A stretch of 64,000 nt of DNA. Origin: Ktedonobacteria bacterium (lineage in GTDB: Bacteria > Chloroflexota > Ktedonobacteria > Ktedonobacterales > JACDGC01). Positions 1-64,000 of this stretch are shown here, in pieces. Position 1 is the stretch's first letter; the number at the start of each line of letters is the position of its first letter. A model generated the notes under the pieces. That model saw only the letters and a program-made list of their open reading frames with translations. It did not search any database and was not told the origin of the DNA. The stretch spans positions 1-64,000 of the forward strand of contig DAIDGU010000047.1 in NCBI GenBank assembly GCA_027459785.1, read 5' to 3'. The translations under genes were made by a program, and so were the position numbers.

Positions 1-2
1 TG

Positions 3-149
3 AACATATTAGCCGCCGGGCTGGCGGTGCTTGCCTGTGGAGAGGCGGTAAGACCGGGACGCGCGAAGGCTCATGCCAAGCGCGCTCAGGCACGCCCCGG
101 TGAAGCAGGAAGATCCAGGGAGCGATCCTTGGAATCCCCCGGCTTGTAG
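3..149 (+). CDS. tnpB: TnpB C-terminal end, cut by window edge
   Basis: This is the last 48 codons of a TnpB (IS200/IS605 family RNA-guided nuclease) reading frame that begins before the window and ends with TAG. The translation starts NILAAG, followed by CGEAVRPG and a basic tail, which is the usual end of TnpB after its RuvC-III region. The same tail (CGE/GETVRPGR, then RSRERS/RAEERS) is seen in the remnant at 34.4 kb, which supports the call. The catalytic part lies outside the window, so it cannot be said whether the gene is intact. No transposase tnpA is visible here. Confidence 0.75.
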   Translation, partial: NILAAGLAVLACGEAVRPGRAKAHAKRAQARPGEAGRSRERSLESPGL

Positions 150-167
150 CCGTGGGGAGGATGTCAA
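100..167 (+). mobile_element. IS200/IS605-type right end with candidate omegaRNA 3' scaffold
   Basis: The sequence overlapping the tnpB stop forms a hairpin (CCCCCGGC, loop TTGTA, GCCGTGGGG) and ends GGATGTCAA. The remnant at 34.9-35.0 kb has the same layout and closely matching sequence from GAAGCAGGAAGA to GTCAA. In this family the right end carries the cleavage site and the 3' part of the guide RNA (omegaRNA), which overlaps the tnpB end. The exact element boundary at GTCAA is inferred from the point where the two copies stop matching. Confidence 0.6.
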
Positions 168-209
168 CCTCAGAATCACAACCATTTGTACCAAGAGGAA
201 GCGAGAACT

Positions 210-1577
210 ATGACCGTCCGCGCTCTGCCCACCCTCGACTGGGATGCCCTCACCGCCGAGGCCGCCCGTCACCTCCAAGCGCTCCTGCGCTGCGACACGA
301 TCAATCCCCCCGGCAATGAATACCTGGCCGCCGCGTACCTGCGCGAGCAATTGCTGGCGGAAGGCATCGAGCCACAGCTTATCGAACCCGCGCCGGGGCG
401 TGTCTCGCTCTATGCGCGGCTGCCCGGCACCGGCGCGCAGCGCCCGCTCCTGCTCGTCTCCCACACGGATGTCGTCCCCGTCGAACGCGCCCGCTGGAGC
501 GCCGATCCTTTCGGTGGCGAGATCCGCGACGGCTTCATCTATGGCCGGGGCGCGGTGGATATGAAAGACATGTTGGCGCTGGAATTGACGCTCTTCCTTC
601 ATTTCGCCCGCCAGGCGCGCACGACTGGCCAGCGCCTCAGCCGCGACCTTGTTCTGCTGGCGGTGGCCGACGAAGAGGACGGCGGCGCGCTGGGCATGGG
701 CTGGATCGTCGCCAACATGCCCGACCTGCTGGATGCCGAATATGCCCTGAACGAGGGCGGCGGCATGGGGGTGGAACTGGGCGGCCAGCGCATCTACCTC
801 TGTGAGATGGCGCAGAAGGGATCGATCCGCGTGACGCTGCGGGCGCAAGGGCTGCCCGGTCATGCGTCGATCCCCCACGGCAACCAGGCCGTCGCGCATC
901 TGGCCCGTGCCATCAGCCGGCTGACGGCGGGACCGCTGCCGATGCACGTCATCCCCACGGTGCGGCGCTTCATCACCATCCTCGCCGACACCCAACCACG
1001 CGCCCAGCGCGCCGTGTTGCGGCAAACGCTGAACCCGCTGCTTTCCGAAGCTGTGCTGGCGCGGCTGCCAGACCCAAACCTGGCCAACGCGCTGCGCGCC
1101 TTGCTGCACAACACGGCCACGCCAACGCTCCTGCGCGCCGGCACGGCGCTGAACGTCATCCCCAGCGAGGCGACGGTGCAGGTGGACTGCCGTATCATCC
1201 CCGGCACCACGCCCGCGTCGCTGACGGCGGAACTGCGCCAGCGCATCCCCGACCCCGCCATCGCCATCGAGGCCGAGCCGCACTCGCCCGGCTACGAGAT
1301 GCAGCGCACGCCGCTCTTCGACGCGATCCAGCACGCCATCGCCCAGCAGGAGCCACGCGCCGTGGTCGCGCCCTACCTTTTCCCCGCCGTCAGCGATTCG
1401 CGCTACCTGGCCCCGCGCGGCATCACGGCCTATGGCTTCGTGCCGCACCAACCGGAACCCGGCGTGCCACCCGTGCAATCCCTGGCGCACGGCCACGACG
1501 AGCGCATCTCCATCGCCAACCTCACCTTTGGGGTGCGCGTGCTGCACGATGTCATTGCGACACTCGATAAACTTTGA
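210..1577 (+). CDS. M20-family metallopeptidase (ArgE/DapE/carboxypeptidase type)
   Basis: Cytoplasmic zinc hydrolase of about 455 residues that would remove an acyl or amino-acid group from a small peptide or N-acyl amino acid. The substrate cannot be told from sequence. Metal-binding signatures of the M20 fold are present in order: SHTDVVP, GRGAVDMKD (bridging Asp), ADEEDGG (catalytic and metal Glu), NEGGG, and a C-terminal PHQPEPG..GHDE segment with the last His ligand. The dimerisation domain follows LRAQGLPGHASIP. The ATG at 210 is chosen over an upstream TTG at 186 because GAGGAA lies about 10 bases before it. It stands alone between a tnpB end and the STAND gene. Confidence 0.85.
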   Translation: MTVRALPTLDWDALTAEAARHLQALLRCDTINPPGNEYLAAAYLREQLLAEGIEPQLIEPAPGRVSLYARLPGTGAQRPLLLVSHTDVVPVERARWSADPFGGEIRDGFIYGRGAVDMKDMLALELTLFLHFARQARTTGQRLSRDLVLLAVADEEDGGALGMGWIVANMPDLLDAEYALNEGGGMGVELGGQRIYLCEMAQKGSIRVTLRAQGLPGHASIPHGNQAVAHLARAISRLTAGPLPMHVIPTVRRFITILADTQPRAQRAVLRQTLNPLLSEAVLARLPDPNLANALRALLHNTATPTLLRAGTALNVIPSEATVQVDCRIIPGTTPASLTAELRQRIPDPAIAIEAEPHSPGYEMQRTPLFDAIQHAIAQQEPRAVVAPYLFPAVSDSRYLAPRGITAYGFVPHQPEPGVPPVQSLAHGHDERISIANLTFGVRVLHDVIATLDKL

Positions 1578-1586
1578 TTATTCATG

Positions 1587-1592
1587 TATAAT
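1587..1592 (+). promoter_or_regulatory. -10 box (TATAAT) for the STAND/TPR gene
   Basis: A perfect TATAAT lies 73 bases before the GTG start of the next gene, in the short gap after the M20 peptidase. No convincing -35 box is seen at 17 bases upstream. Confidence 0.4.
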
Positions 1593-1665
1593 GTGGCCAC
1601 GTCATCCTGGTTGATCACAGCATCAACCACTACCTTTCGCGGTTTTGCACAGAAAGGACGTAGCC

Positions 1666-4600
1666 GTGGCCCACCAAGACTCGCGCGTTGCCTTGTTGCA
1701 GAAATACATGCCTTATGCTGAACGGTATACACGGCATGGCACGTATCCCCGCAAGGGAATCATCAAGTGGGCGCGCGACCAACTCGCAAATGGTGCCTCT
1801 TTCGTCATCTCCATCCTCACGTCACTCATCGGGAATATCATCCACCTCATCAGCACGGGTCAGGTGAAATTGTCCATCACTGATATCGGTGGCACCCTCA
1901 ACACCCTCGTCCACATCATCCTTCCCGCTACATTCTTTGAGCCGCTATTGCTGTTTCCTACCTTGCTCATCATCGCGATTGCCATCATCCTTTTCATCGC
2001 CGCCCAAAATGACAAAAGGCAAGAGGAAGCAAGCAAGCAAGATGATGACGATACCAGTGCTAAGCTCGCACGCCGGCGCGAATTAACCCAGCAGCGCAAC
2101 GAGCAGCAACGCGAGGTGCGCGAACAACTCTTCAGTCGCCTGCGGCATTATAACATCGATACAGCTTTGCTTCCTGAAACTCCCTTGGAGGAAACACCCA
2201 CCGGTACACTCAACGAGGTACCGATGCTTATGACCGCCAGCACCTCGCTCATTGGTCGTGAGAAAGAATTGAACTGGCTTAGCCAGCGCCTGCGGCCTAA
2301 GATCTTTCGCAATGTCGTCGCCCTGGTTGGTCCAGCTGGCTGCGGCAAAACGACGTTGGCGCGCGCTGCACTCAAGCAGGGAAAGAATGAGTTTTATGAC
2401 GGCATTGCGGTCATCGATTGCCTCAATCTGACGAACCCCCTGGATATCCTCAGCGCCATCTTGGCGCGCTTCGCTCCCCGGCGCATGGGATTGCAACATT
2501 ATGATGATGTAGCCCTGACCAATGTTGCCGTCGAGATCATGAAAGGGTATCGGGTGCTTGTCGTGCTGGAAAACGTGGGGGCGCAGTTGCAGCAACTCGA
2601 ATACGTGATCGAACCCCTCCAGCAAGCGGGGACGGCGATCTTGGTGCTTACGCGCGACACATTGAATGAGCGCCTCTTTCCGGTCGATACGTTTCTTAAC
2701 CTGGAAGGTCTGCAAAGCGATGATGCCCGCGCCCTTTTCAGCGAACGGGCAGGATTGACGCTCACCCACCCCGCTGATTTCCAAGCAGCCGATGCGATTT
2801 GCACTCTGCTGAAAGGGAATCCTCTGGCAATCACGCTGATGGCCGCCTTTGCTGCTGCCAAGCGCCCGGCGCTGCCACAGCTAGCGCGCGACGTGCAGAA
2901 TCAACGAGCCGCAGGCGATGATTCTGGTGCCAGTACGCCGGTTGACCTGGCGATGACCCGCTGCTATGACTGCCTCTCTGCTCCCGCCCAGCACTTATTA
3001 ACCACCTTCGGCGTTTTGCCCACGGCGGCGTGTAGCTCCTCCATAGCGGAAGCCCTCGCCCAACGCAATGCGAAAGGCAACGATAAAGCGGAAGCGCTCC
3101 TCAAGGAATTACGCGCCCTAGGCATGCTGCAAACACGCCTTCAGCAGGACAGCGAAGGTATCTTCCTGGTACCGCCGATCGTGCACGCAGCAGCACAACA
3201 ACGGCTGAAAGCGCGTCGTGCCTGGGATCTCATCCTTTTGCGGCGCTGGTTAGCGCGCCTCTACATCGTTCAGGCGCAAAAGATCTTCGCCGTTCCTCAT
3301 CATCCCGACCGCACTAACTATTTTCGCCTGTTAGCATGGACGGAGAACAATAGGGAAGATCGCTTGCTCATTCAGTTGTGCTATGCGGCACGACGGGTAT
3401 GGCGTAACACGTATCAATACTATCTGTCGTTATACTACTTGCCCCGCGCGCTGGTGGTGCTGGATCAGCAGCGGCGCAGCGTCAGACCCTGGATCTGGCT
3501 GCGTTATCATGCACGGGAATGGCTCACCGCCTATTACGGCATCTTGTTCTATTACGCGAATGCGCTCGATGATACCTGGTCATCCAATATGGGGATTGAT
3601 CTGTCCCAGATCGTCTTTCAGCGCAGTCTGCGCGTCGCACGCCGTCAACGCAACACCCTGGCACAGGCCGAAGTGCAAGGGAGCCTGGCGGCCTCGCTAT
3701 TTTCGCGCGGCTCGCTTATAGGAGAAAAGATGTCGTTGATACAGCGGGACTTCGAGCAGGCACGCGAAGTGTTTCAGCGAATCCTATCCCAACGGGGCAA
3801 CACTGAAGATCGCGCCCAGGTGGCACGTGATCTGGGCAATGCATTGGCGGGCTTGGGATTTATCGCCCAAATGCAAAACGCCGATGACAAAGCGCAAGCC
3901 TACTTTGACCAGGGATGGACGGTGCTACGTGACGGCGACGACTATCACATGCAGGCCGCGATCAGGGAACGTTTGGCGGACCTCGCCCAAAAACGCGGCG
4001 ATTATCGTGTCGCCCGTGGTCACTATCAGGCGGCGGCGCGCTTGCGCCATTTCGCAAGCGAAACGACAGCTGAGCGCGATGCCATTCAGAACAGCGTGCA
4101 AATGGTGATCTGGATGACTGCGGTGGATTCTCAGGAAGCGTTGCTGAAAGAAGAACTGGGCATCTGGCAAGCCGCGCACAGCCAGTATGGTGAAGGGCTG
4201 GTACAGTTGCAACTGGGCCTGCTACATTGGAACAACGGCGAGTTCGAGGTGGCCATCGCCTATATAGAGAAAGCGCGCCTCTGCTTCGTCGCCGACCATG
4301 TGCGCGATGATGAAGGCAATGCACTCTTGAACCTGGGCAACTTGTTCAATTCGCGCAACTATCCGCAAGAAGCCAACCGTTACTATCAGGAGGCACTGCA
4401 AAAATCGCTCGAAACCGCCAACCGGCGCGGTACAGCCAATGCATTCATGACGTTGGGCAACCTGGCCTTGCAAAATGGTGAGATCACCGAAGCCGAGGCA
4501 ACCTTTCTGCAAGCACGCGCCATTTTCGCTGCTTTGTCAGAACGTGACCGCTTTTCTGAAGGAACGTTGCTGGGATTCTTGGGCAGCATCGCCCAACAGC

Positions 4601-5802
4601 GCGGCCAGATCGATCTGGCACGCAGCTACTTCGAGGAAGCGTTAACGATCAAGCAATCGTATGCGGATCAAGATGGTCAGGCGCAAGCATGGAGCAATCT
4701 GGGCAACCTCGAACAGGTGCTGTACCATTTCGACCAGGCGCGAGACTGTTTCGCCAGGGCGCGAAAGTGCTGGCATGCGGCTGGCAATTATTTCAGTGCT
4801 AATCTGCTGCGTAGCAATGACGCGCAGATCATGATGTTGTGCGGGCAGGTGGATGAGGCGCGTCCGCTGCTGGAAGAACTGGTGAAGGCGTGCAATGAGC
4901 TGGACTATCCCACCGGCGTCGGCGCGAGTCTGGTCGATCTCAGCACCCTGGCGTTGGAACAAGGCGATTACGCTGAGGCAGAACGTCGCCTGAAGGAGAT
5001 CCACGATATTTTCCATCGCGGTCAATTCCTGATGGCCGAAGGGGTGGTGGCTACCACGCAAGGTCTCATCGATGAAGCACAAGGCCGTTTCGCTGAGGCC
5101 GAGCATAACTTCGCCAACGCCAACGATTTCTTTCGCAAGATTGAAGATCGCACTCGTGAAGGCCAGATCCTTGTCATTCGGGGGTGGCTTGCGTATCTGC
5201 GCGGTCAATCAGCTGAAGCCAGGCGATTGTTGAAGGACGGCCTCCGCATCACGCGCGAAACACAGGATAAGCGCCATCAGGGCATCAGCTTGATATTTCT
5301 AGGGGAGATCGCCCTCGCCGCTGGCAACCGCGACGAAGCGCGGGATAATCTCGGTCAGGGCATCACCCTGGCAGGGCAAGCTGAAGACAGGCGCTACCAG
5401 GGCTATGGGCTGTCGCTGATGGCGCAGTTGCTCCTGCAAGCGGGCGCGTTGGCCGACGCCGACGCCACGTGCAAGGAGGCGATCAGGCATCTTGATGCCA
5501 TCCACGACCGTCCGAATCTTGCGGTGGCGCTGAGCCGCCTGGCGCAGATCACGGCGACGCGGGGCGACCTCGTGGGCGCGCGAACACTGTTTGATCAAGC
5601 GCGGGCGCTGGTGAACAAGGAGCTGACGCCACTGGAACAGGTCGCCGTTTTGCTGGCCTACGGCACATTCCTGGCCGACACCGCCCATGATCCGGTCGCC
5701 GGCCTGGAACTCGTGCGCCAAGCCGTTACCATCAGCAGCACCATCAAAGATTATTACCTGACATCAGTGGTCAAACAAACTCTTGTACGCCTGGATACCT
5801 AG
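1666..5802 (+). CDS. Membrane-anchored STAND (NB-ARC-like) NTPase with long TPR array
   Basis: A 1378-residue signalling-type ATPase. Two hydrophobic segments near residues 46-63 and 84-113 are followed by a charged coiled-coil-like stretch, then an NB-ARC-type nucleotide domain: Walker A GPAGCGKTT near residue 222, Walker B LVVLEN near 297, ILVLTRD, and a GLPL-like KGNPLAIT near 382. From about residue 660 to the end there are many tetratricopeptide repeats (for example ALLNLGNLFNSRNYPQEA). No effector domain (TIR, caspase, nuclease) is recognised at either end. STAND proteins act as ligand-triggered switches, with the TPRs as sensor. The GTG at 1666 is preferred because AAAGGA lies 9 bases upstream. 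Codon third positions look less GC-rich than in neighbours, which suggests later acquisition. Confidence 0.8.
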   Translation: MAHQDSRVALLQKYMPYAERYTRHGTYPRKGIIKWARDQLANGASFVISILTSLIGNIIHLISTGQVKLSITDIGGTLNTLVHIILPATFFEPLLLFPTLLIIAIAIILFIAAQNDKRQEEASKQDDDDTSAKLARRRELTQQRNEQQREVREQLFSRLRHYNIDTALLPETPLEETPTGTLNEVPMLMTASTSLIGREKELNWLSQRLRPKIFRNVVALVGPAGCGKTTLARAALKQGKNEFYDGIAVIDCLNLTNPLDILSAILARFAPRRMGLQHYDDVALTNVAVEIMKGYRVLVVLENVGAQLQQLEYVIEPLQQAGTAILVLTRDTLNERLFPVDTFLNLEGLQSDDARALFSERAGLTLTHPADFQAADAICTLLKGNPLAITLMAAFAAAKRPALPQLARDVQNQRAAGDDSGASTPVDLAMTRCYDCLSAPAQHLLTTFGVLPTAACSSSIAEALAQRNAKGNDKAEALLKELRALGMLQTRLQQDSEGIFLVPPIVHAAAQQRLKARRAWDLILLRRWLARLYIVQAQKIFAVPHHPDRTNYFRLLAWTENNREDRLLIQLCYAARRVWRNTYQYYLSLYYLPRALVVLDQQRRSVRPWIWLRYHAREWLTAYYGILFYYANALDDTWSSNMGIDLSQIVFQRSLRVARRQRNTLAQAEVQGSLAASLFSRGSLIGEKMSLIQRDFEQAREVFQRILSQRGNTEDRAQVARDLGNALAGLGFIAQMQNADDKAQAYFDQGWTVLRDGDDYHMQAAIRERLADLAQKRGDYRVARGHYQAAARLRHFASETTAERDAIQNSVQMVIWMTAVDSQEALLKEELGIWQAAHSQYGEGLVQLQLGLLHWNNGEFEVAIAYIEKARLCFVADHVRDDEGNALLNLGNLFNSRNYPQEANRYYQEALQKSLETANRRGTANAFMTLGNLALQNGEITEAEATFLQARAIFAALSERDRFSEGTLLGFLGSIAQQRGQIDLARSYFEEALTIKQSYADQDGQAQAWSNLGNLEQVLYHFDQARDCFARARKCWHAAGNYFSANLLRSNDAQIMMLCGQVDEARPLLEELVKACNELDYPTGVGASLVDLSTLALEQGDYAEAERRLKEIHDIFHRGQFLMAEGVVATTQGLIDEAQGRFAEAEHNFANANDFFRKIEDRTREGQILVIRGWLAYLRGQSAEARRLLKDGLRITRETQDKRHQGISLIFLGEIALAAGNRDEARDNLGQGITLAGQAEDRRYQGYGLSLMAQLLLQAGALADADATCKEAIRHLDAIHDRPNLAVALSRLAQITATRGDLVGARTLFDQARALVNKELTPLEQVAVLLAYGTFLADTAHDPVAGLELVRQAVTISSTIKDYYLTSVVKQTLVRLDT

Positions 5803-5905
5803 TCGCAACGGGTTGCGCTGCCAGACGTTCGTCTGATGTGCCATGATATAGCCATGCACCTGAGCCGTGTCGCTCAGGGGAATCATCCAAACGCAGAGGT
5901 GTGGC

Positions 5906-7423
<1,518 letters not shown>

Positions 7424-7430
7424 CCCTGAG

Positions 7431-8207
7431 CTAGGCCGACGCGCCGGAGTAGCGGCGCAGTCCGCGCCGCCAGAACCAGCGCGCGAAGCCCAGCAGCGCC
7501 ACGGTGAGCGCGCCGGCCAGCGCCAGCGTTTGCCAGGTGAGCCGCCCGGTGAGGGCTTCCGCCGGCACGGTGACGGCGAAGGCGACGGGGATCAGGAACG
7601 TCAGCCCCACTTGCAGCCATTCGGGATAGATCGTCACGGGCCAGCGACCGGATTGATAGATCCCCTGGAACAATTCCAAAATATTATCCATGCGCACGAC
7701 CCAAAACGCGCCGGTCGTGGCGATGATCCAGAAGCTGTAGATCAGCAGGCCGCCCATGAGCAGCGCGGCGGCGAAAGCCAGCGCCTCCCACACGCCGATG
7801 GTCGCGCCCAACTGCGCGACGGCGACGCCTAGCACGACTGCGCCGGTGATGATATCCACCACCTGCCAGATGCGCACCTCGCGCACGCTGATGATCAGTT
7901 GCGAGTCCGCCGGCTTGGTGAGCGCGTAGTCCAGCGTGCCGTCTTGCACCTCGTTCATCAGCCGCTGCATGTTGGGCTGGATCGCCATATTGATCAGCCC
8001 GCCCATGATGGTATAGACGCCGACGACCGCCAGCAATTCCGTCTCGCTCCAGCCATCCAGCGAGGTCGTGTGCTGGAAGACCAGCGCCAGGCCGGCCAAC
8101 CCCACCCCCAGCGCGATCAGCGCCTGCAACAACTGGATGAAGAAGTTGACGCGATATTGCAACTCGTTCATCACGCCGACTCGAAAATATAACCAGAATA
8201 TCCGCAT
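7431..8207 (-). CDS. ABC-2 type transporter permease (DUF990/COG3694-like)
   Basis: Integral membrane subunit (258 residues, about six hydrophobic segments) of an ABC exporter. Characteristic early motifs are ELQYRVNFFIQLLQ and the conserved DGTLDYALTKPADSQ loop, as in the paired-permease exporters in which an ATPase works with one COG4587-like and one COG3694-like permease. Its partners are the genes at 9067-9879 and 9876-10856 on the same strand, but a DinB gene and a repeat array separate it from them. The start ATG has GGGGGA just upstream. Cargo is unknown. Confidence 0.85.
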   Translation of the reverse strand: MRIFWLYFRVGVMNELQYRVNFFIQLLQALIALGVGLAGLALVFQHTTSLDGWSETELLAVVGVYTIMGGLINMAIQPNMQRLMNEVQDGTLDYALTKPADSQLIISVREVRIWQVVDIITGAVVLGVAVAQLGATIGVWEALAFAAALLMGGLLIYSFWIIATTGAFWVVRMDNILELFQGIYQSGRWPVTIYPEWLQVGLTFLIPVAFAVTVPAEALTGRLTWQTLALAGALTVALLGFARWFWRRGLRRYSGASA

Positions 8208-8251
8208 GTTTCCCCCTGCCCCAAGCCGCACTGATGTCACGTGGCACCGTC

Positions 8252-8450
8252 TCATACCCTTTGCGGGTGAATAGTATGGATAACGGAGGACAGACATTCC
8301 TGTCTGTCACGCTTCCCTGGAGGACAGCCATTCCTGTCTGTCACGCTTCCCTGGAGGACAGACATTCCTGTCTGTCACGCTTCCCCGGAGGACAGACATT
8401 CCTGTCTGTCCGGTCCCAATGACCACCGTCTTTCCCCGCAAGGGGTATCA
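8252..8450. repeat. Tandem array of 34-base hairpin units inside an inverted repeat
   Basis: Three full 34-base units and a partial fourth occupy 8285-8410. Each contains a hairpin of GACAGACA, loop TTCC, TGTCTGTC (unit two has GACAGCCA), with linker ACGCTTCCCT or CCCC. The array is enclosed by an imperfect inverted repeat, TCATACCCTTTGCGGG at 8252-8267 and CCCCGCAAGGGGTATCA at 8434-8450. Units abut without unique spacers, so this is not CRISPR. It fills the gap between the DinB gene and the permease gene. Confidence 0.9.
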
Positions 8451-8470
8451 GTGCTGAGATGCCGCCGCGA

Positions 8471-9022
8471 TCAATCCTGCGCGCGCGTCACCCAATCGAG
8501 CGCCTCGTCTGGGACGCCGTGGTTGCCGAGCACCAGGCTCAGTTGGGCGGCATGCTCCTGGATATGGCGCATGCTATACAGTTGCAGTTCAACGTAGCTG
8601 ACGACCTCACCTTCGCGCATCCAGGGGAAAGCGACGGGTTGGCGCACCCGCTCGTCCGTCATCGTCGCAAAGGTGGTGCGGCATCGCTGGCGTAGCGACG
8701 CCAGATAAGCGCGCAGTTCCTCCTGGGAATAAGCTCGGTTGGGGAGGGGGCCAGCGGCGTCGTCCTGCTCCGTCAGGGCAAATGGTGCTGGGGGCGCAAA
8801 ACCCTCCTCTGACCCGAAAAGATACAGGTCAAGCCAGAACAGCGCATGATAGGCGATATACCAGAACTCGGTGCGCTGCGACGAAACGGACTGATCAGGC
8901 CAGACGGGCTGATGCCAGAGGGCAGCGGGGCAGGCCAGTACGGCGTTGTCGAGCATATCAATGGTCGCGCCGAACTGCTTCCACAAAAGCGTGCGCCACA
9001 AGCTATCCATCAAGTTATCCAT
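8471..9022 (-). CDS. DinB-family protein
   Basis: 183-residue four-helix-bundle protein of the DinB/DUF664 superfamily, a fold shared with metal-dependent thiol transferases that use small thiols. Candidate metal ligands are His residues in IAYHALFWLDLYLFG and MRHIQEHAAQL, the two positions typical of the family. A strong GGAGG lies about 7 bases before the ATG at 9022; the frame extends upstream without conservation. It sits between two subunit genes of the ABC exporter on the same strand, 44 bases after the first permease, so it is probably co-transcribed. The precise reaction is not predictable. Confidence 0.8.
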   Translation of the reverse strand: MDNLMDSLWRTLLWKQFGATIDMLDNAVLACPAALWHQPVWPDQSVSSQRTEFWYIAYHALFWLDLYLFGSEEGFAPPAPFALTEQDDAAGPLPNRAYSQEELRAYLASLRQRCRTTFATMTDERVRQPVAFPWMREGEVVSYVELQLYSMRHIQEHAAQLSLVLGNHGVPDEALDWVTRAQD

Positions 9023-9066
9023 ATAGAACTCCTCCACGGGCGCTACGCCCGTCTCCTGCTTGCCGC

Positions 9067-9879
9067 TTAATTGCCCACCGACGTGAAGCGGCCCACCCCC
9101 GCACGCCACACCAGTTGCAGCACGGCGAAGCCGCCAACGACCCAGCCCAGTTGCGCCGCCAGGCCCAGCAACAAATGTTGCGTGCTATAGCCGCCGATCA
9201 ACGCCTCGATGGGAAAGTTGAAGGTCCACTGGAACGGCAGGAAGTTCGAGATCGTCTGCGCCCACGGCGGCAAAAGCGTCAGCGGCAGGAGGCGACCGGA
9301 AAGTAACAATTCCAGCGCCATATAGAGTTCGAAGATCGCGCTGACGCGCGTCGTCCAGAAGGTGATCATCCCCAGGATCCACAGGAAGATCGAGCGGATG
9401 AGATACGCGCAGGCCAGCGCCAGGGCGAACGCGACCACATCCGTCGGCGTGGCGCTGAGCGTGGGATGGAAGATCAGTGCCAGCACGGCGGCGATGGGCA
9501 GCCACAGGAAGACCACCACGAACTTCCAGCCGGCGAAGTACGCCAGATCATAGTGAATCGGGTGCAGCGGGCGCAGTAGTTGGCCCGACAACTGACCACG
9601 TTGAATGCGCGCCTCCCAGCCATACGGTGTGAAGACGATGTTGATGTTGCGCACCAGCGTCCACACGATGTAATACGCCGCGAAACCGCCTGCCGTGATG
9701 CCGCCCACCGCGCCACCCTGCGCCCGCGCCACCGTCGTCCACACCACCAGATAGATGATCGGCTCGGCGACCATCCCCAGCATATAGAGATAATTCGAGA
9801 CGCGATACTGGAATTGCACGACCACGGCGGTCTTCATCGTCGTCAGGTAGAAGCTGATCATGTTCAGCACGCCGCTCAT
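9067..9879 (-). CDS. ABC-2 type transporter permease (COG4587-like)
   Basis: 270-residue membrane protein with about six hydrophobic segments, one of the two permeases of an ABC-2 exporter. Conserved features of this permease type are QFQYRVSNYLYMLGMVAEP in the first helix and the IQRGQLSGQLLRPLHPIHY loop. The gene overlaps the ATPase gene by four bases (ATGA), which points to translational coupling. The second permease lies about 0.9 kb downstream. Confidence 0.88.
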   Translation of the reverse strand: MSGVLNMISFYLTTMKTAVVVQFQYRVSNYLYMLGMVAEPIIYLVVWTTVARAQGGAVGGITAGGFAAYYIVWTLVRNINIVFTPYGWEARIQRGQLSGQLLRPLHPIHYDLAYFAGWKFVVVFLWLPIAAVLALIFHPTLSATPTDVVAFALALACAYLIRSIFLWILGMITFWTTRVSAIFELYMALELLLSGRLLPLTLLPPWAQTISNFLPFQWTFNFPIEALIGGYSTQHLLLGLAAQLGWVVGGFAVLQLVWRAGVGRFTSVGN

Positions 9880-10856
9880 ACGACCGCCTCCTGCGCGAAG
9901 ACGCGCTCGATCACCTCTTCGATGGGCGGATCTTCGATGGTCAGGTCGAGGATCGGCTGCTCGCCCAGCAGGCGCGAGGTGACGCGCGAGGTCTCCGCCT
10001 TGGGGATGCGCAGCGTGATGCGCTCGCCCTCACGGGTGATGACCTCGCCATACGCGCTGAGATCCAGCGCCGGATCTTCCACTGTGACGCTGACGGTCTT
10101 GTAGGACGAGAATTGCGCCGCCAGATCGCTCAGATTGCCGTCGAAAAGCAGCTTGCCGTGGTGGATGACGATGACGCGCTTGCACAGCGCCTCGATGTCG
10201 GCCATGTAGTGGCTGGTGAGCAGCACCGTCGCGCCGTGGCGTTGGTTATACTCCGCCAGGAACGCGCGGATCTTGCGCTGCATGGTTACGTCCAGCCCGA
10301 TGGTTGGTTCGTCCAGGAACAGCACCTTCGGCTGATGCAGCAGCGAGCCGATGATCTCGACCTTCATGCGCTCGCCCAGCGAGAGGTTGCGCACCGGCTT
10401 GTGAACCAGATCGCTCACGCCCATCAGATCGATCAGTTCGTCGCGCATCTGGCGATATGCTTTGGTCGGCAGCCGGTAGATCGCGCGGTTCAGGTTGAAC
10501 GAGTCCAGCGCGGGAATGTCCCACTGGAGTTGGTTGCGGTTGCCCATCACCAGCGTCATCTGGCGCAGATAGTCGCGCTGGCGCTTGAACGGCACGTGGC
10601 CCAGCACCTCCACGGTGCCGCCGGTGGGGAAAAGCAGGCCAGCGAGCATCTTCAGCGTAGTTGTCTTGCCCGCGCCGTTTGGCCCCAAAAAGCCCACCAC
10701 CTCACCCTGGCCCACGTCCAGCGTGATGGCATCCACCGCTTTGACCGCGCGCATCTTGCGCCGGAATAGGCTCTTGAAGGCCGCGCCGAAGCCTTCTTCG
10801 CGCTCCGGCACCTGATACGTCTTGCACAGATCCACTACATGGATCGTTGGTTGCAT
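9876..10856 (-). CDS. ABC exporter ATP-binding protein
   Basis: 326-residue ATPase subunit that powers the two adjacent ABC-2 permeases. Walker A GPNGAGKTT, Q-loop region in MGNRNQLQWDIP, signature LSLGERMKVEI (LSLGER is usual in this subfamily in place of LSGGQ), Walker B VLFLDEPTIGLD and H-loop LTSHY are all present, followed by a C-terminal accessory region of about 80 residues. The start is the ATG preceded by AAGGAGA about 12 bases upstream. The gene is first in a minus-strand row (ATPase, permease, DinB, permease). A CACGAA-type inverted repeat lies between it and ribH. Confidence 0.92.
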   Translation of the reverse strand: MQPTIHVVDLCKTYQVPEREEGFGAAFKSLFRRKMRAVKAVDAITLDVGQGEVVGFLGPNGAGKTTTLKMLAGLLFPTGGTVEVLGHVPFKRQRDYLRQMTLVMGNRNQLQWDIPALDSFNLNRAIYRLPTKAYRQMRDELIDLMGVSDLVHKPVRNLSLGERMKVEIIGSLLHQPKVLFLDEPTIGLDVTMQRKIRAFLAEYNQRHGATVLLTSHYMADIEALCKRVIVIHHGKLLFDGNLSDLAAQFSSYKTVSVTVEDPALDLSAYGEVITREGERITLRIPKAETSRVTSRLLGEQPILDLTIEDPPIEEVIERVFAQEAVV

Positions 10857-10878
10857 AAAAATAGATTCTCCTTGAGCG

Positions 10879-11046
10879 AAAAGGACGGGAACACGCAGGC
10901 CACGAAGGAAACGAAAAGACACGAAAAAACAGAAGATGTTACATGCTAACCGCATCTTTTTGAATTGTCTTTTTGATTAGGAACTTGACTTTTGCTCTTC
11001 GCGTCTCTGAGTTCCCTTTGTTTACCTTCGTGTCTCGTCTTTTCCT
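10879..11046. repeat. CACGAA/TTCGTG large inverted repeat, copy A
   Basis: Purine-rich arm at about 10879-10933 (AAGGACGGGAACACG, GCCACGAAGG, GACACGAAAA) and complementary pyrimidine-rich arm at about 10991-11046 (TTCGCGTCTC, CCTTCGTGTC, CTTTTCC). The pair would fold into a long imperfect hairpin. It fills the gap between the ABC ATPase gene and ribH. Three similar structures occur at 32.1, 39.0 and 59.4 kb. Confidence 0.75.
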
Positions 11047-11526
11047 TCACAGCACGCTATGCTGGTCGATAGCGCGCAGCAAGGTCGCCATTTCCAGCGC
11101 GGCCAGCGCGGCCTCCGCGCCCTTGTTGCCCAGCTTCACGCCGGCGCGGTCCAGCGCTTGTTCCATCGTCTCGACGGTGAGCACGCCGAAGCCGATGGGG
11201 ACGCCGGCCTCGCGCGATATCGCCCCCAGCCCGCGCGTGGCCTCGCCGGCGATGTACTCGAAGTGCGCCGTCTGCCCGCGAATCAGCACGCCCAGCGCGA
11301 CGATGCCGTCATAGCGCTGCGTGCGCGCCACGCGCTGCACCGCCAGCGGCAATTCCCACGACCCCGGCACGTAGATCACGTCGATACTCGCCGCCTCCAC
11401 GCCGTGCTGGCGCAGCGCGCCCTGCGCGCCCTCCGTCAGCCGCTGGCCGATGAGGTCGTTGAAGCGCGCCTGCACGATGGCGAAGCGCAGCCCCGTCCCG
11501 ATCAGATTCCCCTCGATACTTGCCAT
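11047..11526 (-). CDS. ribH: 6,7-dimethyl-8-ribityllumazine synthase
   Basis: Condenses 5-amino-6-ribitylaminouracil with 3,4-dihydroxybutanone phosphate in the penultimate step of riboflavin synthesis; the family forms large icosahedral or pentameric shells. The 159 residues are family length. Substrate-contact motifs are present: ARFND near the N-terminus, VPGSWELPLAV, the ALGVLIRGQTAHFEYI segment with its conserved His, and GVLTVE. No other rib genes are nearby and no FMN riboswitch is recognised upstream. A hairpin lies between the Shine-Dalgarno sequence and the ATG. Confidence 0.96.
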   Translation of the reverse strand: MASIEGNLIGTGLRFAIVQARFNDLIGQRLTEGAQGALRQHGVEAASIDVIYVPGSWELPLAVQRVARTQRYDGIVALGVLIRGQTAHFEYIAGEATRGLGAISREAGVPIGFGVLTVETMEQALDRAGVKLGNKGAEAALAALEMATLLRAIDQHSVL

Positions 11527-11537
11527 ATATGTTTAGT

Positions 11538-11564
11538 CGGTGCTATCGTAAGCACCGCTCCTTT
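11538..11564 (-). promoter_or_regulatory. Hairpin between ribosome binding site and ribH start
   Basis: On the minus strand AAAGGAG (11558-11564) is followed directly by CGGTGCT, loop TACGAT, AGCACCG (a perfect 7-bp stem), then 11 bases to the ATG. The linear distance from AAGGAG to the ATG is about 31 bases, too long, but folding the hairpin reduces it to about 11. This suggests a structured spacer; no ligand-binding motif is recognised. Confidence 0.5.
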
Positions 11565-11727
11565 CATGGATGATGAATGGCTCTATTATGCAACATTTCT
11601 CAGCAACATTTCTCGTATGTGCGGCAAGAGGTCCAGTCCCCCGAACCGGTGACAGAGGGGCTACGGATGGGATCTGCATAAAGTGGTAGTCCGTCGTGAC
11701 CTTCGAACTACCCCAGATGGTAAGCTC

Positions 11728-12177
11728 TCAACTCACCGCTTTTTTCACGAGGGCGGCGATCTTCGCCTCTTCGGCGGCGGTCAACTCTTTCAGCGCGAAA
11801 GTTACCGGCCACATGGTACCATCGTCGAGGTTCGCCTTGTCGCTGAAGCCCAGCGTCGCGTACCGCGTCTTGAACTTCTCCGCGCTTTGAAAGAAACAGA
11901 CGATTTGGCCATCCTGGGCATAGGCGGGCATCCCATACCAGGTCTTCGGCGCGAGGGTAGGCGCGCTGGCCATGATGAGCGCGTGCAGCCGCTCGGCCAT
12001 AGCGCGATCAGGATCCGCCATCGTGGCGATCTTGGCGAGTACCTCGCGCTCACCGTCCGCCTTGCTCGCGCCCGCCTTCTGCTCGCGGATGCGCTCCTTC
12101 ATTGCGGCGCGTTCCTCGTCGGTGAATCTTGTACTCGCCTTCGCGGACTTCTTTGTCTCCTGGTCGTCAATTCCCAT
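11728..12177 (-). CDS. DUF1801 (YdhG/CyaY-like fold) protein
   Basis: 149-residue protein. Residues 15-75 are a charged helical region ([17 protein letters not shown]), followed by a DUF1801-type domain with [19 protein letters not shown] and [11 protein letters not shown]. Members of this family have been called putative iron chaperones by fold similarity, but no biochemical role is certain. AAGGAGA lies about 8 bases before the ATG. It faces a repeat-filled gap and is divergent from the monooxygenase gene. Confidence 0.75.
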
Positions 12178-12555
12178 GTGGGATTCTCCTTTGCCGTGTT
12201 CGGCGTATGGTCGCCGTCGGGATGTAAAGTGGAGCGCCCTGACTCTACTATTTTAACCTATTCTTTCGGTGGTTGCTCCATCTGGTAGCCCGAAATGTGG
12301 GATATTTAGAGAAATCAAAAGGAGAAATCAAAATCGGTTGTTCAAACAGCTTATTGCAAAAACATTCAGTTTTGAGTATACTTGCAGATATCAAAGCAAA
12401 AAATACCCTCCAGTCCGCGACGGCGGGGCGACCACAAGGGTACGCCCCTACATCGTCACCGTCAGGCGCTTAGGCGCGCAAATGGTTTCAATCACTACCG
12501 CCCGCCGTCATCACCGCATCAACCGCCCGCTCCCCATAAGGAGGAATGCTCGCCG
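12178..12555. repeat. Gap holding composite repeat element E1 (12409-12511)
   Basis: This 378-base gap between divergent genes holds a composite repeat. It starts CAGTCCGCGACGGCG, contains the palindromic GGGGCGACCACAAGG..CGCCCCTAC element (12425-12452), then GGCGCTTAGGCGCG, a TTTCAAT segment and CCGCCCGCC. The same modules in inverted orientation are seen at 45.3-45.4 kb, and related arms at 18.9-19.1 kb. The AT-richer part at 12230-12400 probably holds promoters for the flanking genes, but none can be named confidently. Confidence 0.7.
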
Positions 12556-14124
12556 ATGAGCCAGACCAGCACCACCAGCGCGGCTGAGCGCGCGACGCAG
12601 CACGCTGCAAATGGCGGCATGTCGCCACATGATGCCGATGCGCGTCATGCCCATATCATCATCGTCGGCACTGGCTTCGCTGGGCTGGGGATGGCGATCA
12701 AGCTCAAGCAGCAAGGCAGCAATGACTTCCTCTTGCTGGAACGCGGCGACGACGTGGGCGGCACGTGGCGCGACAACACGTATCCCGGTTGCGCCTGCGA
12801 CGTTCCCTCGCAGCTCTATTCCTTCTCCTTCGCGCTGAACCCCGGTTGGAGCCGCACCTATTCCTCGCAACGTGAGATCTGGGCGTACCTGCGCGACTGC
12901 GCGGCGCGCTACGGCATCCTGCCGCACATCCGCAGCCAGCACGCTGTGCGCGCGGCGGCGTGGGACGACGCGACCAACCGCTGGCGCATCACCACCAACC
13001 AGGGTGATTACACCGCCGATATCCTCATCCTGGGGCAAGGGCCGCTCAGCGAGCCGGCCAAACCCGCCATCCCCGGCATCGAGAACTTCGCGGGGACGTT
13101 GTTTCACTCTGCCCAGTGGGATCACGCGCACGATCTGCATGGTGAGCGCGTCGCCGTCATCGGCACCGGCGCATCGGCGATCCAGATCGTCCCGCAGATT
13201 CAGCCGCAGGTCAGCCAACTCCTCCTGTTGCAGCGCACGCCGCCGTGGATCGTCCCCCGGCTGGATCGCGCCGTGCCGGCCTGGCGGCAGCGGATGTACC
13301 GCGCGGTGCCGCTGACCCAGCGCCTCACGCGCACCCTCGTTTATTGGCAGCGCGAATTGGGCGCGCTCGGCCTCGTCTATCGCCCCAAGCTGATGCAGAG
13401 CGCGGCGCGTATCGCCCAGCGCCACCTGGCGGCGCAGGTGCCAAACGCCGATCTACGTGCCAAACTGACGCCGCACTACACGATGGGCTGCAAGCGCATC
13501 CTCGTCTCCGATGACTTCTATCCCGCCGTCAGCCAGCCGAACGTTACGGTCGAGACGGCGGGCATCCGCGAGGTGCGGCCCCACAGCATCATCACCAGCG
13601 ATGGGCGCGAACACGCGGTCGATACGATCATCTACGCCACCGGCTTCCACGTGACGGATATGCCCATCGCCCAGGCGGTGCGCGGGCGCAGGGGTGCGAC
13701 GCTGGCGGACGCCTGGCAAAGCGGCAGCCAGGCGTATCTGGGTACGACGGTCGCCGGCTTCCCGAATATGTTCCTGCTGGTCGGCCCCAACACCGGCCTG
13801 GGCCATACCTCGATGGTGCTGATGATGGAAGCGCAGTTCGCCTACATCACGGATGCCCTGCGCACGCTGGCCCAGCGGGGAGTGCAGACGGTCGAGATTA
13901 CGCCCGCCGCGCAGCAGGCGTATAACGAGGAGATTCAGCGCAAGCTGCAAGGCACCGTCTGGCTTTCCGGCTGCGCCAGTTGGTATCTGGATGCCAAAGG
14001 GCGCAACACGACGCTCTGGCCCGGCTTCACCTGGGAGTTCCGCCGCCGGACCCGCCACTTCGACCCCGCCCACTACACCTTGCAGCCCCAGCGGGTGGCC
14101 CCTGCGGTCGCCGCCACACCGTAA
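12556..14124 (+). CDS. Flavin-containing Baeyer-Villiger-type monooxygenase
   Basis: 522-residue FAD- and NADPH-dependent monooxygenase that would insert oxygen into a ketone or hydroxylate a related substrate. FAD Rossmann motif VGTGFAGLG follows an N-terminal tail of about 35 residues; the Baeyer-Villiger fingerprint FxGxxxHxxxW is present as FAGTLFHSAQW; the NADPH Rossmann motif is VIGTGASAIQ; and ATGF appears near the end, where FAD is contacted. The start ATG has AAGGAGGA about 11 bases upstream. The gene stands alone. The natural substrate is unknown; steroid, cyclic ketone or aryl ketone are all possible. Confidence 0.9.
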   Translation: MSQTSTTSAAERATQHAANGGMSPHDADARHAHIIIVGTGFAGLGMAIKLKQQGSNDFLLLERGDDVGGTWRDNTYPGCACDVPSQLYSFSFALNPGWSRTYSSQREIWAYLRDCAARYGILPHIRSQHAVRAAAWDDATNRWRITTNQGDYTADILILGQGPLSEPAKPAIPGIENFAGTLFHSAQWDHAHDLHGERVAVIGTGASAIQIVPQIQPQVSQLLLLQRTPPWIVPRLDRAVPAWRQRMYRAVPLTQRLTRTLVYWQRELGALGLVYRPKLMQSAARIAQRHLAAQVPNADLRAKLTPHYTMGCKRILVSDDFYPAVSQPNVTVETAGIREVRPHSIITSDGREHAVDTIIYATGFHVTDMPIAQAVRGRRGATLADAWQSGSQAYLGTTVAGFPNMFLLVGPNTGLGHTSMVLMMEAQFAYITDALRTLAQRGVQTVEITPAAQQAYNEEIQRKLQGTVWLSGCASWYLDAKGRNTTLWPGFTWEFRRRTRHFDPAHYTLQPQRVAPAVAATP

Positions 14125-14226
14125 GCGGCAACGGGGGAAGGCGCGGCTTCAGGTGCCAACTGGTGCTACGCCACTGCCAATGCCCCACTACGCCGCTTGC
14201 CGTATGTGCCGTGATGGAGCGGTGTG

Positions 14227-14235
14227 TGGTACAAT
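14227..14235 (+). promoter_or_regulatory. Extended -10 promoter for the M16 peptidase gene
   Basis: TGG followed by TACAAT fits an extended -10 element, 45 bases before the ATG. No good -35 box is needed or seen. The same TGN-TATACT-like pattern recurs before several other genes in the window. Confidence 0.5.
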
Positions 14236-14279
14236 AGCCCAAGTAAGGACAATGTTTTGTTCGAGAAAGGCTAGGCCAC

Positions 14280-15530
14280 ATGACCGTTCCCACGCAAGAG
14301 CAATTCTTCACGCACACCTTGCCCAACGGGCTACAAGTGCTGGCGCAGCGCATGCCGGATATGGAGTCCGCCGCCGTCGCGTTTTACGTCCGCACCGGCT
14401 CGCGCGACGAGCACGATCCCGCGCTGTACGGCGTCTCGCACTTCCTGGAGCATATGGTCTTCAAGGGGACGGCGGACCGCAGCGGCGACGACATCACGCT
14501 TGCCTTCAACCATATGGGCGCGGAATTCAATGCCTTCACCAGCTTTGAGGAGACGGTGTATCACGCGCGCGTGCTCAGCGACGAGTTGCCCAACGCCGTC
14601 GCCCTGCTGGCCGACATGATGCGCCCGCGCCTGGACGCCGATGACTTCGCCCGCGAACGCGATGTCATCCTGGCGGAGATCACACGCGGCGAGGACCAGC
14701 CGACGCAGGTGGCGGGCCGCCAGTTCTACCAGACCTACTTCAACGGCACCTCGCTGGGCCATGACGTGATCGGCTCCAAGGAGAGCATCGCGGCGATGAC
14801 CATCGAGGAGATGCGCGCCTACTTCGCGCGCCGCTACGCCGCGAATAACCTGATCCTGGCGGTCGCGGGCAAGCTGGAATGGCCGCAGGTGTTGGAATTG
14901 GCCGACAAGTATTGCAGCGGCTGGCAGGTAGGCGACCAGGGCCGCCCTACGGAGCCGTTCGTCCCTACGCCGACGGTGAAGCACATCCCGCGCGAATTGC
15001 AGCAGCAGCACATCCTGCTGGGCTACCCCTTCCCCGCGCAGGAATCGAAGGAATATTACGCCGCGATGATGGGCGCGGACATCCTGGGCGACGGCAGCGG
15101 CTCGCGCCTCTTCTGGAACATCACCCACAAGGGACTGGCGGAAGCGGCGGTCTCGCAATATTCGCCCTTCAACGGCCTGGGGATGCACTTCTTCTATATC
15201 GGCAGCGCACCGGATGCCGCCGCGGACGTGCTGGCGCTGGTACGCGCCGAGATCGCCAGCATCGAAGCCGACGGCGTGCATGAAGACGAACTGGCCCGCG
15301 CTAAGGCCAAGCTCATCGGCAGCACCGTCCTCGACGGCGAATCGACCATGCGCCGTATGATGAATCTGCCGAACTCCTGGCTCATCGACGGGCGGCTGAA
15401 GACCATCGAAGAAGACATCGCCGATATCGAGGCCGTGACGGTCGAGGACGTGAACCGCGTCTTCCAGCATTGGCCCAGCGCCGACCGCACGGTGATGTTG
15501 ACGATGGGACCGCGCGACGACATCGCGTAG
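14280..15530 (+). CDS. M16-family zinc peptidase (processing-peptidase-like)
   Basis: 416-residue metalloprotease of the pitrilysin/PqqL/mitochondrial processing peptidase family. The inverted zinc motif HxxEH is present as HFLEH near residue 58, with the downstream Glu ligand in the VILAEITRGED segment. A second M16 half (inactive C-terminal domain) follows from about residue 180. No signal peptide is visible, so it is probably cytoplasmic. A GAAAGG lies about 12 bases before the ATG. In many Gram-positive-type genomes a relative lies beside pnp or ymfH genes; here it precedes pth across a repeat. Confidence 0.9.
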   Translation: MTVPTQEQFFTHTLPNGLQVLAQRMPDMESAAVAFYVRTGSRDEHDPALYGVSHFLEHMVFKGTADRSGDDITLAFNHMGAEFNAFTSFEETVYHARVLSDELPNAVALLADMMRPRLDADDFARERDVILAEITRGEDQPTQVAGRQFYQTYFNGTSLGHDVIGSKESIAAMTIEEMRAYFARRYAANNLILAVAGKLEWPQVLELADKYCSGWQVGDQGRPTEPFVPTPTVKHIPRELQQQHILLGYPFPAQESKEYYAAMMGADILGDGSGSRLFWNITHKGLAEAAVSQYSPFNGLGMHFFYIGSAPDAAADVLALVRAEIASIEADGVHEDELARAKAKLIGSTVLDGESTMRRMMNLPNSWLIDGRLKTIEEDIADIEAVTVEDVNRVFQHWPSADRTVMLTMGPRDDIA

Positions 15531-15532
15531 CT

Positions 15533-15578
15533 GCCCCACCCCCGGCCCCCTCCCCATCTGCGGATGGAGAGGGGGTGA
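15533..15578. repeat. CTCCATC/GATGGGGAG palindromic repeat, copy 1
   Basis: GGCCCCCTCCCCATCTGCG and GATGGAGAGGGGG form an imperfect hairpin. It fills the whole gap between the M16 gene and pth. Other copies are at 24.30-24.36 kb, inside cheA (29.1 kb) and inside lysC (37.9 kb). Its right arm GGGGGTGA (15571-15578) is 8 bases before the pth ATG and looks like the ribosome binding site. Confidence 0.8.
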
Positions 15579-15586
15579 AAGATGTT

Positions 15587-16237
15587 ATGAAACTGATCGC
15601 TGGCCTGGGGAACCCAGGCATGCAATATACCGCGACGCGGCACAATGCCGGCTTTCGCGCCGTGGACGCGCTGGTCGAACGGCTGGGCTGGCGTTGGGAG
15701 AGCAGCCGCGAGCGCGCCCTGGTGGCACAGGGCATGACCGGCGGCCAAAAAATCGTCGTCATCAAGCCGCAGACGTATATGAACGACAGCGGCGTGGCCG
15801 TCGGCGCGTTCGTGCGCTTCTTCAAGCTGACGCCGGCTGATCTGCTGGTGATCTGCGACGACCTGGACCTGCCTGCTGGGCGCGTGCGGCTGCGCGAGCG
15901 CGGTAGCGCCGGCGGGCAGCGCGGCTTGGAATCGATCATCGCGCACCTGGGGACGAACGCTTTCGCGCGCCTGCGCGTGGGCATCGGGCGTCCGGCGGAA
16001 CCGCGCCATACGATCATCGACTACGTGCTGGGCATCCCGCCGGCGGAGGAGCGCGCCGCGCTGGGCGAGGCCGAGGTGCGCGCCGCCGAAGCCGCGCTCG
16101 TCTGGGCGCTGGAAGGCCCACAAGCGGTGATGAATCGCTTCAACGCGGACCCCAACGCGGACCCCGTCGCGCCGCCCAAGAAGAAGCCCACCGCGCCACC
16201 AGCCCCGCCGCCCGCCGACGGCACCGGCAATGCCTGA
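15587..16237 (+). CDS. pth: Peptidyl-tRNA hydrolase
   Basis: Releases peptides from peptidyl-tRNA that drops off the ribosome. 216 residues: catalytic domain of about 190 followed by a Pro/Lys/Ala-rich tail (NADPNADPVAPPKKKP), an unusual extension. Active-site motifs: GLGNPG with Tyr/Thr and His in YTATRHNAGF, the Asn in KPQTYMNDSG, CDDLDLPAGRVR and GSAGGQRGLESI. The start is fixed by the homologous MKLIAGLGNPG. The preceding palindromic repeat seems to supply the Shine-Dalgarno sequence, and the gene lies only 56 bases after the M16 peptidase. Confidence 0.96.
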   Translation: MKLIAGLGNPGMQYTATRHNAGFRAVDALVERLGWRWESSRERALVAQGMTGGQKIVVIKPQTYMNDSGVAVGAFVRFFKLTPADLLVICDDLDLPAGRVRLRERGSAGGQRGLESIIAHLGTNAFARLRVGIGRPAEPRHTIIDYVLGIPPAEERAALGEAEVRAAEAALVWALEGPQAVMNRFNADPNADPVAPPKKKPTAPPAPPPADGTGNA

Positions 16238-16289
16238 ACACCAACCGCCTGAACCATTGTAGCCAGCGCCAGCAATTTCCCGCGCGATG

Positions 16290-16298
16290 TGGTATACT
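16290..16298 (+). promoter_or_regulatory. Extended -10 promoter for rpmE
   Basis: TGG followed by TATACT, 113 bases before the chosen rpmE ATG, in the gap after pth. An extended -10 element without a clear -35 box. Confidence 0.5.
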
Positions 16299-16411
16299 AC
16301 GTAGGCAATGCATCGATTCCCGATGCGTTCGCCCTTGTCAGCCAGCGCCGGGGACCCCGTGTGTACCTCCGTATGGCGAAGGACACCACCGAAAGGATCC
16401 CAAATCCATCC

Positions 16412-16624
16412 ATGAAAACGAAATTGCATCCGCAATATAACGAGGCAACTGTGACCTGCGCCTGCGGCAACACCTTTACGGTCGGTAGCACCAAGAAGGC
16501 GCTCAAGGTCGATGTCTGCTCGAAGTGCCACCCGTTCTACACGGGCCAGCAGCGCATCCTCGACACCGCAGGTCGCGTCGAGCGCTTCCGTCGCCGCTTC
16601 AACCTGGAAGACGAAAACCTCTAA
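16412..16624 (+). CDS. rpmE: 50S ribosomal protein L31 (zinc-binding form)
   Basis: 70-residue large-subunit ribosomal protein. [12 protein letters not shown] is the standard N-terminus and fixes the start. The zinc-binding cysteines are retained as CAC and CSKC, followed by HPFYTGQQR, so this is the zinc-containing (C+) paralogue rather than the zinc-independent form. AAAGGA lies about 15 bases upstream, rather far, and the leader is over 100 bases long if the promoter at 16290 is used. The next gene, a glycosyltransferase, starts 24 bases downstream and may be co-transcribed. Confidence 0.95.
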
Positions 16625-16648
16625 GCCGCGCTGTGGGAGGACACCCCG

Positions 16649-18121
16649 ATGGCCGCTACTCGTCGCGTACCCCGGATCTTATTCCTGATTGCCGACACGG
16701 GTGGCGGCCATCGTGCTGCGGCGAACGCAGTGCGTGCGGCGATGCAACTCATCGCGCCGGAAACACCCTTGCCCGGCAGCGCGGTGCCAGCGGTGCAGAT
16801 CGATGTCGCCGCGTTGCCTTGCGCCCCCTGCGATTTTCTCCCCGCGGCCTGGGGCGGTGCCATGCGCCCGTGGAATGCAGAGATCCATGATATCATCGCC
16901 GAGTGCGGGCCGCGGCCTCTGCGGCAGACGGCCAATATGTATGGTCCCACCGTCACCAAGCGTCCGCGCGTTTATGCCGGCTTCTGGCATGCCACCAACA
17001 CCCGCGCCACTTATGCCGCCCTCACCGCCGTCACCACGCGCCTGCTGCGCCGCCGCTTTTCGGATATGCTGACGGAGCTGCGACCCGATATTATCGTTTC
17101 CGTGCATGCCCTGCTGACGCAGCCGACGCGCGACATCCTCGACCGGCTTGGCGTACACCTGCCCATCATCACCGTCGTCACCGATCTCGTGCGCTTCCAC
17201 CGTTCATGGGCGCAGCCAGATGTCGCTGTCTGCACCGTCCCCACGCCGGCAGCGCGCGAATTGGTCGAAGCTTTTGGCATGCCACCGGATAAAGTCCGCT
17301 TGTTGGGCATGCCCATCCATCCCAAGTTTTGCCTGCCCACCGCCCCACCCGCGCAGACACGCACCCGCCTGGGCCTGGAGCCGGATCGCTTCACCGTGTT
17401 GCTGGTCGGTGGTGGCGAGGGTGTTGGTCGCCTCAGTGAGATTGCCCATGCGCTCGGCTCCGCCCAGTTGCCGGCGCAACTGATCATCGTCGCGGGGCGC
17501 AACCAGACCTTGCGGGCGACGTTGGCGGCAGAGCGCGCGGCGTTCGACATCCCCACGGCGGTCCTGGGCTTCGTCGAAAACATGCCCGACCTGATGCACG
17601 CCGCCGATGTCATTGTCACCAAGGCCGGTCCCGGCACCATCGCGGAATCTCTGGCATGCGGCTTGCCGATAATCCTGACAGGCGCGATCCCTGGCCAGGA
17701 AGTGGGCAACATTGACTACGTAACCACGCAGCACGTTGGCGTGTTGGCCCGCACCCCGGCGGAAGTCGTCGCGGCGGTGGGCGATCTCGCGGCGAGCACG
17801 CCGGCAGAACTGGCGGCGATCCGGGCGCATGCGCAGTCATTGAGCCATCCCCAGGCGGCGTTCGCCATCGCCAGCCTGATCTTGAGCTACGTCCCCGCGC
17901 CGCGCACGATGTCGGCCTGGGACCGCGTGGTACTCAGCCCGATCCGGCGCAGACGGACGCGCCGTTATCCGCGCGCGTTGCGCCGCCCGCGCGGCGTGCG
18001 CCGCTGGCTGGGTCGCCCGGCCCGCGCCCGGTTGCCGCGCATGCAGCGTCTGCCCGTTGTCGATGGTTTACAGCGCCTGCCGCTGCTGATTCGTCGCCGG
18101 CGGCGTCGCCAGCCGTCATGA
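16649..18121 (+). CDS. GT28-type glycolipid glycosyltransferase (MGDG synthase-like)
   Basis: 490-residue GT-B enzyme of the monogalactosyl/glucosyl-diacylglycerol synthase family, which transfers a sugar from a nucleotide donor to diacylglycerol at the membrane face. Features are the N-terminal FLIADTGGGHRAAANA loop, the MGDG-type acceptor domain, VGGGEGVG linker, and the donor-site motif TKAGPGTIAESLACGLP with GQEVGN. The C-terminal 70 residues are extremely Arg-rich (RRRRTRRYPRALRR), likely a membrane or nucleic-acid contacting tail. GGAGG precedes the ATG. It is followed directly by a phosphatase gene. Donor and acceptor specificity cannot be told. Confidence 0.82.
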   Translation: MAATRRVPRILFLIADTGGGHRAAANAVRAAMQLIAPETPLPGSAVPAVQIDVAALPCAPCDFLPAAWGGAMRPWNAEIHDIIAECGPRPLRQTANMYGPTVTKRPRVYAGFWHATNTRATYAALTAVTTRLLRRRFSDMLTELRPDIIVSVHALLTQPTRDILDRLGVHLPIITVVTDLVRFHRSWAQPDVAVCTVPTPAARELVEAFGMPPDKVRLLGMPIHPKFCLPTAPPAQTRTRLGLEPDRFTVLLVGGGEGVGRLSEIAHALGSAQLPAQLIIVAGRNQTLRATLAAERAAFDIPTAVLGFVENMPDLMHAADVIVTKAGPGTIAESLACGLPIILTGAIPGQEVGNIDYVTTQHVGVLARTPAEVVAAVGDLAASTPAELAAIRAHAQSLSHPQAAFAIASLILSYVPAPRTMSAWDRVVLSPIRRRRTRRYPRALRRPRGVRRWLGRPARARLPRMQRLPVVDGLQRLPLLIRRRRRRQPS

Positions 18122-18141
18122 TTCACCCAGGAGGTTCCCGC

Positions 18142-18855
18142 GTGTCGAATCCCACTGATGCCCCCCCCGACGTTCCCCAGCACGAACCATTGCCCCCCGA
18201 AGCGACATCCGGTGCCGGCGCGGTCACGCCGCCCCCGCCCGCGCAGGCAGACGAAAAAGCGTACAAGCAAACATTTTTGCGCTGGTTCGGGTATGGTACC
18301 GTGCGGGTGCTGTATCGCCCGTGGACGCGCATCGCCGCCAACTGGTTCCCTGAAGGTTCGCGCCAGGCCCGAATCATGGAGCGCCTGGGCGTCCCCTTGC
18401 CGGATCGCCTGGACCTGAGCTGGATTACGCCGGATATCGCCGTTGGCGGGCGGGTGCGCGTGGGGGACATCCCCAGCCTGCAACGAGTGGGGGTGACGCG
18501 CGTGGTGGATGTGCGCCAGGAACACCGCGACGACGAGGCAGCGCTCAACAGGCACGGCATCGAGCTGCTTTATCTGCCGACGCCGGATACCTATCCCCTC
18601 AGCCTGGCCGATCTGCGGCGCGGCGCGGAGTGGATCAATGCGCAGCGCCAGGCGCACCAGCGGGTGCTGATTCACTGCGAACATGGCGTGGGGCGCAGCG
18701 TCCTCCTCGCCGCCGCCGCGCTCGTCTGCGAGGGCTATTCCGCGCACGCCGCCTTCGACCTGATCGGGCGCAAACGCTGGCAAGCCTCGCCCAATCACCG
18801 CCAGGTCGCCCGCCTGAGCGAATTCGCCCGCGCCGGCGCATGCCAGGGCGATTAA
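18142..18855 (+). CDS. Dual-specificity/tyrosine phosphatase-like protein
   Basis: 237-residue Cys-dependent phosphatase. The signature HCxxGxxRS is complete as HCEHGVGRS, with a general-acid Asp candidate in the PTPDTYPLS loop. The N-terminal 45 residues are Pro-rich and probably disordered. An amphipathic stretch WFGYGTVRVLYRPWTRI precedes the DLSWITPDIAVGG domain start, recalling phosphatases that act on phosphatidylglycerophosphate-like lipids, so a lipid substrate is possible beside the glycolipid synthase. The GTG at 18142 is chosen because AGGAGG is 7 bases upstream; an ATG at 18118 overlaps the previous stop but lacks an RBS. Confidence 0.8.
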   Translation: MSNPTDAPPDVPQHEPLPPEATSGAGAVTPPPPAQADEKAYKQTFLRWFGYGTVRVLYRPWTRIAANWFPEGSRQARIMERLGVPLPDRLDLSWITPDIAVGGRVRVGDIPSLQRVGVTRVVDVRQEHRDDEAALNRHGIELLYLPTPDTYPLSLADLRRGAEWINAQRQAHQRVLIHCEHGVGRSVLLAAAALVCEGYSAHAAFDLIGRKRWQASPNHRQVARLSEFARAGACQGD

Positions 18856-19190
18856 GAGACGGCGGGCGGATGCCGATGCGATGGGGACGGCGGGCGGTTG
18901 AAGAGGCAACGGGGACGGCGGGCGGTTGCCGGTGCGGATGGGGGACGGCGGGCGGTTGAAACCGCGCCTAAGCGCCTGGCGGCGACGAAGTCCGCCGACG
19001 CGGACTGGGATCCTAACCCGCGTAGGCGGGTTTCGTGGCGGCACGCCCTTAGGCGCGATTTCAATCGCCCGCGCGTCTCCGCCCGCCCGCGCGTCTCCGC
19101 CCGCCCGCTGTCTCCGCCCGCCCGCTGTCCCCGCCCGCCCGCTGTCCCCGCCCGCCCGCTGTCCCCGCCCGCCGTCCCCGGCGTAGGCAT
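18856..19190. repeat. Giant inverted repeat with central 125-base palindrome (element E2)
   Basis: Centred on GGATCC at 19008-19013, the region 18948-19073 is an imperfect palindrome with arms of about 62 bases (GCGGGCGGTTGAAACCGC and CGATTTCAATCGCCCGC at its ends, several nested hairpins within). Left of it are three to four direct copies of GGGGACGGCGGGCGG; right of it are about six copies of the complement, GCCCGCTGTCCCC. The whole 320-base region therefore forms one long inverted repeat. It fills the gap between the phosphatase gene and coaE. Confidence 0.85.
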
Positions 19191-19257
19191 AACTGGATCG
19201 CTGCTCGTCCCCCCGTCCGCTCCTTTCGCACAGTGAACTTTTGATACAAGCGAGGAT

Positions 19258-19854
19258 ATGATGCCGCATTTGCTGGGTCTGACGGGCAACATCGCCTGTG
19301 GCAAAACCACTATCGGCCAGATGGTGCTGGAACTGGGCGCGGCGCGCTACATCGACGCCGATGCGGTGGTACATGAACTGTATGCGCCGGGGCAGCCGAT
19401 CCATGCCGCCGTCCTGGCGGCTTTCGGGCGCGCGATCCTCACGCCGGATGGGCAGATCGACCGGCGGGCGCTGGGGGCGCGCGTCTTCAGCGATCCAGCC
19501 GCGTTGCAGCGCCTCGAAGGCATCGTGCATCCGGCGGTGCATGCCGCCGTGGCGGCGCAGCTGACAGATCTCCCACCCGATGCTGTCGCTGTCATCGATG
19601 CGGTGAAGCTGCTGGAAGGCGGCATGGCGCGGCAGTGCGAGCAGGTGTGGCTGGTGGTGTGCGACCCCGCCGAGGAGCGTCGCCGGCTACTCACGGATCG
19701 CGGGCTGAAGCCGGCGGAGGCCGACGCGCGCCTGGCCGCGCAGCCGGATAATGCGGCACGCCGCCCGCTGGTCGCTGCCGTCATCGACAACTCCGGCACG
19801 CTGGTCGCCACGCGGGCGCAGGTCGCCGCCGCCTGGGCGCGCTGGCGCTCCTAA
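19258..19854 (+). CDS. coaE: Dephospho-CoA kinase
   Basis: Last step of coenzyme A synthesis, ATP-dependent phosphorylation of the 3'-hydroxyl of dephospho-CoA. 198 residues, normal length. P-loop GNIACGKTT, the DADAVVHELYAPGQP substrate segment, and the HPAVHAAV and PLLEGG-like (VKLLEGG) stretches are conserved; the lid region holds RRRLLTDRGL. Two adjacent ATGs (19258, 19261) are possible; GAGGAT directly upstream fits the second slightly better. Its end overlaps by four bases with the converging DUF6391-like gene. Confidence 0.93.
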   Translation: MMPHLLGLTGNIACGKTTIGQMVLELGAARYIDADAVVHELYAPGQPIHAAVLAAFGRAILTPDGQIDRRALGARVFSDPAALQRLEGIVHPAVHAAVAAQLTDLPPDAVAVIDAVKLLEGGMARQCEQVWLVVCDPAEERRRLLTDRGLKPAEADARLAAQPDNAARRPLVAAVIDNSGTLVATRAQVAAAWARWRS

Positions 19855-20429
19855 AACATCTTCGCCGCATCGGGGTTGTCGGTGCGGACGAAGTGAGTGA
19901 CGCTGCCGCGCCAGGTGAGGGGATAAACGCCGAGGACGCGCATCGATCCGTTCGGCGTGTGCGTGGTGACGTAGCGCTGCGCCAGCAAGCCAAGTGGGCG
20001 GGCGAGGACGAGCGCCGCCGTCGAGGCCAGCACAACGTTATTGAAGGTATTGTAGGGCTTGCGCATCTTGGCCACCGACATCGCCGCCAGCCCCGTCAGC
20101 AGTCCAGCAACGGCCAGGTTCGTGCCGCAACGCTCGTGGATGGCGAGATCCGGCTCGCTGCCGCGCAGGCGACGCAATGCCTCTTCCGCCGCTGGCTGGA
20201 CGACCTCACTGGGGACATCGCCGAAGATGAAGAAGCCCGCCGCAATCGAGACGCCCGCCAGACGGGTTTCAGGGAATTGCTGCGACAGCAGCACGATCGT
20301 CGCGTGTTCCAGCGCGTGGTTCTCGCGTACCGCATTGCCCAGCAGCAATTGCTGGCCCACCTGCACCAGAGGGTTCATCCGCGCTCGCCCCGCAGCGCCA
20401 TCCTGCCGAACCTGTTGCAGCAGCTTCAT
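19851..20429 (-). CDS. DUF6391-like membrane-associated protein
   Basis: 192-residue protein of unknown function. The best conserved element is RENHALEHATI near the N-terminus, a His/Glu-rich segment found in a family known from cyanobacteria and Chloroflexota and labelled DUF6391 (name given from memory). Two hydrophobic stretches (GVSIAAGFFIFGDVPS and the NLAVAGLLTGLAAMS region) and a third, VVLASTAALVLARPLG, suggest membrane association. ENHALEH could bind a metal, but this is speculative. The ATG at 20429 has GGAGAT six bases upstream; the frame is open to 20450. Confidence 0.6.
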   Translation of the reverse strand: MKLLQQVRQDGAAGRARMNPLVQVGQQLLLGNAVRENHALEHATIVLLSQQFPETRLAGVSIAAGFFIFGDVPSEVVQPAAEEALRRLRGSEPDLAIHERCGTNLAVAGLLTGLAAMSVAKMRKPYNTFNNVVLASTAALVLARPLGLLAQRYVTTHTPNGSMRVLGVYPLTWRGSVTHFVRTDNPDAAKMF

Positions 20430-20463
20430 CACCAGATCTCCCATCGCCAATGCTTTTGGATGC

Positions 20464-20472
20464 AGTGTACCA
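20464..20472 (-). promoter_or_regulatory. Extended -10 promoter for the DUF6391-like gene
   Basis: On the minus strand TGG is followed by TACACT, about 35 bases before the ATG at 20429. It matches the extended -10 pattern seen elsewhere in the window. Confidence 0.45.
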
Positions 20473-20491
20473 CATCGGGACCGTCCGCGTC

Positions 20492-20545
20492 TGTAGGGGC
20501 GACCCTTGTGGTCGCCCTGGCCCCTGCTGCCCTGGCTCCTGCTGC
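20492..20545. repeat. GGCGACCACAAGGG-family repeat
   Basis: TGTAGGGGCGACCCTTGTGG and TCGCCC form the core repeat, followed by three TGCCCTG-containing degenerate copies (CCTGGCCCCTGCTGCC). It lies in the gap between two minus-strand genes. Related cores occur at 12.4, 44.4, 45.4 and 62.0 kb. Confidence 0.7.
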
Positions 20546-20550
20546 CCTGC

Positions 20551-21909
20551 TTACTCCTCGTCTTGCGCCTCGGCGGCTACATTGGGTCGCTGAGGACCGA
20601 AGTGAACGCCTGTCACCTGGCGATACGCATGCAGCCGTTCGGCATAACGCGCCTCGCGGCCCGGCGGCACCAGCACCAGGTAGGCGTTGTAGCCGACCAG
20701 CCGGCGCAGTGAGCGTGCCTGCACGGAGACGATAATGATCTGGGCTTCACGGATCGTGACATTGGGCGCGAAGGTGACGATCATGCGACCGGGACCGAGC
20801 AAGACGTGTTGTAGCGGTGGACTGCTGCCTAAGTGTTCGTCGATGCGATTCACGATCTGTTGCGCCATATGCTCAGCGCGCGTATGCAGTTTGGTCAGGG
20901 CGGGGCCGGCAGCCGTCTGGGCGCGTGCGCCGATGGTGCGCGCCGTCGCGGAAAGGCGTTCCACGGCGGGAACTTCTTCTTCCGCAACCGAACGCACGCG
21001 CACCGCTGGCAAGCTGGCGGATGTCTGGTAGGTCGTTGCCCGCGCGCCCCGGCTGCCGGCGCGATGAGTGCGCCCCAGCACGCGATCCAGGCCGGGCTGC
21101 ACATCATGCCACCACTGGCGCAATTTTCCCGCTAGCTGCGTTTCCGGCGCGACCTGGGTTGCCGCGCCCTCTTGCGCCTCGCGGGCCAGCCGTTGCTGGC
21201 GCAACCGCGCAAGATCTTCGTCGCGGTCGAAGGTGGGCAGATCTGGCTGATCGCGCTTGCGGGTCGGCGTGCGCGTTTCGTCACGGCGACGGGTCGGCGT
21301 GCTGGCTGGTGCCGGGTGCGGCAATGACTCAGCGGGGTGCGCGCTGGCTGCATCCGGGCGCGGGAATGATCCCTGTGAACGTGCGGGCGGCAATGAGTCC
21401 CCTGGGCGCGGCGGACGGGCGGCGGGGGTGGACCGACGCGAAGGCGGGGCCAACGGCGGCGGCGGGGTGGGACCACTGGTGGGCGGAGATGACGCGAGCA
21501 ACGCCGCGACATCCAGGATGATCGTGGGACGGTCCGCTTGCGGATGGTCTTTCCCAGGATGATACGCATACCCTTCGCCGCTGGGCGAGGGCAGCGACAC
21601 CGACGGCGGACGCGCGTGCGCGAGCAGCGCCACTTGATCCGAGGTCAGGATGATCGTGGGCGGCTCAACAGGGGGGGTAGCCGCCGGCAGCGCCACCGTG
21701 TTTTCCGCCTGTTCGGGGGGCGCAGGAGTGGGCGATGCAACCGCCGGGGGCGTGACCGCGGCGACAGGGCGTGTCGCATTCCGCTCGTCTTCCCTTGCTG
21801 GCGCGGGTGCGGGACCGGTGGCGTTGGTGGCGGCAACGGCGGGTCGTGCGCCCGTCGCCACCCGATAATGCGACCGTTGCGCCCGGCGCGCTTTTTTCGA
21901 TGCACCCAT
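20551..21909 (-). CDS. Proline-rich protein with subtilase-prodomain-like C-terminus
   Basis: 452 residues, not assignable to a known family. Residues 1-235 are low-complexity Pro/Ala/Thr-rich and probably disordered, and carry two copies of a short motif, PPTIILTSDQVALLAHA and RPTIILDVAALLASS. A charged helical part follows (RDEDLARLRQQRLAREAQ). The last 75 residues (MIVTFAPNVTIREAQIIIV .. LVLVPPG) have the beta-alpha-beta pattern of the ferredoxin-like prodomain fold found in S8 peptidases and some anti-sigma factors. No peptidase is attached, and no signal peptide or membrane segment is evident. GGGGAGAG precedes the ATG. Confidence 0.55.
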   Translation of the reverse strand: MGASKKARRAQRSHYRVATGARPAVAATNATGPAPAPAREDERNATRPVAAVTPPAVASPTPAPPEQAENTVALPAATPPVEPPTIILTSDQVALLAHARPPSVSLPSPSGEGYAYHPGKDHPQADRPTIILDVAALLASSPPTSGPTPPPPLAPPSRRSTPAARPPRPGDSLPPARSQGSFPRPDAASAHPAESLPHPAPASTPTRRRDETRTPTRKRDQPDLPTFDRDEDLARLRQQRLAREAQEGAATQVAPETQLAGKLRQWWHDVQPGLDRVLGRTHRAGSRGARATTYQTSASLPAVRVRSVAEEEVPAVERLSATARTIGARAQTAAGPALTKLHTRAEHMAQQIVNRIDEHLGSSPPLQHVLLGPGRMIVTFAPNVTIREAQIIIVSVQARSLRRLVGYNAYLVLVPPGREARYAERLHAYRQVTGVHFGPQRPNVAAEAQDEE

Positions 21910-22090
21910 GCAACTCTCCCCTATACTTCAGCTTGGTTCTCTCGCCTATGTAGCATACGATAGCATATTTCCAGAGCAGGAGAAAATGCAAGAGAACATT
22001 GGGGGACTTTTTTGCTGGCAAGGGACATCTCATGTAGGTTAACAGCGGGGCGATAAAGAAACGGCGCATATGATCAAAGCGCATCCCACG

Positions 22091-22099
22091 TGCTATACT
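22091..22099 (+). promoter_or_regulatory. Extended -10 promoter for the fused E1 gene
   Basis: TGC followed by TATACT, 85 bases before the ATG of the dehydrogenase. A weak TGATCA lies at the -35 distance. Confidence 0.5.
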
Positions 22100-22183
22100 G
22101 CACATGCAAGCCATATCTTGGCGGCGCGGCGTGGCGCTGCCTCCGCCAATCAACGTTGATCATAACGGACGTCAGGAGTTCCT

Positions 22184-24283
22184 ATGGCCACAGAAACGAA
22201 CACCTCGTCTGCCGGCACGCAGACACTCGCCTTTGACCCGCTGGATACTTTCAAGCAAATGGTGATGGCACGGACCATCAACGAGACGCTGAAAGCGCGC
22301 AAGACGCAGGGGCGTTTCCCCTTTTACATCGGCGCGGGCGGCCACGAGGCGCTGGCCGGCGGGGTGGCGGCGTTGCGCGCCGACGACTGGCTCGCCTTCT
22401 ATTACCGCGACCTCGCGGGCTGGCTCCAGCGCACGCATGATCCCTTCGGCCCGATCCGCGCGGCGTATTCGCGCACGACCGACCCCATGACCGCTGGGCG
22501 CAACATGCCCGAACACTTCAGCAGCCGCCACTTTCACATCATGCCTACCTTCAGCGAAGTATCTGGCCTGGCCCCCTTCGCTGCCGGCGCGGCGTATGCC
22601 TTTAAACGCAACCAGAGCGGGCAGGTGGTCATGTTCTGCACGGGCGATGGCGGCGTGGCGACCAACGATTTCAACGTCCTTTACCGCGCCGCGACGATCC
22701 ATAAGCTGCCGGTGATCATGGTGGTGGAAAATAACGGCTGGGCCATCACGACGCCGACCGAGGGCCACCAGTGGGGCGGCAACCTCACCGAATGGGCGCG
22801 GGCCGGTGGCGCGCACGCCGTGGAGATGGACGGTACCGACGCCCTCGCCGTGCATGACGCCGTGACCGAACTGGCCGCGCGCGCCCGCACCGACGGCCCC
22901 GTCTTCCTGCACCTGCGCATGGGCCTGCTCGATCCGCATTCCAGCAGCACCGACATCTACGCCTACCGCGACCGCAGCGAAGTGGCACAGACCAAGCAGA
23001 CGCGCGACCCCATCGCCAACACCGGTCACCACTTGATCCAGATGGGCCTGCTCAAAGACGGCGACATCGAGCGCCTGCTGGGCGAGGCGAAAGATCACCT
23101 GAACGAGATCGAAGATCAGGTGTTGACGGAACCGGAGCCGACCGGCGAGCGCCTGCTCCACAACCTCTATGCCTGGCCCACCGAACCCACCGTCGAGCCG
23201 ACCGGCACGACCACGCCGATGAACATGCTGGCGGCCATCAATGATGCGCTAGTGGAGATCGTCAAGCGCGACCCCGGCTTCTTTGTCTATGGGCAGGATG
23301 TCGGCAGCCCGCGTGGCGGCGTTTTCGGCGCAACGCAAGCCCTGGTGACGAACTATCCGAACAGCGCCATCAGCAGCCCGCTGAATGAGCAACTGATTTT
23401 CGGCATCGCTGCCGGTGCGTCGCTGGTTGATAACCGCGCCCGTTGCGGCGAGATCCAGTTCGTGGACTATCACCAATCGATGGCGCAATCTTTGCGCCTG
23501 GCCGCGCGCATCCTCTATCAGTCGAACGGCGACTGGACCTGCCCGGTGGTGATCCGCACGAAGGCCGGCAGCGGCGGCGGCGGCCCGATCTCCGATTCTG
23601 GCGCGGGCGGCGGCGCGTTCGGCCACTCGCATTCCGGCGAGTATTGGTTCACCAGCACCCCCGGCCTGATCACGCTCTGCCCCAGCACGCCGTATGACGC
23701 GAAGGGCTTGCTGATCGAAGCCTCGCGCACGCAATCGCCGGTGGTCTACCTGGAACGCGGGCGCCTCTACCGCTCCGATCCGCCGAAGGACGCCAGCGGC
23801 AACCTCATCGCGCCCCTGGCGGACCTCTGGAACGTGCCGTCCGGTTACTACACGGTCCCGATGCAGAGCGCGCGACGCATCCGCATTGGCACCTCGCCCT
23901 TCGTGACGGGCGTGATCGTTACCTGGGGAACGATGATGTTGGAAAGCGCTATCGCGGCGGCGAACGTGGCCGCGCGCCACGGCAGCGCCTTCGACATCGT
24001 CGATCTGCGCACGCTCTTCCCCTTCGACGAAGCGACGATCAGCGCCGCCATCCAGGAGGCGAATCGCGTGGTGGTGGTGACGGAAGAGGGCGACCACACT
24101 AACTTCGGTCGCCATATCCATTCCTGGATCGTGGAACACCACTTCGAGGATCTCGACCAGCCGGCAGCCTTCATCAGGGCCAAGGGCGTCCCCGCCGCGC
24201 CCTACTTCGGCGCGGAAGAGGAAGTCTTCTATCCGACGGCGAAGGATGTCGAAGCGGTGCTAGAACGCTTCGCGACGGCGTAG
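22184..24283 (+). CDS. Fused alpha/beta 2-oxoacid dehydrogenase E1
   Basis: Thiamine-diphosphate E1 component that decarboxylates a 2-oxoacid (pyruvate or a branched-chain 2-oxoacid) and acylates the lipoyl domain of E2. In this 699-residue protein alpha (1-340) and beta (345-699) halves are fused. The ThDP motif is GDGGVATNDFN .. ENN in the alpha half; the beta half has DVGSPRGGVFGATQAL, SPLNEQLIFGIAAGAS and CPVVIRTKAGSGGGG. AGGAG lies 7 bases before the ATG. No E2, E3 or lipoate gene is adjacent. Fused E1 proteins of this type are usually called 2-oxoisovalerate dehydrogenase; substrate remains open. Confidence 0.88.
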   Translation: MATETNTSSAGTQTLAFDPLDTFKQMVMARTINETLKARKTQGRFPFYIGAGGHEALAGGVAALRADDWLAFYYRDLAGWLQRTHDPFGPIRAAYSRTTDPMTAGRNMPEHFSSRHFHIMPTFSEVSGLAPFAAGAAYAFKRNQSGQVVMFCTGDGGVATNDFNVLYRAATIHKLPVIMVVENNGWAITTPTEGHQWGGNLTEWARAGGAHAVEMDGTDALAVHDAVTELAARARTDGPVFLHLRMGLLDPHSSSTDIYAYRDRSEVAQTKQTRDPIANTGHHLIQMGLLKDGDIERLLGEAKDHLNEIEDQVLTEPEPTGERLLHNLYAWPTEPTVEPTGTTTPMNMLAAINDALVEIVKRDPGFFVYGQDVGSPRGGVFGATQALVTNYPNSAISSPLNEQLIFGIAAGASLVDNRARCGEIQFVDYHQSMAQSLRLAARILYQSNGDWTCPVVIRTKAGSGGGGPISDSGAGGGAFGHSHSGEYWFTSTPGLITLCPSTPYDAKGLLIEASRTQSPVVYLERGRLYRSDPPKDASGNLIAPLADLWNVPSGYYTVPMQSARRIRIGTSPFVTGVIVTWGTMMLESAIAAANVAARHGSAFDIVDLRTLFPFDEATISAAIQEANRVVVVTEEGDHTNFGRHIHSWIVEHHFEDLDQPAAFIRAKGVPAAPYFGAEEEVFYPTAKDVEAVLERFATA

Positions 24284-24634
24284 GCGGCCCCATCCCGTCG
24301 CGTCACGGGAACCCTGCCCCCCGGCCCCCTCCCCATCTGCGGATGGAGAGGGGGTGATCAGCCATCGGGATACCGGAGGACAGACATTCTTGTCTGTCAC
24401 TCTGTCCGTGGGGCGGACATTCTTGTCCGCCAGTCTGTCCGTGGGGCGGACATTCCTGTCCGCCAAGTGACAGATGGGCATGCCTGTCCGCTAGATACCC
24501 CGCCACGTTACACATCCCCAGCCCAGGCGTTATACCGATGTGAGGATTCACGGATAGGCACCTCAGAATACCATCAACCCCCCGATGCGGCGTGCGCCGT
24601 GGCGGCGGGATGATGTCGATACGAGGGCTTTCCT
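24284..24634. repeat. Gap filled with two repeat families
   Basis: 24301-24356 is a CTCCATC/GATGGGGAG palindrome (with the GGGTTCCCGTGA extension also found inside lysC). 24375-24491 holds four TTCC/TTCT-loop hairpins: one with GACAGACA stems, two with GGCGGACA stems separated by AGTCTGTCC, and one degenerate. The remaining 140 bases to the next ATG show no gene; they probably carry the promoter of the sugar dehydrogenase gene. Confidence 0.85.
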
Positions 24635-27307
24635 ATGCACCTGTCTGCCCCTGGCTTCCCCCGACGTTTGCACCCCCTATTGTCATGCTGCCTGGCCGTT
24701 GTGCTGGCTGGCACGGCGGCGCTGCTGGCGCTGCCCACGCCCCGTGCGCAGGCGGCGGCGTTGCGCCCGGCCACGACCAGCGGCGTGCCGCCCGGCTTCG
24801 CCAAGACGCTGCTGGCGAGCGGCCTGAAGAATCCGGTTGTGTTCGCATTCGCGCCCAACGGCGACATCTATCTCGGCGAAAAGGGCGGCGCGATCCTGAT
24901 TTACCGCAACGGCACGGTTCTGCCCACGCCGGTTGTCACGCTGAATACCGACAGCGGCGGCGAAAAGGGCTTGCTGGGCCTGGCGCTGGACCCTAGCTTC
25001 GCCACCAACGGGTACATGTATGTGTCGTATACCACCCTGGACGAACACGCGCAGTTGTCGCGGCTCACGGTCGTCAACGGCGTCGCCAGCCTGGCGAGCG
25101 AGCGCGTCTATCTGAAGGGCAACCAACTGCAAAACGGCCATCACAGCGCCAACGACCTGCATGTCGGCCCGGACGGCAAGCTCTGGTGGTCGGTCGGCGA
25201 CAACGTGCCGGCGATAACCAACGCCCAGACGCTCACTAACATCTATGGCAAAATCCTGCGCTTCAATCTGGACGGCACCATCCCCAGCGATAACCCCTTC
25301 AAGCAGATCCCCGGCGCGGTGCCAGCGATCTATGCCTATGGCCTGCGCAATCCGTTCCGCTTCACCTTCTTGCCCAACGGCCAGGCGATGACGGAAGACA
25401 CCGGATCGAGCTATTGGGAAGAGATGGATACGATCCAGCGCGGCGGCAACTTCGGCTGGGACTTCGTGGAGGGCCAATGCGGCAGTTGTGGCTACATCAA
25501 CCCGGTCTATGCCTATGGCCACCTGCCGACGGACGGCGCGGAATCGGCCATCGCCGCGTACTCCGGCACCGTCTTCCCGCAGCAATACGATCATGTCGTC
25601 TTCTTCGGTGACTACAACCGGCAGGATATCGAGGCCGTCAGTTTCGATCCCAGCTACCATGTTGAGACGGCGGATACGGTGTTCGACAGCAGCGCGGGGA
25701 CTATCGCCGATCTGCAAGAGGGGCCGGACGGCGATCTCTATTACGTCAGCATCTTTGAGGGGACGTTCACCAAGATCGCGCCCGTCGGCCCCTTCGCGCC
25801 CACGGCGGCGGCTTCGGCCAGCCCGAACGCCGGCCTGGCACCGTTGACGGTCCATTGCGCCGCCACGGGATCGAGCGATCCCTATGGCAAACCGCTGACT
25901 TATAGCTGGGACTTCGGCGACGGCTCCCCGGTGGCGACGACGGCGAATCCCGCGCACACCTACACGGCGAACGGCACGTATACCGCGACGCTGACGGTGA
26001 GCAACGGCAGCCAGACCGGCACGGCCACCACGCAGATCGTCGTGGGCCAGCAGCCACCTAACGCGACGATCACAGCGCCGATGCTTGGCACCACCTATAC
26101 CGGCGGAGCCACGATCACCTTCAGCGGCACGGCCAGTGATCCCGTGGATGGCATGCTGCCGGCCAGCGCCTATACCTGGCAGGTGGACTTCTTCAGCCAC
26201 GATGTCCTCCAACCGTTCTATACCTATGAGGTCGCGCAGCCGTTCGCCGGCCCCATCACCGGCGTCACCAGCGGTAGCTTCACGATCCCGAACGATCTGT
26301 CGCAGGTGCCTGGCTCGTACTATCGGATCACGCTGACGGTCAAAGATTCGCTGGGGCTGACGAAGGTGGTGACGCGCTACATTCACCCGCAACTGACGAC
26401 CTGGACGGCCAACGCGAACATCCCCGGCGCGGCCTTCGTGGTGGATGGCACCTGGCACACGGGACCGTACACCACGCAGGATGTCGTGGGTGTGCGGCAT
26501 GTGCTGGCCGGCGTGCCGGCGCAGGGCATCGGTGGCCAGCGTTATCGCTTGCTGGGCTGGGCCGATGGCAGCGCGCTGACGGACACGATCACCACCAGCG
26601 CCAGCGGCGGCACCTACACAGCGATGTATGAACCCGCCAGCGGCATCCTGCCCGCGCCCTGGCAGAGCGTGGATGTCGGTAGCCCGCTGATGGCCGGCAC
26701 GGCGGATTATGCCGCCGGCAGCCAGAGCTTTTACGTGGATGGGGCCGGCGTGGACGTGTATGGCGCGAACGAGCAGTTCCATTACGTCTATCAAACGCTG
26801 AACGGCGCCGGCACGATCATCGCGCGCGTGCGCTACCAGACGGAATCCAGCCCGTGGGCGAAGGCGGGTCTGATGATCGCGCAGTCTACGGTGGCGGGAA
26901 CGGCCTTCGTGGATGCCCTGGTGACGCCGAACGTCAGCCCGAACACGCCGAACACCAATGGCGTCGCCTGCACCCCCGATGGCTGCGCCGCCCCGTTACC
27001 CCCCGTCACGCCGGCGGTCGGCTATGGCGTGCGCATGCAGTATACCGGTCCTGGTGAAAAGTCCGTCACGTCGCCAACGGCCCTCGCCGGTTTCCAATCG
27101 CCTAACGAGTGGCTGAAGTTGACGCGCACCGGCACCACCTGCACGTCCTGGTACTCGACGGACGGCAGCACGTGGACGCTGATCGGCACGACGAGCCTGG
27201 CGCTGAACGCGCCAGCGACCATCGGCCTCTTCGTGACGGCGCACAACATCGGGCAATATAGCACGGCAGCCTTCGATCACGTGCAGGTGATCACGCCGGC
27301 TCCGTAG
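24635..27307 (+). CDS. Secreted PQQ-type sugar dehydrogenase with PKD domain
   Basis: 890-residue exported protein. An N-terminal signal peptide (hydrophobic LSCCLAVVLAGTAALLAL, cleavage near AQA-A at about residue 41) is followed by a six-bladed beta-propeller of the glucose/sorbosone dehydrogenase family (to about 390): GEKGLLGLALDPSF, QNGHHSANDLHVGPDGKLW, YAYGLRNPFRF. A PKD domain (YSWDFGDGSPV, 395-470), an Ig-like region and a C-terminal concanavalin-type beta-sandwich (about 685-890) follow. The propeller family oxidises sugars with PQQ or acts as a binding protein; no PQQ genes are near. GAGGG lies upstream of the ATG. Confidence 0.82.
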   Translation: MHLSAPGFPRRLHPLLSCCLAVVLAGTAALLALPTPRAQAAALRPATTSGVPPGFAKTLLASGLKNPVVFAFAPNGDIYLGEKGGAILIYRNGTVLPTPVVTLNTDSGGEKGLLGLALDPSFATNGYMYVSYTTLDEHAQLSRLTVVNGVASLASERVYLKGNQLQNGHHSANDLHVGPDGKLWWSVGDNVPAITNAQTLTNIYGKILRFNLDGTIPSDNPFKQIPGAVPAIYAYGLRNPFRFTFLPNGQAMTEDTGSSYWEEMDTIQRGGNFGWDFVEGQCGSCGYINPVYAYGHLPTDGAESAIAAYSGTVFPQQYDHVVFFGDYNRQDIEAVSFDPSYHVETADTVFDSSAGTIADLQEGPDGDLYYVSIFEGTFTKIAPVGPFAPTAAASASPNAGLAPLTVHCAATGSSDPYGKPLTYSWDFGDGSPVATTANPAHTYTANGTYTATLTVSNGSQTGTATTQIVVGQQPPNATITAPMLGTTYTGGATITFSGTASDPVDGMLPASAYTWQVDFFSHDVLQPFYTYEVAQPFAGPITGVTSGSFTIPNDLSQVPGSYYRITLTVKDSLGLTKVVTRYIHPQLTTWTANANIPGAAFVVDGTWHTGPYTTQDVVGVRHVLAGVPAQGIGGQRYRLLGWADGSALTDTITTSASGGTYTAMYEPASGILPAPWQSVDVGSPLMAGTADYAAGSQSFYVDGAGVDVYGANEQFHYVYQTLNGAGTIIARVRYQTESSPWAKAGLMIAQSTVAGTAFVDALVTPNVSPNTPNTNGVACTPDGCAAPLPPVTPAVGYGVRMQYTGPGEKSVTSPTALAGFQSPNEWLKLTRTGTTCTSWYSTDGSTWTLIGTTSLALNAPATIGLFVTAHNIGQYSTAAFDHVQVITPAP

Positions 27308-27420
27308 CCGCGCAGGCGGTGGTTGCAGACGCCGCCCGCCATTTTTCCACAACCATCTCCCCCCTCCCTTCATATTCTCGCGCATGCTGTCGATAGCAGA
27401 GAAGAAAGGAGGGTTTCCCC

Positions 27421-27912
27421 ATGACCCAAGCAGCCACTGTCACGCAAACCGCGCTCGACGACGAACAGGTCGTCGTTTTTGATGTCGCCAACGAAGCCTA
27501 CGCCGTCAATATCGCCCGCGTACACGAGATCATCCGCTTGCAACAGATCACCGTGATTCCCGGCGCGCCCGCGTGTGTGGAAGGCGTGATCAATCTGCGC
27601 GGCAAAGTCATCCCCGTGCTGGATCTGCGCAAGCGTTTCAGCTTGCACGCGACGGAGCATACGCGTGCCAGCCGCATCGTCGTGGTGGAGATCAGCGGCC
27701 AGACGCTCGGCCTGGTCGTGGACGGCGTCTCGGAGGTGCTGCGCATCGCGCCGGACCGCATCGAACCGCCCTCGCCGCTGGTGACGGGCATCGACAGCCG
27801 CTATCTGCGCGGCATCGCCAAGCTGGACGACCAACTGATCGTGCTGCTGGACCTGGACCAGGTGCTATCGCCGGTGGAACAGCAGCAACTCGAAGCCAGC
27901 GATCTGCGGTGA
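27421..27912 (+). CDS. cheW: Chemotaxis coupling protein CheW
   Basis: 163-residue scaffold that links receptors to the kinase CheA. Features include VVVFDVANEAYAVNIARVHEI, the VIPGAPACVEGVINLRGKV receptor/CheA contact segment and LVVDGVSEVLRI. AAGGAGG lies about 8 bases before the ATG. It is the first gene of the che operon; cheA starts 17 bases after its stop. Confidence 0.95.
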   Translation: MTQAATVTQTALDDEQVVVFDVANEAYAVNIARVHEIIRLQQITVIPGAPACVEGVINLRGKVIPVLDLRKRFSLHATEHTRASRIVVVEISGQTLGLVVDGVSEVLRIAPDRIEPPSPLVTGIDSRYLRGIAKLDDQLIVLLDLDQVLSPVEQQQLEASDLR

Positions 27913-27928
27913 AGGAAGTGGCACACCC

Positions 27929-30436
27929 ATGAGTGGACAACCCTTGACCTTCGATGCCACGCCCGACGAGATGGTCGTCTTTCTCAGCGAGGCGGAAGAG
28001 CAGATGGAACTGCTCAGCCAGGATCTGTTGCGCCTGGAACACGAGGGCGATACCAACAGCGAGCTGTTGCAAGAGATCTTTCGCGCCGCGCACACGTTGA
28101 AAGGCTCATCGGGCGCGATTGGGCATCAGCGCATGGCGCACCTGACGCACGCGGTCGAATCCGTGCTGGATCAGGTGCGGCATCACACGCTGCCCGTGAC
28201 GACGCCGATGATCGATCTGCTGTTGCAAGGCGTCGATGCCCTGCGCGTGTTGCTGGAGGAAGTGACGACGCTGGTGGAAAGCGCCATCGCCATCGACGAT
28301 CTCTGCACCGGCCTGAACGCGCTGACAACCCCACCCCCGGTCGTGGCCCAGCCCGTGCCAGGAAAGCGCGATGAATCGCGCCCCTACATAGCACAGCCGC
28401 CAGGCGCGGTTGCAACCGCCGCCCCTTCCGCCGCCCTCTGGCGCGTCGAAGCCCAGATCGCGCCGGAATGCCTGCTGCCCGCTGTGCGGGCGCTGCAAGT
28501 GCTGCTGGCCCTCAGCGGTTTGGGAACGGTGACGCGCAGCGAGCCGACCAGCGAGATGATCGAGGCCGGCCAGGTCGCGGCGGGTGCGAACGTGACGCTA
28601 TGGCTCGCGCCGCACAGTGCGGACGACGTGGCCGCGCAGATCGCGCCTACCCTTGCGAGCGTGCTGGAAGTGACCGTGCAGGCCATCACGCCAGAAGGTC
28701 ATACTGTTGCCGCCACGCCCCCAGTCGTGCCAGGTGATCAGACCGCTTCCTTATGGCAGATCGCCATCACCTTCAATGCGCGTTGCCAGCTACCCGCCGC
28801 GCGGGCGCTGCAAGTGGTGCTGACCTGCGCCACTCTCGGCACGGTGGCAGCGAGCCAGCCGACGCTGGAGGAGATCGAGGCCGGCCAGGTGCCGGTCGAT
28901 CAGCCGCTCCTGGTGACGGTGAGCGCGCCCGGACCTTTGGACGCCATCACGGCAGCCGCCCACGCCGCCATTGAGCGCATCCCAGAGGTGCAGGTGGCGT
29001 ATGTCACGCCCGTGGGCGTAGGGGCGCAACTCATTGCGCCCGCGTCTTCTGCCACGCCCATGCCTAGCGCCAGCCCTACACCATCTCCCGTCTCAACTCC
29101 CCTCTCCATCAAAGATGGGGAGGGGGCGGGGGTGGGGCCAACGCCCGCCAGCCATGCCCCGCGCATGGTGCGCATCGACGTGGAACGGTTGGACGCGCTG
29201 ATGAATCTGGTCGGCGAGTTGGTCATCGATCGCACACGCCTGGCGCGCATCTCCGGCAAGCTGGGGCAGATGGCGCATGATCCCGTGCTGGCGGAGGAGT
29301 TGACCGAGACCTGCCGCCACCTGGCGCGCATCAGCGACGATCTGCAAGATGAAGTGATGCGCTCACGCATGCTGCCCATCGAATCGGTCTTCAGCAAGTT
29401 CCCGCGCCTGGTACGCGACCTGGCCCAGAAAGTCGGCAAGCCCATCGACTTCATCGTCGAAGGCAAAGACACCGAACTGGACCGCAGCGTAGCCGAGCAG
29501 ATCGGCGATCCGATCATCCACCTGTTGCGCAACTCCATCGACCACGGCGTGGAATCGGCGGAGCGGCGCGCGGCGGTGGGCAAAGCGCCCGCCGGGCAGG
29601 TGCGCCTGGCGGCCCGCCACGAAGAGAACCAGATCGTCATCGACGTGGAAGACGACGGCCACGGCATCGACATCGAGGTCATCAAGCAGAAAGCCGTCAG
29701 CAAGGGCATCCTGAGCGCGGAGGCGGCGGCCCGCCTGAGCGACCGCGAGGCGGTCGATCTGATCTTCGCTTCCGGTTTTTCCACGGCGGAACAGATCAGC
29801 GACATCTCCGGTCGGGGCGTGGGGATGGACATCGTGCGCACCAATGTCGAACGGCTGAACGGTTCGATCACGGTGGAAACCGAGGTCGGCCAGGGGACGC
29901 GCTTCACCGTGCGACTGCCCCTGACGCTGGCGATCATCCGCGCGCTGCTGGTCGAAGTCGCCGGCCAGACCTATGCCATCCCGCTGACCTCCGTCGTGGA
30001 GGCGCTACGCATCGAACGCGAGGCGCTGCGGTCCATCAACGGGCGGGCGGCCATCGCCTTGCGCGGCCAGGTGTTGCCGCTGCTGCACCTGCGCGATGTT
30101 TTTGCCGAACTTACATCAACAGGGCGACCGGCGGCAGGGACCGGACGACCACAAGGATCGCCGACCGGCGACACGGCGGAGCGGGCGGCACGCCAGTTCG
30201 TTGTGGCCGTGCGCTGGGGCGAGCGGCGTGGTGGGTTGATCGTCGATGCGCTCGTCGGCGAACAAGAGATCGTCATCAAGCCGCTGGGCAACTTGTTCCG
30301 GTCGGCGCAGGGCGTGTCGGGCGGCGCGGTACTCGGCGACGGCCAGGTCGCGCCGATCCTGGATATCGCCACGCTCATCAAACACATCATCGCCACCGAT
30401 CGCGGCACGGCGGTGTCTCAGGGGGCCGTCGCATGA
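27929..30436 (+). CDS. cheA: Chemotaxis histidine kinase CheA with duplicated P2-like domain
   Basis: 835-residue kinase. P1/Hpt domain with phospho-His at about residue 55 (AAHTLKGSSG). Two tandem related domains at about 168-255 and 270-360 share LPAxRALQVxL and IEAGQV and look like P2 response-regulator docking domains. After a linker come P3 (MVRIDVERLDALMNLVGEL), the P4 ATPase (NSIDHG N-box, DDGHGI G1, GRGVGMD G2) and the CheW-like P5. Two segments (about residues 390-404 and 731-748) are translated dispersed repeats. It overlaps cheC by four bases. It donates phosphate to CheY and CheB encoded downstream. Confidence 0.95.
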   Translation: MSGQPLTFDATPDEMVVFLSEAEEQMELLSQDLLRLEHEGDTNSELLQEIFRAAHTLKGSSGAIGHQRMAHLTHAVESVLDQVRHHTLPVTTPMIDLLLQGVDALRVLLEEVTTLVESAIAIDDLCTGLNALTTPPPVVAQPVPGKRDESRPYIAQPPGAVATAAPSAALWRVEAQIAPECLLPAVRALQVLLALSGLGTVTRSEPTSEMIEAGQVAAGANVTLWLAPHSADDVAAQIAPTLASVLEVTVQAITPEGHTVAATPPVVPGDQTASLWQIAITFNARCQLPAARALQVVLTCATLGTVAASQPTLEEIEAGQVPVDQPLLVTVSAPGPLDAITAAAHAAIERIPEVQVAYVTPVGVGAQLIAPASSATPMPSASPTPSPVSTPLSIKDGEGAGVGPTPASHAPRMVRIDVERLDALMNLVGELVIDRTRLARISGKLGQMAHDPVLAEELTETCRHLARISDDLQDEVMRSRMLPIESVFSKFPRLVRDLAQKVGKPIDFIVEGKDTELDRSVAEQIGDPIIHLLRNSIDHGVESAERRAAVGKAPAGQVRLAARHEENQIVIDVEDDGHGIDIEVIKQKAVSKGILSAEAAARLSDREAVDLIFASGFSTAEQISDISGRGVGMDIVRTNVERLNGSITVETEVGQGTRFTVRLPLTLAIIRALLVEVAGQTYAIPLTSVVEALRIEREALRSINGRAAIALRGQVLPLLHLRDVFAELTSTGRPAAGTGRPQGSPTGDTAERAARQFVVAVRWGERRGGLIVDALVGEQEIVIKPLGNLFRSAQGVSGGAVLGDGQVAPILDIATLIKHIIATDRGTAVSQGAVA
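29096..29139. repeat. CTCCATC/GATGGGGAG repeat inside cheA
   Basis: CTCCCCTCTCCATC, AAAGATGGGGAGGGGG and GGGGGTGGGGC match the intergenic copies at 15.5 and 24.3 kb. It is read in frame as PLSIKDGEGAGVGP in the linker between the second P2-like domain and the P3 helices, where extra residues are tolerated. Confidence 0.75.
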
Positions 30437-31107
30437 ACATGGGACCGGTCTTGACGATGCGCCGCGCGCGGCAACTCGAAGTCGTGCATCGCGCCGTGAT
30501 GCTGGGGTTGCAGACGGCAGCGGCCCAGCTTTCCGCTTTCGCCGGCCAGGCGATCACCATCGAAGCGCCGCGTCTGGGGCTATGCGCCGTCGAGGATCTG
30601 GTGGCGTGCGCGCTGGGGTCAGCCTTCGATGCCGCGCCGGCCTCCGATGCGGAAGTGGTGATGACGGGCATCTATCTGAGCATGGGGGGCGATGTGGCCG
30701 GCCATGTCGTGCTGCTGCTCGCGCCCCCGGACGCGCGGGCGCTGGTCGCGCCGCTCATCGCCGATCTCGATCCCCCCGCCGACCAGCGTGAAGAGCTGAT
30801 CCATTCGGCGTTGGGCGAGGTCGGCAACATCACGGCCTCTGGCTTGCTGAACGCCCTGGCCGACGCAGCGCACCTGCGCATCGGCCCATCGTGTCCGGCG
30901 GTCGTCACCGACATGGCCGGCGCGATCCTTGAGCTACCCCTCCTGGATATCGCGCAGGTCGCCGAAGAAGCATTGTATATCGAGACGACCATCACGCTGG
31001 CCGCCGTCGCCGCCACCGGCGTGCTGGCGCTCATCCCCCACCCGGCAGGGCTGGATGCCCTCATTCGCGGCCTGACGGCGGCGGAAGCACGAGGAGGCCG
31101 GCGATGA
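30433..31107 (+). CDS. cheC: CheC-family CheY-P phosphatase
   Basis: 224-residue member of the CheC/CheX/FliY group, which hydrolyses CheY-phosphate. The second active-site helix is complete: SALGEVGNITASGLLNAL has the Glu and Asn of ExxN and is followed by a Pro (GPSCP). The equivalent N-terminal helix (HRAVMLGLQTAAAQLS) has lost both residues, so one site per protein is expected. CheC commonly pairs with CheD, whose gene follows with a four-base overlap. The start ATG overlaps the cheA stop (ATGA). Confidence 0.85.
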   Translation: MNMGPVLTMRRARQLEVVHRAVMLGLQTAAAQLSAFAGQAITIEAPRLGLCAVEDLVACALGSAFDAAPASDAEVVMTGIYLSMGGDVAGHVVLLLAPPDARALVAPLIADLDPPADQREELIHSALGEVGNITASGLLNALADAAHLRIGPSCPAVVTDMAGAILELPLLDIAQVAEEALYIETTITLAAVAATGVLALIPHPAGLDALIRGLTAAEARGGRR

Positions 31108-31625
31108 GCGTCAGCACTGTGCTTGCTCCTAAGCAGGCGGAGACACAACTGGCGGTGGGCATCGGCCAATGCATCGTCGCGCGCGATCCCGCCGTCGCTT
31201 TGGTGGCCTACGGTCTGGGATCATGTGTCGCCCTGGCGGCCTGGGATGCCGGCGCGCGCGTCGCGGGCGTCATCCACATTCTGCTGCCGGAGCCGGCGGC
31301 GGGGGCGGTGCATGGGAATCCCGCGCGGTTCGCCACGACAGGCGTGCCATATTTCCTGCAAACACTGGCAGAGGCCGGCGCGCAACCGGCGCGGCTGCGG
31401 CTGGTGGCCGCCGGCGGCGCACAGATGCTGAGCATGCTGGCACATGGCCCGCTCACCGGCATCGGGGTGCGCAACCTCGCCGTCATCAAGGAATGCTTGC
31501 AAGCCGCGGGCATCCCCCTCGTGGCGGCGGACTGCGGCGGTCAGGTCGGGCGCACGCTCACCCTCAGCGTCGCCACCGGCCATGTGCATGTGCGCGCCTC
31601 CACCGGCGCGACTCAGCAATTGTGA
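31104..31625 (+). CDS. cheD: Chemoreceptor glutamine deamidase CheD
   Basis: 173-residue deamidase that converts receptor glutamines to methyl-accepting glutamates and binds CheC. Catalytic residues are present: Cys in YGLGSCVALAAWD, His in GVIHILLPE, and Thr in the following segment (ARFATTGVPYFL). The C-terminal GGQVGRTLTLSVATG is standard. ATGA overlap with cheC implies translational coupling. No receptor gene lies in the window, so targets are encoded elsewhere. Confidence 0.93.
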   Translation: MSVSTVLAPKQAETQLAVGIGQCIVARDPAVALVAYGLGSCVALAAWDAGARVAGVIHILLPEPAAGAVHGNPARFATTGVPYFLQTLAEAGAQPARLRLVAAGGAQMLSMLAHGPLTGIGVRNLAVIKECLQAAGIPLVAADCGGQVGRTLTLSVATGHVHVRASTGATQQL

Positions 31626-31646
31626 TAGTGAGATGGAGAAGTAGCG

Positions 31647-32003
31647 ATGGCGAAGGTATTACTGGTTGACGATGCCGCCTTCATGCGCATGCGCTGTGCG
31701 AAAGTGCTGACTAAGCTTGGCCACACCGTCGTGGAGGCCGAAAACGGCGCGCAGGCGGTCGATATGTTCGAGCGCGAAAAGCCCGAACTGACCCTGCTGG
31801 ACATCACCATGCCCGAAATGGACGGCATCGAGGCGCTCAAGGCGATCAAGACGCGCGATCCCGCCGCGAAAATAGCGATGGTGTCGGCGATGGGCCAGCA
31901 GTCGATGGTGCTGGATGCCATCAAGGCCGGCGCGGCGGATTTCGTGCTGAAGCCCTTCGATGAAGAGCGCCTCGTCGCCGCCGTCAGCAAGCTGCTGGCC
32001 TAG
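31647..32003 (+). CDS. cheY: Single-domain response regulator CheY
   Basis: 118-residue receiver domain. Acid pocket D8-D9, phospho-acceptor D52 (LLDITMPEMDG), S80 and K102 (LKPF) are all in place. GGAGAAG precedes the ATG. It lies between cheD and cheB in the same operon, so it is probably the output regulator phosphorylated by CheA and dephosphorylated by CheC. Whether it acts on a flagellar motor or on type IV pili cannot be seen here. Confidence 0.93.
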   Translation: MAKVLLVDDAAFMRMRCAKVLTKLGHTVVEAENGAQAVDMFEREKPELTLLDITMPEMDGIEALKAIKTRDPAAKIAMVSAMGQQSMVLDAIKAGAADFVLKPFDEERLVAAVSKLLA

Positions 32004-32029
32004 CTGGCTATGCACCTAGCGCCGCTGAG

Positions 32030-32204
32030 CGAGGACGGGAACACGCAAGCCACAAACAAGCAAGACGGGAACACGAAAAGGAAGAAAAGCCACGAAAAAA
32101 GAAGCCACGAAAAAAGGACGACACGCGGGATGACACACCAACATCACGTCCCATCTCTTTCCGTCCTTTTCGTGTTTTTCGTGTATCTTTCGTGGCCTTC
32201 GTGT
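32030..32204. repeat. CACGAA/TTCGTG large inverted repeat, copy B
   Basis: Left arm 32030-32121 (GAGGACGGGAACACG, AAGCCACGAAAAAA repeated), right arm 32148-32204 (CCGTCCTTTTCGTG, TTTTTCGTGTATC, TTTCGTGGCCTTCGTG). It interrupts the che operon between cheY and cheB. An RNA hairpin here could attenuate or stabilise the transcript; this is inference. Confidence 0.75.
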
Positions 32205-32249
32205 TCGATCCCATCGCTGATCGGCGCGTCGGAAAGGAAGGGCTGAATT

Positions 32250-33374
32250 ATGACGCAACGCCCGGAACAGGAACATCCCGCAGTGCTGCGCCCATTGCGG
32301 GCGGGGACGCCGGTGCGCGTGCTCATCGTGGATGACAGCACGTTCATGCGCCACGTCATCACCCGCGAGCTGACGGCGGACCCGCGCATCACCATCGTCG
32401 GCGCGGCGCGCAACGGCGTGGAAGCGATCGCGCTGGCCCGCGAAGCGCAGCCCGACGTGATCACGCTGGATATCGAGATGCCGCAGCTCGACGGCCTGGG
32501 CGCGCTGCCGCGCCTGCTGGAAGTCTGCCAGGCGCGCGTGATCATGCTCAGCAGCAACGAGGGCATCGGGCGCACGAATACGATGCGCGCCCTGGAACTT
32601 GGCGCGGTGGACTTCATCCTCAAGCCCAATGGGGCGGTCACCGCGAATCTCAGCAGCATCCGCGAAACCTTACTGCGCGCTGTCCATCGCGCGGCGGGCG
32701 CGCGGGTCCATCGGCCTGCGCCGTTGGCCGCGCCCCAGGCGACGGCGCGCAAAGCGCCGGTCCCCACGAATCGCCCGCCCGCCCGGCGACTGGTGATCAT
32801 CGGCTGCTCCACGGGGGGACCGCAGGCGTTGGCGACGGTCATCCCGCGCTTGCCGGCGGAACTAGATGCCGGCGTGGTCGTGGTGCAGCATATGCCACCC
32901 GGCTTCACTGCGTCGCTGGCGGCGCGGCTGAACGACCTATCTGCTGTGCCGGTACGCGAGGCGGCGGCGGGCGAGATCATCGGCACCGGCGAGGTGCTGA
33001 TCGCTCCCGGCGACCACCATCTGCGCTTCACCAGCGCGGGCGGCGCGTGGCAGATCAAGCTGGATAGCGGTCCGCGCGTGCATGGCGTGCGCCCTGCCGT
33101 GGACGTGACGCTTACCTCGGCGGCGGAGGTCGCCGAAGGGCGCGTGGCCTGCGCCATCCTCACCGGCATGGGCCGCGACGGCACCGCCGGCGCTGCCGCC
33201 ATCCGCGCGGCGGGCGGCTGGGTGTTGGCGCAGAGCGAGGCCACCTGCGTCATCTACGGCATGCCGCGCTGTGTGATCGAAGCGGGCCTGGCGACGGAGG
33301 TCGTGCCGCTGGACGACATGGCGCGCGGCATCGTCGCACATCTCTCTGGCATCAGCCGAAAGCGAGTCTCTTGA
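32250..33374 (+). CDS. cheB: Chemotaxis methylesterase/response regulator CheB
   Basis: 374-residue protein: receiver domain (D28-D29, phospho-Asp D74, LKP Lys) joined by an Ala/Pro-rich linker to the methylesterase domain from about residue 180. The Ser-His-Asp triad is visible as GCSTGGPQAL, QHMPPGFT and GMGRDGT. It demethylates or deamidates receptors when phosphorylated by CheA. AAGGAAGG lies before the ATG. cheR begins one base after its stop. Confidence 0.95.
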   Translation: MTQRPEQEHPAVLRPLRAGTPVRVLIVDDSTFMRHVITRELTADPRITIVGAARNGVEAIALAREAQPDVITLDIEMPQLDGLGALPRLLEVCQARVIMLSSNEGIGRTNTMRALELGAVDFILKPNGAVTANLSSIRETLLRAVHRAAGARVHRPAPLAAPQATARKAPVPTNRPPARRLVIIGCSTGGPQALATVIPRLPAELDAGVVVVQHMPPGFTASLAARLNDLSAVPVREAAAGEIIGTGEVLIAPGDHHLRFTSAGGAWQIKLDSGPRVHGVRPAVDVTLTSAAEVAEGRVACAILTGMGRDGTAGAAAIRAAGGWVLAQSEATCVIYGMPRCVIEAGLATEVVPLDDMARGIVAHLSGISRKRVS

Positions 33375-33375
33375 C

Positions 33376-34206
33376 ATGCCCAACGACTTCACCCCCCCCA
33401 CCGGCGGCACCCTCAGCACGATCCGCCCGGATGATCCCGGCTTCGCGCTCGTGCGCAAGCGCCTGCTGGATCTCACCGGCATCGACCTGGATTGCTATAA
33501 GCGCCCGCAAATGCTGCGCCGGCTGGATGCCATCCTCACGCGCTGCCGTCTGGGCAGCCTGACGGTGCTGGCCGCTGAACTCAAACCCGGCTCCGAGGTG
33601 CTCAAAGAGTTCATGGAACGCTTCACCATCAACGTGTCGGAGTGTTTCCGCGACCGTCCCCGCTTCGCGCAGTTGCAGCATGAGATCATCCCCACGCTGG
33701 CCCGCCGCAACCCCGCGCTGCGCATCTGGAGCGCCGGCTGCTCGTATGGCGCGGAGCCGTATTCGCTGGCGATCATCTTGCACGAAGCCGGACTGAAGCG
33801 CGGCCACATCCTGGCGACGGATATCGATCCTAAGATCCTTGATGCCGCGCGGGCGGGCGCGAACTTCACGACCAACGATCTGCGTAATCTCAGCAAGGAG
33901 ATCGCGGGACGCTACTTCACGCCGGCAGGCGGCCACTTCCGTGCTGCCGACGCGCTGCGTCCCTACATCACCTTTCGCCAGCACAATCTGCTGGCCCCGC
34001 CACCCGCCGAGCAGTTCGATCTGGTGCTGTGCCGCAACGTGACGATCTACTTCACCGAGGAGTCGAAGGATCAGGTGACGGAGTATCTGACGCGCACGCT
34101 ACGTCCCGGTGGCGTGCTGTTCATCGGCGAAACCGAGACGATTCACCGCCCCAACCGCTTCGGCCTGACGCTGCGCACCACCTCGTTTTACGAGCGCGCG
34201 GCGTAG
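33376..34206 (+). CDS. cheR: Chemoreceptor methyltransferase CheR
   Basis: 276-residue S-adenosylmethionine-dependent enzyme that methylates receptor glutamates. It has the N-terminal helical CheR_N domain (LLDLTGIDLDCYK) and the catalytic domain with INVSECFRDRPRF, SAGCSYGAEPYSLA (SAM loop), ATDIDPKIL and FDLVLCRNVTIYF. It is the last gene of the che operon. The ATG lies one base after the cheB stop, so translation is probably coupled. Confidence 0.95.
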   Translation: MPNDFTPPTGGTLSTIRPDDPGFALVRKRLLDLTGIDLDCYKRPQMLRRLDAILTRCRLGSLTVLAAELKPGSEVLKEFMERFTINVSECFRDRPRFAQLQHEIIPTLARRNPALRIWSAGCSYGAEPYSLAIILHEAGLKRGHILATDIDPKILDAARAGANFTTNDLRNLSKEIAGRYFTPAGGHFRAADALRPYITFRQHNLLAPPPAEQFDLVLCRNVTIYFTEESKDQVTEYLTRTLRPGGVLFIGETETIHRPNRFGLTLRTTSFYERAA

Positions 34207-34409
34207 ATTCCTACTTCCGTTGATAGACGTGTCCTTCTGAAGGCAACCCATTCTTCCTGTCTATAACCCCTCAGCACACGGTTCAACTGCGCTGGCTATG
34301 CCCCCGCTTTGCACGGATGGCAGAAAGGGGGGCAAACGATTCTGCTGAACGGGAGTGGCTCAACCCGCTATCCCTTTGCAACCTTCGCGTTGTGTGGTAT
34401 ACTGCAAGC
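34207..34409. other. Gap after che operon; possible terminator and tnpB left flank
   Basis: 203 bases without a gene. GCCCCC at 34299 and GGGGGGC near 34328 could pair to form a hairpin after cheR, a possible terminator without a clear T-tract. The segment from about 34340 to 34394 should include the left end of the tnpB element, with a weak hairpin CGGG..CCCG at 34349-34369. Confidence 0.35.
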
Positions 34410-35001
34410 ATGCAACACAAACGTGCGTACCGCTATCGTTTCTCCCCGACACCCGGCCAGGCAGCCATCCTGAGCCGGGCGTTCGGCTGTACGCGCTTCG
34501 TGTATGCCTGGGCCTTGTACCTGCGTACAGATGCCCCGTATGAGGTGTCTAGCGTCCCCCCGCAACCAGCTTTACGCCGTCTGGAGGGTGCTTTGCGCAA
34601 CTTCTTTGCAAGCTGTGCCAAGTATCGCGTTTTTAAAGAGAATCGGAACCGTCAGGTGGGTACCTATGCCACCGCGGCGTTCATCTGGGATGGCGTGACG
34701 CACTCCAAGAACGGCGCAAAGCAACGGCGCAAGGTCGCCCAGCTCCATGCAACCATTACGGATCGGCGCACTGACTTATTGCACCAACTGACGACACGAC
34801 TGATCCACGACAACTACGTGATCAGTGGCGAGTCGCTGGCCGTGAAGCACATGCTCCGTAACCACGGTCTCGCTAAGTCCATTGGAGAGACGGTCAGACC
34901 AGGGCGGACCACGTCCGCTCCGGCACGCCACGCTGAAACAGGAAGAGCCGAGGAGCGATCCCCGGCATCCCCCGTCCTTGTTGCCGTGGGGCGGATGTCA
35001 A
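34340..35001 (+). mobile_element. Degenerate tnpB-only IS200/IS605-type element
   Basis: A tnpB reading frame without tnpA, ending in a right end very similar to the one at the window start: GAAACAGGAAGAGCCG, a hairpin CCCCCG..CGTGGGG and GGATGTCAA, ending at 35001. The left boundary is approximate. The right-end RNA scaffold is better preserved than the protein. It lies between the che operon and the threonine operon. Confidence 0.6.
34395..34403 (+). promoter_or_regulatory. Extended -10 promoter directly before tnpB remnant
   Basis: TGG followed by TATACT ends only six bases before the tnpB ATG at 34410, so a transcript would begin at or very near the start codon (leaderless). Confidence 0.5.
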
Positions 35002-35096
35002 GGAGGTGCGCCTTGCCGCACCTGCACCACTCGCGTCAGGAGCATATGATCCGCCGACACACCGTCGGCGGCCAGACCATCGTCAGCGTTGATTGA
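34410..35096 (+). pseudogene. tnpB: Internally deleted tnpB
   Basis: 228 codons are left of a family that usually has about 370-400. The N-terminus is typical (YRYRFSPTPGQAAILSRAFGC, RFVYAWALYLRT) but then jumps to EVSSVPPQPALRRLEGALRNFF, and again from FIWDG to SKNGAKQRRK. After SLAVKHMLRNHGLAKSI, a RuvC-I region neighbour, it goes straight to the C-terminal GETVRPGR tail, so RuvC-II, the zinc ribbon and RuvC-III are absent. The frame has nevertheless stayed open, and the normal stop has mutated so that reading continues through the right end to 35096. Judged from memory of the family; nuclease activity is not expected. Confidence 0.75.
35004..35071 (+). promoter_or_regulatory. Two hairpins in the leader of the threonine operon
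   Basis: AGGTGCG, loop CCTTGC, CGCACCT (35004-35023) and CCGCCGAC, loop ACACC, GTCGGCGG (35051-35071) are perfect stems between the tnpB right end and thrB-thrC. The second lies within a possible 16-codon frame at 35046-35096 (MIRRHTVGGQTIVSVD) with AGGAG just upstream. No T-tract follows, so attenuation is only a possibility. Confidence 0.35.
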
Positions 35097-35140
35097 TCGG
35101 TTTGTCAAACACATCAAGAACGACGATGGGAGCAGCACAG

Positions 35141-37333
35141 ATGATGGTTCCAGCACGGGTGGAGGTGCGCGTGCCAGCGTCCTCCGCGAATCTCGGTCCC
35201 GGCTTCGATTGCCTGGGGCTGGCGCTCGGTTTATATAATTCGTTCGTCTTCGAGGCGTTGCCGGAGGGCGCGGCGGGGCCGGTGATCACGCAGACATCGG
35301 CCTGGGGCGAGGAGGCGGCGCTGCCGCTGCCGGCGGATGCCGACAACCTGGCCTATCGCGTCTTCGCGGACCACCTGGCGACGCTGGGGCTGCCGGTGCC
35401 GGCGGTGCGGCTGAGCATCGCGCGGGGGGTGCCGTGCGCGCGGGGGCTGGGGAGCAGCGCGACGGCAGTGATCGGCGGCTTGCTGGCGGCGGAGGCGTGG
35501 GCCGGCAAGCCCGCTGGCATGGCGCGGCGGCGGGCGCTGCTGGCGGAGGCCGTGCGCTATGAGCGCGGCCAGCACGCGGATAACGTGGCGGCGGCGCTAC
35601 TGGGCGGCCTGGTCGCCGTCGCTCACGCTGGTGATAGCTGGCATGCAGTGGGCGTCCCCCTGCCGGCGGCGCTGCGCGCCGTGCTGTTCGTTCCCGCCTT
35701 CGGCATGGATACGCTGGCGGGGCGGGCGCTGTTGCCGGCGCAGTATCCGAAAGAGGATGCCGTTCACAATGTCGGCCACGTGGCGTTGCTGGTAGGGGCG
35801 CTGGCGACGGGCGATCTGGCGGCGCTGGGCGCGGCGATGGATGATCGCTTGCACGAACCCTACCGCGCCCGCATCTTTCCCCAGATGGCGGACCTGATCG
35901 CGGCGGCGCGGACGGCGGGCGCTTATGGCGCATGCCTCTCCGGTGGCGGCTCGGCCATCCTGGCGCTGGCGGCCACGGCACGCGCCCCGGCGGTGGCCCA
36001 GGCATTGCTGACGACGGCCATCGCTTCCGGCGTGGAGGGCCGCACCCTGGTGCTGGATGTCGCGCCGGAGGGCGCGCAGGTACTCAGCCGCCCTCGCACC
36101 ACCCCGACCTTCGCCTGCACCTGTGGCATCCGCGATGCCGACCTGCGTCGCACGGAGTATCGCTGCACTTGTGGCCTGCCGCTGGATGTGGACCTGGGCG
36201 ACATAGGGGCGGAGCGCGACGGCGCGACCTGGCGGCGTATCTTCGATAGTCGGCTGTCATCCCAAGCGGTGGTCGATCAGAGCGGCGTGTGGCGCTTCCG
36301 CGAGTTGATATTACCGCTGCCAGAGATCGCGCCGGTGGCGCGGCCCGAAGGCGCAACCCATCTTTACGCCGCCGGGCGGGCGCAGGGCGCGCCCGGCCAT
36401 GCGCGCATCGGCGATTTCGCCGGCCTCGATCAGCTCTGGCTGAAGCACGAGGGCGAGAACCCCACCGGCTCGTTCAAAGATCGCGGCATGACGGTGGGGG
36501 TGAGCGTGGCGCAGTGGCTCGGCGCGACGGCGGTGGCCTGCGCCTCCACCGGCAACACGTCCGCGTCGATGGCGGCGTATGCTGCCCAGGCGGGGCTACG
36601 CGCCATCGTCCTGCTGCCCCAAGGCAAAGTCGCCGCCGGCAAGCTCGGCCAGGCCATCGCCTACGGCGCGGAGATCCGCCAGATCGCGGGCGACTTCGAC
36701 CGCGCGATGGCCGATGTGGAGCGACTCTGCACCGATCAAGGGATCTACCTGCTCAATTCGCTCAACCCGTTCCGCATCCTCGGTCAGCAATCGCTGGCCT
36801 TCGAGTTGGCTCAGCAATTCGGCTGGGAGATGCCGGACTGGATCGCGCTGCCGGCGGGCAACCTGGGCAACACGTCGGCACTGGGCATGGGCCTGGTGCG
36901 CGCCAACGCGCTGGGACTGATCGACCGCGTCCCACGCATCGCCGCCATCCAGGCCGCCGGCGCAAACCCCTTCTACCAAAGCTATCTCGACGATTTCACA
37001 ACCTTACAGCCGGTACAAGCGCATACCGTCGCCACCGCGATCAACATCGGCAATCCCGTCAGCTTCCCGCGCGCCCGCGCCGCCATCCAGGCGACGAACG
37101 GCGTGGTGGCGCAGGTGACGGACGACGCGATCATGCAGGCGAAAGCGGTGATCGACCAGGCGGGCATCGGCTGCGAGCCGGCCTCCGCCGCCGCCGTTGC
37201 CGGCGTGCGCCAGCTTGTCGCGCGCGGCGTCATCGCGTCGGCTGAGCGCGTCGTCTGCGTGCTGACGGGCCACGTGCTGAAAGACCCGGATGCGATCCGC
37301 CTGAGCACGGCGCGGTCCCAGGAGGTGCGCTGA
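35141..37333 (+). CDS. Fused homoserine kinase-threonine synthase
   Basis: One 730-residue protein carries both last steps of threonine synthesis. Residues 1 to about 315 are a GHMP kinase of the ThrB type: VPASSANLGPGFDCLGLAL and the ATP loop PCARGLGSSATA near 102-107. From about 323 there is a Cys4 motif (CTC at 326-328 and CTC at 342-344, zinc-ribbon-like) leading into a PLP enzyme of the ThrC type, with PLP Lys about 446 (NPTGSFKDRGM), STGNTSASMAAYA and GNLGNTSALGMG. There is no stop or frameshift between the halves. GGGAG lies 8 bases before the ATG. lysC overlaps its stop by one base. Confidence 0.92.
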   Translation: MMVPARVEVRVPASSANLGPGFDCLGLALGLYNSFVFEALPEGAAGPVITQTSAWGEEAALPLPADADNLAYRVFADHLATLGLPVPAVRLSIARGVPCARGLGSSATAVIGGLLAAEAWAGKPAGMARRRALLAEAVRYERGQHADNVAAALLGGLVAVAHAGDSWHAVGVPLPAALRAVLFVPAFGMDTLAGRALLPAQYPKEDAVHNVGHVALLVGALATGDLAALGAAMDDRLHEPYRARIFPQMADLIAAARTAGAYGACLSGGGSAILALAATARAPAVAQALLTTAIASGVEGRTLVLDVAPEGAQVLSRPRTTPTFACTCGIRDADLRRTEYRCTCGLPLDVDLGDIGAERDGATWRRIFDSRLSSQAVVDQSGVWRFRELILPLPEIAPVARPEGATHLYAAGRAQGAPGHARIGDFAGLDQLWLKHEGENPTGSFKDRGMTVGVSVAQWLGATAVACASTGNTSASMAAYAAQAGLRAIVLLPQGKVAAGKLGQAIAYGAEIRQIAGDFDRAMADVERLCTDQGIYLLNSLNPFRILGQQSLAFELAQQFGWEMPDWIALPAGNLGNTSALGMGLVRANALGLIDRVPRIAAIQAAGANPFYQSYLDDFTTLQPVQAHTVATAINIGNPVSFPRARAAIQATNGVVAQVTDDAIMQAKAVIDQAGIGCEPASAAAVAGVRQLVARGVIASAERVVCVLTGHVLKDPDAIRLSTARSQEVR

Positions 37334-38907
37334 TGTTGGTGATGAAATTCGGCGGCACCTCGGTCGGGTCGGGCGAACGCATCCTGCGCGTGGCGCAGAT
37401 CGTGCTGGCGGAGCGGGCGCGCGATCCCATCGTCGTCACCTCGGCGCTTTCCGGCGTGACGGATGCGCTGCTGGCGCTGGCAACGGTTGCCGCGCAGGGC
37501 GATCAGGCTGCTTGCGATGCGCACCTGGCGCTCATCGAGCAGCGCCACCTGGCCGCCGCGCAAGCCATCGATCCCGCCGGCGATTGGTCCTATCTCACCG
37601 AGCAGCTCGCTGCGCTGCGGGAAGATGCCAGCGTTGCGGCAGCCGCGCGCGACGATGCACCCGACCGGCGCGATCAGCTCGCCGCCTGGGGCGAACGGCT
37701 GACCGTCGTCCTCGTCAGCCGCGCGCTGGACCGTGCCGGCGGCATTGGCTGGCCCTGGGATGTCCCGCTCATCGTCACGGATGACCATTACGGCGAGGCC
37801 ACACCCGATCTCGCCCACACCCGCGAACTCGCCCACATCGCCCAAACGGTCGCCCACGCGCACGACGCGATCCTCGTCGGCCCCGGCTTCATCGGCCAAA
37901 CCGCCACCCCGCATGCGCGCACTTCGTGGCCGCCTGCACTCCCCTCTCCATCCGCAGATGGGGAGCAGGGTTCCCGTGAAGCGACGAAAGGGCTGGGGGT
38001 GGGGCCACCCCTGGTGGGGCTAACCACCCTCGGTCGCGGCGGATCGGATTACGCCGCCACGCTCATCGCCGCCGCGCTGGAAGCCGAGGCGTGCTGGATC
38101 TATACCGATGTGGACGGCATCTTCACGGCGGATCCGCGCATCGTGCCGGCGGCGCAGGTGTTGCCGGTGATCGCCTTCGCCGCTGCCGGGCGGCTGGCGC
38201 TGTGTGGCGCGAAGGTGCTGCACCCGCGTGCCGTCGCGCCGGCGGTGCGGGCGGGCTGTGAATTGCGCGTGAAGAACACCTTCAAGCCAGCGGAAGCGGG
38301 GACACTACTGGTCGCCTCGTCGGCGGCGACGCGCGGCATGCCCCTGGCCGTCGCGGGACGCGCCCACCTGGCGGCGCTAACCCTGCGCGGCCCTGGCCTG
38401 GCGGAGATCCCGAACCTCTTCGCGCGGCTGTGCCAGGCGGTCGCCGCCGCCGACGCGGAGATCGTGCTGGCCGCGCAACCCGTGCCGGGCCACGATCCCC
38501 AGGTGATCGTCGCCGCCGACCAGGCCACCGCCGCGCTGGCCCAGGTGACGCGCGAATTCGCCCGCGAGCAGGCGCAGGGCCAGGTGCGCGCCGTCAGCGT
38601 GGAAGACGACCTGGCGCTCGGCACCATCGTCGGCGATGAGATGCCCGCGTCCGTTCTCGCCGCCACCCTGCGCGCCCTGGCCTCCGAACACATCACGCCG
38701 CTGGCGCAGAGCGCCGCGCCCACCGCGCTGACCTTCATCATCCCCGCCGCCGCACTGGACCGCGCCTTGCGCCGGCTCCATACCGACATCATTCTGCCGG
38801 CGCTGCGCGAGGTGCAGCTGCGCCATCAGCGCCCCTACGCCGCTGGCCAATGGGCGGCGGGCAGCCGCCCCGCGCGCCGCCGGCGCATCACATCACCAGA
38901 ACATTAG
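37333..38907 (+). CDS. lysC: Aspartate kinase with in-frame repeat insertion
   Basis: Phosphorylates aspartate, the first step toward lysine, threonine and methionine. 524 residues: catalytic domain starting MKFGGTSVG, TTLGRGGSDYAA and DPRIVPAA, then two C-terminal ACT domains for feedback control. Between VGPGFIGQTATPHAR and LTTLGRGGSDY, residues about 202-227 (PALPSPSADGEQGSREATKG) are encoded by a dispersed palindromic repeat. Its ATG shares one base with the previous stop, with GGAGGTG ahead of it inside the upstream gene. asd follows after a CACGAA-type inverted repeat. Homoserine dehydrogenase is not in the window. Confidence 0.95.
   Translation: MLVMKFGGTSVGSGERILRVAQIVLAERARDPIVVTSALSGVTDALLALATVAAQGDQAACDAHLALIEQRHLAAAQAIDPAGDWSYLTEQLAALREDASVAAAARDDAPDRRDQLAAWGERLTVVLVSRALDRAGGIGWPWDVPLIVTDDHYGEATPDLAHTRELAHIAQTVAHAHDAILVGPGFIGQTATPHARTSWPPALPSPSADGEQGSREATKGLGVGPPLVGLTTLGRGGSDYAATLIAAALEAEACWIYTDVDGIFTADPRIVPAAQVLPVIAFAAAGRLALCGAKVLHPRAVAPAVRAGCELRVKNTFKPAEAGTLLVASSAATRGMPLAVAGRAHLAALTLRGPGLAEIPNLFARLCQAVAAADAEIVLAAQPVPGHDPQVIVAADQATAALAQVTREFAREQAQGQVRAVSVEDDLALGTIVGDEMPASVLAATLRALASEHITPLAQSAAPTALTFIIPAAALDRALRRLHTDIILPALREVQLRHQRPYAAGQWAAGSRPARRRRITSPEH
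37938..38012. repeat. CTCCATC/GATGGGGAG repeat inside lysC
   Basis: CTCCCCTCTCCATCCGCAG, ATGGGGAG, CAGGGTTCCCGTGAAGCGAC and GGGGGTGGGGC match the reverse complement of the intergenic copy at 24301-24356, including its GGGTTCCCGTGA part. Its 75 bases keep the lysC frame. Confidence 0.85.
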
Positions 38908-39090
38908 CGAGGACGGGAACTTTGGAAGAGACGGGGCGCGAAATGACGCGAGATGGTTTTTATCAGTAGTGGACAGAAATGAGCGTCATGCAAGCAGAAT
39001 ACGTCTACATTTCGTGTCACTCCGCGCCCTATTTCGCGTTATTTCGCGTTCCGTCTCTTCCGGGTTCTTCGTGTCTTGTCTTTTTTGAGT
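38908..39090. repeat. CACGAA/TTCGTG large inverted repeat, copy C
   Basis: Left arm 38908-38956 (GAGGACGGGAAC, AGAGACGGGGCGCGAAATG, ACGCGAGATGG), right arm about 39012-39090 (TTTCGTGTCACTCCGCGCCC, TATTTCGCGTT, CCGTCTCTTCC, TTCTTCGTGTC). It lies between lysC and asd within the same operon direction, so a fold in the transcript could lower asd expression. Confidence 0.7.
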
Positions 39091-39103
39091 AAGGAGATTT
39101 ACC

Positions 39104-40168
39104 ATGCAAACACAAAACAAGCGGATACCGGTCGCGGTGCTAGGGGCGACGGGGATGGTCGGCCAGCGCTTCATCGATCTGCTGCGCGATCACCCCTGGT
39201 TCGATCTCGTCGCGGTGACGGGATCGGAGCGGCGGGCGGGGCAGCGTTATGGCGAGGCCGTCACGTGGCGGCTGCCGGGCGAGGCACCGGCGGCGGCGCT
39301 GGCTTTGCCGCTGTTGGCATCGGATGCGCCCTTCGACGCGCCCATCGTCTTTTCGGCGCTGCCCACGGAGGAAGCGACGGTCATCGAACCGCTGTTGGCG
39401 GTGCGCGGGCATGCCGTTTTCAGCAACGCCAGCAGCTACCGCATGACCGAGGACGTGCCGCTGCTCATCCCCGAAGTCAATGCCGACCACGTGGCGCTGC
39501 TCGCCCGCCAGCAACGCGAACGCGGCTGGGCCGGCATGCTCATCACCAATCCCAACTGCTCCACGATCCAGATCGCCCTGGCGCTCAAGCCCCTGGCCGA
39601 CGCTTTCGGCGTGCAGCGCATGCAGGTGACGACGTTGCAGGCGATCTCCGGCGCGGGCTATCCCGGCGTCGCCAGCTACGACATCCTCGACAACGTGATC
39701 CCGTATATCAGCCAGGAAGAGGAGAAGATCGCCCGCGAGACGCGCAAGATCCTGGGGTCGCTGACGGACGACGACACCATCGCGCCCGCGCCCATCGCCA
39801 TCAGCGCGCAGTGCATGCGCGTGGCCGTGCGCGAAGGCCACCTGGCCTGCGTCTCCGTCGCATTAGCCCAGGACGCCACGAGCGCCGATCTCATCGCCGC
39901 CTGGCGGGATTTCCGCGCGGAGCCGCAGGCGCTGGCGCTACCCTCCGCGCCCGATCCGGTCATCATCGTGCGCGACGAAGCCGACCGCCCCCAGCCCCAG
40001 CGCGACCGCGACGCTGGCGGCGGCATGGCTGTGGTCGTGGGCCGCGTGCGCCCCTGCGAGATCCTGGGCCACAAGTTCATCGTGCTAGGCCACAACACCA
40101 TTCGCGGCGCGGCGGGGGCATCCTTGCTGAACGCCGAACTGCTGGTGGCGCGCGGGGTGGTCGGCTGA
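39104..40168 (+). CDS. asd: Aspartate-semialdehyde dehydrogenase
   Basis: NADPH-dependent reduction of aspartyl phosphate, the step after LysC. 354 residues of the archaeal/fungal-like Asd type. GATGMVGQRFIDLL nucleotide loop, active-site Cys in TNPNCSTIQIALALKP, the acid/base His in VAVREGHLACV and the late GHKFIVLGHNTIRGAAG are visible. AAGGAGAT precedes the ATG. It completes the cluster thrB-thrC fusion, lysC, asd; only homoserine dehydrogenase is missing for the aspartate-to-threonine route. Confidence 0.96.
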   Translation: MQTQNKRIPVAVLGATGMVGQRFIDLLRDHPWFDLVAVTGSERRAGQRYGEAVTWRLPGEAPAAALALPLLASDAPFDAPIVFSALPTEEATVIEPLLAVRGHAVFSNASSYRMTEDVPLLIPEVNADHVALLARQQRERGWAGMLITNPNCSTIQIALALKPLADAFGVQRMQVTTLQAISGAGYPGVASYDILDNVIPYISQEEEKIARETRKILGSLTDDDTIAPAPIAISAQCMRVAVREGHLACVSVALAQDATSADLIAAWRDFRAEPQALALPSAPDPVIIVRDEADRPQPQRDRDAGGGMAVVVGRVRPCEILGHKFIVLGHNTIRGAAGASLLNAELLVARGVVG

Positions 40169-40214
40169 TCGCTGGAAACGTGGAGTTTGCATGGCGATCG
40201 TGTGCGCTCGCGCG

Positions 40215-41654
40215 CTAGCCGCGCGAGACATTGAGCGTGCCGATGGTGATGGGCGACGCGCCGTGGGCGACGTGTGCCAATTGCAGCGGTTCGCCCTTGG
40301 CGCAGGACGAAAAGCCTTTCAGCCGCCAGTCTGCCGGCCCGGCGACCGCCTGGCACGCGCCCCAAAAGTCGGGCGTGCGCGCCTGGAAGGCCGCGCCCTT
40401 GCGTAGCTCGCCCAGCTTGCCGCCCTTGATCTCGCGGCACAGTTCGCCGCTGAAGTGGAAGTTCATGCGCTTGTCGTCCAGGCTCCAGGACTTCGGCGTG
40501 TCGATGTAAAGGCCGTCATCCACGCCGGCGATGAGGTCGGCCAGCGATCCCTGGTCGGGGACCAGGCTGACGTTGACCATGCGCACGATGGGCATGCGGT
40601 TCCAGCCGGAGGCCCGCCCGCAGCCATTGGAGGTCTGGCCGATGGCCGGCGCGCTCTCGCGGTTCGAGAGGTAGCCGACGAAGATGCCGTCACGGATGAG
40701 ATCCCAGGCTTGCGCTGGCGTGCCTTCATCGTCCCAGCCGAACGTTCCCAGGCCACCGGGCGTCGTCGCGTCCGCGCGGATGGTGACGTGCGGTGAGCCA
40801 TAGCGAAAGGTGCCGCGCATAGCGGGCATCAGGAAGCTGGTGCCGGCGAAGGCAGCCTCCCAGCCCAGCACGCGGTCCAGTTCCGTCGGGTGGCCGCAGC
40901 TTTCGTGGATGATCAGCGAGACGAAATCCGCGCCCAGCACCACCGTCTGCGGTCCTTCCGGCACCCACGGCGCCACGACGAGGTCCGCCGCCTCCTGGGC
41001 CACGCGGTCAGCCTCCTCGCGCAAGCGCAACGCCTCGATGAACTCCCAGCCGGCTTGATGCATATTATCCAGGCTGCGGCGATAGACATAGCCGCTGTCG
41101 TCCTGCGCGTAGGCTTGCATGCCGCCTTCCGTCTCGACGACCGTCTGGCGCAGGTCCGCCCCCAACGAATTGATGAAACGCTTGTCCGTCTGCCAGGCTG
41201 TCACGCTGGCGGTGGTGGCGACGACGCGCGGGCTGGTGGTGTGCATGCGCGCCGTGACCTCACGCACCAGATCGATCTGCTCCGCGACCGGCACGCTGAA
41301 CGGATCGCGCTGGATGGTCGTGGCATAGGTGCCGTTGCTGGTAGGCAGGGCGTCTAGCAGCAGGGGGGCGGGCGTGGTAGACGCACTGGCCCGCGCGATC
41401 TCCACCGCCAGGCGTGCGGTCGCCGCCGCGCTCGCCGCGTCCCACTGGGCCGTCGCGGCGAAGCCCCAGCCACCGCCCGGCACGGCCACGCGGATGCCCC
41501 ATCCACTATCCGTCTGCGCCTGCACGCCTTCCACGGCCCCATCGCGGGCGGTGATGGCACTGTAGCGCCGGTCCTCGCCACGCACCTCCGCGTAGACCGC
41601 GCCGGCCTCTGCCGCCATCGCCAGCGCCGTCGTCAAGATCGCCTCATCCAGCAT
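40215..41654 (-). CDS. tldD: TldD-family metalloprotease
   Basis: 479-residue member of the TldD/PmbA family, which forms a TldD-TldE protease involved in maturation or breakdown of small modified peptides. The TldD zinc motif HExxxH is present as HESCGH, so this is the catalytic-type subunit, with a C-terminal ligand Cys in GFSSCAKGEP. No TldE partner is adjacent, although these genes often occur in pairs. AGGAGGTGA lies 7 bases before the ATG, with an extended -10 (TGGCATACT, minus strand, 41676-41684) about 22 bases upstream. Confidence 0.9.
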   Translation of the reverse strand: MLDEAILTTALAMAAEAGAVYAEVRGEDRRYSAITARDGAVEGVQAQTDSGWGIRVAVPGGGWGFAATAQWDAASAAATARLAVEIARASASTTPAPLLLDALPTSNGTYATTIQRDPFSVPVAEQIDLVREVTARMHTTSPRVVATTASVTAWQTDKRFINSLGADLRQTVVETEGGMQAYAQDDSGYVYRRSLDNMHQAGWEFIEALRLREEADRVAQEAADLVVAPWVPEGPQTVVLGADFVSLIIHESCGHPTELDRVLGWEAAFAGTSFLMPAMRGTFRYGSPHVTIRADATTPGGLGTFGWDDEGTPAQAWDLIRDGIFVGYLSNRESAPAIGQTSNGCGRASGWNRMPIVRMVNVSLVPDQGSLADLIAGVDDGLYIDTPKSWSLDDKRMNFHFSGELCREIKGGKLGELRKGAAFQARTPDFWGACQAVAGPADWRLKGFSSCAKGEPLQLAHVAHGASPITIGTLNVSRG

Positions 41655-41675
41655 GACTCGTCACCTCCTGGCTAG

Positions 41676-41703
41676 AGTATGCCACATCCCGGTGTGGTAT
41701 GCT
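41676..41703. promoter_or_regulatory. Divergent extended -10 promoters for tldD and the lipoprotein gene
   Basis: Minus strand TGG-CATACT at 41676-41684 faces tldD; plus strand TGG-TATGCT at 41695-41703 faces the lipoprotein gene, whose leader would be about 120 bases. The two boxes lie almost back to back. Confidence 0.45.
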
Positions 41704-41831
41704 GTCCGCAACGCAGCAGACAAGGGAGAAGACGTGCATGCTGGCACGGGTGCATCGGAACCTCGTCTGGCGCGAACAAGGACCATTTTTGATCATGATC
41801 AGAGGTAGCTATGTATGGAGGACATTGAGGC

Positions 41832-42713
41832 ATGGTTCGCCGTTATTGGCATGGGATCATAAGGTTGCTGGCGTTCAGCGTAGTGGCGTTCCTGCTGGTC
41901 GGGTGCGGCGCGGCTTCAGCGGCGGGCAGCGCGCCGCCGACCGTTGAGCCGGTGGCCACGCCCCTGCTGCCGCCGGAATGCCTGGGGCCGCAAGCGTCCG
42001 TTTGCGCCGCCGCGCTCACGGTCCTCGACGCCGCCGGCCAGACGCAACTGCCGGACAATCTCGCCTATCAGCCCCTGCCAGCACACAACTTCACTTTTGG
42101 CCCGCCCGCCGCCGGCAATGCCTTATTCATCTCCGGCAATCCGATCAATCTTCTCGTCACAGTGGCCAACCCCACGAACGCGCCCCTGACCGTCGATGAT
42201 GTGTGGCTGCGCGTCGTCGGCTTCACACCTTTCACCGGCACGATCCCGAACGCTTTCGCCGCCTGCGACATGCGCGCCTACACCACGCGCGGCGTGCAGC
42301 CGCTGGGGACGTGCGCGCTGGGTGACGATCCGCCGGCGACCTATGGTTATCCTGTCGCGCTGGCCGGCGCGATCACGCCGGGTATGGTCATTCCCCTGCA
42401 ACTCGCCTACACCGCTGAGGGCCACCTGGCGACCGGCACCATTAGCATCGCGCCCTACCAGACGAGCGGGGGCAACACGACACAACTGGCCATCGCCATC
42501 GCGCCGCAGCGCGCCGGCACGTATCAGTTCCAGGTCGGCATCCTCGTCCACGGCGGGGTGCCGCAATATTTCGCGCCGGTGCTGGCCGCGCTGGCCGTAA
42601 ATCCGAGCGACATCCAGACCTATTGGTCCGCCGACAACTGCCCGGCCTTCGCCCGCCAAGGGCAACTTCCCGCAACCGGCGCGTATCTGTGTCCGGGGCC
42701 GGTGACGCCGTGA
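41832..42713 (+). CDS. Putative lipoprotein of unknown function
   Basis: 293-residue exported protein. The N-terminal signal FSVVAFLLVGCGAAS has a lipobox (LVGC, Cys about residue 25), so the mature protein should be lipid-anchored. The rest has the Thr/Ala/Pro-rich beta-strand pattern of an Ig-like sandwich (NLLVTVANPTNAPLTVDDVW, TYQFQVGILV) and six further cysteines. No family is recognised. GAGG lies a few bases before the ATG. Confidence 0.65.
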   Translation: MVRRYWHGIIRLLAFSVVAFLLVGCGAASAAGSAPPTVEPVATPLLPPECLGPQASVCAAALTVLDAAGQTQLPDNLAYQPLPAHNFTFGPPAAGNALFISGNPINLLVTVANPTNAPLTVDDVWLRVVGFTPFTGTIPNAFAACDMRAYTTRGVQPLGTCALGDDPPATYGYPVALAGAITPGMVIPLQLAYTAEGHLATGTISIAPYQTSGGNTTQLAIAIAPQRAGTYQFQVGILVHGGVPQYFAPVLAALAVNPSDIQTYWSADNCPAFARQGQLPATGAYLCPGPVTP

Positions 42714-42751
42714 TGGGCCAGGGCAACATATGTAGCCGTCGCGGCAGGGTT

Positions 42752-42773
42752 GCCAGGGGTTAAACCCCCTGGC
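42752..42773. terminator. Hairpin between convergent genes
   Basis: GCCAGGGG, loop TTAAAC, CCCCTGGC is a perfect 8-bp stem 38 bases after the lipoprotein stop and facing the end of the minus-strand membrane protein gene. Position suits a bidirectional terminator; no T-tract is present. Confidence 0.45.
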
Positions 42774-42885
42774 TCGGAACAGCACCCCCTACCGGGCTAG
42801 GACGAGGGATGATCGCGCTATTCGGCAAACTGTATCAGCGCGTCCGTACAAGGATGAAACACGTGACGTTTGCCCGCAATGGGAA

Positions 42886-43839
42886 TCAGTTGGCGTCGAT
42901 GACGCGCAACGGATCGCGGATGATGGGCGATTTGCCGGTGCGCGTGGCGGAAGGGGGCGAACCCTGCTGGCTGTAGCCGGTGCCGGTGTAATTGCGCTGG
43001 CTGTCGCCGGGGCCACCCGCGCCCATGATGTTCAGGCTCTGGCGCAGGGTGTCGAGGTCGCGCAGGAAGCACGCCACCGAGGACGCAGCGGAGCCACGGC
43101 TGCGGGCGTTCTCGAAGCGTTGGCGCAATGCCTCGCCGGCGGCGGCTGCCGCCTGGGCCATGCGGTCGTTGGTGCGCGCCGCGTAGCTGTCGCCATAGAT
43201 CTCGTCCCAGCCATTCCAGCGGCCCCGCAGCGGCTTCCAGCCCAACTGTGAATCGCTGACAGCCCGCCACTTCTCTTCTGTGAACGTTACCCAATCGAAG
43301 ATCAGGTGTTCATAGGCTTGCAGGAGCGTCTGGGTGCGCTCCATCTCCGCGTAATATTCGGCGGGCGGACCGGCGGGCGTGGCATTGACGACCCCCTGGT
43401 CGTAGCCATAATCATATGCCGGCGGGGCATAGTTGCCACGCGGCATGGCCGGCACCATGCGCCCGATCTGCGCTTCTTGTAGCATGCCGCCATCCGTCAT
43501 GAACATGTCGGGATGCAAGCCACCGACGATGATCTCTTCGGTGCCAAGGGCATCCAACAAGCGCCAGGCCAGGCGCGGATGCCGAATTACCCACCAGCCT
43601 TTGCGCGCCAGGAAGCCCAGCGAAAAGATCGTATTGACGAAGAACCAGACGGCAGACTTCACCGCCAGCCACGCAGCCAGGAAGATCAGCGCGATCTGCG
43701 CGGGCTGGGAATGCTGACCGATGACCATCACCACCGTCAGGACGATGGCGACGATGAAACTCGGATCACGCAATGGATTGATGAGATCCAGGAGCCGCGC
43801 TGGCAGGCTCTTTCGGACGCGAGGTTGAGCACTTGCCAT
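42886..43839 (-). CDS. Two-TM protein of unknown function
   Basis: 317 residues. A short basic N-terminus is followed by two hydrophobic segments (PSFIVAIVLTVVMVIG at about 28-45 and AQIALIFLAAWLAVKSAVWF at about 49-75). A Tyr/Pro/Gly-rich stretch (PPAYDYGYDQGV) links to a Trp-rich soluble region (WNGWDEIYGDSYAART) and helices ending in a Ser/Gly tail. GGGAGGG precedes the ATG at 43839; a few upstream codons are in frame but not needed. I do not recognise the family. It may be an envelope scaffold protein, by architecture only. Confidence 0.6.
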   Translation of the reverse strand: MASAQPRVRKSLPARLLDLINPLRDPSFIVAIVLTVVMVIGQHSQPAQIALIFLAAWLAVKSAVWFFVNTIFSLGFLARKGWWVIRHPRLAWRLLDALGTEEIIVGGLHPDMFMTDGGMLQEAQIGRMVPAMPRGNYAPPAYDYGYDQGVVNATPAGPPAEYYAEMERTQTLLQAYEHLIFDWVTFTEEKWRAVSDSQLGWKPLRGRWNGWDEIYGDSYAARTNDRMAQAAAAAGEALRQRFENARSRGSAASSVACFLRDLDTLRQSLNIMGAGGPGDSQRNYTGTGYSQQGSPPSATRTGKSPIIRDPLRVIDAN

Positions 43840-43961
43840 GCAACCCTCCCTTTCCATGAACACAGGTGATAACAGGTGGCGCAGTTACCGCCGCGCCGGC
43901 AGGACGTTATTCAAGAATGGGTCGTCAACACTGTAACACGATAGGAAGATTCTGGCAACCC

Positions 43962-45470
43962 TCAGTTTTCCGATAGGACATTCGGCTGGTGGTGATAGCC
44001 ACTCCGGCGCTTTGGTGAGAACAACAGCGTAAGGATGCTGAGCAATAACGTGTAAAACGGCAGCGCAAAGACGCCGACCGCTGCCGGCCAGGCCAGGCGA
44101 CGCGGCAGGGGTAGCAAGAGGCGCAACCCCACGGCATTCAGGTACAACAGCGCCACGGCGGCGAGGAGCATCCATGCAGTCCCGTTCCATTTCTGCGCGC
44201 GAATAAGATCCCCGGCCAGCACCAGCCAGGGCAAGAGCAACACGATGAAATAATGCGGCCACGCCAGCGGCGAGATCATCAGCATCACCGGCATCGCCAA
44301 CAGCCAGGCGCGGTCAGCATCGGAAATGAGAAGGCGGACAGGAATGTCCGCCCCACGAATGATGCTGTCTGCCCCACGGTTGATGTTGTCCGCCCCACGG
44401 TCTGTAGGGGCAATCCCTTGTGGTTGCCCTGTTCCAGGGGATGGTTGCCCTGCCCACGCACGCCACACCAACAGCCCGACGAGCGCCAGTGCACCCAGCA
44501 CATACAGCGGCGTCACAATGCCCGGCGCGCTCAGCACGGGATGAATCGTGTTGCTGCCGACGAAGATCTGGCCCAGCCAGCCGCGCAGCGACACGTTGTG
44601 CGCGTCGTTGATCCAGTCGGCGCTGGCCCCAGGAGCGGCGCGAGTGACATAGCGCAAGTATTCTGCCGGTCCGATGGCGGGCAAGGTCAGCAGCGTGACG
44701 CCGATGCCAGCGATGATGCCGCCTGCCGCCACGCGCCACTCCCGGCGCAGCAGTGGATCGATGAAAAGCAAGATGGGATAGAGGCGGATGAGCGTGGCCA
44801 ATGCCAGCCATGCGCCCGCCGCCCCCGGTTGGTCGTGCCGCCGCGCCCGCCAGGCCAGCGCCAGCAACAGCAGCACCAGCGGACTGATCTGCGCTTCCAG
44901 CCAGGTATCCAGCAGGGGGGGCCAGAAGGCCAGCGCGGCCAGGCCCAGCGCGGCCCAGCGCGGCGCGAGATCCGCCAGCGCCTCGTCCCAGATGAGCCAC
45001 AGCGCGGCGACCAGCGCGGCCAGCATCAGCAGATCCCACACCAGCGCGACGGTGCCGACCGGCAGCCAGGCCAGCGGCACCAGCAGCAGCAGCGCCAGCG
45101 GCGGATGCGGCGAGTAGCGCAGCACCCCACACGCATCGCTGGGCGCATACGGATCATGCCCGTGCAGCAATTGCGCCGCACTGATGTAGTCGCGGCACAG
45201 GTCGCCCCCGTTCGCCGCCGCGCCCTGCCGTGACAGCACGATCAACACAACCGACACCGCCGCGAATGCGCCCAGCACCAACCAGCGCCAGCGGGGTGAG
45301 GCAGCCGGGCGCGGGGACGGCGGGCGGTCCGGTAGCGGGCGGTTGAAACCGCGCCTAAGGGCTGTTGGCCACGCTGTAGGGGCGTACCCTTGTGGTCGCC
45401 CTCGCCGTCGCGGACTGGGATACGATTTGATGCGAATCAATTTCTCTATCCTGGTGAAACGAGTATGCAC
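43962..45470 (-). CDS. GT87-like polyprenyl-phosphate-mannose mannosyltransferase
   Basis: Polytopic membrane protein (about ten hydrophobic segments) of the DUF2029/GT87 type, which transfers mannose from a lipid-linked donor to cell-surface glycans. Signature region: GGDLCRDYISAAQLLHGHDPY, the acidic first loop, and EAQISPLVLLLLALAWRAR. Residues about 339-380 (GQPSPGTGQPQGIAPTDRGA and onward) are encoded by repeat DNA between two membrane helices. Codons 15-60 also come from a repeat (E3), so the given GTG start at 45470 is doubtful; the conserved part begins about residue 60. No ribosome binding site is clear. Confidence 0.72.
   Translation of the reverse strand: MHTRFTRIEKLIRIKSYPSPRRRGRPQGYAPTAWPTALRRGFNRPLPDRPPSPRPAASPRWRWLVLGAFAAVSVVLIVLSRQGAAANGGDLCRDYISAAQLLHGHDPYAPSDACGVLRYSPHPPLALLLLVPLAWLPVGTVALVWDLLMLAALVAALWLIWDEALADLAPRWAALGLAALAFWPPLLDTWLEAQISPLVLLLLALAWRARRHDQPGAAGAWLALATLIRLYPILLFIDPLLRREWRVAAGGIIAGIGVTLLTLPAIGPAEYLRYVTRAAPGASADWINDAHNVSLRGWLGQIFVGSNTIHPVLSAPGIVTPLYVLGALALVGLLVWRAWAGQPSPGTGQPQGIAPTDRGADNINRGADSIIRGADIPVRLLISDADRAWLLAMPVMLMISPLAWPHYFIVLLLPWLVLAGDLIRAQKWNGTAWMLLAAVALLYLNAVGLRLLLPLPRRLAWPAAVGVFALPFYTLLLSILTLLFSPKRRSGYHHQPNVLSEN
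44333..44455. repeat. Repeat block inside the GT87-like gene
   Basis: On the plus strand: GGCGGACAGGAATGTCCGCC hairpin (44333-44352), two further 21-base units ending TGCCCCACG and CCGCCCCACG, then a GTAGGGGCAATCCC..TGGTTGCCC element with a degenerate second copy. The block is in frame with the glycosyltransferase gene and encodes a hydrophilic loop. Confidence 0.8.
45309..45430. repeat. Composite repeat element E3
   Basis: GGGGACGGCGGGCGG, GGGCGGTTGAAACCGCGCC, TAAGGGC, then TGTAGGGGCGTACCCTTGTG with GTCGCCC, then CGCCGTCGCGGACTGGGAT. This is the inverted counterpart of E1 at 12.4 kb. It overlaps the proposed N-terminal codons of the glycosyltransferase gene. Confidence 0.7.
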
Positions 45471-45555
45471 GACAACTGCTGAGGCGGATAAGGTATGCCA
45501 TGTTCCCTTATGTTAAGCGATCTAGGCATGGGTCAGGCTACAGATATGTGGCTTT

Positions 45556-46146
45556 TCACCCCCCCGCATCGGCCAGATCGTCCGGCGTGTTGAGGTTGCG
45601 AAACGAGCGCAGCGCGGGATCGTAGGGCCGGAGGTCGGCGGCGGGAATGCGGCGCGACGCGATGCGATCCAGCCAGGCATGCATCGCGTAGTCGCCCGTC
45701 GCCAGTTGTGCATGCAACGCTGGTAGACACGCTTGGTGATAGAGCGCGCAGAGCGGTTCAGGGCGACCAGCGGCGTTCAAGGGGACGACAGCGAGATCGC
45801 CTGCGCGGCGCTGATCGGCGAGATAGCGCAGCAGATCCGTCACCAGAAACGGCATATCGCAGGCGATCAGCAGCGCCCACTCGCTGCGCAGCGCGGCAAG
45901 GCCGGCGGCCAGCCCGGCCAGTGGCCCCGCGCCCGGCACGGCGTCCGCCACCAGCGGCAGCCCCAGCCAGGCGAAATCCGCTGGCGTATTCGTGCTGAGG
46001 ACGATCTCGTCCGCCACCGGCTGTATCGCTGCCCGCACCAACTCGATCAGGCGCGGCCCCTTTGGGCGCAAGCGCAGCAGCGCCTTCGCGCGGCCCATGC
46101 GCCGGCTCTGCCCGCCGGCCAGGATGATCGCGCCTGGTGGCATCAT
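45556..46146 (-). CDS. mobA: Molybdenum cofactor guanylyltransferase
   Basis: Attaches GMP to molybdopterin, giving the bis-guanine dinucleotide cofactor. 196 residues of the MobA nucleotidyltransferase fold: LAGGQSRRMGRAKALL nucleotide loop, LIACDMPFL metal Asp, and PLCALYH. Its start overlaps the recD2 stop by four bases (ATGA). No other molybdopterin gene is near, so it is an isolated member of the pathway. Confidence 0.9.
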   Translation of the reverse strand: MMPPGAIILAGGQSRRMGRAKALLRLRPKGPRLIELVRAAIQPVADEIVLSTNTPADFAWLGLPLVADAVPGAGPLAGLAAGLAALRSEWALLIACDMPFLVTDLLRYLADQRRAGDLAVVPLNAAGRPEPLCALYHQACLPALHAQLATGDYAMHAWLDRIASRRIPAADLRPYDPALRSFRNLNTPDDLADAGG

Positions 46147-48341
46147 GCGCCTTCCCCCAGTACCTGCGCGCCGTGCAGGCGCGGCCCTTGCAGGCGTTCG
46201 GCCAGCGCGGTGTTGCGCGCCGCCACCTCGTCATTCTGGATGGCATAGCGCAGGGCGCGGGGTTCGCCGACGAGCACGCACAGCCGCTTGGCGCGCGTGA
46301 TGGCGGTATACAGCAGGTTGCGTTGCAGCAGGATGGCGTGCTGCATCACCAGCGGCATGACCACGACGGGATATTCGCTGCCCTGCGCGCGGTGGATGCT
46401 GACGGCGTAGGCCAGCGCCAGCGCGTCGAGTTCGTGGAAGGCATAGGCGACGGCCTGGTCGCCGAACTGCACCACCACCAGCGCGTCATGCGGATCAAGT
46501 ACCGTCACCAGGCCCACGTCGCCATTGAAGACATTTTTGTCATAATCATTCTTGAGTTGCATCACCTTGTCGCCCAGGCGAAAGAGGCGCGTCCCCGCCG
46601 TCACGCCTTCGCCCTGGTCGCGGTTGATGCGCCGTTGCAGCGCGTCGTTGAGCGCCGTCACGCCTGCCGGCCCCTTATACATCGGCGCGAGCACCTGAAT
46701 GTCGCGCGTGGGATCGTAGCCGTAGCGCGCCGGCAGCCGGCGCGTCGCCAGATCCAGCGCGATCTGCGCCGCCTGTTCAGGCGTCTGCGCGGGCATGAAG
46801 AAGAAGTCCGACGCCGCATCGGGCGTGAGGTCGGGGATGATGCCGTCGCGCACACCGTGCGCCGTGACGATGATGCGGCTGGCGGCGGCCTGGCGAAAGA
46901 GTTCGGTCAGGTGCGTCACCGGCACGACCTCGGAGGCCAGCAGATCGTGCAGCACGTTGCCTGCGCCGACGGAAGGCAGTTGGTCCGCGTCGCCGACGAG
47001 CAGGAGGTGCGTCTGTGGCCCAATCGCTTTGAGCAGGTTATACATCAGGATGAGGTCGATCATGCTGACTTCATCCACGATGACGAACTGCGCGTCCAGC
47101 GGGCGCTCCTCGTTGCGCGCGAAGGTGGCCGTGTTCGGGATGAATTCGAGCAGGCGATGGATCGTGCGGGCCGACCGCCCCGTCGCCTCGGTCATACGCC
47201 GCGCAGCGCGGCCCGTGGGCGCGGCCAACATGAAGGGGATGTTGTACTGTTCCAGCACGTGAACCAGCGTGCGGATCGTCGTCGTCTTGCCCGTGCCGGG
47301 ACCGCCGGTGAGGATGCTGACCTTGTTTTCCCACGCCATGCGCAGGGCGTAGCGTTGCTGGGTGGCGAGCTGCGCGCCGAAAAGCGCCTGCGTCTCGGTG
47401 AGCAGCGCGTCCCACCGTTGCGGCGGCAAGGAGGGCAGCGGCGAGGGTGATTTTTGCAAGAGGCGGATGCGCCGCGCGCTACCCAACTCGGAATAGAAGA
47501 ACGGTGCGAGGAAGACGCGCTCTTCTTCGATGAAGACCTCTTTGCGCTGCGCCAGGTCGTCCAACGCGGGCGGCAGCAAGTCCGGCGCGACGCCCAGCAC
47601 CGTCGCCGCCTGCGCCAGCAATTCCTCGCGCGGCACGAAGCAATGGCCCTCGCCCGCGACCTCATTCAAGGTATGCTTGATGCCCGTTGCCAGGCGTGGC
47701 AAACTCTCCGGCGGCAAGCCCAATTCCTGCGCGATGGCGTCCGCCGTCTTGAAACCGACACCATAGATGTCTTGCTCCAACTGATAGGGATTCTGCTGGA
47801 TGACGCTGATCGCCTCCTGCCCGTATGCGCTGTAGATCTTCTGCGCCAGGCTGGGGCTGACGTGGTGCGCTTGCAAGAAGATCATGATCTTGCGCACCTC
47901 GCGCTGCGCCTCCCAGCCCTGGATGATCGCATCGCACTTGGCCGCGCTGATGCCCTTGACCTCGATCAGTCGCTCCGGTTCCAGTTCGATGACGGCCAGC
48001 GTCTGTTCGCCGAAGGCCGCCACGATGCGCTCCGCCGTCTTCGGGCCGATGCCTTTGATGATGCCCGATCCCAGGTAGCGCGCCAGCCCCTTCGCGCTGA
48101 TCGGCGTGTGGGGGACGAAATGCGTCACGCGCAGTTGCCGCCCGTGTTCCGGGCTGTGTTCCCACTCGCCGCTGCACTCGATCAACTCGCCGGCGCTCAC
48201 GTTGGGCAGCGTGCCGACCACCGTCACCAGATCGTCACGAAACAGGCGTGTGGCATCGTCAGTCTTGATCCGCGCCACCGTATACCCGTTCTCCGCGTTG
48301 CGAAAGACGATGCGCTCCAGCGTCCCTTCGATGGTCGGCAC
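46143..48341 (-). CDS. recD2: RecD2-type ATP-dependent DNA helicase
   Basis: 732-residue 5'-3' superfamily 1B helicase, independent of RecBC. The N-terminal OB-like and helix-hairpin-helix regions (IKGIGPKTAERIVAAFGE) are typical of RecD2. Helicase motifs: Walker A GGPGTGKTTTIR, VDEVSM (motif II), LLVGDADQLPSVGAG (motif III) and the C-terminal AVSIHRAQGSEYP and YTAITRAK (motifs V, VI). The GTG start has GGGGGAGG about 8 bases upstream. It is translationally coupled to mobA by overlap, with no evident functional link. Confidence 0.95.
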   Translation of the reverse strand: MPTIEGTLERIVFRNAENGYTVARIKTDDATRLFRDDLVTVVGTLPNVSAGELIECSGEWEHSPEHGRQLRVTHFVPHTPISAKGLARYLGSGIIKGIGPKTAERIVAAFGEQTLAVIELEPERLIEVKGISAAKCDAIIQGWEAQREVRKIMIFLQAHHVSPSLAQKIYSAYGQEAISVIQQNPYQLEQDIYGVGFKTADAIAQELGLPPESLPRLATGIKHTLNEVAGEGHCFVPREELLAQAATVLGVAPDLLPPALDDLAQRKEVFIEEERVFLAPFFYSELGSARRIRLLQKSPSPLPSLPPQRWDALLTETQALFGAQLATQQRYALRMAWENKVSILTGGPGTGKTTTIRTLVHVLEQYNIPFMLAAPTGRAARRMTEATGRSARTIHRLLEFIPNTATFARNEERPLDAQFVIVDEVSMIDLILMYNLLKAIGPQTHLLLVGDADQLPSVGAGNVLHDLLASEVVPVTHLTELFRQAAASRIIVTAHGVRDGIIPDLTPDAASDFFFMPAQTPEQAAQIALDLATRRLPARYGYDPTRDIQVLAPMYKGPAGVTALNDALQRRINRDQGEGVTAGTRLFRLGDKVMQLKNDYDKNVFNGDVGLVTVLDPHDALVVVQFGDQAVAYAFHELDALALAYAVSIHRAQGSEYPVVVMPLVMQHAILLQRNLLYTAITRAKRLCVLVGEPRALRYAIQNDEVAARNTALAERLQGPRLHGAQVLGEGA

Positions 48342-48463
48342 GCCCGGCCCTCCCCCTGGCTGTTCTCACCACGCTACCATCTGGTGCGAATCGTCCACAC
48401 GATCCTGTCATTGTATGGTACCGCTGGCACGCGGTGCTGCGCAAGGGGCGGGCGGCGCGCGTT

Positions 48464-48897
48464 TCAGGGCAGCGGCGTGAAGACAAAGTTGCTGAAAGCC
48501 AATGTTCCCACACCATTGCTGGCTGGACCGGCATCGATCGCCAGCGCGATGCGATCGGTCGTGAGATAGTCGCCATCGGTGATGCTCCCAACAATGGCAC
48601 CGTCGATGCTGAAGCTTTGCTGCTTGCCAGTATCTGTGGCAACCAGCGTATGCTGTATTTGCGCGGCAACGTAGCCGGTGGCCAGATCGGTCGGGTTGCC
48701 CTTGGTATCGTACGTGGTGATCGTCCAATACCCGGTATCGCAGATGCGAAAACTATAAAGAGCGTTGCTGGTGAGGATATCACCACACTCCTGTGAGGTG
48801 ACAAACGTTATGGCCGTAGCGCCTCGGTCAACGCACTGCCGCCCGCTTCGGTCGGCGCAGCCACCACGAGCAATTGGGGCGGAGATGGAGGATACAT
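48464..48897 (-). pseudogene. Decayed paralogue of the TIR-like/beta-sandwich gene
   Basis: From ATG at 48897 the reading begins MYPPSPPQLLVVAAPTEAGG and SALTEAL, matching the start of the gene at 50133 (HLLVVAAPSETRG, ELADALRQ), and then stops at TAA after 29 codons. In another frame the end of the same protein family follows (GYWTITTYDTKG; SFSIDGAIVGSITDGD; LAFSNFVFTPLP, compared with FANFTYTPPG). The receiver-like middle, TM helix and half of the beta-sandwich are missing. An alternative GTG start at 48910 gives an open 148-codon frame, but its N-terminus is then frameshifted nonsense. AGGAAAG precedes, as in the paralogue. Confidence 0.75.
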
Positions 48898-48902
48898 AAG
48901 AA

Positions 48903-48945
48903 GCGCTCACTTTCCTACAAAGATGAGGTGTAGTATAGTGAGCGC
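48903..48945. promoter_or_regulatory. Inverted repeat around a -10 box upstream of the pseudogene
   Basis: GCGCTCAC (48903-48910) and GTGAGCGC (48938-48945) are perfect complements. Between them the minus strand carries TATACT, a -10-like box. The position suits an operator or a leftover regulatory hairpin of the decayed gene. Confidence 0.4.
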
Positions 48946-48978
48946 CCGCCAGGTTGTCAAGGTTGTCTTGCCACGGTC

Positions 48979-50133
48979 TTAGCTGCCCGTCGTCCCCGGC
49001 GGCGTGTAGGTGAAGTTAGCGAAGCTGGCGGCGAAGGGAGTGGCGCTACCCGGATCGGCCACGCCGAAAATGATCGCCTGCGAGCCGTCGCCAAGTTCAT
49101 CGGCGTCCGACACCACCCCTTTGCCGTTCAGATGCACGTGCATGCCCAAGCCGTCAACCGTGACGCTGAACTTGAAGTTCGTCACCGCGCCGGACAGTTT
49201 GCCGGATTTCAGCACTTTGAGGACTTTGCCAGAGTTGTCGATCTGCACCAGGCTCCAATGGCCGTCTTGGCTGACCGCGACGACTTCCATCCCCGTCGGC
49301 AACTGTTGCTGGAGGCCGGCGAACACCACCGCATTGGTATCACCTTTGGTGATCTTGCCGGTAACCGCATATTGGTAGGTGGATGGGAACGTACCATCCG
49401 ACGTGTGGAAATTGATGAACAGGTAGTTGCTGGTGGCGCTCTTCGCGCTGAGCGTGGCCCCATCGCTCCCGCAGGCTATCGCGGCATTCGCGGCCAGGCT
49501 CCAGGTCGCGGTGCCTTGGTCGCACGAGCCGGGGGCGGCGGCGGAATAGACCACCGGGCCGGTGGGGGCCGCGGTCGCGGTCGGCGCTGTAGCGGCGGTG
49601 GTGCTGGCAGGTGTGGTCGAATCGCCACTGCGCACGAAGATCACCAGGCCGATGAGCAGCAGGAGGGCGATTGCGCCGCCGATGATGTTGATCAGGCGAC
49701 GTCGGTCGGCCAACTGCTTGTCTTTAGCCGCGAGCGCGGCGGCAGCCTCGCGTGCCACATCGGCGGCGGGCGGCGCATCGATGGCCGCGATGAGCCGCTG
49801 GGCGGCATCCGTGATGGAGCCACGGAAAAGCACAGGGTTCGCATCCCAGGTGCCGAAAGGCAGAATCAGTGTCTGGGTAAAGAAAGGGAAACGCCGCGCG
49901 CCGTTCGCGTCAATCGCGGCTTGCACGGTAGGATCGGCCCTGGTGGTGGGCGACAGCACGACGACGGTGCCGCCATATTGCCCCGCCTGGGCGGCTTGTT
50001 CCGGCGTCGTCGCCAGGGTAACATTGCGACCCATCTGGCGCAAGGCGTCGGCCAACTCTGTGCCGCGCGTTTCACTGGGCGCGGCTACGACGAGGAGGTG
50101 CGATGTATCAGCAGGTTTCATCAAGAGTTCCAC
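48979..50133 (-). CDS. TIR-like domain/TM/beta-sandwich protein
   Basis: 384 residues in three parts. Residues 8-125 have the alternating strand-helix pattern of a TIR or receiver-like domain (HLLVVAAPSETRGTELADAL, GTVVVLSPTTRADPT, TQTLILPFGTWDANPVLFRG); a TIR catalytic Glu is not evident. A short coiled segment and one membrane helix (IIGGAIALLLLIGLVIFV, about 155-172) follow. The C-terminal about 190 residues are a concanavalin/LamG-like beta-sandwich ending ASFANFTYTPPG. This would place a cytoplasmic signalling-like domain and an outside binding domain across the membrane. MELLMKPADTS offers two ATGs; the second (about 50121) aligns with the paralogue. Confidence 0.6.
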   Translation of the reverse strand: MELLMKPADTSHLLVVAAPSETRGTELADALRQMGRNVTLATTPEQAAQAGQYGGTVVVLSPTTRADPTVQAAIDANGARRFPFFTQTLILPFGTWDANPVLFRGSITDAAQRLIAAIDAPPAADVAREAAAALAAKDKQLADRRRLINIIGGAIALLLLIGLVIFVRSGDSTTPASTTAATAPTATAAPTGPVVYSAAAPGSCDQGTATWSLAANAAIACGSDGATLSAKSATSNYLFINFHTSDGTFPSTYQYAVTGKITKGDTNAVVFAGLQQQLPTGMEVVAVSQDGHWSLVQIDNSGKVLKVLKSGKLSGAVTNFKFSVTVDGLGMHVHLNGKGVVSDADELGDGSQAIIFGVADPGSATPFAASFANFTYTPPGTTGS

Positions 50134-50141
50134 TTTCCGCT

Positions 50142-50157
50142 AAGATAAGGTTATCTT
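50142..50157. promoter_or_regulatory. Perfect 16-base palindrome before the TIR-like gene
   Basis: AAGATAA GG TTATCTT lies 9-24 bases upstream of the first ATG codon, where it could act as an operator or as an mRNA hairpin near the ribosome binding site GGAAAG. Confidence 0.5.
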
Positions 50158-50344
50158 CATTTTATGCGCATACCTGTAAGCCTGTCAATGAATAATTCCA
50201 CTTTCGCTTTGTGCAACGGACGCGCCACCGCTGGTTCACCGGTGCCGCCAACGCGACAGACTTACCGACGCAGAAAGCGACGCGGGAGCCGATCACCCTC
50301 ATGGCGATCAGCCCCCGCGCGTGGGTCAGCAGCAGATGGGCGGT

Positions 50345-51094
50345 TTAGGAGCCGGGCGTCGGCGTGCCGCTCGCCGTTTTCAGCGCCGTGATGATGCTCT
50401 TGAGATCTTGCCATGCCTGGTGCAGTTCGCTGTGCGCTGTGCGCAGGTCGGTGCGGATCTGCGTCTTCGTGCCGTCGGTGTTGGGATAGTTCGCCGGCAC
50501 CAGGTTCGGGAAGAGGCCGTTGGCCGCGCCGATCTGGTTGCCTGCGTCCGTCACCTGCGTCACCAGGTCGTTGTACAACTGCGTGGTGTTGCCGGGGCTG
50601 CCGGCTTTCTGAATATCTTGCTGGATCTCGGACTCTTTGCTGACAAACTTCTGTTGCACGTTCGTCAGGTGATCATCATACGCTTGCAGGTAGTCGGCGG
50701 GCAGTTGCACGACAAAGATGCGGAACTGCACATAGATGTTTTTCACATCGCTGCGCGCATTGGTGATGTTCGTCTCCTTATCCAGCGTCCCTTGCAGCGT
50801 TTGCAAGCCCGCAATAGCCGTATTCGCCGATCCCACGATGGCGGCTTGCTGCGTGGATGTCAAGTGGGTATTGGCATTGATGCGCCCGATCAACTTTTGC
50901 AGCGCGGCGATGCGCTCGGCGATGCGCGCGTTGCCGAACGCGATGACGCAGGCTAGGTTTTTGCCACAGATCCCATCCGCCGGGGCGGCGGGAGTGGTAT
51001 GCGCGGCCAGCGCGTTCGTAGTCAACAGCAGCCCGCCGGCCAACGCGGCGGCTAGGGCGATGCCGGGAATGAGGCGACGAATAGGTAGTTTCAC
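50345..51094 (-). CDS. Secreted helical protein of unknown function
   Basis: 249 residues with a clear signal peptide (basic start, ALAAALAGGLLLTTNALAAH, cleavage about residue 31). The mature part is mostly helical and rich in Ala, Gln and Asn, with two cysteines close together (GICGKNLACVI) and a Thr/Pro/Gly tail. It overlaps the upstream lipoprotein gene by four bases (ATGA), so the two are probably made together and may interact. No family recognised. Confidence 0.68.
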   Translation of the reverse strand: MKLPIRRLIPGIALAAALAGGLLLTTNALAAHTTPAAPADGICGKNLACVIAFGNARIAERIAALQKLIGRINANTHLTSTQQAAIVGSANTAIAGLQTLQGTLDKETNITNARSDVKNIYVQFRIFVVQLPADYLQAYDDHLTNVQQKFVSKESEIQQDIQKAGSPGNTTQLYNDLVTQVTDAGNQIGAANGLFPNLVPANYPNTDGTKTQIRTDLRTAHSELHQAWQDLKSIITALKTASGTPTPGS

Positions 51095-51447
51095 GGCTGC
51101 ACCCCCTGCTGCGATCCCGTCTGGTCGGTGGTCGCATTAGTTTGCTCCGATGACAGATCGCTGAAATCGGCGGAAAGGCTGTCGCTCAGGCTTTGCAGAT
51201 CCTGCACGGCAACGGGGTTGCCCGTGGTCGTCGTTGTCGTGCTGCCGGTGGTCGTGCCGGTCGATGTGTTCCCCTGGCCCGTTGTCACGCTCGCGCCGCC
51301 ACCGTTGCCGGTGGAGTTTTGCCCGTTGTGGCCGCAGCCGCCCAACAGCAGGGCGAACCCCAGCGCGACCACTGCCGCCGCTGAGGCCAAGCCACGCCCA
51401 CGGTGGTCCTTGCTCAAGACACGGTGAATCGATTGCATTTGCACCAT
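51091..51447 (-). CDS. Small Thr/Gly-rich lipoprotein
   Basis: 118 residues. Hydrophobic segment AAAVVALGFALLLGGC ends in a lipobox (LGGC), so the mature protein is probably a lipid-anchored, low-complexity linker (TGTTTGSTTTTTTGN) ending in a Ser/Asp-rich helix (LQSLSDSLSADFSDLSS). GAGGAGCGC directly precedes the ATG. Its stop overlaps the start of the secreted helical protein, forming a two-gene unit. Confidence 0.65.
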   Translation of the reverse strand: MVQMQSIHRVLSKDHRGRGLASAAAVVALGFALLLGGCGHNGQNSTGNGGGASVTTGQGNTSTGTTTGSTTTTTTGNPVAVQDLQSLSDSLSADFSDLSSEQTNATTDQTGSQQGVQP

Positions 51448-51781
51448 GCGCTCCTCTAATCGTGTGTTTCACAGCGACTTCTTTTGCATAGCACCAGCGC
51501 GGGAACAAAGCCGCTGCCATTCCCGCGCACCATATTGCGAACCGGTTGCGCAGGTAACACGCTGTAGCTGAGCGAAGCGTTTCATCAATTTCTCATGCTG
51601 GGGATCAGTAGCCAAGAGGTACTATATACGCATCGCTTGCTCAATTGCCGAAGGCAAGTGATTCGCGCAGCAGACAGCAATCACCGTGGGGCAGACAGCA
51701 ATCACCGTGGGGCGGACATTCCTGTCCGCCGCTTGCTAGGCAGACCCTGAGCCGTCATCACGAAGGCTGCGCGGGCGCGGG
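51448..51781. repeat. Gap with 21-base tandem repeat and TTCC hairpin
   Basis: A unit CGTGGGGCAGACAGCAATCA (+C) at 51685-51705 is preceded by a partial copy and followed by CGTGGGGCGGACATTCCTGT and CCGCC, the hairpin at 51711-51730. The same unit order is found, inverted, inside the GT87-like gene. The remaining part (51448-51660) is AT-richer and probably holds promoters for the minus-strand lipoprotein gene; no gene is seen. Confidence 0.7.
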
Positions 51782-52765
51782 TTAATGCGCGGAATGGTTG
51801 ATCGCGGCGACAGCGGAGAAGGCGAACACCACGATGAGCAGGATGAGGCCGATAAAAGTGTAACCAAGCACCATTCCCGTCACTGCCATGCCTCCACCTG
51901 ACAGCGCACCACGGCTGCGCTTGATCTGCCCCAGCGCGACATGGCCGCAGATGATCGCCGCCAACGCCGATAGAAAGCCGAAGGTGCAGGCGTAGCCCGT
52001 AGGGTTGAATTGGCCCTGTTGGTACTGCGACGCGAACGCAATGCTGGTGATGACCCAACCGACCGTGAAGAGGCCGCACAACAGGCTTACCACCGCTGTC
52101 CCACTCTTGCGCGGCGGATTGATATACGCGGGGGCGTATGGTGGCACACCGTAGGCCGGTGGCGGATAGCCGGCGGGCTGATACGCGGGGGGCGGGTAAG
52201 CTGCCGGGGGATATTGCGGGGCAGGGTATTGCGGCGCATATGCGGGTGGTGGGTATTGGGGTGGCGCGCCCGTGGCGGCATTCCCGTAGCCTCCCAGCGG
52301 TGGCGTGGCATACACTGGCGCGCTGGGTGGTGGCGGAGCATACGGCGAACTGGCCGGCGGCACGGCGTAGGTTGGCGGGGGCATGGCGGTCTGCGTGCGC
52401 GGCGCGCAATCAACACATAGGTTCACCGCCGGATTCCAACAGACGGCGCGGCAGCGCCAGCGCCCACAGCGTGGGCATTGCGCGAAAGCCGGCCCGACCT
52501 CGGCATACGCGCGATTCAGCGCGGCATCCTTCACCCGATCCTTCACCATATCCGACGCCGTATCGCCGACGAGGCCGCCGATGAACGGGATCTTGCCCGC
52601 GACCTTGCCCACAGCATACCCGCCGGCATCCGCCGCCAGCGCCGAAGCGGCGATGAAGCTGCTCCGGTAGCCATTGCCGCACCGGATGCACACGAACTCG
52701 AATTGATAGCCAACGGCGTTGGAAAGATCACGGATGAAGGCACCAAAGGGTGCGGTGTCTGCCAT
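51782..52765 (-). CDS. Zinc-ribbon/Pro-rich/DUF4190 membrane protein
   Basis: 327 residues. The N-terminal part has two Cys clusters (FVCIRCGNGY; CPRCGRWRC..C with a later CVDC) that suggest zinc ribbons, around a Gly-rich segment KVAGKIPFIGGLVGDTA. Residues about 135-235 are Pro/Tyr/Ala-rich (PPAYPPPAYQPAGYPPPAYG). The C-terminal 90 residues are a DUF4190-type domain with two or three membrane helices (VVSLLCGLFTVGWVITSIAF, GHVALGQIKRSRGALSGGGMA). The ATG at 52765 is used because homology-like sequence begins there; AGAAAGG is about 11 bases upstream. Confidence 0.7.
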   Translation of the reverse strand: MADTAPFGAFIRDLSNAVGYQFEFVCIRCGNGYRSSFIAASALAADAGGYAVGKVAGKIPFIGGLVGDTASDMVKDRVKDAALNRAYAEVGPAFAQCPRCGRWRCRAVCWNPAVNLCVDCAPRTQTAMPPPTYAVPPASSPYAPPPPSAPVYATPPLGGYGNAATGAPPQYPPPAYAPQYPAPQYPPAAYPPPAYQPAGYPPPAYGVPPYAPAYINPPRKSGTAVVSLLCGLFTVGWVITSIAFASQYQQGQFNPTGYACTFGFLSALAAIICGHVALGQIKRSRGALSGGGMAVTGMVLGYTFIGLILLIVVFAFSAVAAINHSAH

Positions 52766-52920
52766 GAAGCGACCGACCTTTCTACAGCGAAGAAAACATA
52801 ACGATTCCAACCAAAGAAACGAACATGGGCAGTATAGCAGAACCATGGGATCATTCAAGGCGCAATTCATGGAAAATGCCGATGGCGACGAAATTGTAGG
52901 TTGTCGTGCTAGATTGTCAA

Positions 52921-54048
52921 CTAACTGGCGAGCAGCGCGGCACAGTCCAGGTCGCGGTAAGCTCCCAGGATGCAGTGCATCTTCGGTTGCCAGTAGCTCC
53001 GGCGCGATCCGTTTGTCTGGTCCCATACGGGATACAGCGCGAGGAGGATGATCAGCAGGCGATAATCGGTCAGCAGGTCATCCCAGGAATAGTCCCGCAC
53101 GCCCCATTGGTGCAGTCCCGCCAGGTAGCGGCGCAGCAAGCGTTCCTCGCGCCCGCCGGCGTGGCGCTGGTCCGGCGTCCAGAAGAAGGCGCACAGATGC
53201 ACGAGGTCGCGGGCGACGAAATCGCCGCTGATATCCTGAAAGTCGATCAGGTAGGTTGGCCCCGTGCCGTCATTGGGACACAGGAACTGCGAGAGATAGC
53301 CGTCGCCGTGCGCCAGCGTCAGGTTGCGCAACGACATGACGCGCGGTGCCAGGTAGCGATCCCACAGAGCGGGCAAGCCAGCGAGGATCTGTGCATAGGC
53401 AACGTGATCCTCCGCCAGCAACGTCGCGCCCTCGACAGCATTGAACGCAGCCCATTGCACCTGGCGTCGCGCCACGTGCGCCTCGTAATGCGCCGGGCTG
53501 CGATACCACGGCGACACCTGTCCCACCCCCGCGCCCAGAGCGGGATGTTCCCACCAGAAGGCGTGAAAGCGGGCATAGGTGTCGATGATGGCGTCGAGTT
53601 GGTCGTCCGGCGGCACGCCATCCAGCGCGATGAGTTGGTCGCGCGTCACCGGTGGCGCGTGCGTCGCCGACACATCCGCCAGCAAAATGGCAGAGCGGTC
53701 GCTGGCGCGATCATATGCTGCCAAGTAGCATGGCACCAGCATCAGCAAATCCGCCATGCAGGGCGCGGCCAACTGATAGAAGCTGACCTCCCACGCGCCC
53801 GACTCGCGCGCCCATTCCGTCGCCAGATTGCGCTTGAGGAAGAGACGTGTGGGAGCCTCCGGCGGCGCATCAGAGGTATACGTCACCGTCAGGTGCAGCG
53901 CGGCGGAATTGAAGGCGGCGTTCGCCTGCGCCGTCACGGCTTGCACCGCGCCCCGTGGCAGCGCGCCGCCCACCTGCAACGCCGCCGTCAGCCATGCCAG
54001 CGTGATCGCCTCTTCCAAATCAGGGATGGCCGGCATGGTCATGGGCAT
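52921..54048 (-). CDS. Aminoglycoside-phosphotransferase-fold kinase
   Basis: 375-residue small-molecule kinase of the APH/EcKinase superfamily. Lys in TRLFLKRN could bind ATP; the catalytic loop is LAHGDGYLSQFL, with HGD and a distant Asn position replaced by Gln, and the metal Asp lies in YLIDFQDISGDF. Relatives phosphorylate sugars, ecdysteroids, choline or antibiotics; nothing here shows resistance. AGGAGATT lies just before the first ATG, and two further in-frame ATGs follow within 12 bases. A TTCC-type hairpin repeat (54061-54078) is directly upstream. Confidence 0.75.
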   Translation of the reverse strand: MPMTMPAIPDLEEAITLAWLTAALQVGGALPRGAVQAVTAQANAAFNSAALHLTVTYTSDAPPEAPTRLFLKRNLATEWARESGAWEVSFYQLAAPCMADLLMLVPCYLAAYDRASDRSAILLADVSATHAPPVTRDQLIALDGVPPDDQLDAIIDTYARFHAFWWEHPALGAGVGQVSPWYRSPAHYEAHVARRQVQWAAFNAVEGATLLAEDHVAYAQILAGLPALWDRYLAPRVMSLRNLTLAHGDGYLSQFLCPNDGTGPTYLIDFQDISGDFVARDLVHLCAFFWTPDQRHAGGREERLLRRYLAGLHQWGVRDYSWDDLLTDYRLLIILLALYPVWDQTNGSRRSYWQPKMHCILGAYRDLDCAALLAS

Positions 54049-54060
54049 AATCTCCTGGGA

Positions 54061-54085
54061 GCGGACAGGAATGTCCGCCCCACGG
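54061..54085. repeat. TTCC-loop hairpin repeat, single copy
   Basis: GCGGACAGGAATGTCCGC is followed by CCCACGG, the inverted form of the GTGGGGCGGACATTCCTGTC unit. It lies 13 bases upstream of the kinase ATG. Confidence 0.8.
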
Positions 54086-54119
54086 TTGATTATCCGTGCA
54101 ATGGAAACGGCTGGGGCTG

Positions 54120-55088
54120 TCAGGGGAGCAGCAACACCTTGCCGGTGGTTTGGCGGCCAGTGAGGGCTTCCTGCGCCGCCGCCGCCTGGTCCAGCGGAAA
54201 CGTCGCGCCGATGTTGACACGCAGCTTGCCCTGGCCCAGCAGCGCAAAAAGGTCGCCGGAGCGTTGGCGCAGTTCCTCTGTCGTGGCGATGTAGTGTACC
54301 AGCGTCGGGCGCGTGAGGAAGAGCGATCCTTTGGCGTTGAGCGTTTGGATGTTGAAGGGTGGCACCGGCCCGCTGGATTGGCCGAAAAGCACCAGATAGC
54401 CGCGCGGGCGCAAGCTATTCAGGCTTTGGTCAAAGGTGGTTTGGCCGACGGAATCATAGACGACATCCACGCCGCGCCCGTTGGTGAGCGCCTTGGTGCG
54501 GGCGGCGAAATCTTCCTGAGTGTAGATGATCACCTCGTCTGCGCCCGCCGCATGGGCTATCTGCGCCTTGGCCTCGGTGGAAACGGTGCCGATGACGCGC
54601 GCCCCGCGCAGCTTCGCCAGTTGCACCAGCAGGCCGCCCACGCCGCCCGCCGCCGCGTGGACCAGCGCGGTATCGCCCGGTTGCAGCGGATAGGTGCTGT
54701 GGCTGAGGTAGTGCGCCGTCATGCCCTGCAACATCAGCGCCAGCGCCTGCCGCAGATCGATCCCGTTCGGCACCGGCACCAGCCGCGCCGCCGGCACCAC
54801 GGCATATTCCGCGTACGCGCCAGGGATGCTGGTGTAGGCGACCTGCGCGCCGACGGCGATATCCGTCACGTCTGGCGCGACGGCATCCACCACGCCGGCC
54901 CCCTCCTGCCCCAGCGTCAGCGGCAACTGCGCCGGATATTGCCCTTCGCGGAAATAGATGTCGATGAAGTTGACGCCGCTCGCCGTCAGTTTCACACGCG
55001 CCTGCCCCGGCCCTGGTTCCGGCATCGGCACGTCGTCCACGCGCAACACGTCCGGCCCGCCCGTTGTATGAATGCGGATCGCTTTCAC
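54120..55088 (-). CDS. NADPH:quinone oxidoreductase (zinc-independent MDR family)
   Basis: 322-residue medium-chain reductase of the QorA type. The N-terminal catalytic domain has GVNFIDIYFREGQYP and LGQEGAGVV without the zinc-binding cysteines; the nucleotide domain has AAAGGVGGLLVQLAK (NADPH loop AxxGxxG) and VYDSVGQTTFDQSL. It would reduce quinones by one electron or act on enones. The GTG start is set by AGGAGG six bases upstream; upstream in-frame codons lack homology. It is in a loosely spaced minus-strand row with rhodanese and PPOX genes. Confidence 0.92.
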   Translation of the reverse strand: MKAIRIHTTGGPDVLRVDDVPMPEPGPGQARVKLTASGVNFIDIYFREGQYPAQLPLTLGQEGAGVVDAVAPDVTDIAVGAQVAYTSIPGAYAEYAVVPAARLVPVPNGIDLRQALALMLQGMTAHYLSHSTYPLQPGDTALVHAAAGGVGGLLVQLAKLRGARVIGTVSTEAKAQIAHAAGADEVIIYTQEDFAARTKALTNGRGVDVVYDSVGQTTFDQSLNSLRPRGYLVLFGQSSGPVPPFNIQTLNAKGSLFLTRPTLVHYIATTEELRQRSGDLFALLGQGKLRVNIGATFPLDQAAAAQEALTGRQTTGKVLLLP

Positions 55089-55188
55089 TGTTTGCCTCCT
55101 GATGGTAATGTAAGATGTCTCTTGCACAGTGTACCGCAGAAGGCGGCATGCGATCACGCTGGCGCGTAGGGCGGCGCAGACAAACTCG

Positions 55189-55524
55189 TTAGCGCGCGAC
55201 CGGCAGGTGGTGGTCTTCCCAGGCGACCATGCCGCCGGTCAGGTTGCTGGCGCGCGTGAAGCCGGCGCGCTGGAGCATGGCGGTGGCCACTGCGCTGCGC
55301 TGGCCGGAGTGGCACACCAGCACCACGTCGCGGTCACGCGGGATCTCGTCCATGCGGGCGGCGAGTTGGCCCAGGGGGATGTGCTGGGCGTCGGCGATAT
55401 GGCCCTCCGCCCATTCGTCCGGCTCGCGCACGTCCACGACGACGGGGCGCTGGTCTGCCGCGCCTGCCAGGCGGGCGGCGACATCGGTGGCGGCAATCGC
55501 GGGTACGTTTGGTCGTTTGAACAT
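55189..55524 (-). CDS. Rhodanese-like domain protein
   Basis: 111-residue single-domain sulfurtransferase. VVVDVREPDEWAEGHI and the active loop CHSGQRSA with the catalytic Cys are typical, followed by NLTGGMVAW. It can transfer sulfane sulfur to thiophilic acceptors; the partner is unknown. AAAGGA lies about 10 bases before the ATG. Confidence 0.92.
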   Translation of the reverse strand: MFKRPNVPAIAATDVAARLAGAADQRPVVVDVREPDEWAEGHIADAQHIPLGQLAARMDEIPRDRDVVLVCHSGQRSAVATAMLQRAGFTRASNLTGGMVAWEDHHLPVAR

Positions 55525-55536
55525 CGGGTGTTTCCT

Positions 55537-55965
55537 TTAGAGGTGTGCTGAGATGGCGATGTAAGCCCAGGCGTCTTGGGAGCCGCGCTGGAAGCGCCGG
55601 GCAATCGTGGTATACCACATCAGCAGGTGATAGTGCCAGCCATACTTCTGGCCGAGCGCGGCGCGAATGCGCGTGATCGTGGTTTGATCGCTTATCATAC
55701 TGGCGGTGCCGACGATGGTTGGTCCCGTCACGTCGCCGCTCAGCGTGCAGGGCGCGACGGTCACGCGCGGATTGGCACGAATGCGCTTCACTTTACCCGT
55801 GCTTGCGCCCGTATAAAGATACACGCTGTCGTCCAATATAACGAACCACACCGGCGTGGCCACGGGCATTTCGTTGCGCCGGAACGTCGTCAGACTGATA
55901 TACTGTTCCCCTTCGAGGGGTAAGAATAGTTGTTCTTGCATCCTGATGCGCTCACTGATCACCAT
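55537..55965 (-). CDS. PPOX-class F420-dependent oxidoreductase-like protein
   Basis: 142-residue split-barrel flavin/F420 protein. QYISLTTFRRNEMPVATPVWF, TGKVKRIRANPRVTVAPC and VTGPTIVGTASMI match the PPOX-class F420 family described from mycobacteria (TIGR03666-like, from memory). It binds a deazaflavin or flavin cofactor at a dimer interface. The ATG at 55965 is chosen for GGGGGAT upstream; the open frame further upstream only reads repeat DNA. If F420 is used, the organism must make F420, as many Chloroflexota and Actinobacteria do. Confidence 0.8.
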   Translation of the reverse strand: MVISERIRMQEQLFLPLEGEQYISLTTFRRNEMPVATPVWFVILDDSVYLYTGASTGKVKRIRANPRVTVAPCTLSGDVTGPTIVGTASMISDQTTITRIRAALGQKYGWHYHLLMWYTTIARRFQRGSQDAWAYIAISAHL

Positions 55966-55990
55966 CACTGCATCCCCCTGTCCGCCGAAT

Positions 55991-56046
55991 GACAGACAAG
56001 AATGTCTGTCCTCCAGATATCCGTGGGGCGGACATTCCTGTCCGCC
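55991..56046. repeat. Pair of TTCC/TTCT-loop hairpins with different stems
   Basis: GACAGACAAGAATGTCTGTC (55991-56010) and GGCGGACATTCCTGTCCGCC (56027-56046) lie 16 bases apart, in the gap between the CoA transferase and PPOX genes. They show the two stem versions of the family side by side. Confidence 0.85.
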
Positions 56047-56053
56047 GTCTTTG

Positions 56054-57271
56054 TCATGCCACCACGCCGCGCGCATGCAAATCGGCGATCTCCTGGTCAT
56101 TATGGCCTAGGATTTCCCGCAAGATCTGATCCGTATGCTCGCCCAGGCGCGGCGGGGGCAGGCGCACAGTGGCCGGCGTGGCGCTCAGCCGGTAGGGCGG
56201 CGCGACCAGTGCCAGGTCGCCGAGCGGCGGATAGGCGACGGTGGTGACGCTGCCGAGCGCCTGAGCCTGGGGCGAGTGCAATGCCTCGCCGACGGTCTGG
56301 ATCGGCCCGCACGGCACGCTGGCGGCGCGCAGATCGGCGATCCAGTCAGCGGCGTCGCGGGCGGCGAAGCGTTCGTTCAGCGCCGCGACCAATGCCGCTC
56401 GGTGCTGTACCCGCGCTGGATTCGTGGCGAAACGCGGGTCAGCGGCCCAGGCTGGTATGCCCAGGACGGCGCACAGCGCGGCGAACTGGCGATCCGTGCC
56501 GACGCCGAGGGCGAACTGGCGGTCGCGGGCGCGGAAGGTCTCATACGGCACGATGCTGCGGTGCGCATTGCCCAGACGCAAGCTGTCTTCGCCGGCGACG
56601 AGGTAATTTTGCCCGACGTTGGCCAGCCATGCCAGGCCGGCGGCAAAGAGCGAACTGTCGATGCGCTGCCCCTGGCCCGTGGCATCGCGGTGGCGCAGCG
56701 CCGCCAGGATGGCCGTCGCGGCGAACATGCCGGTGGTGATGTCCACAATTGCCACGCCGACCTTCGCCGGTTCGCCATCCGCCGGGCCGGTGATCGCCAT
56801 GACGCCCGTTTCCGCCTGGGCGACGAAATCGAAGCCGGGCAGGTCGCGCAGCGGCCCCACGGGACCATAGCCGGAGATGCTGCACCAGACCAGGCCAGGA
56901 TGCCCGGCGCTGAGATCGCCGTAGCCCAGGCCCATTTCGTCCAGCAAGCCCTGGCGGAAGTTTTCCAGCACCACGTCGCTGTGCGCCGCCAGGTCGCGGA
57001 TGAGCGCGCGGCCCGCCGCGGCCTTCAGGTCCACCGCGATGCCGCGCTTGTTGCGATTGACGCTCAGGTAATAGGCGCTGGCCCCGTCGGCAGCGTAGGG
57101 CGGACCCCAGCGGCGTGTTTCATCGCCCACGCCCGGCTGTTCCACCTTGATGATCTCCGCGCCCAGGTCGCCCAGCATCATCGCGCAATACGGCCCCGCC
57201 AGCACGCGCGAGAGGTCCAGCACGCGCACGCCCGCCAGGGGACCGGGGGGTGTTTTTTGATGGGTACTCAT
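56054..57271 (-). CDS. CoA transferase, family III (CaiB/BaiF)
   Basis: 405-residue enzyme that moves CoA between acyl groups through an aspartyl-CoA intermediate. LAGVRVLDLSRVLAGPYCAM, the NRNKRGIAVDLK segment, VVLENFRQGLLDEMGLGY and ISGYGPVGPLRDLPGFD are characteristic; the catalytic Asp is in the AIVDITTGMFAA stretch. Substrate is not predictable (formyl, succinyl, carnitine and others in this family). No Shine-Dalgarno sequence is seen, and a -10 box (TACAAT, minus strand, 57279-57284) ends 7 bases before the ATG, so the mRNA may be leaderless. Confidence 0.92.
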   Translation of the reverse strand: MSTHQKTPPGPLAGVRVLDLSRVLAGPYCAMMLGDLGAEIIKVEQPGVGDETRRWGPPYAADGASAYYLSVNRNKRGIAVDLKAAAGRALIRDLAAHSDVVLENFRQGLLDEMGLGYGDLSAGHPGLVWCSISGYGPVGPLRDLPGFDFVAQAETGVMAITGPADGEPAKVGVAIVDITTGMFAATAILAALRHRDATGQGQRIDSSLFAAGLAWLANVGQNYLVAGEDSLRLGNAHRSIVPYETFRARDRQFALGVGTDRQFAALCAVLGIPAWAADPRFATNPARVQHRAALVAALNERFAARDAADWIADLRAASVPCGPIQTVGEALHSPQAQALGSVTTVAYPPLGDLALVAPPYRLSATPATVRLPPPRLGEHTDQILREILGHNDQEIADLHARGVVA

Positions 57272-57278
57272 ACTAATG

Positions 57279-57284
57279 ATTGTA
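57279..57284 (-). promoter_or_regulatory. -10 box close to the CoA transferase start
   Basis: TACAAT on the minus strand with seven bases to the ATG. Transcription would start at about the start codon. Confidence 0.4.
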
Positions 57285-57298
57285 TACGATGCGGTCAG

Positions 57299-57736
57299 TT
57301 ATTGCACCTTTCGGCGATACCCCATGCGCATTTTAAAGAGGTTCCAGCGGGCGCGGAGGCCGACGAAAGGGCCGCGGCCCTGCCCTCTGAGGGGCATGCC
57401 GCGCCAACCCACGCCGGCGGAAGAGCTGCCGCCGAGCCAACTGGCCAGGAGGGTGAGCGCGAAGATGGCGAAGCCGACGAGCGTGGCGACGCCGATGAGG
57501 GTATCTGCCAGGCCACCGCCGTAGCCGCCGCCGTAGATGATCCAGCGCGCCGTCTGCGCCAGGAAGGCGATGCCCAGGCCGATGAGCAGCAGCACGTCGG
57601 CGCGCACGTTCACCCGCCGCTGGCGGATCGGCGTAGGCCGGCGGTTCATCGCACGCACGCGCTCGCTCATCGTCGGCGGTCGCCCATCGTCCAGCTTGCG
57701 GAGGATTTCTTCGATCTCACGCTCGTACTTAGACAT
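57299..57736 (-). CDS. Small two-TM protein of unknown function
   Basis: 145 residues. N-terminal helix MSKYEREIEEILRKLDD is charged and probably coiled; a basic linker (RAMNRRPTPIRQRRVNVR) leads to two membrane helices (ADVLLLIGLGIAFLAQTARWI and DTLIGVATLVGFAIFALTLLA) and a basic Gly/Arg tail. GAGGGGAT lies upstream of the ATG. The same architecture (EIEEIL..RR linker, two helices) is seen in small uncharacterised proteins of Chloroflexota as far as I recall. Confidence 0.65.
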   Translation of the reverse strand: MSKYEREIEEILRKLDDGRPPTMSERVRAMNRRPTPIRQRRVNVRADVLLLIGLGIAFLAQTARWIIYGGGYGGGLADTLIGVATLVGFAIFALTLLASWLGGSSSAGVGWRGMPLRGQGRGPFVGLRARWNLFKMRMGYRRKVQ

Positions 57737-57922
57737 AACCGCATCCCCTCGGTGTGATGATGGTGTGGTGGGTGCCGACCCGCGCCGCGCAGTAATGTAC
57801 TGGTGGTATTTGAAGTATACTGTGCCAGCCGTGTGCAACGCAAGCCGTTGAGTGAACGTTGCATCCGGCAGCAGCATATCTGGCACTTTTATGTCAGGCA
57901 ATTCATATGCCAAGGCGTGGGA

Positions 57923-59380
<1,458 letters not shown>

Positions 59381-59407
59381 ATCATGCTACTCCATTTGGG
59401 AGATGAG

Positions 59408-59541
59408 ATCGAACACGAAAACCACGAAAAAGCCACGAAGATCACGAAATGGTTTTGAAAAATACTGCTACAACCATTCATACCCAACGATTTTCGTGTC
59501 CTTCGTGTGGGCATTCGTGGCTTTCGTGTTCTCGTCCTCTT
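59408..59541. repeat. CACGAA/TTCGTG large inverted repeat, copy D
   Basis: Left arm 59408-59452 (GAACACGAAAACCACGAAAA, GCCACGAAGATCACGAAATG), right arm about 59491-59541 (TTTTCGTGTCCTTCGTG, CATTCGTGGCTTTCGTGTTC). It fills the gap between the kinase gene and the regulator gene of the two-component pair. Confidence 0.8.
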
Positions 59542-61854
59542 CTATTTGCCGGAAGGCAGGCGCAGGGTGAAGGTGGTGCCGCGCCCGACCTCGCTCGTGA
59601 CCGCGCACGAACCGCCGTGCGCCTCGATGATCTGCTTGACGATGGCCAGGCCCAGGCCGTGGCCCTTCGATCCCTTGCCGAAGGTCTTATACGGCTCCCA
59701 GATCGCTCCCAGCCGGTCGGCGGCGATGCCCACGCCGGTATCGGCGATCTCGATCTCCACGGCCTTCTGGCGCGTGTCGGGGACGAGCAATTCGGTCTCG
59801 TTGGGGCTGGTGGCGGCGGAGCCATAGGTCGGCAGGTTCAGCCGGTTGGGGGGCGGGGACCACTGGTGGACGGGGACGACGGCCTGCGCCGGATCGACCG
59901 TGCCGGCGGCGCGGGTGGTGCGCGTGCGCAGGGTGAGCGTGCCGCCCTTGGGCATCGCTTCCAGCGCGTTGATGCACAGGTTTTCCAGCGCGCGGGCGAT
60001 CTGGTGTTCGTCGGCGTGCAACGTCGCATGCGCCTCGAACTGGCGCGCGAAGGTCACGTGTGCCAGTGCCGCGCGCGGGCTGAGCGAGCGCAGGATGCGT
60101 TCCAGCAGGTCCGCCACGGCGAAGGTGGTCAGGTGGACGGCCTTGGGACTGGTCAGGTGCATCAGGTTGTCGGTGAGCGCCGTCATGCGATTGATCTCTT
60201 TGAGCATGTGGCTGATGTCCAGCCGCGCGCCGGTGTCGCCGGCCACCATCGGCTCCATCTTTTGCAGGCCCATCAAGATCGCGCCGATGATGTTGCGCAG
60301 ATCATGCGAGATGCTGCCCGCCTCGTTGCCCAGCGAGGCCACATGCTCCATGCGGCGCAGCTCGCCTTCCAGCGTGCGCAGGTGAGTGACATCCTGAAAG
60401 GCGCACAGCACACCCAGATCTTTGCCGTCTGCCAGGCGTAGGGGGGCGACGGTGACGGCCAGCGCCAGATCGTGGCCGGTGACGGTGCGCACGCGCACCT
60501 CGCGCCCGTGCGGCGCGCTGCGCTTGCCCAGCGCGGCACGCACCACGTGCGTCCCCGGCTCCGCCTGGGGCATCACCTCCTCGATGGGCTGGCCCAGCGG
60601 CGGCGGCTCCCCCAGGTCCAGCGCCGCCACGGCCTGCGCGTTCAGCAGCGTCACGCGGCCCTCGCGGTCCAGCGTGATGATGCCGCTTTGGATGGTACGC
60701 AGGATCGCGTCCTTGAAGCGCTCCTCGTTGCGGGCGTGGTCCAGCAGGTCGCGCGCGTGCTGGCGGGCGCGCTCCGCTTCGGCGTGCAGCCGCGCCTTTT
60801 GCAGCACGGTGCTGGCGGTGTTCGCCAGAATGGCCAGCAGGTTGCGTTCGCCCTCTTCCATCTGGTGCGGCGCGCGAAAGGCCAGCGCCAGCACGCCCAC
60901 CACGCGATCTTCCGCGAAAAGTGGGAAGGCATAGAACGAGCGCACGCCTTCCGGCAGCAGGTGCGCCAGCGGCCACACGCCCACGTCGTCCAGCAGGGTC
61001 GGCGCGTGGACGGCGCGGATGATCTCCGGACGCAGCCAGTGGCCCGGCGGCATGGGTTGGCGCGGCGCGCTGGGTAGCAGCGCCACGGCGCAGAGATCGA
61101 CCCGCGTGATGCGCCTGACCTGGCGCTCGACGATGCCGATGGCGGCATCCAGATCCAGCACGCTGCTGTTGAAGGCGTTGGTCAGGCGCGTCAGCAGATC
61201 CATCTCATCGGCGCGGCGGCGATTGTCGGTGAGCAGCTTCGCGTTTTCGAGGGCGATGGCGCAGACGCGGGCGAGGTCTTCCAGCCCCAGCAGCAACATC
61301 TGGCTGGCGCGCAGCCCGTCACCACCCCAGGCGATCTCGTCCTCGGCGGGGACGACCACCAGCGCCCCCACCGGTCCGCCGCGCCCCTGCAACGGCGCGA
61401 TGATGCGCGCGGGCAGGCCCGGCCCACCGGCTTCCAGCAGGGCGCGGGCGTCGCGCAGGGCGCGCGTTTCCGGCGTGTCGTCGCTCAGGGGGATGGGATC
61501 GCCGGCGGCGACGCGCAGCAGGGCCGTCGTCCAGCCCTGCATCGTGGCATCCGCCGTGCTGGCGACCATAAAGAGCGTGTCGTCGCGCACCTCATACAGC
61601 AACACGCGCCGGCAACCCAGGTATGTCGCCACGCGGACGGGGATCAATTCGAGCAGGTGCGCCAGGGAGGGCGCTTTGGTGAGCGCATCAAGCAGTGCCG
61701 GCAGGGAGCGGCGCGGCTCCGGCGGGCGGGCGCGCGTCGCGGGCAGGGGGGCAGGGTTCCCATGCAGCGATGGGATGGGCGTAGCGCCGCCCGATGCCAC
61801 GAGCCGGCGATCAGCATCGTGGTCCTGAGCCAACGTTTGATTATCGATAAGCAC
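59542..61854 (-). CDS. Sensor histidine kinase with GAF and PAS domains
   Basis: 770-residue cytoplasmic kinase without membrane helices. Two GAF domains (about 55-210 and 225-385), a coiled linker, a PAS domain (AILRTIQSGIITLDREGRV, about 405-520), then a DHp helix with SISHDLRNIIGAI (phospho-His) and an ATPase domain with NLCINALEAM (N-box), DTGVGIA (G1) and GHGLGLAIVK (G2). An insertion (residues about 660-710, RAAGTVDPAQAVVPVHQWSP) lies between N and G1 boxes. The GTG at 61854 is chosen for AGAGG seven bases upstream. It would phosphorylate the NtrC-like regulator encoded next on the strand. Confidence 0.9.
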   Translation of the reverse strand: MLIDNQTLAQDHDADRRLVASGGATPIPSLHGNPAPLPATRARPPEPRRSLPALLDALTKAPSLAHLLELIPVRVATYLGCRRVLLYEVRDDTLFMVASTADATMQGWTTALLRVAAGDPIPLSDDTPETRALRDARALLEAGGPGLPARIIAPLQGRGGPVGALVVVPAEDEIAWGGDGLRASQMLLLGLEDLARVCAIALENAKLLTDNRRRADEMDLLTRLTNAFNSSVLDLDAAIGIVERQVRRITRVDLCAVALLPSAPRQPMPPGHWLRPEIIRAVHAPTLLDDVGVWPLAHLLPEGVRSFYAFPLFAEDRVVGVLALAFRAPHQMEEGERNLLAILANTASTVLQKARLHAEAERARQHARDLLDHARNEERFKDAILRTIQSGIITLDREGRVTLLNAQAVAALDLGEPPPLGQPIEEVMPQAEPGTHVVRAALGKRSAPHGREVRVRTVTGHDLALAVTVAPLRLADGKDLGVLCAFQDVTHLRTLEGELRRMEHVASLGNEAGSISHDLRNIIGAILMGLQKMEPMVAGDTGARLDISHMLKEINRMTALTDNLMHLTSPKAVHLTTFAVADLLERILRSLSPRAALAHVTFARQFEAHATLHADEHQIARALENLCINALEAMPKGGTLTLRTRTTRAAGTVDPAQAVVPVHQWSPPPNRLNLPTYGSAATSPNETELLVPDTRQKAVEIEIADTGVGIAADRLGAIWEPYKTFGKGSKGHGLGLAIVKQIIEAHGGSCAVTSEVGRGTTFTLRLPSGK

Positions 61855-62264
61855 GAGATCCCTCTCTTTTCGGCGGGCGCGGCGCATCCTGCGCGTTCAA
61901 CGGCCCGTCGCATTGTTATTGTGCCACTGCAAAGCGGCTTCTGTCAACAGACAAGGAAGCCGGGGGTGGCGTGATCGTGGGGGATTAGGGCGGACCATGG
62001 AGGACCAGGGCGACCACAACGAGGACGAGGGCGACCACAACGAGGACAAGGGCGACCACAAGGGTACGCCCCTACAGACCCGATGGCGAGCGGCAATGTC
62101 GCGTCCCTCCCAATGCCCGGCTTTTTCATGGTCATATACTTGAGCTTCAGGTATTTCGCAGGAAATTTCCAAAGAATCGCGGGCAAAATCGGCAAATTCA
62201 TGTTATGATAGAGAAACACAATCGCGTGTTGCATCTGCAATCAACGAGAGGAGCAAACAAGCCG
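61855..62264. repeat. Gap with GGCGACCACAA tandem repeat and promoter region
   Basis: 410 bases between divergent genes. 61992-62077 holds a 21-base tandem unit GGGCGACCACAACGAGGACG (+A), three copies (the first imperfect), joined to a GGGCGACCACAAGGGTACGC (+CCCTAC) core. The AT-richer part 62140-62220 includes TGT-TATGAT (62201-62209), an extended -10 for the EF-G-like gene. Nothing coding is seen. Confidence 0.75.
62201..62209 (+). promoter_or_regulatory. Extended -10 promoter for the EF-G-like gene
   Basis: TGT followed by TATGAT, 55 bases before the ATG, matching the extended -10 pattern used elsewhere in the window. Confidence 0.45.
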
Positions 62265-64000
62265 ATGAAAGTCTTTCCCTCTGATCGTATCCGCAATGTC
62301 GCGCTCATCGCGCACGGTGGGGCCGGCAAAACATCGCTGGCCGATACCGCGCTCTTTGACACCGGCGCGGTCTCGCGCATCGGGCGCGTCGATGATGGTT
62401 CGTCCGTCGTGGATGTCGATCCCGATGAGCAGAAGCGGCGCACCACGCTGTCCCTCAAGATCGTTCCCCTGGAATGGCAAGATTCGAAGATCAACCTGCT
62501 GGATACCCCTGGCGACACCGAATTCATCGGCGAGGTGAAGTCCGCCTTGCGGGTGGCTGACGGCGCGGTCTTGTTGGTAACGGCGGAAAAAGGCGTCGAG
62601 GTCGGCACGGAGATGACGTGGCGTTATGCTGACGAACGCCAGTTGCCGCGCATGGTCTTCGTCACCAAGCTGGACCGCGAAAATACCAGCTTCGATCACG
62701 CGCTGTCTTCGCTGCGCGAACATTTCGGCAAGCGCGTCGCGCCCATGCATGCGCCCATCGGCGCGGTCGCCGGCTTCAAAGGCATCGTCGATATCTGCGC
62801 CAACAAGGCGTATACCTACGACAACGGCAAGGCCACTGAGACTGCCGTCCCCGCCGACATGGCCGACCAGATCGCCGCCTACCGCGAACAGTTGCTGGAA
62901 GCCGCCGTTGAGAGCGACGACGAGCTGATGATGAAGTACCTGGATGGCGCGACGATCAGTGATGCGGAACTCTGCAACGCCGTCAAGACCGCCGTGGCCC
63001 AGGGGCTGCTGGTGCCGGTCCTGGCCGGCTCAATCACCAAGAACATCGGCATCCCGGCGCTGCTGGACGCCATCGTGGCCTATTTCCCGTCCGCCGCCGC
63101 GACCAACCAGCGCGAGGCGGCGAGCATGAACGGCAGCCTGGCCGCGCTCGTCTTCAAGACGACGGTCGATCCACAGCGCGGGCAGATCACGACCTTCCGC
63201 GTTTTCAATGGCGCACTGAAGCCCGACAGCCACACCTGGAACGCGCGCACCAGCACCGACGAGCGCCTGGGCCAGCTTTTGCTGATTCGCGGCAAGCAGC
63301 AGGACGTGCTGACGGAAGTACCCGCCGGTGATATCGCCTGCGCCGTCAAGCTCAACAACACGCATACCGGCGACACGCTCTGCACCAAAGACCATCCGGT
63401 GGAACTGCCGGGGATCGCCTTTCCCCAGCCGGCTTTCACCACGGCCATCGCGCCGAAAAGCAAGAACGATCTAGATAAGCTGGGCAACGCGCTCAGCCGC
63501 CTGGCCGAGGAAGATCCGACCATCCATATCGCGCGCGACCAGGAGACGGCGGAGACGCTGCTTTCCGGCGTAGGCGAGTCGCATGTGGACATCACCATCG
63601 AACGCATGCAGCGCAAATTCGGCGTCGAGGTCGAGAAGCACGATATGCACGTGCCGTACCGCGAGGCCATCCGCAAGCCGGCGCGGGCCAACGGGCGCTT
63701 CAAGCGCCAGAGCGGCGGCCACGGCCAGTTCGGCGACGTGACGCTGGAGATCGCCCCGCTGCCTTTCGGCGACTCGCAAGATTTCGTCTTCGAGAACAAG
63801 ATCGTCGGCGGCGTGGTGCCGAAAGAATACATTCCGGGCGTGGAAAAGGGCGTGCGCGATGCGCTGAAAAAGGGCTTTGTCGCCGGCTACCCGCTGATCC
63901 ACATCCGCGTCGCGGTCGTGGACGGCAAGTACCACCCGGTCGATTCGTCGTCGCAAGCCTTCGAGGTCGCCGGCTCCTACGCCATGCAAGAGGCCGTGCC
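62265..64000 (+). CDS. EF-G-like translational GTPase, cut by window end
   Basis: First 578 codons; the frame is still open at the window edge (EF-G proteins have about 680-700 residues). G1 loop AHGGAGKTSL, switch II DTPGDTEF and G4 TKLD are present. Domain II and domains III-IV (GESHVDITIERMQRKFGVEVE, SGGHGQFGDVTLEI) follow. The catalytic His of DTPGH is replaced by Asp and G4 has TKLD in place of NKMD; both deviations point to the EF-G paralogue group (often annotated elongation factor G-like or FusA2) rather than the main elongation factor. GAGGAG lies about 12 bases before the ATG. Confidence 0.88.
   Translation, partial: MKVFPSDRIRNVALIAHGGAGKTSLADTALFDTGAVSRIGRVDDGSSVVDVDPDEQKRRTTLSLKIVPLEWQDSKINLLDTPGDTEFIGEVKSALRVADGAVLLVTAEKGVEVGTEMTWRYADERQLPRMVFVTKLDRENTSFDHALSSLREHFGKRVAPMHAPIGAVAGFKGIVDICANKAYTYDNGKATETAVPADMADQIAAYREQLLEAAVESDDELMMKYLDGATISDAELCNAVKTAVAQGLLVPVLAGSITKNIGIPALLDAIVAYFPSAAATNQREAASMNGSLAALVFKTTVDPQRGQITTFRVFNGALKPDSHTWNARTSTDERLGQLLLIRGKQQDVLTEVPAGDIACAVKLNNTHTGDTLCTKDHPVELPGIAFPQPAFTTAIAPKSKNDLDKLGNALSRLAEEDPTIHIARDQETAETLLSGVGESHVDITIERMQRKFGVEVEKHDMHVPYREAIRKPARANGRFKRQSGGHGQFGDVTLEIAPLPFGDSQDFVFENKIVGGVVPKEYIPGVEKGVRDALKKGFVAGYPLIHIRVAVVDGKYHPVDSSSQAFEVAGSYAMQEAV

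Follow-up and report, generated by a model that had tools for sequence, protein, structure and literature searches.

The closest described systems are REPIN/REP dimers with their RAYT partners (REPtrons), in which palindromic units occur as high-copy inverted dimers of patchy distribution and a Y1/HUH transposase gene is flanked by the same units. IS608 and TnpA-REP are the models for the reading of hairpins on a single-stranded lagging-strand template and for cleavage by the tyrosine. Bacterial MITEs are short, gene-less elements with inverted ends related to an autonomous element of the same genome, and their usual partner is a DDE enzyme. In TIRtrons, according to the sections of the source consulted, a Y1 gene (TIRYT) lies between terminal inverted repeats, some of them partly self-complementary, and solo and dimeric copies of these repeats occur elsewhere in the genome (PMC3733652). 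The TIR motif is given, in the sections consulted, as GGGGWSAS. In the consulted part of the later classification, 26 TIRYTs are distributed over subclasses 2.1 (20), 2.2 (4) and 2.5 (2), with none in subclass 1.2 (PMC6006769). The same part of that work defines subclass 1.2 of TnpA-Y1 as proteins of ~148 aa with the HUH motif DH[IV]H, W-Q and Y---Q--HH, described in 2018 as IS200-related yet without IS properties or REP partners; they are listed as low in copy number, generally without IS200-type end structures and with REP “no” (PMC6006769, Table 1). In the literature searched, no REP-like or terminal repeats are reported for subclass 1.2, and neither a name nor a report was found for the palindrome sequences presented here.

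The window, the whole stretch of 64,000 nucleotides analysed here, contains a 402-nt gap between a phosphatase gene and coaE that is nearly all occupied by nested inverted repeats. This locus is very probably a non-autonomous element, a pair of Y1 (HUH, single-tyrosine) transposon ends that adjoin with no gene between them and are moved in trans by a subclass-1.2 TnpA. The features of the locus, and one related feature elsewhere in the window, are as follows.

18118..18855, + strand: upstream neighbour, dual-specificity-phosphatase-like gene (DSPc)
18855..18949, + strand: left outer array of G-rich units (GGGACGGCGGGCGG plus a locus-specific spacer), period 28 (tandem array 18858-18958)
18950..19072 (123 nt), no strand: core element, a gene-less inverted (tail-to-tail) dimer of two half-modules
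18950-19006, + strand: left half, 58.0 bits
18952..18965, + strand: left hairpin 1, GCGGT-TGAA-ACCGC (from sequence and covariation)
18989..19006, + strand: left hairpin 2, type A, AGTCCGC-CGAC-GCGGACT (from sequence and covariation)
19007..19014, no strand: central spacer carrying GGATCC, the position taken by the transposase gene in the autonomous relative L080
19015-19070, - strand: right half, 56.7 bits
19015..19032, - strand: right hairpin 2, type B, AACCCGC-GTAG-GCGGGTT (from sequence and covariation)
19055..19068, - strand: right hairpin 1, GCGAT-TTCA-ATCGC, with TTAG 2 nt inside its foot (from sequence and covariation)
19073..19180, - strand: right outer array in inverted orientation, period 17 (tandem array 19066-19173)
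19258..19854, + strand: downstream neighbour coaE (PF01121)
45337..45373, + strand: second half of the same family, truncated, with one GGGGACGGCGGGCGG unit at 45313

The whole palindromic element extends from 18855 to 19180. An imperfect palindrome of 125 nt (18948-19072) has its GGATCC centre at 19009-19014; its inverted arms, 18948-18981 and 19039-19072, are 34 nt long and 85% complementary, and inner pairing completes the palindrome, which is imperfect because transitions separate its halves (AGTCC..GGACT versus AACCC..GGGTT). Predicted folding of 18850-19195 reaches -232.7 kcal/mol (z -8.10; 0/100 shuffles as good), while the core folds with a z of -8.03 (0/200 shuffles as good). The sequence-only reading, which had described an inverted repeat before coaE with a palindrome of about 125 bases centred on GGATCC, is thus borne out as to arms, centre and folding. 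Its description of a 320-base inverted repeat is loose, since the outer arms are built of unequal units (28 versus 17 nt) and pair solely in runs. In each half-module a linker joins the outer hairpin 1, with a 5-bp stem and a TGAA/TTCA loop, to the inner hairpin 2, whose stem is 7 bp and whose loop is 4 nt. Hairpin 2 exists in two types, A (AGTCCGC....GCGGACT) and B (AACCCGC....GCGGGTT).

The element belongs to a family dispersed through the host genome (4.84 Mb, 88 contigs). The sequence-only reading had proposed a genome-wide search for homologous palindromes; with the 126-nt core as query, this search returned 40 scored copies (40 of 274 candidates were scored), and a strict half-element pattern matched 166 times, with 0 matches for its reversed control. 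The end motif GGGCGGTTGAAACCGCGCC occurs 270 times at up to 2 mismatches, whereas its reversed pattern gave 0 and 1. In 464 kb sampled evenly, including the window, there are 17 halves; these are mostly solo, which makes the half the basic unit, of which the window copy is an inverted dimer. Of the scored copies, 12/40 are no more than 300 nt from the end of their contig, where ~1% would be expected, and exact array lengths are uncertain for that reason. At the junction itself, the phosphatase gene and coaE adjoin in the nearest congener (L050), with no element and at most ~80 nt between the ends of homology, a contrast between congeners that is resolved more coarsely than the nucleotide. The copy was therefore gained or lost within the genus. 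Together with the dispersed family, this agrees with the earlier suggestion of recent spread.

Pairing within the family identifies what is conserved. Only the 30 best-scoring copies were fetched, which biases the set toward similar copies; 28 of them entered the alignment after two truncated ones (L008, L023) were dropped, and they were gathered by sequence similarity rather than by pairing, then aligned and their pairs counted. The four small hairpins are paired in 99.4% of cells, with 9 pairs changed on both sides and 67 compensatory cells, a level of covariation that 0/500 shuffles attained. The long arm-to-arm pairing, by contrast, is present in 89.7% of cells and its co-variation score lies under all 500 shuffles. 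Since covariation is found in the small hairpins and not in the long arms, the conserved objects are the four short hairpins; a single long hairpin as the conserved unit is rejected, and the earlier proposal that the long palindrome is kept for function is not supported. The long palindrome is a by-product of two related halves placed back to back. Dimers are of type A+B in 21/28 copies (two of the 21 with one changed letter group), A+A in 7/28 and B+B in 0/28, which exceeds the mixing expected if halves combined at random (P about 0.002), although the copies are related and the value is suggestive only. Mixed dimers, being less perfect palindromes, may be more persistent. In genomes G010 and G016 the linker of the halves often contains a third GC-rich hairpin of variable length, e.g. 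GGGAAGCGCCGAGGCGCTTCC.

Other repeats were noticed alongside the family. A second dispersed palindrome, GGACAGACATTCCTGTCTGTCC, has six copies in the window at up to 3 mismatches (0 expected), at 8288-8411, 24378-24399 and 55990-56011, and a 34-bp tandem array at 8285-8410 accounts for four of these; the right flank of the family copy L027 also has a sequence like GGACAGACATTCCTGTCTGTCC. The repeat TACTGACCACGGC(A/G)TAAC..ACGAAAG directly adjoins the element at three loci (L009, L030, L013), perhaps as a favoured neighbour or target, and has no copy in the window. Short tandem repeats occupy 24383-24465, 44345-44401, 51670-51718 and 62000-62061 of the window, some with units containing CCACGG or CCGTGG.

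Two cyanobacterial copies of the element adjoin a gene for a 150-aa Y1 transposase (Pfam Y1_Tnp), and two transposase genes of this clade (L079, L080) are encoded elsewhere in the window genome. The transposase (L094:779-1228) scores 70.6 bits against the NCBI IS200 model, above the cut-off of 55, and 28.6 bits against the RAYT model (NCBIfam NF047646), well below the curated cut-off of 80. Its nearest protein relatives and nearest solved structures are those of IS200/IS605 (TnpA-Y1 subclass 1.1), including the ISHp608 transposase (E 6.5e-14 and weaker, eight distinct sequences). Homologues of the clade in the window genome and its relatives stand apart from other Y1 proteins, the weakest at E 1.9e-24 and the next Y1 protein at 3.1e-10. 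Nine proteins from both phyla share DHxH, WQ and Y--Q--HH, the residues D54 H55 H57, W95 Q96, Y115, Q119 and H122 H123 (first-row numbering) being invariant in 9/9; the middle HUH residue is M in both proteins of the window genome. The clade is assigned to TnpA-Y1 subclass 1.2, as judged from these predicted signature motifs rather than from the published HMM. In a tree, 36 subclass-1.2 proteins of both phyla form one clade (support 99/89), although its branches are long and the 1.2/1.1 label requires four changes, so that the two classes do not occupy the clean sides of one branch. L309 was grouped with 1.2 by score despite its motif YIENQ.

In the same genome, L080 (contig C23) provides an autonomous counterpart of the window copy. 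Here identical 60-bp inverted ends enclose a subclass-1.2 gene in an element of 771 bp. Each end forms a half-module, and its linker and inner hairpin agree with the right half of the window element at 41/51 positions; hairpin 1 has one internal mismatch and the module is diverged. A search with the L080 end recovered two gene-less dimers and, at 88% over 40 nt (E 1.4e-7), the window element. As in bacterial MITEs, a short gene-less copy thus has inverted ends matching those of a transposase-bearing element of the same genome, although the partner here is an HUH single-strand transposase. At L079 (contig C57) the gene is bracketed by a diverged pair of modules, for which no alignment with the window halves rose above shuffles; the strict half scan found none near L079 or L080, and the modules appeared only once loops were relaxed. 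In its construction the window dimer thus corresponds to such an element minus its gene. In the flanks of the L080 element, the one element inspected, no obvious target-site duplication was visible by eye, and family junctions are obscured by G-rich arrays.

The link between module and transposase extends beyond the host. Strict double-hairpin halves occur within 600 bp of the gene at 35/70 subclass-1.2 loci versus 0/38 1.1-like loci, whose proteins are without the HH after Y---Q; 11 loci of uncertain class (1/11 with a half) were left out of this count, and coaE loci had halves within the same distance in 2/23 cases, one of them the window itself. When loci from genomes chosen for the element are removed, the figures are 19/48 versus 0/38 (p 2e-6). 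Of the 46 cyanobacterial subclass-1.2 loci, 22 belong to element-chosen genomes and 24 were drawn evenly; halves are present at 16/22 and 9/24 of them, respectively. A relaxed detector found modules at 54/70 subclass-1.2 loci (29 on both sides) versus 4/38 1.1-like loci, with 1.6% in shuffled flanks. Independently of hairpins, the gene has a repeat of score 20 or more on each side at 48/70 versus 2/38 loci, and an inverted repeat of the same score spans it at 37/70 versus 2/38, one of the two 1.1-like loci (L318) being probably a 1.2 gene fragment. The stems themselves differ, with 32 distinct stem pairs near transposase genes, while the architecture is constant.

Genomes that carry the element also tend to carry the transposase. 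Among 61 relatives, in which at most 14 element candidates per genome were scored, the clade is present in 7 genomes, of which 6 of 7 are element-positive versus 10/54 of the others (p 9e-4). In 301 genomes of the window's phylum, taken to be Chloroflexota, at least 2 halves were found in 6/10 with a strong transposase versus 7/291 others (p 3e-7), and in 194 cyanobacterial genomes the transposase was present in 5/7 element-positive genomes versus 16/187 others (p 1.7e-4); the two draws have no genome in common, and all these p values are optimistic because the genomes are related. Seven of the 13 genomes with at least 2 halves are without a strong transposase (G001, G007, G008, G012, G018, G020, G026), and in the cyanobacterium G319, with 41 halves, a strong transposase was not found. 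Such element-rich genomes may be incomplete or may have lost the gene.

A pattern for the cyanobacterial repeats matched at least 120 stretches, and all 80 among the matches listed are cyanobacterial by record title. The copies display the same hairpin order and the same A/B pairing as in the window (e.g. L117, L086). Of the cyanobacterial halves near transposase genes, 46/55 have a linker of 14 nt. The 4-mer located 2 nt inside hairpin 1 is most commonly GTAG in Cyanobacteria (24 occurrences), although the CTACA part of the pattern favours GTAG at the loci that it matched; in the window's phylum TCAG and CCAG are among the commonest, and GTAG was seen once near transposase genes. Two cyanobacterial transposase genes (L293, L295) have one-sided tandem arrays of module copies with a spacing of ~164 and 98 nt, and growth by arrays may be general. 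In Bacteroidota, a Persicobacter plasmid (L320) has a double hairpin on each side of its subclass-1.2 gene, at about 1879-1924 and 2457-2514, the upstream one consisting of CACCCCAAAGGGGTG and CGATGGGTGTTAACCCATCG, while the homologue on a Bernardetia plasmid (L319) has no double hairpins. This hints at a third phylum, although two homologues are too few to conclude.

The outer arrays are a distinct layer of the host copies. The unit GGGGACGGCGGGCGG occurs 15 times in the window at up to 2 mismatches (shuffle mean 1.20; 0/100 shuffles reach 15), and 9/15 occurrences lie inside the element, four on the + strand (18855-18955) and five on the - strand (19101-19179), in keeping with the direct copies on the left and complementary copies on the right seen at the outset. 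G-rich units on both flanks of the core point inward. In the family, the left flank contains GGGCGG in 21/28 copies and CCGCCC in 0/28, the right flank CCGCCC in 16 of 28 and GGGCGG in 1; the corresponding background windows for the GGGCGG / CCGCCC test gave 18 and 13 of 189. Spacers of the arrays differ from locus to locus, and at L003, L014 and L021 the left and right arms are closest to each other among loci. Copies in relatives are mostly without outer arrays, on inspection of those examined. The outer GACG/CGTC of the arrays was considered as a CGTC-type REP foot and rejected, as it is on the wrong side and inspection of relatives did not reveal it. Transposition alone leaves the outer arrays unexplained; once inserted, the arms probably lengthen through slippage and by copying one another.

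With the transposase and its flanks described, the locus can be placed among the known systems. It shares with REPIN/RAYT the organisation set out at the opening, and differs from it in having two hairpins per unit, a variable foot (TTAG, TCAG, CCAG, and GTAG in Cyanobacteria), a transposase of subclass 1.2 rather than class 2, and gene-bracketing inverted ends at some loci. The tail-to-tail dimers, the high copy number and the prevalence of GTAG in Cyanobacteria would fit a plain GTAG-type REP/REPIN that is served by a RAYT and lies within the known REP families. This reading is very unlikely, as GTAG-type REPs have GT[AG]G 0-2 nt 5' of a hairpin whose basal stem is 7 bp or longer, whereas the window copy has TTAG 2 nt before a hairpin 1 of 5 bp and the units regularly include a second hairpin, GTAG was found once near transposases of the window's phylum, and the transposase falls well below the RAYT cut-off (28.6 versus 80) while exceeding that for IS200 (70.6 versus 55). 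Like TIRtrons, 37/70 subclass-1.2 loci have the Y1 gene bracketed by long inverted repeats, and it is the subclass assignment of TIRYTs, in the consulted part of PMC6006769, that sets the two apart. The flanking modules contradict the published description of subclass-1.2 flanks, not the protein assignment. In its mode of working the system resembles both REPINs/REPtrons and TIRtrons.

Three further explanations bear on the locus itself. The hairpins might form a structural RNA or terminator that stabilises mRNA ends or stops transcription between the phosphatase gene and coaE, as an intergenic site, strong folding and co-varying hairpins would allow; this is unlikely, given that the same junction in the congener is without the element, the module tracks the transposase clade, copies share no conserved gene context by inspection, and no Rfam family reached its gathering score (the best of the sub-threshold matches, a miRNA hairpin model, scored 48.2 bits versus 168). 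A secondary RNA role beside mobility is possible. A DDE or other transposase could instead move the element as its MITE, with subclass-1.2 Y1 genes as hitch-hikers inserted beside it. Many element-bearing genomes are without a Y1 gene and the transposase screen covered the Y1 family alone, yet such a partner is decidedly unlikely when modules flank Y1 genes in two phyla with stems that vary by family and a constant architecture, when 1.1-like Y1 genes have none (0/38), and when L080 has identical inverted ends. An assembly artefact in which one arm was duplicated in silico, the eventuality against which the sequence-only reading had wished to guard, would accord with the excess of copies near contig ends but is barely credible: the left and right arms are built of different units, the organisation recurs at many independent loci, each with flanks of its own, 18/30 fetched loci are internal to contigs with flanks that differ on both sides, and the one-contig genomes G008 and G193 also have the family.

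For the preferred reading, a gene-less Y1 element moved in trans, the following route can be proposed from the analysis. The subclass-1.2 TnpA-Y1 would most likely recognise the hairpins on single-stranded DNA, on the lagging-strand template, and its tyrosine would cut near the foot of hairpin 1, where the four nt positioned 2 nt inside (TTAG in the window) may be a guide. The folded single-stranded dimer would then be carried elsewhere in trans, and the outer G-rich arrays would lengthen afterwards as proposed above. The dimer may have arisen by deletion of the gene or by assembly of two ends.

On balance, subclass 1.2 seems to be a distinct cross-phylum system whose double-hairpin ends are read by shape and spacing (a TGAA-type loop, a 14-nt linker and a 7-bp inner hairpin), with stems that drift along with the enzyme, large gene-less dimer families in both Cyanobacteria and the window's phylum, and arms that, in the host genome, grow outward by mutual copying. 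Palindromes of this kind disrupt assemblies and are liable to be taken for functional RNAs, and an abundant class of them in intergenic regions would be explained. An orphan branch of HUH transposases would gain a concrete DNA substrate, testable with synthetic oligonucleotides, and the enzyme/hairpin pairs with differing stems would constitute a natural series for how a single-strand transposase reads shape.
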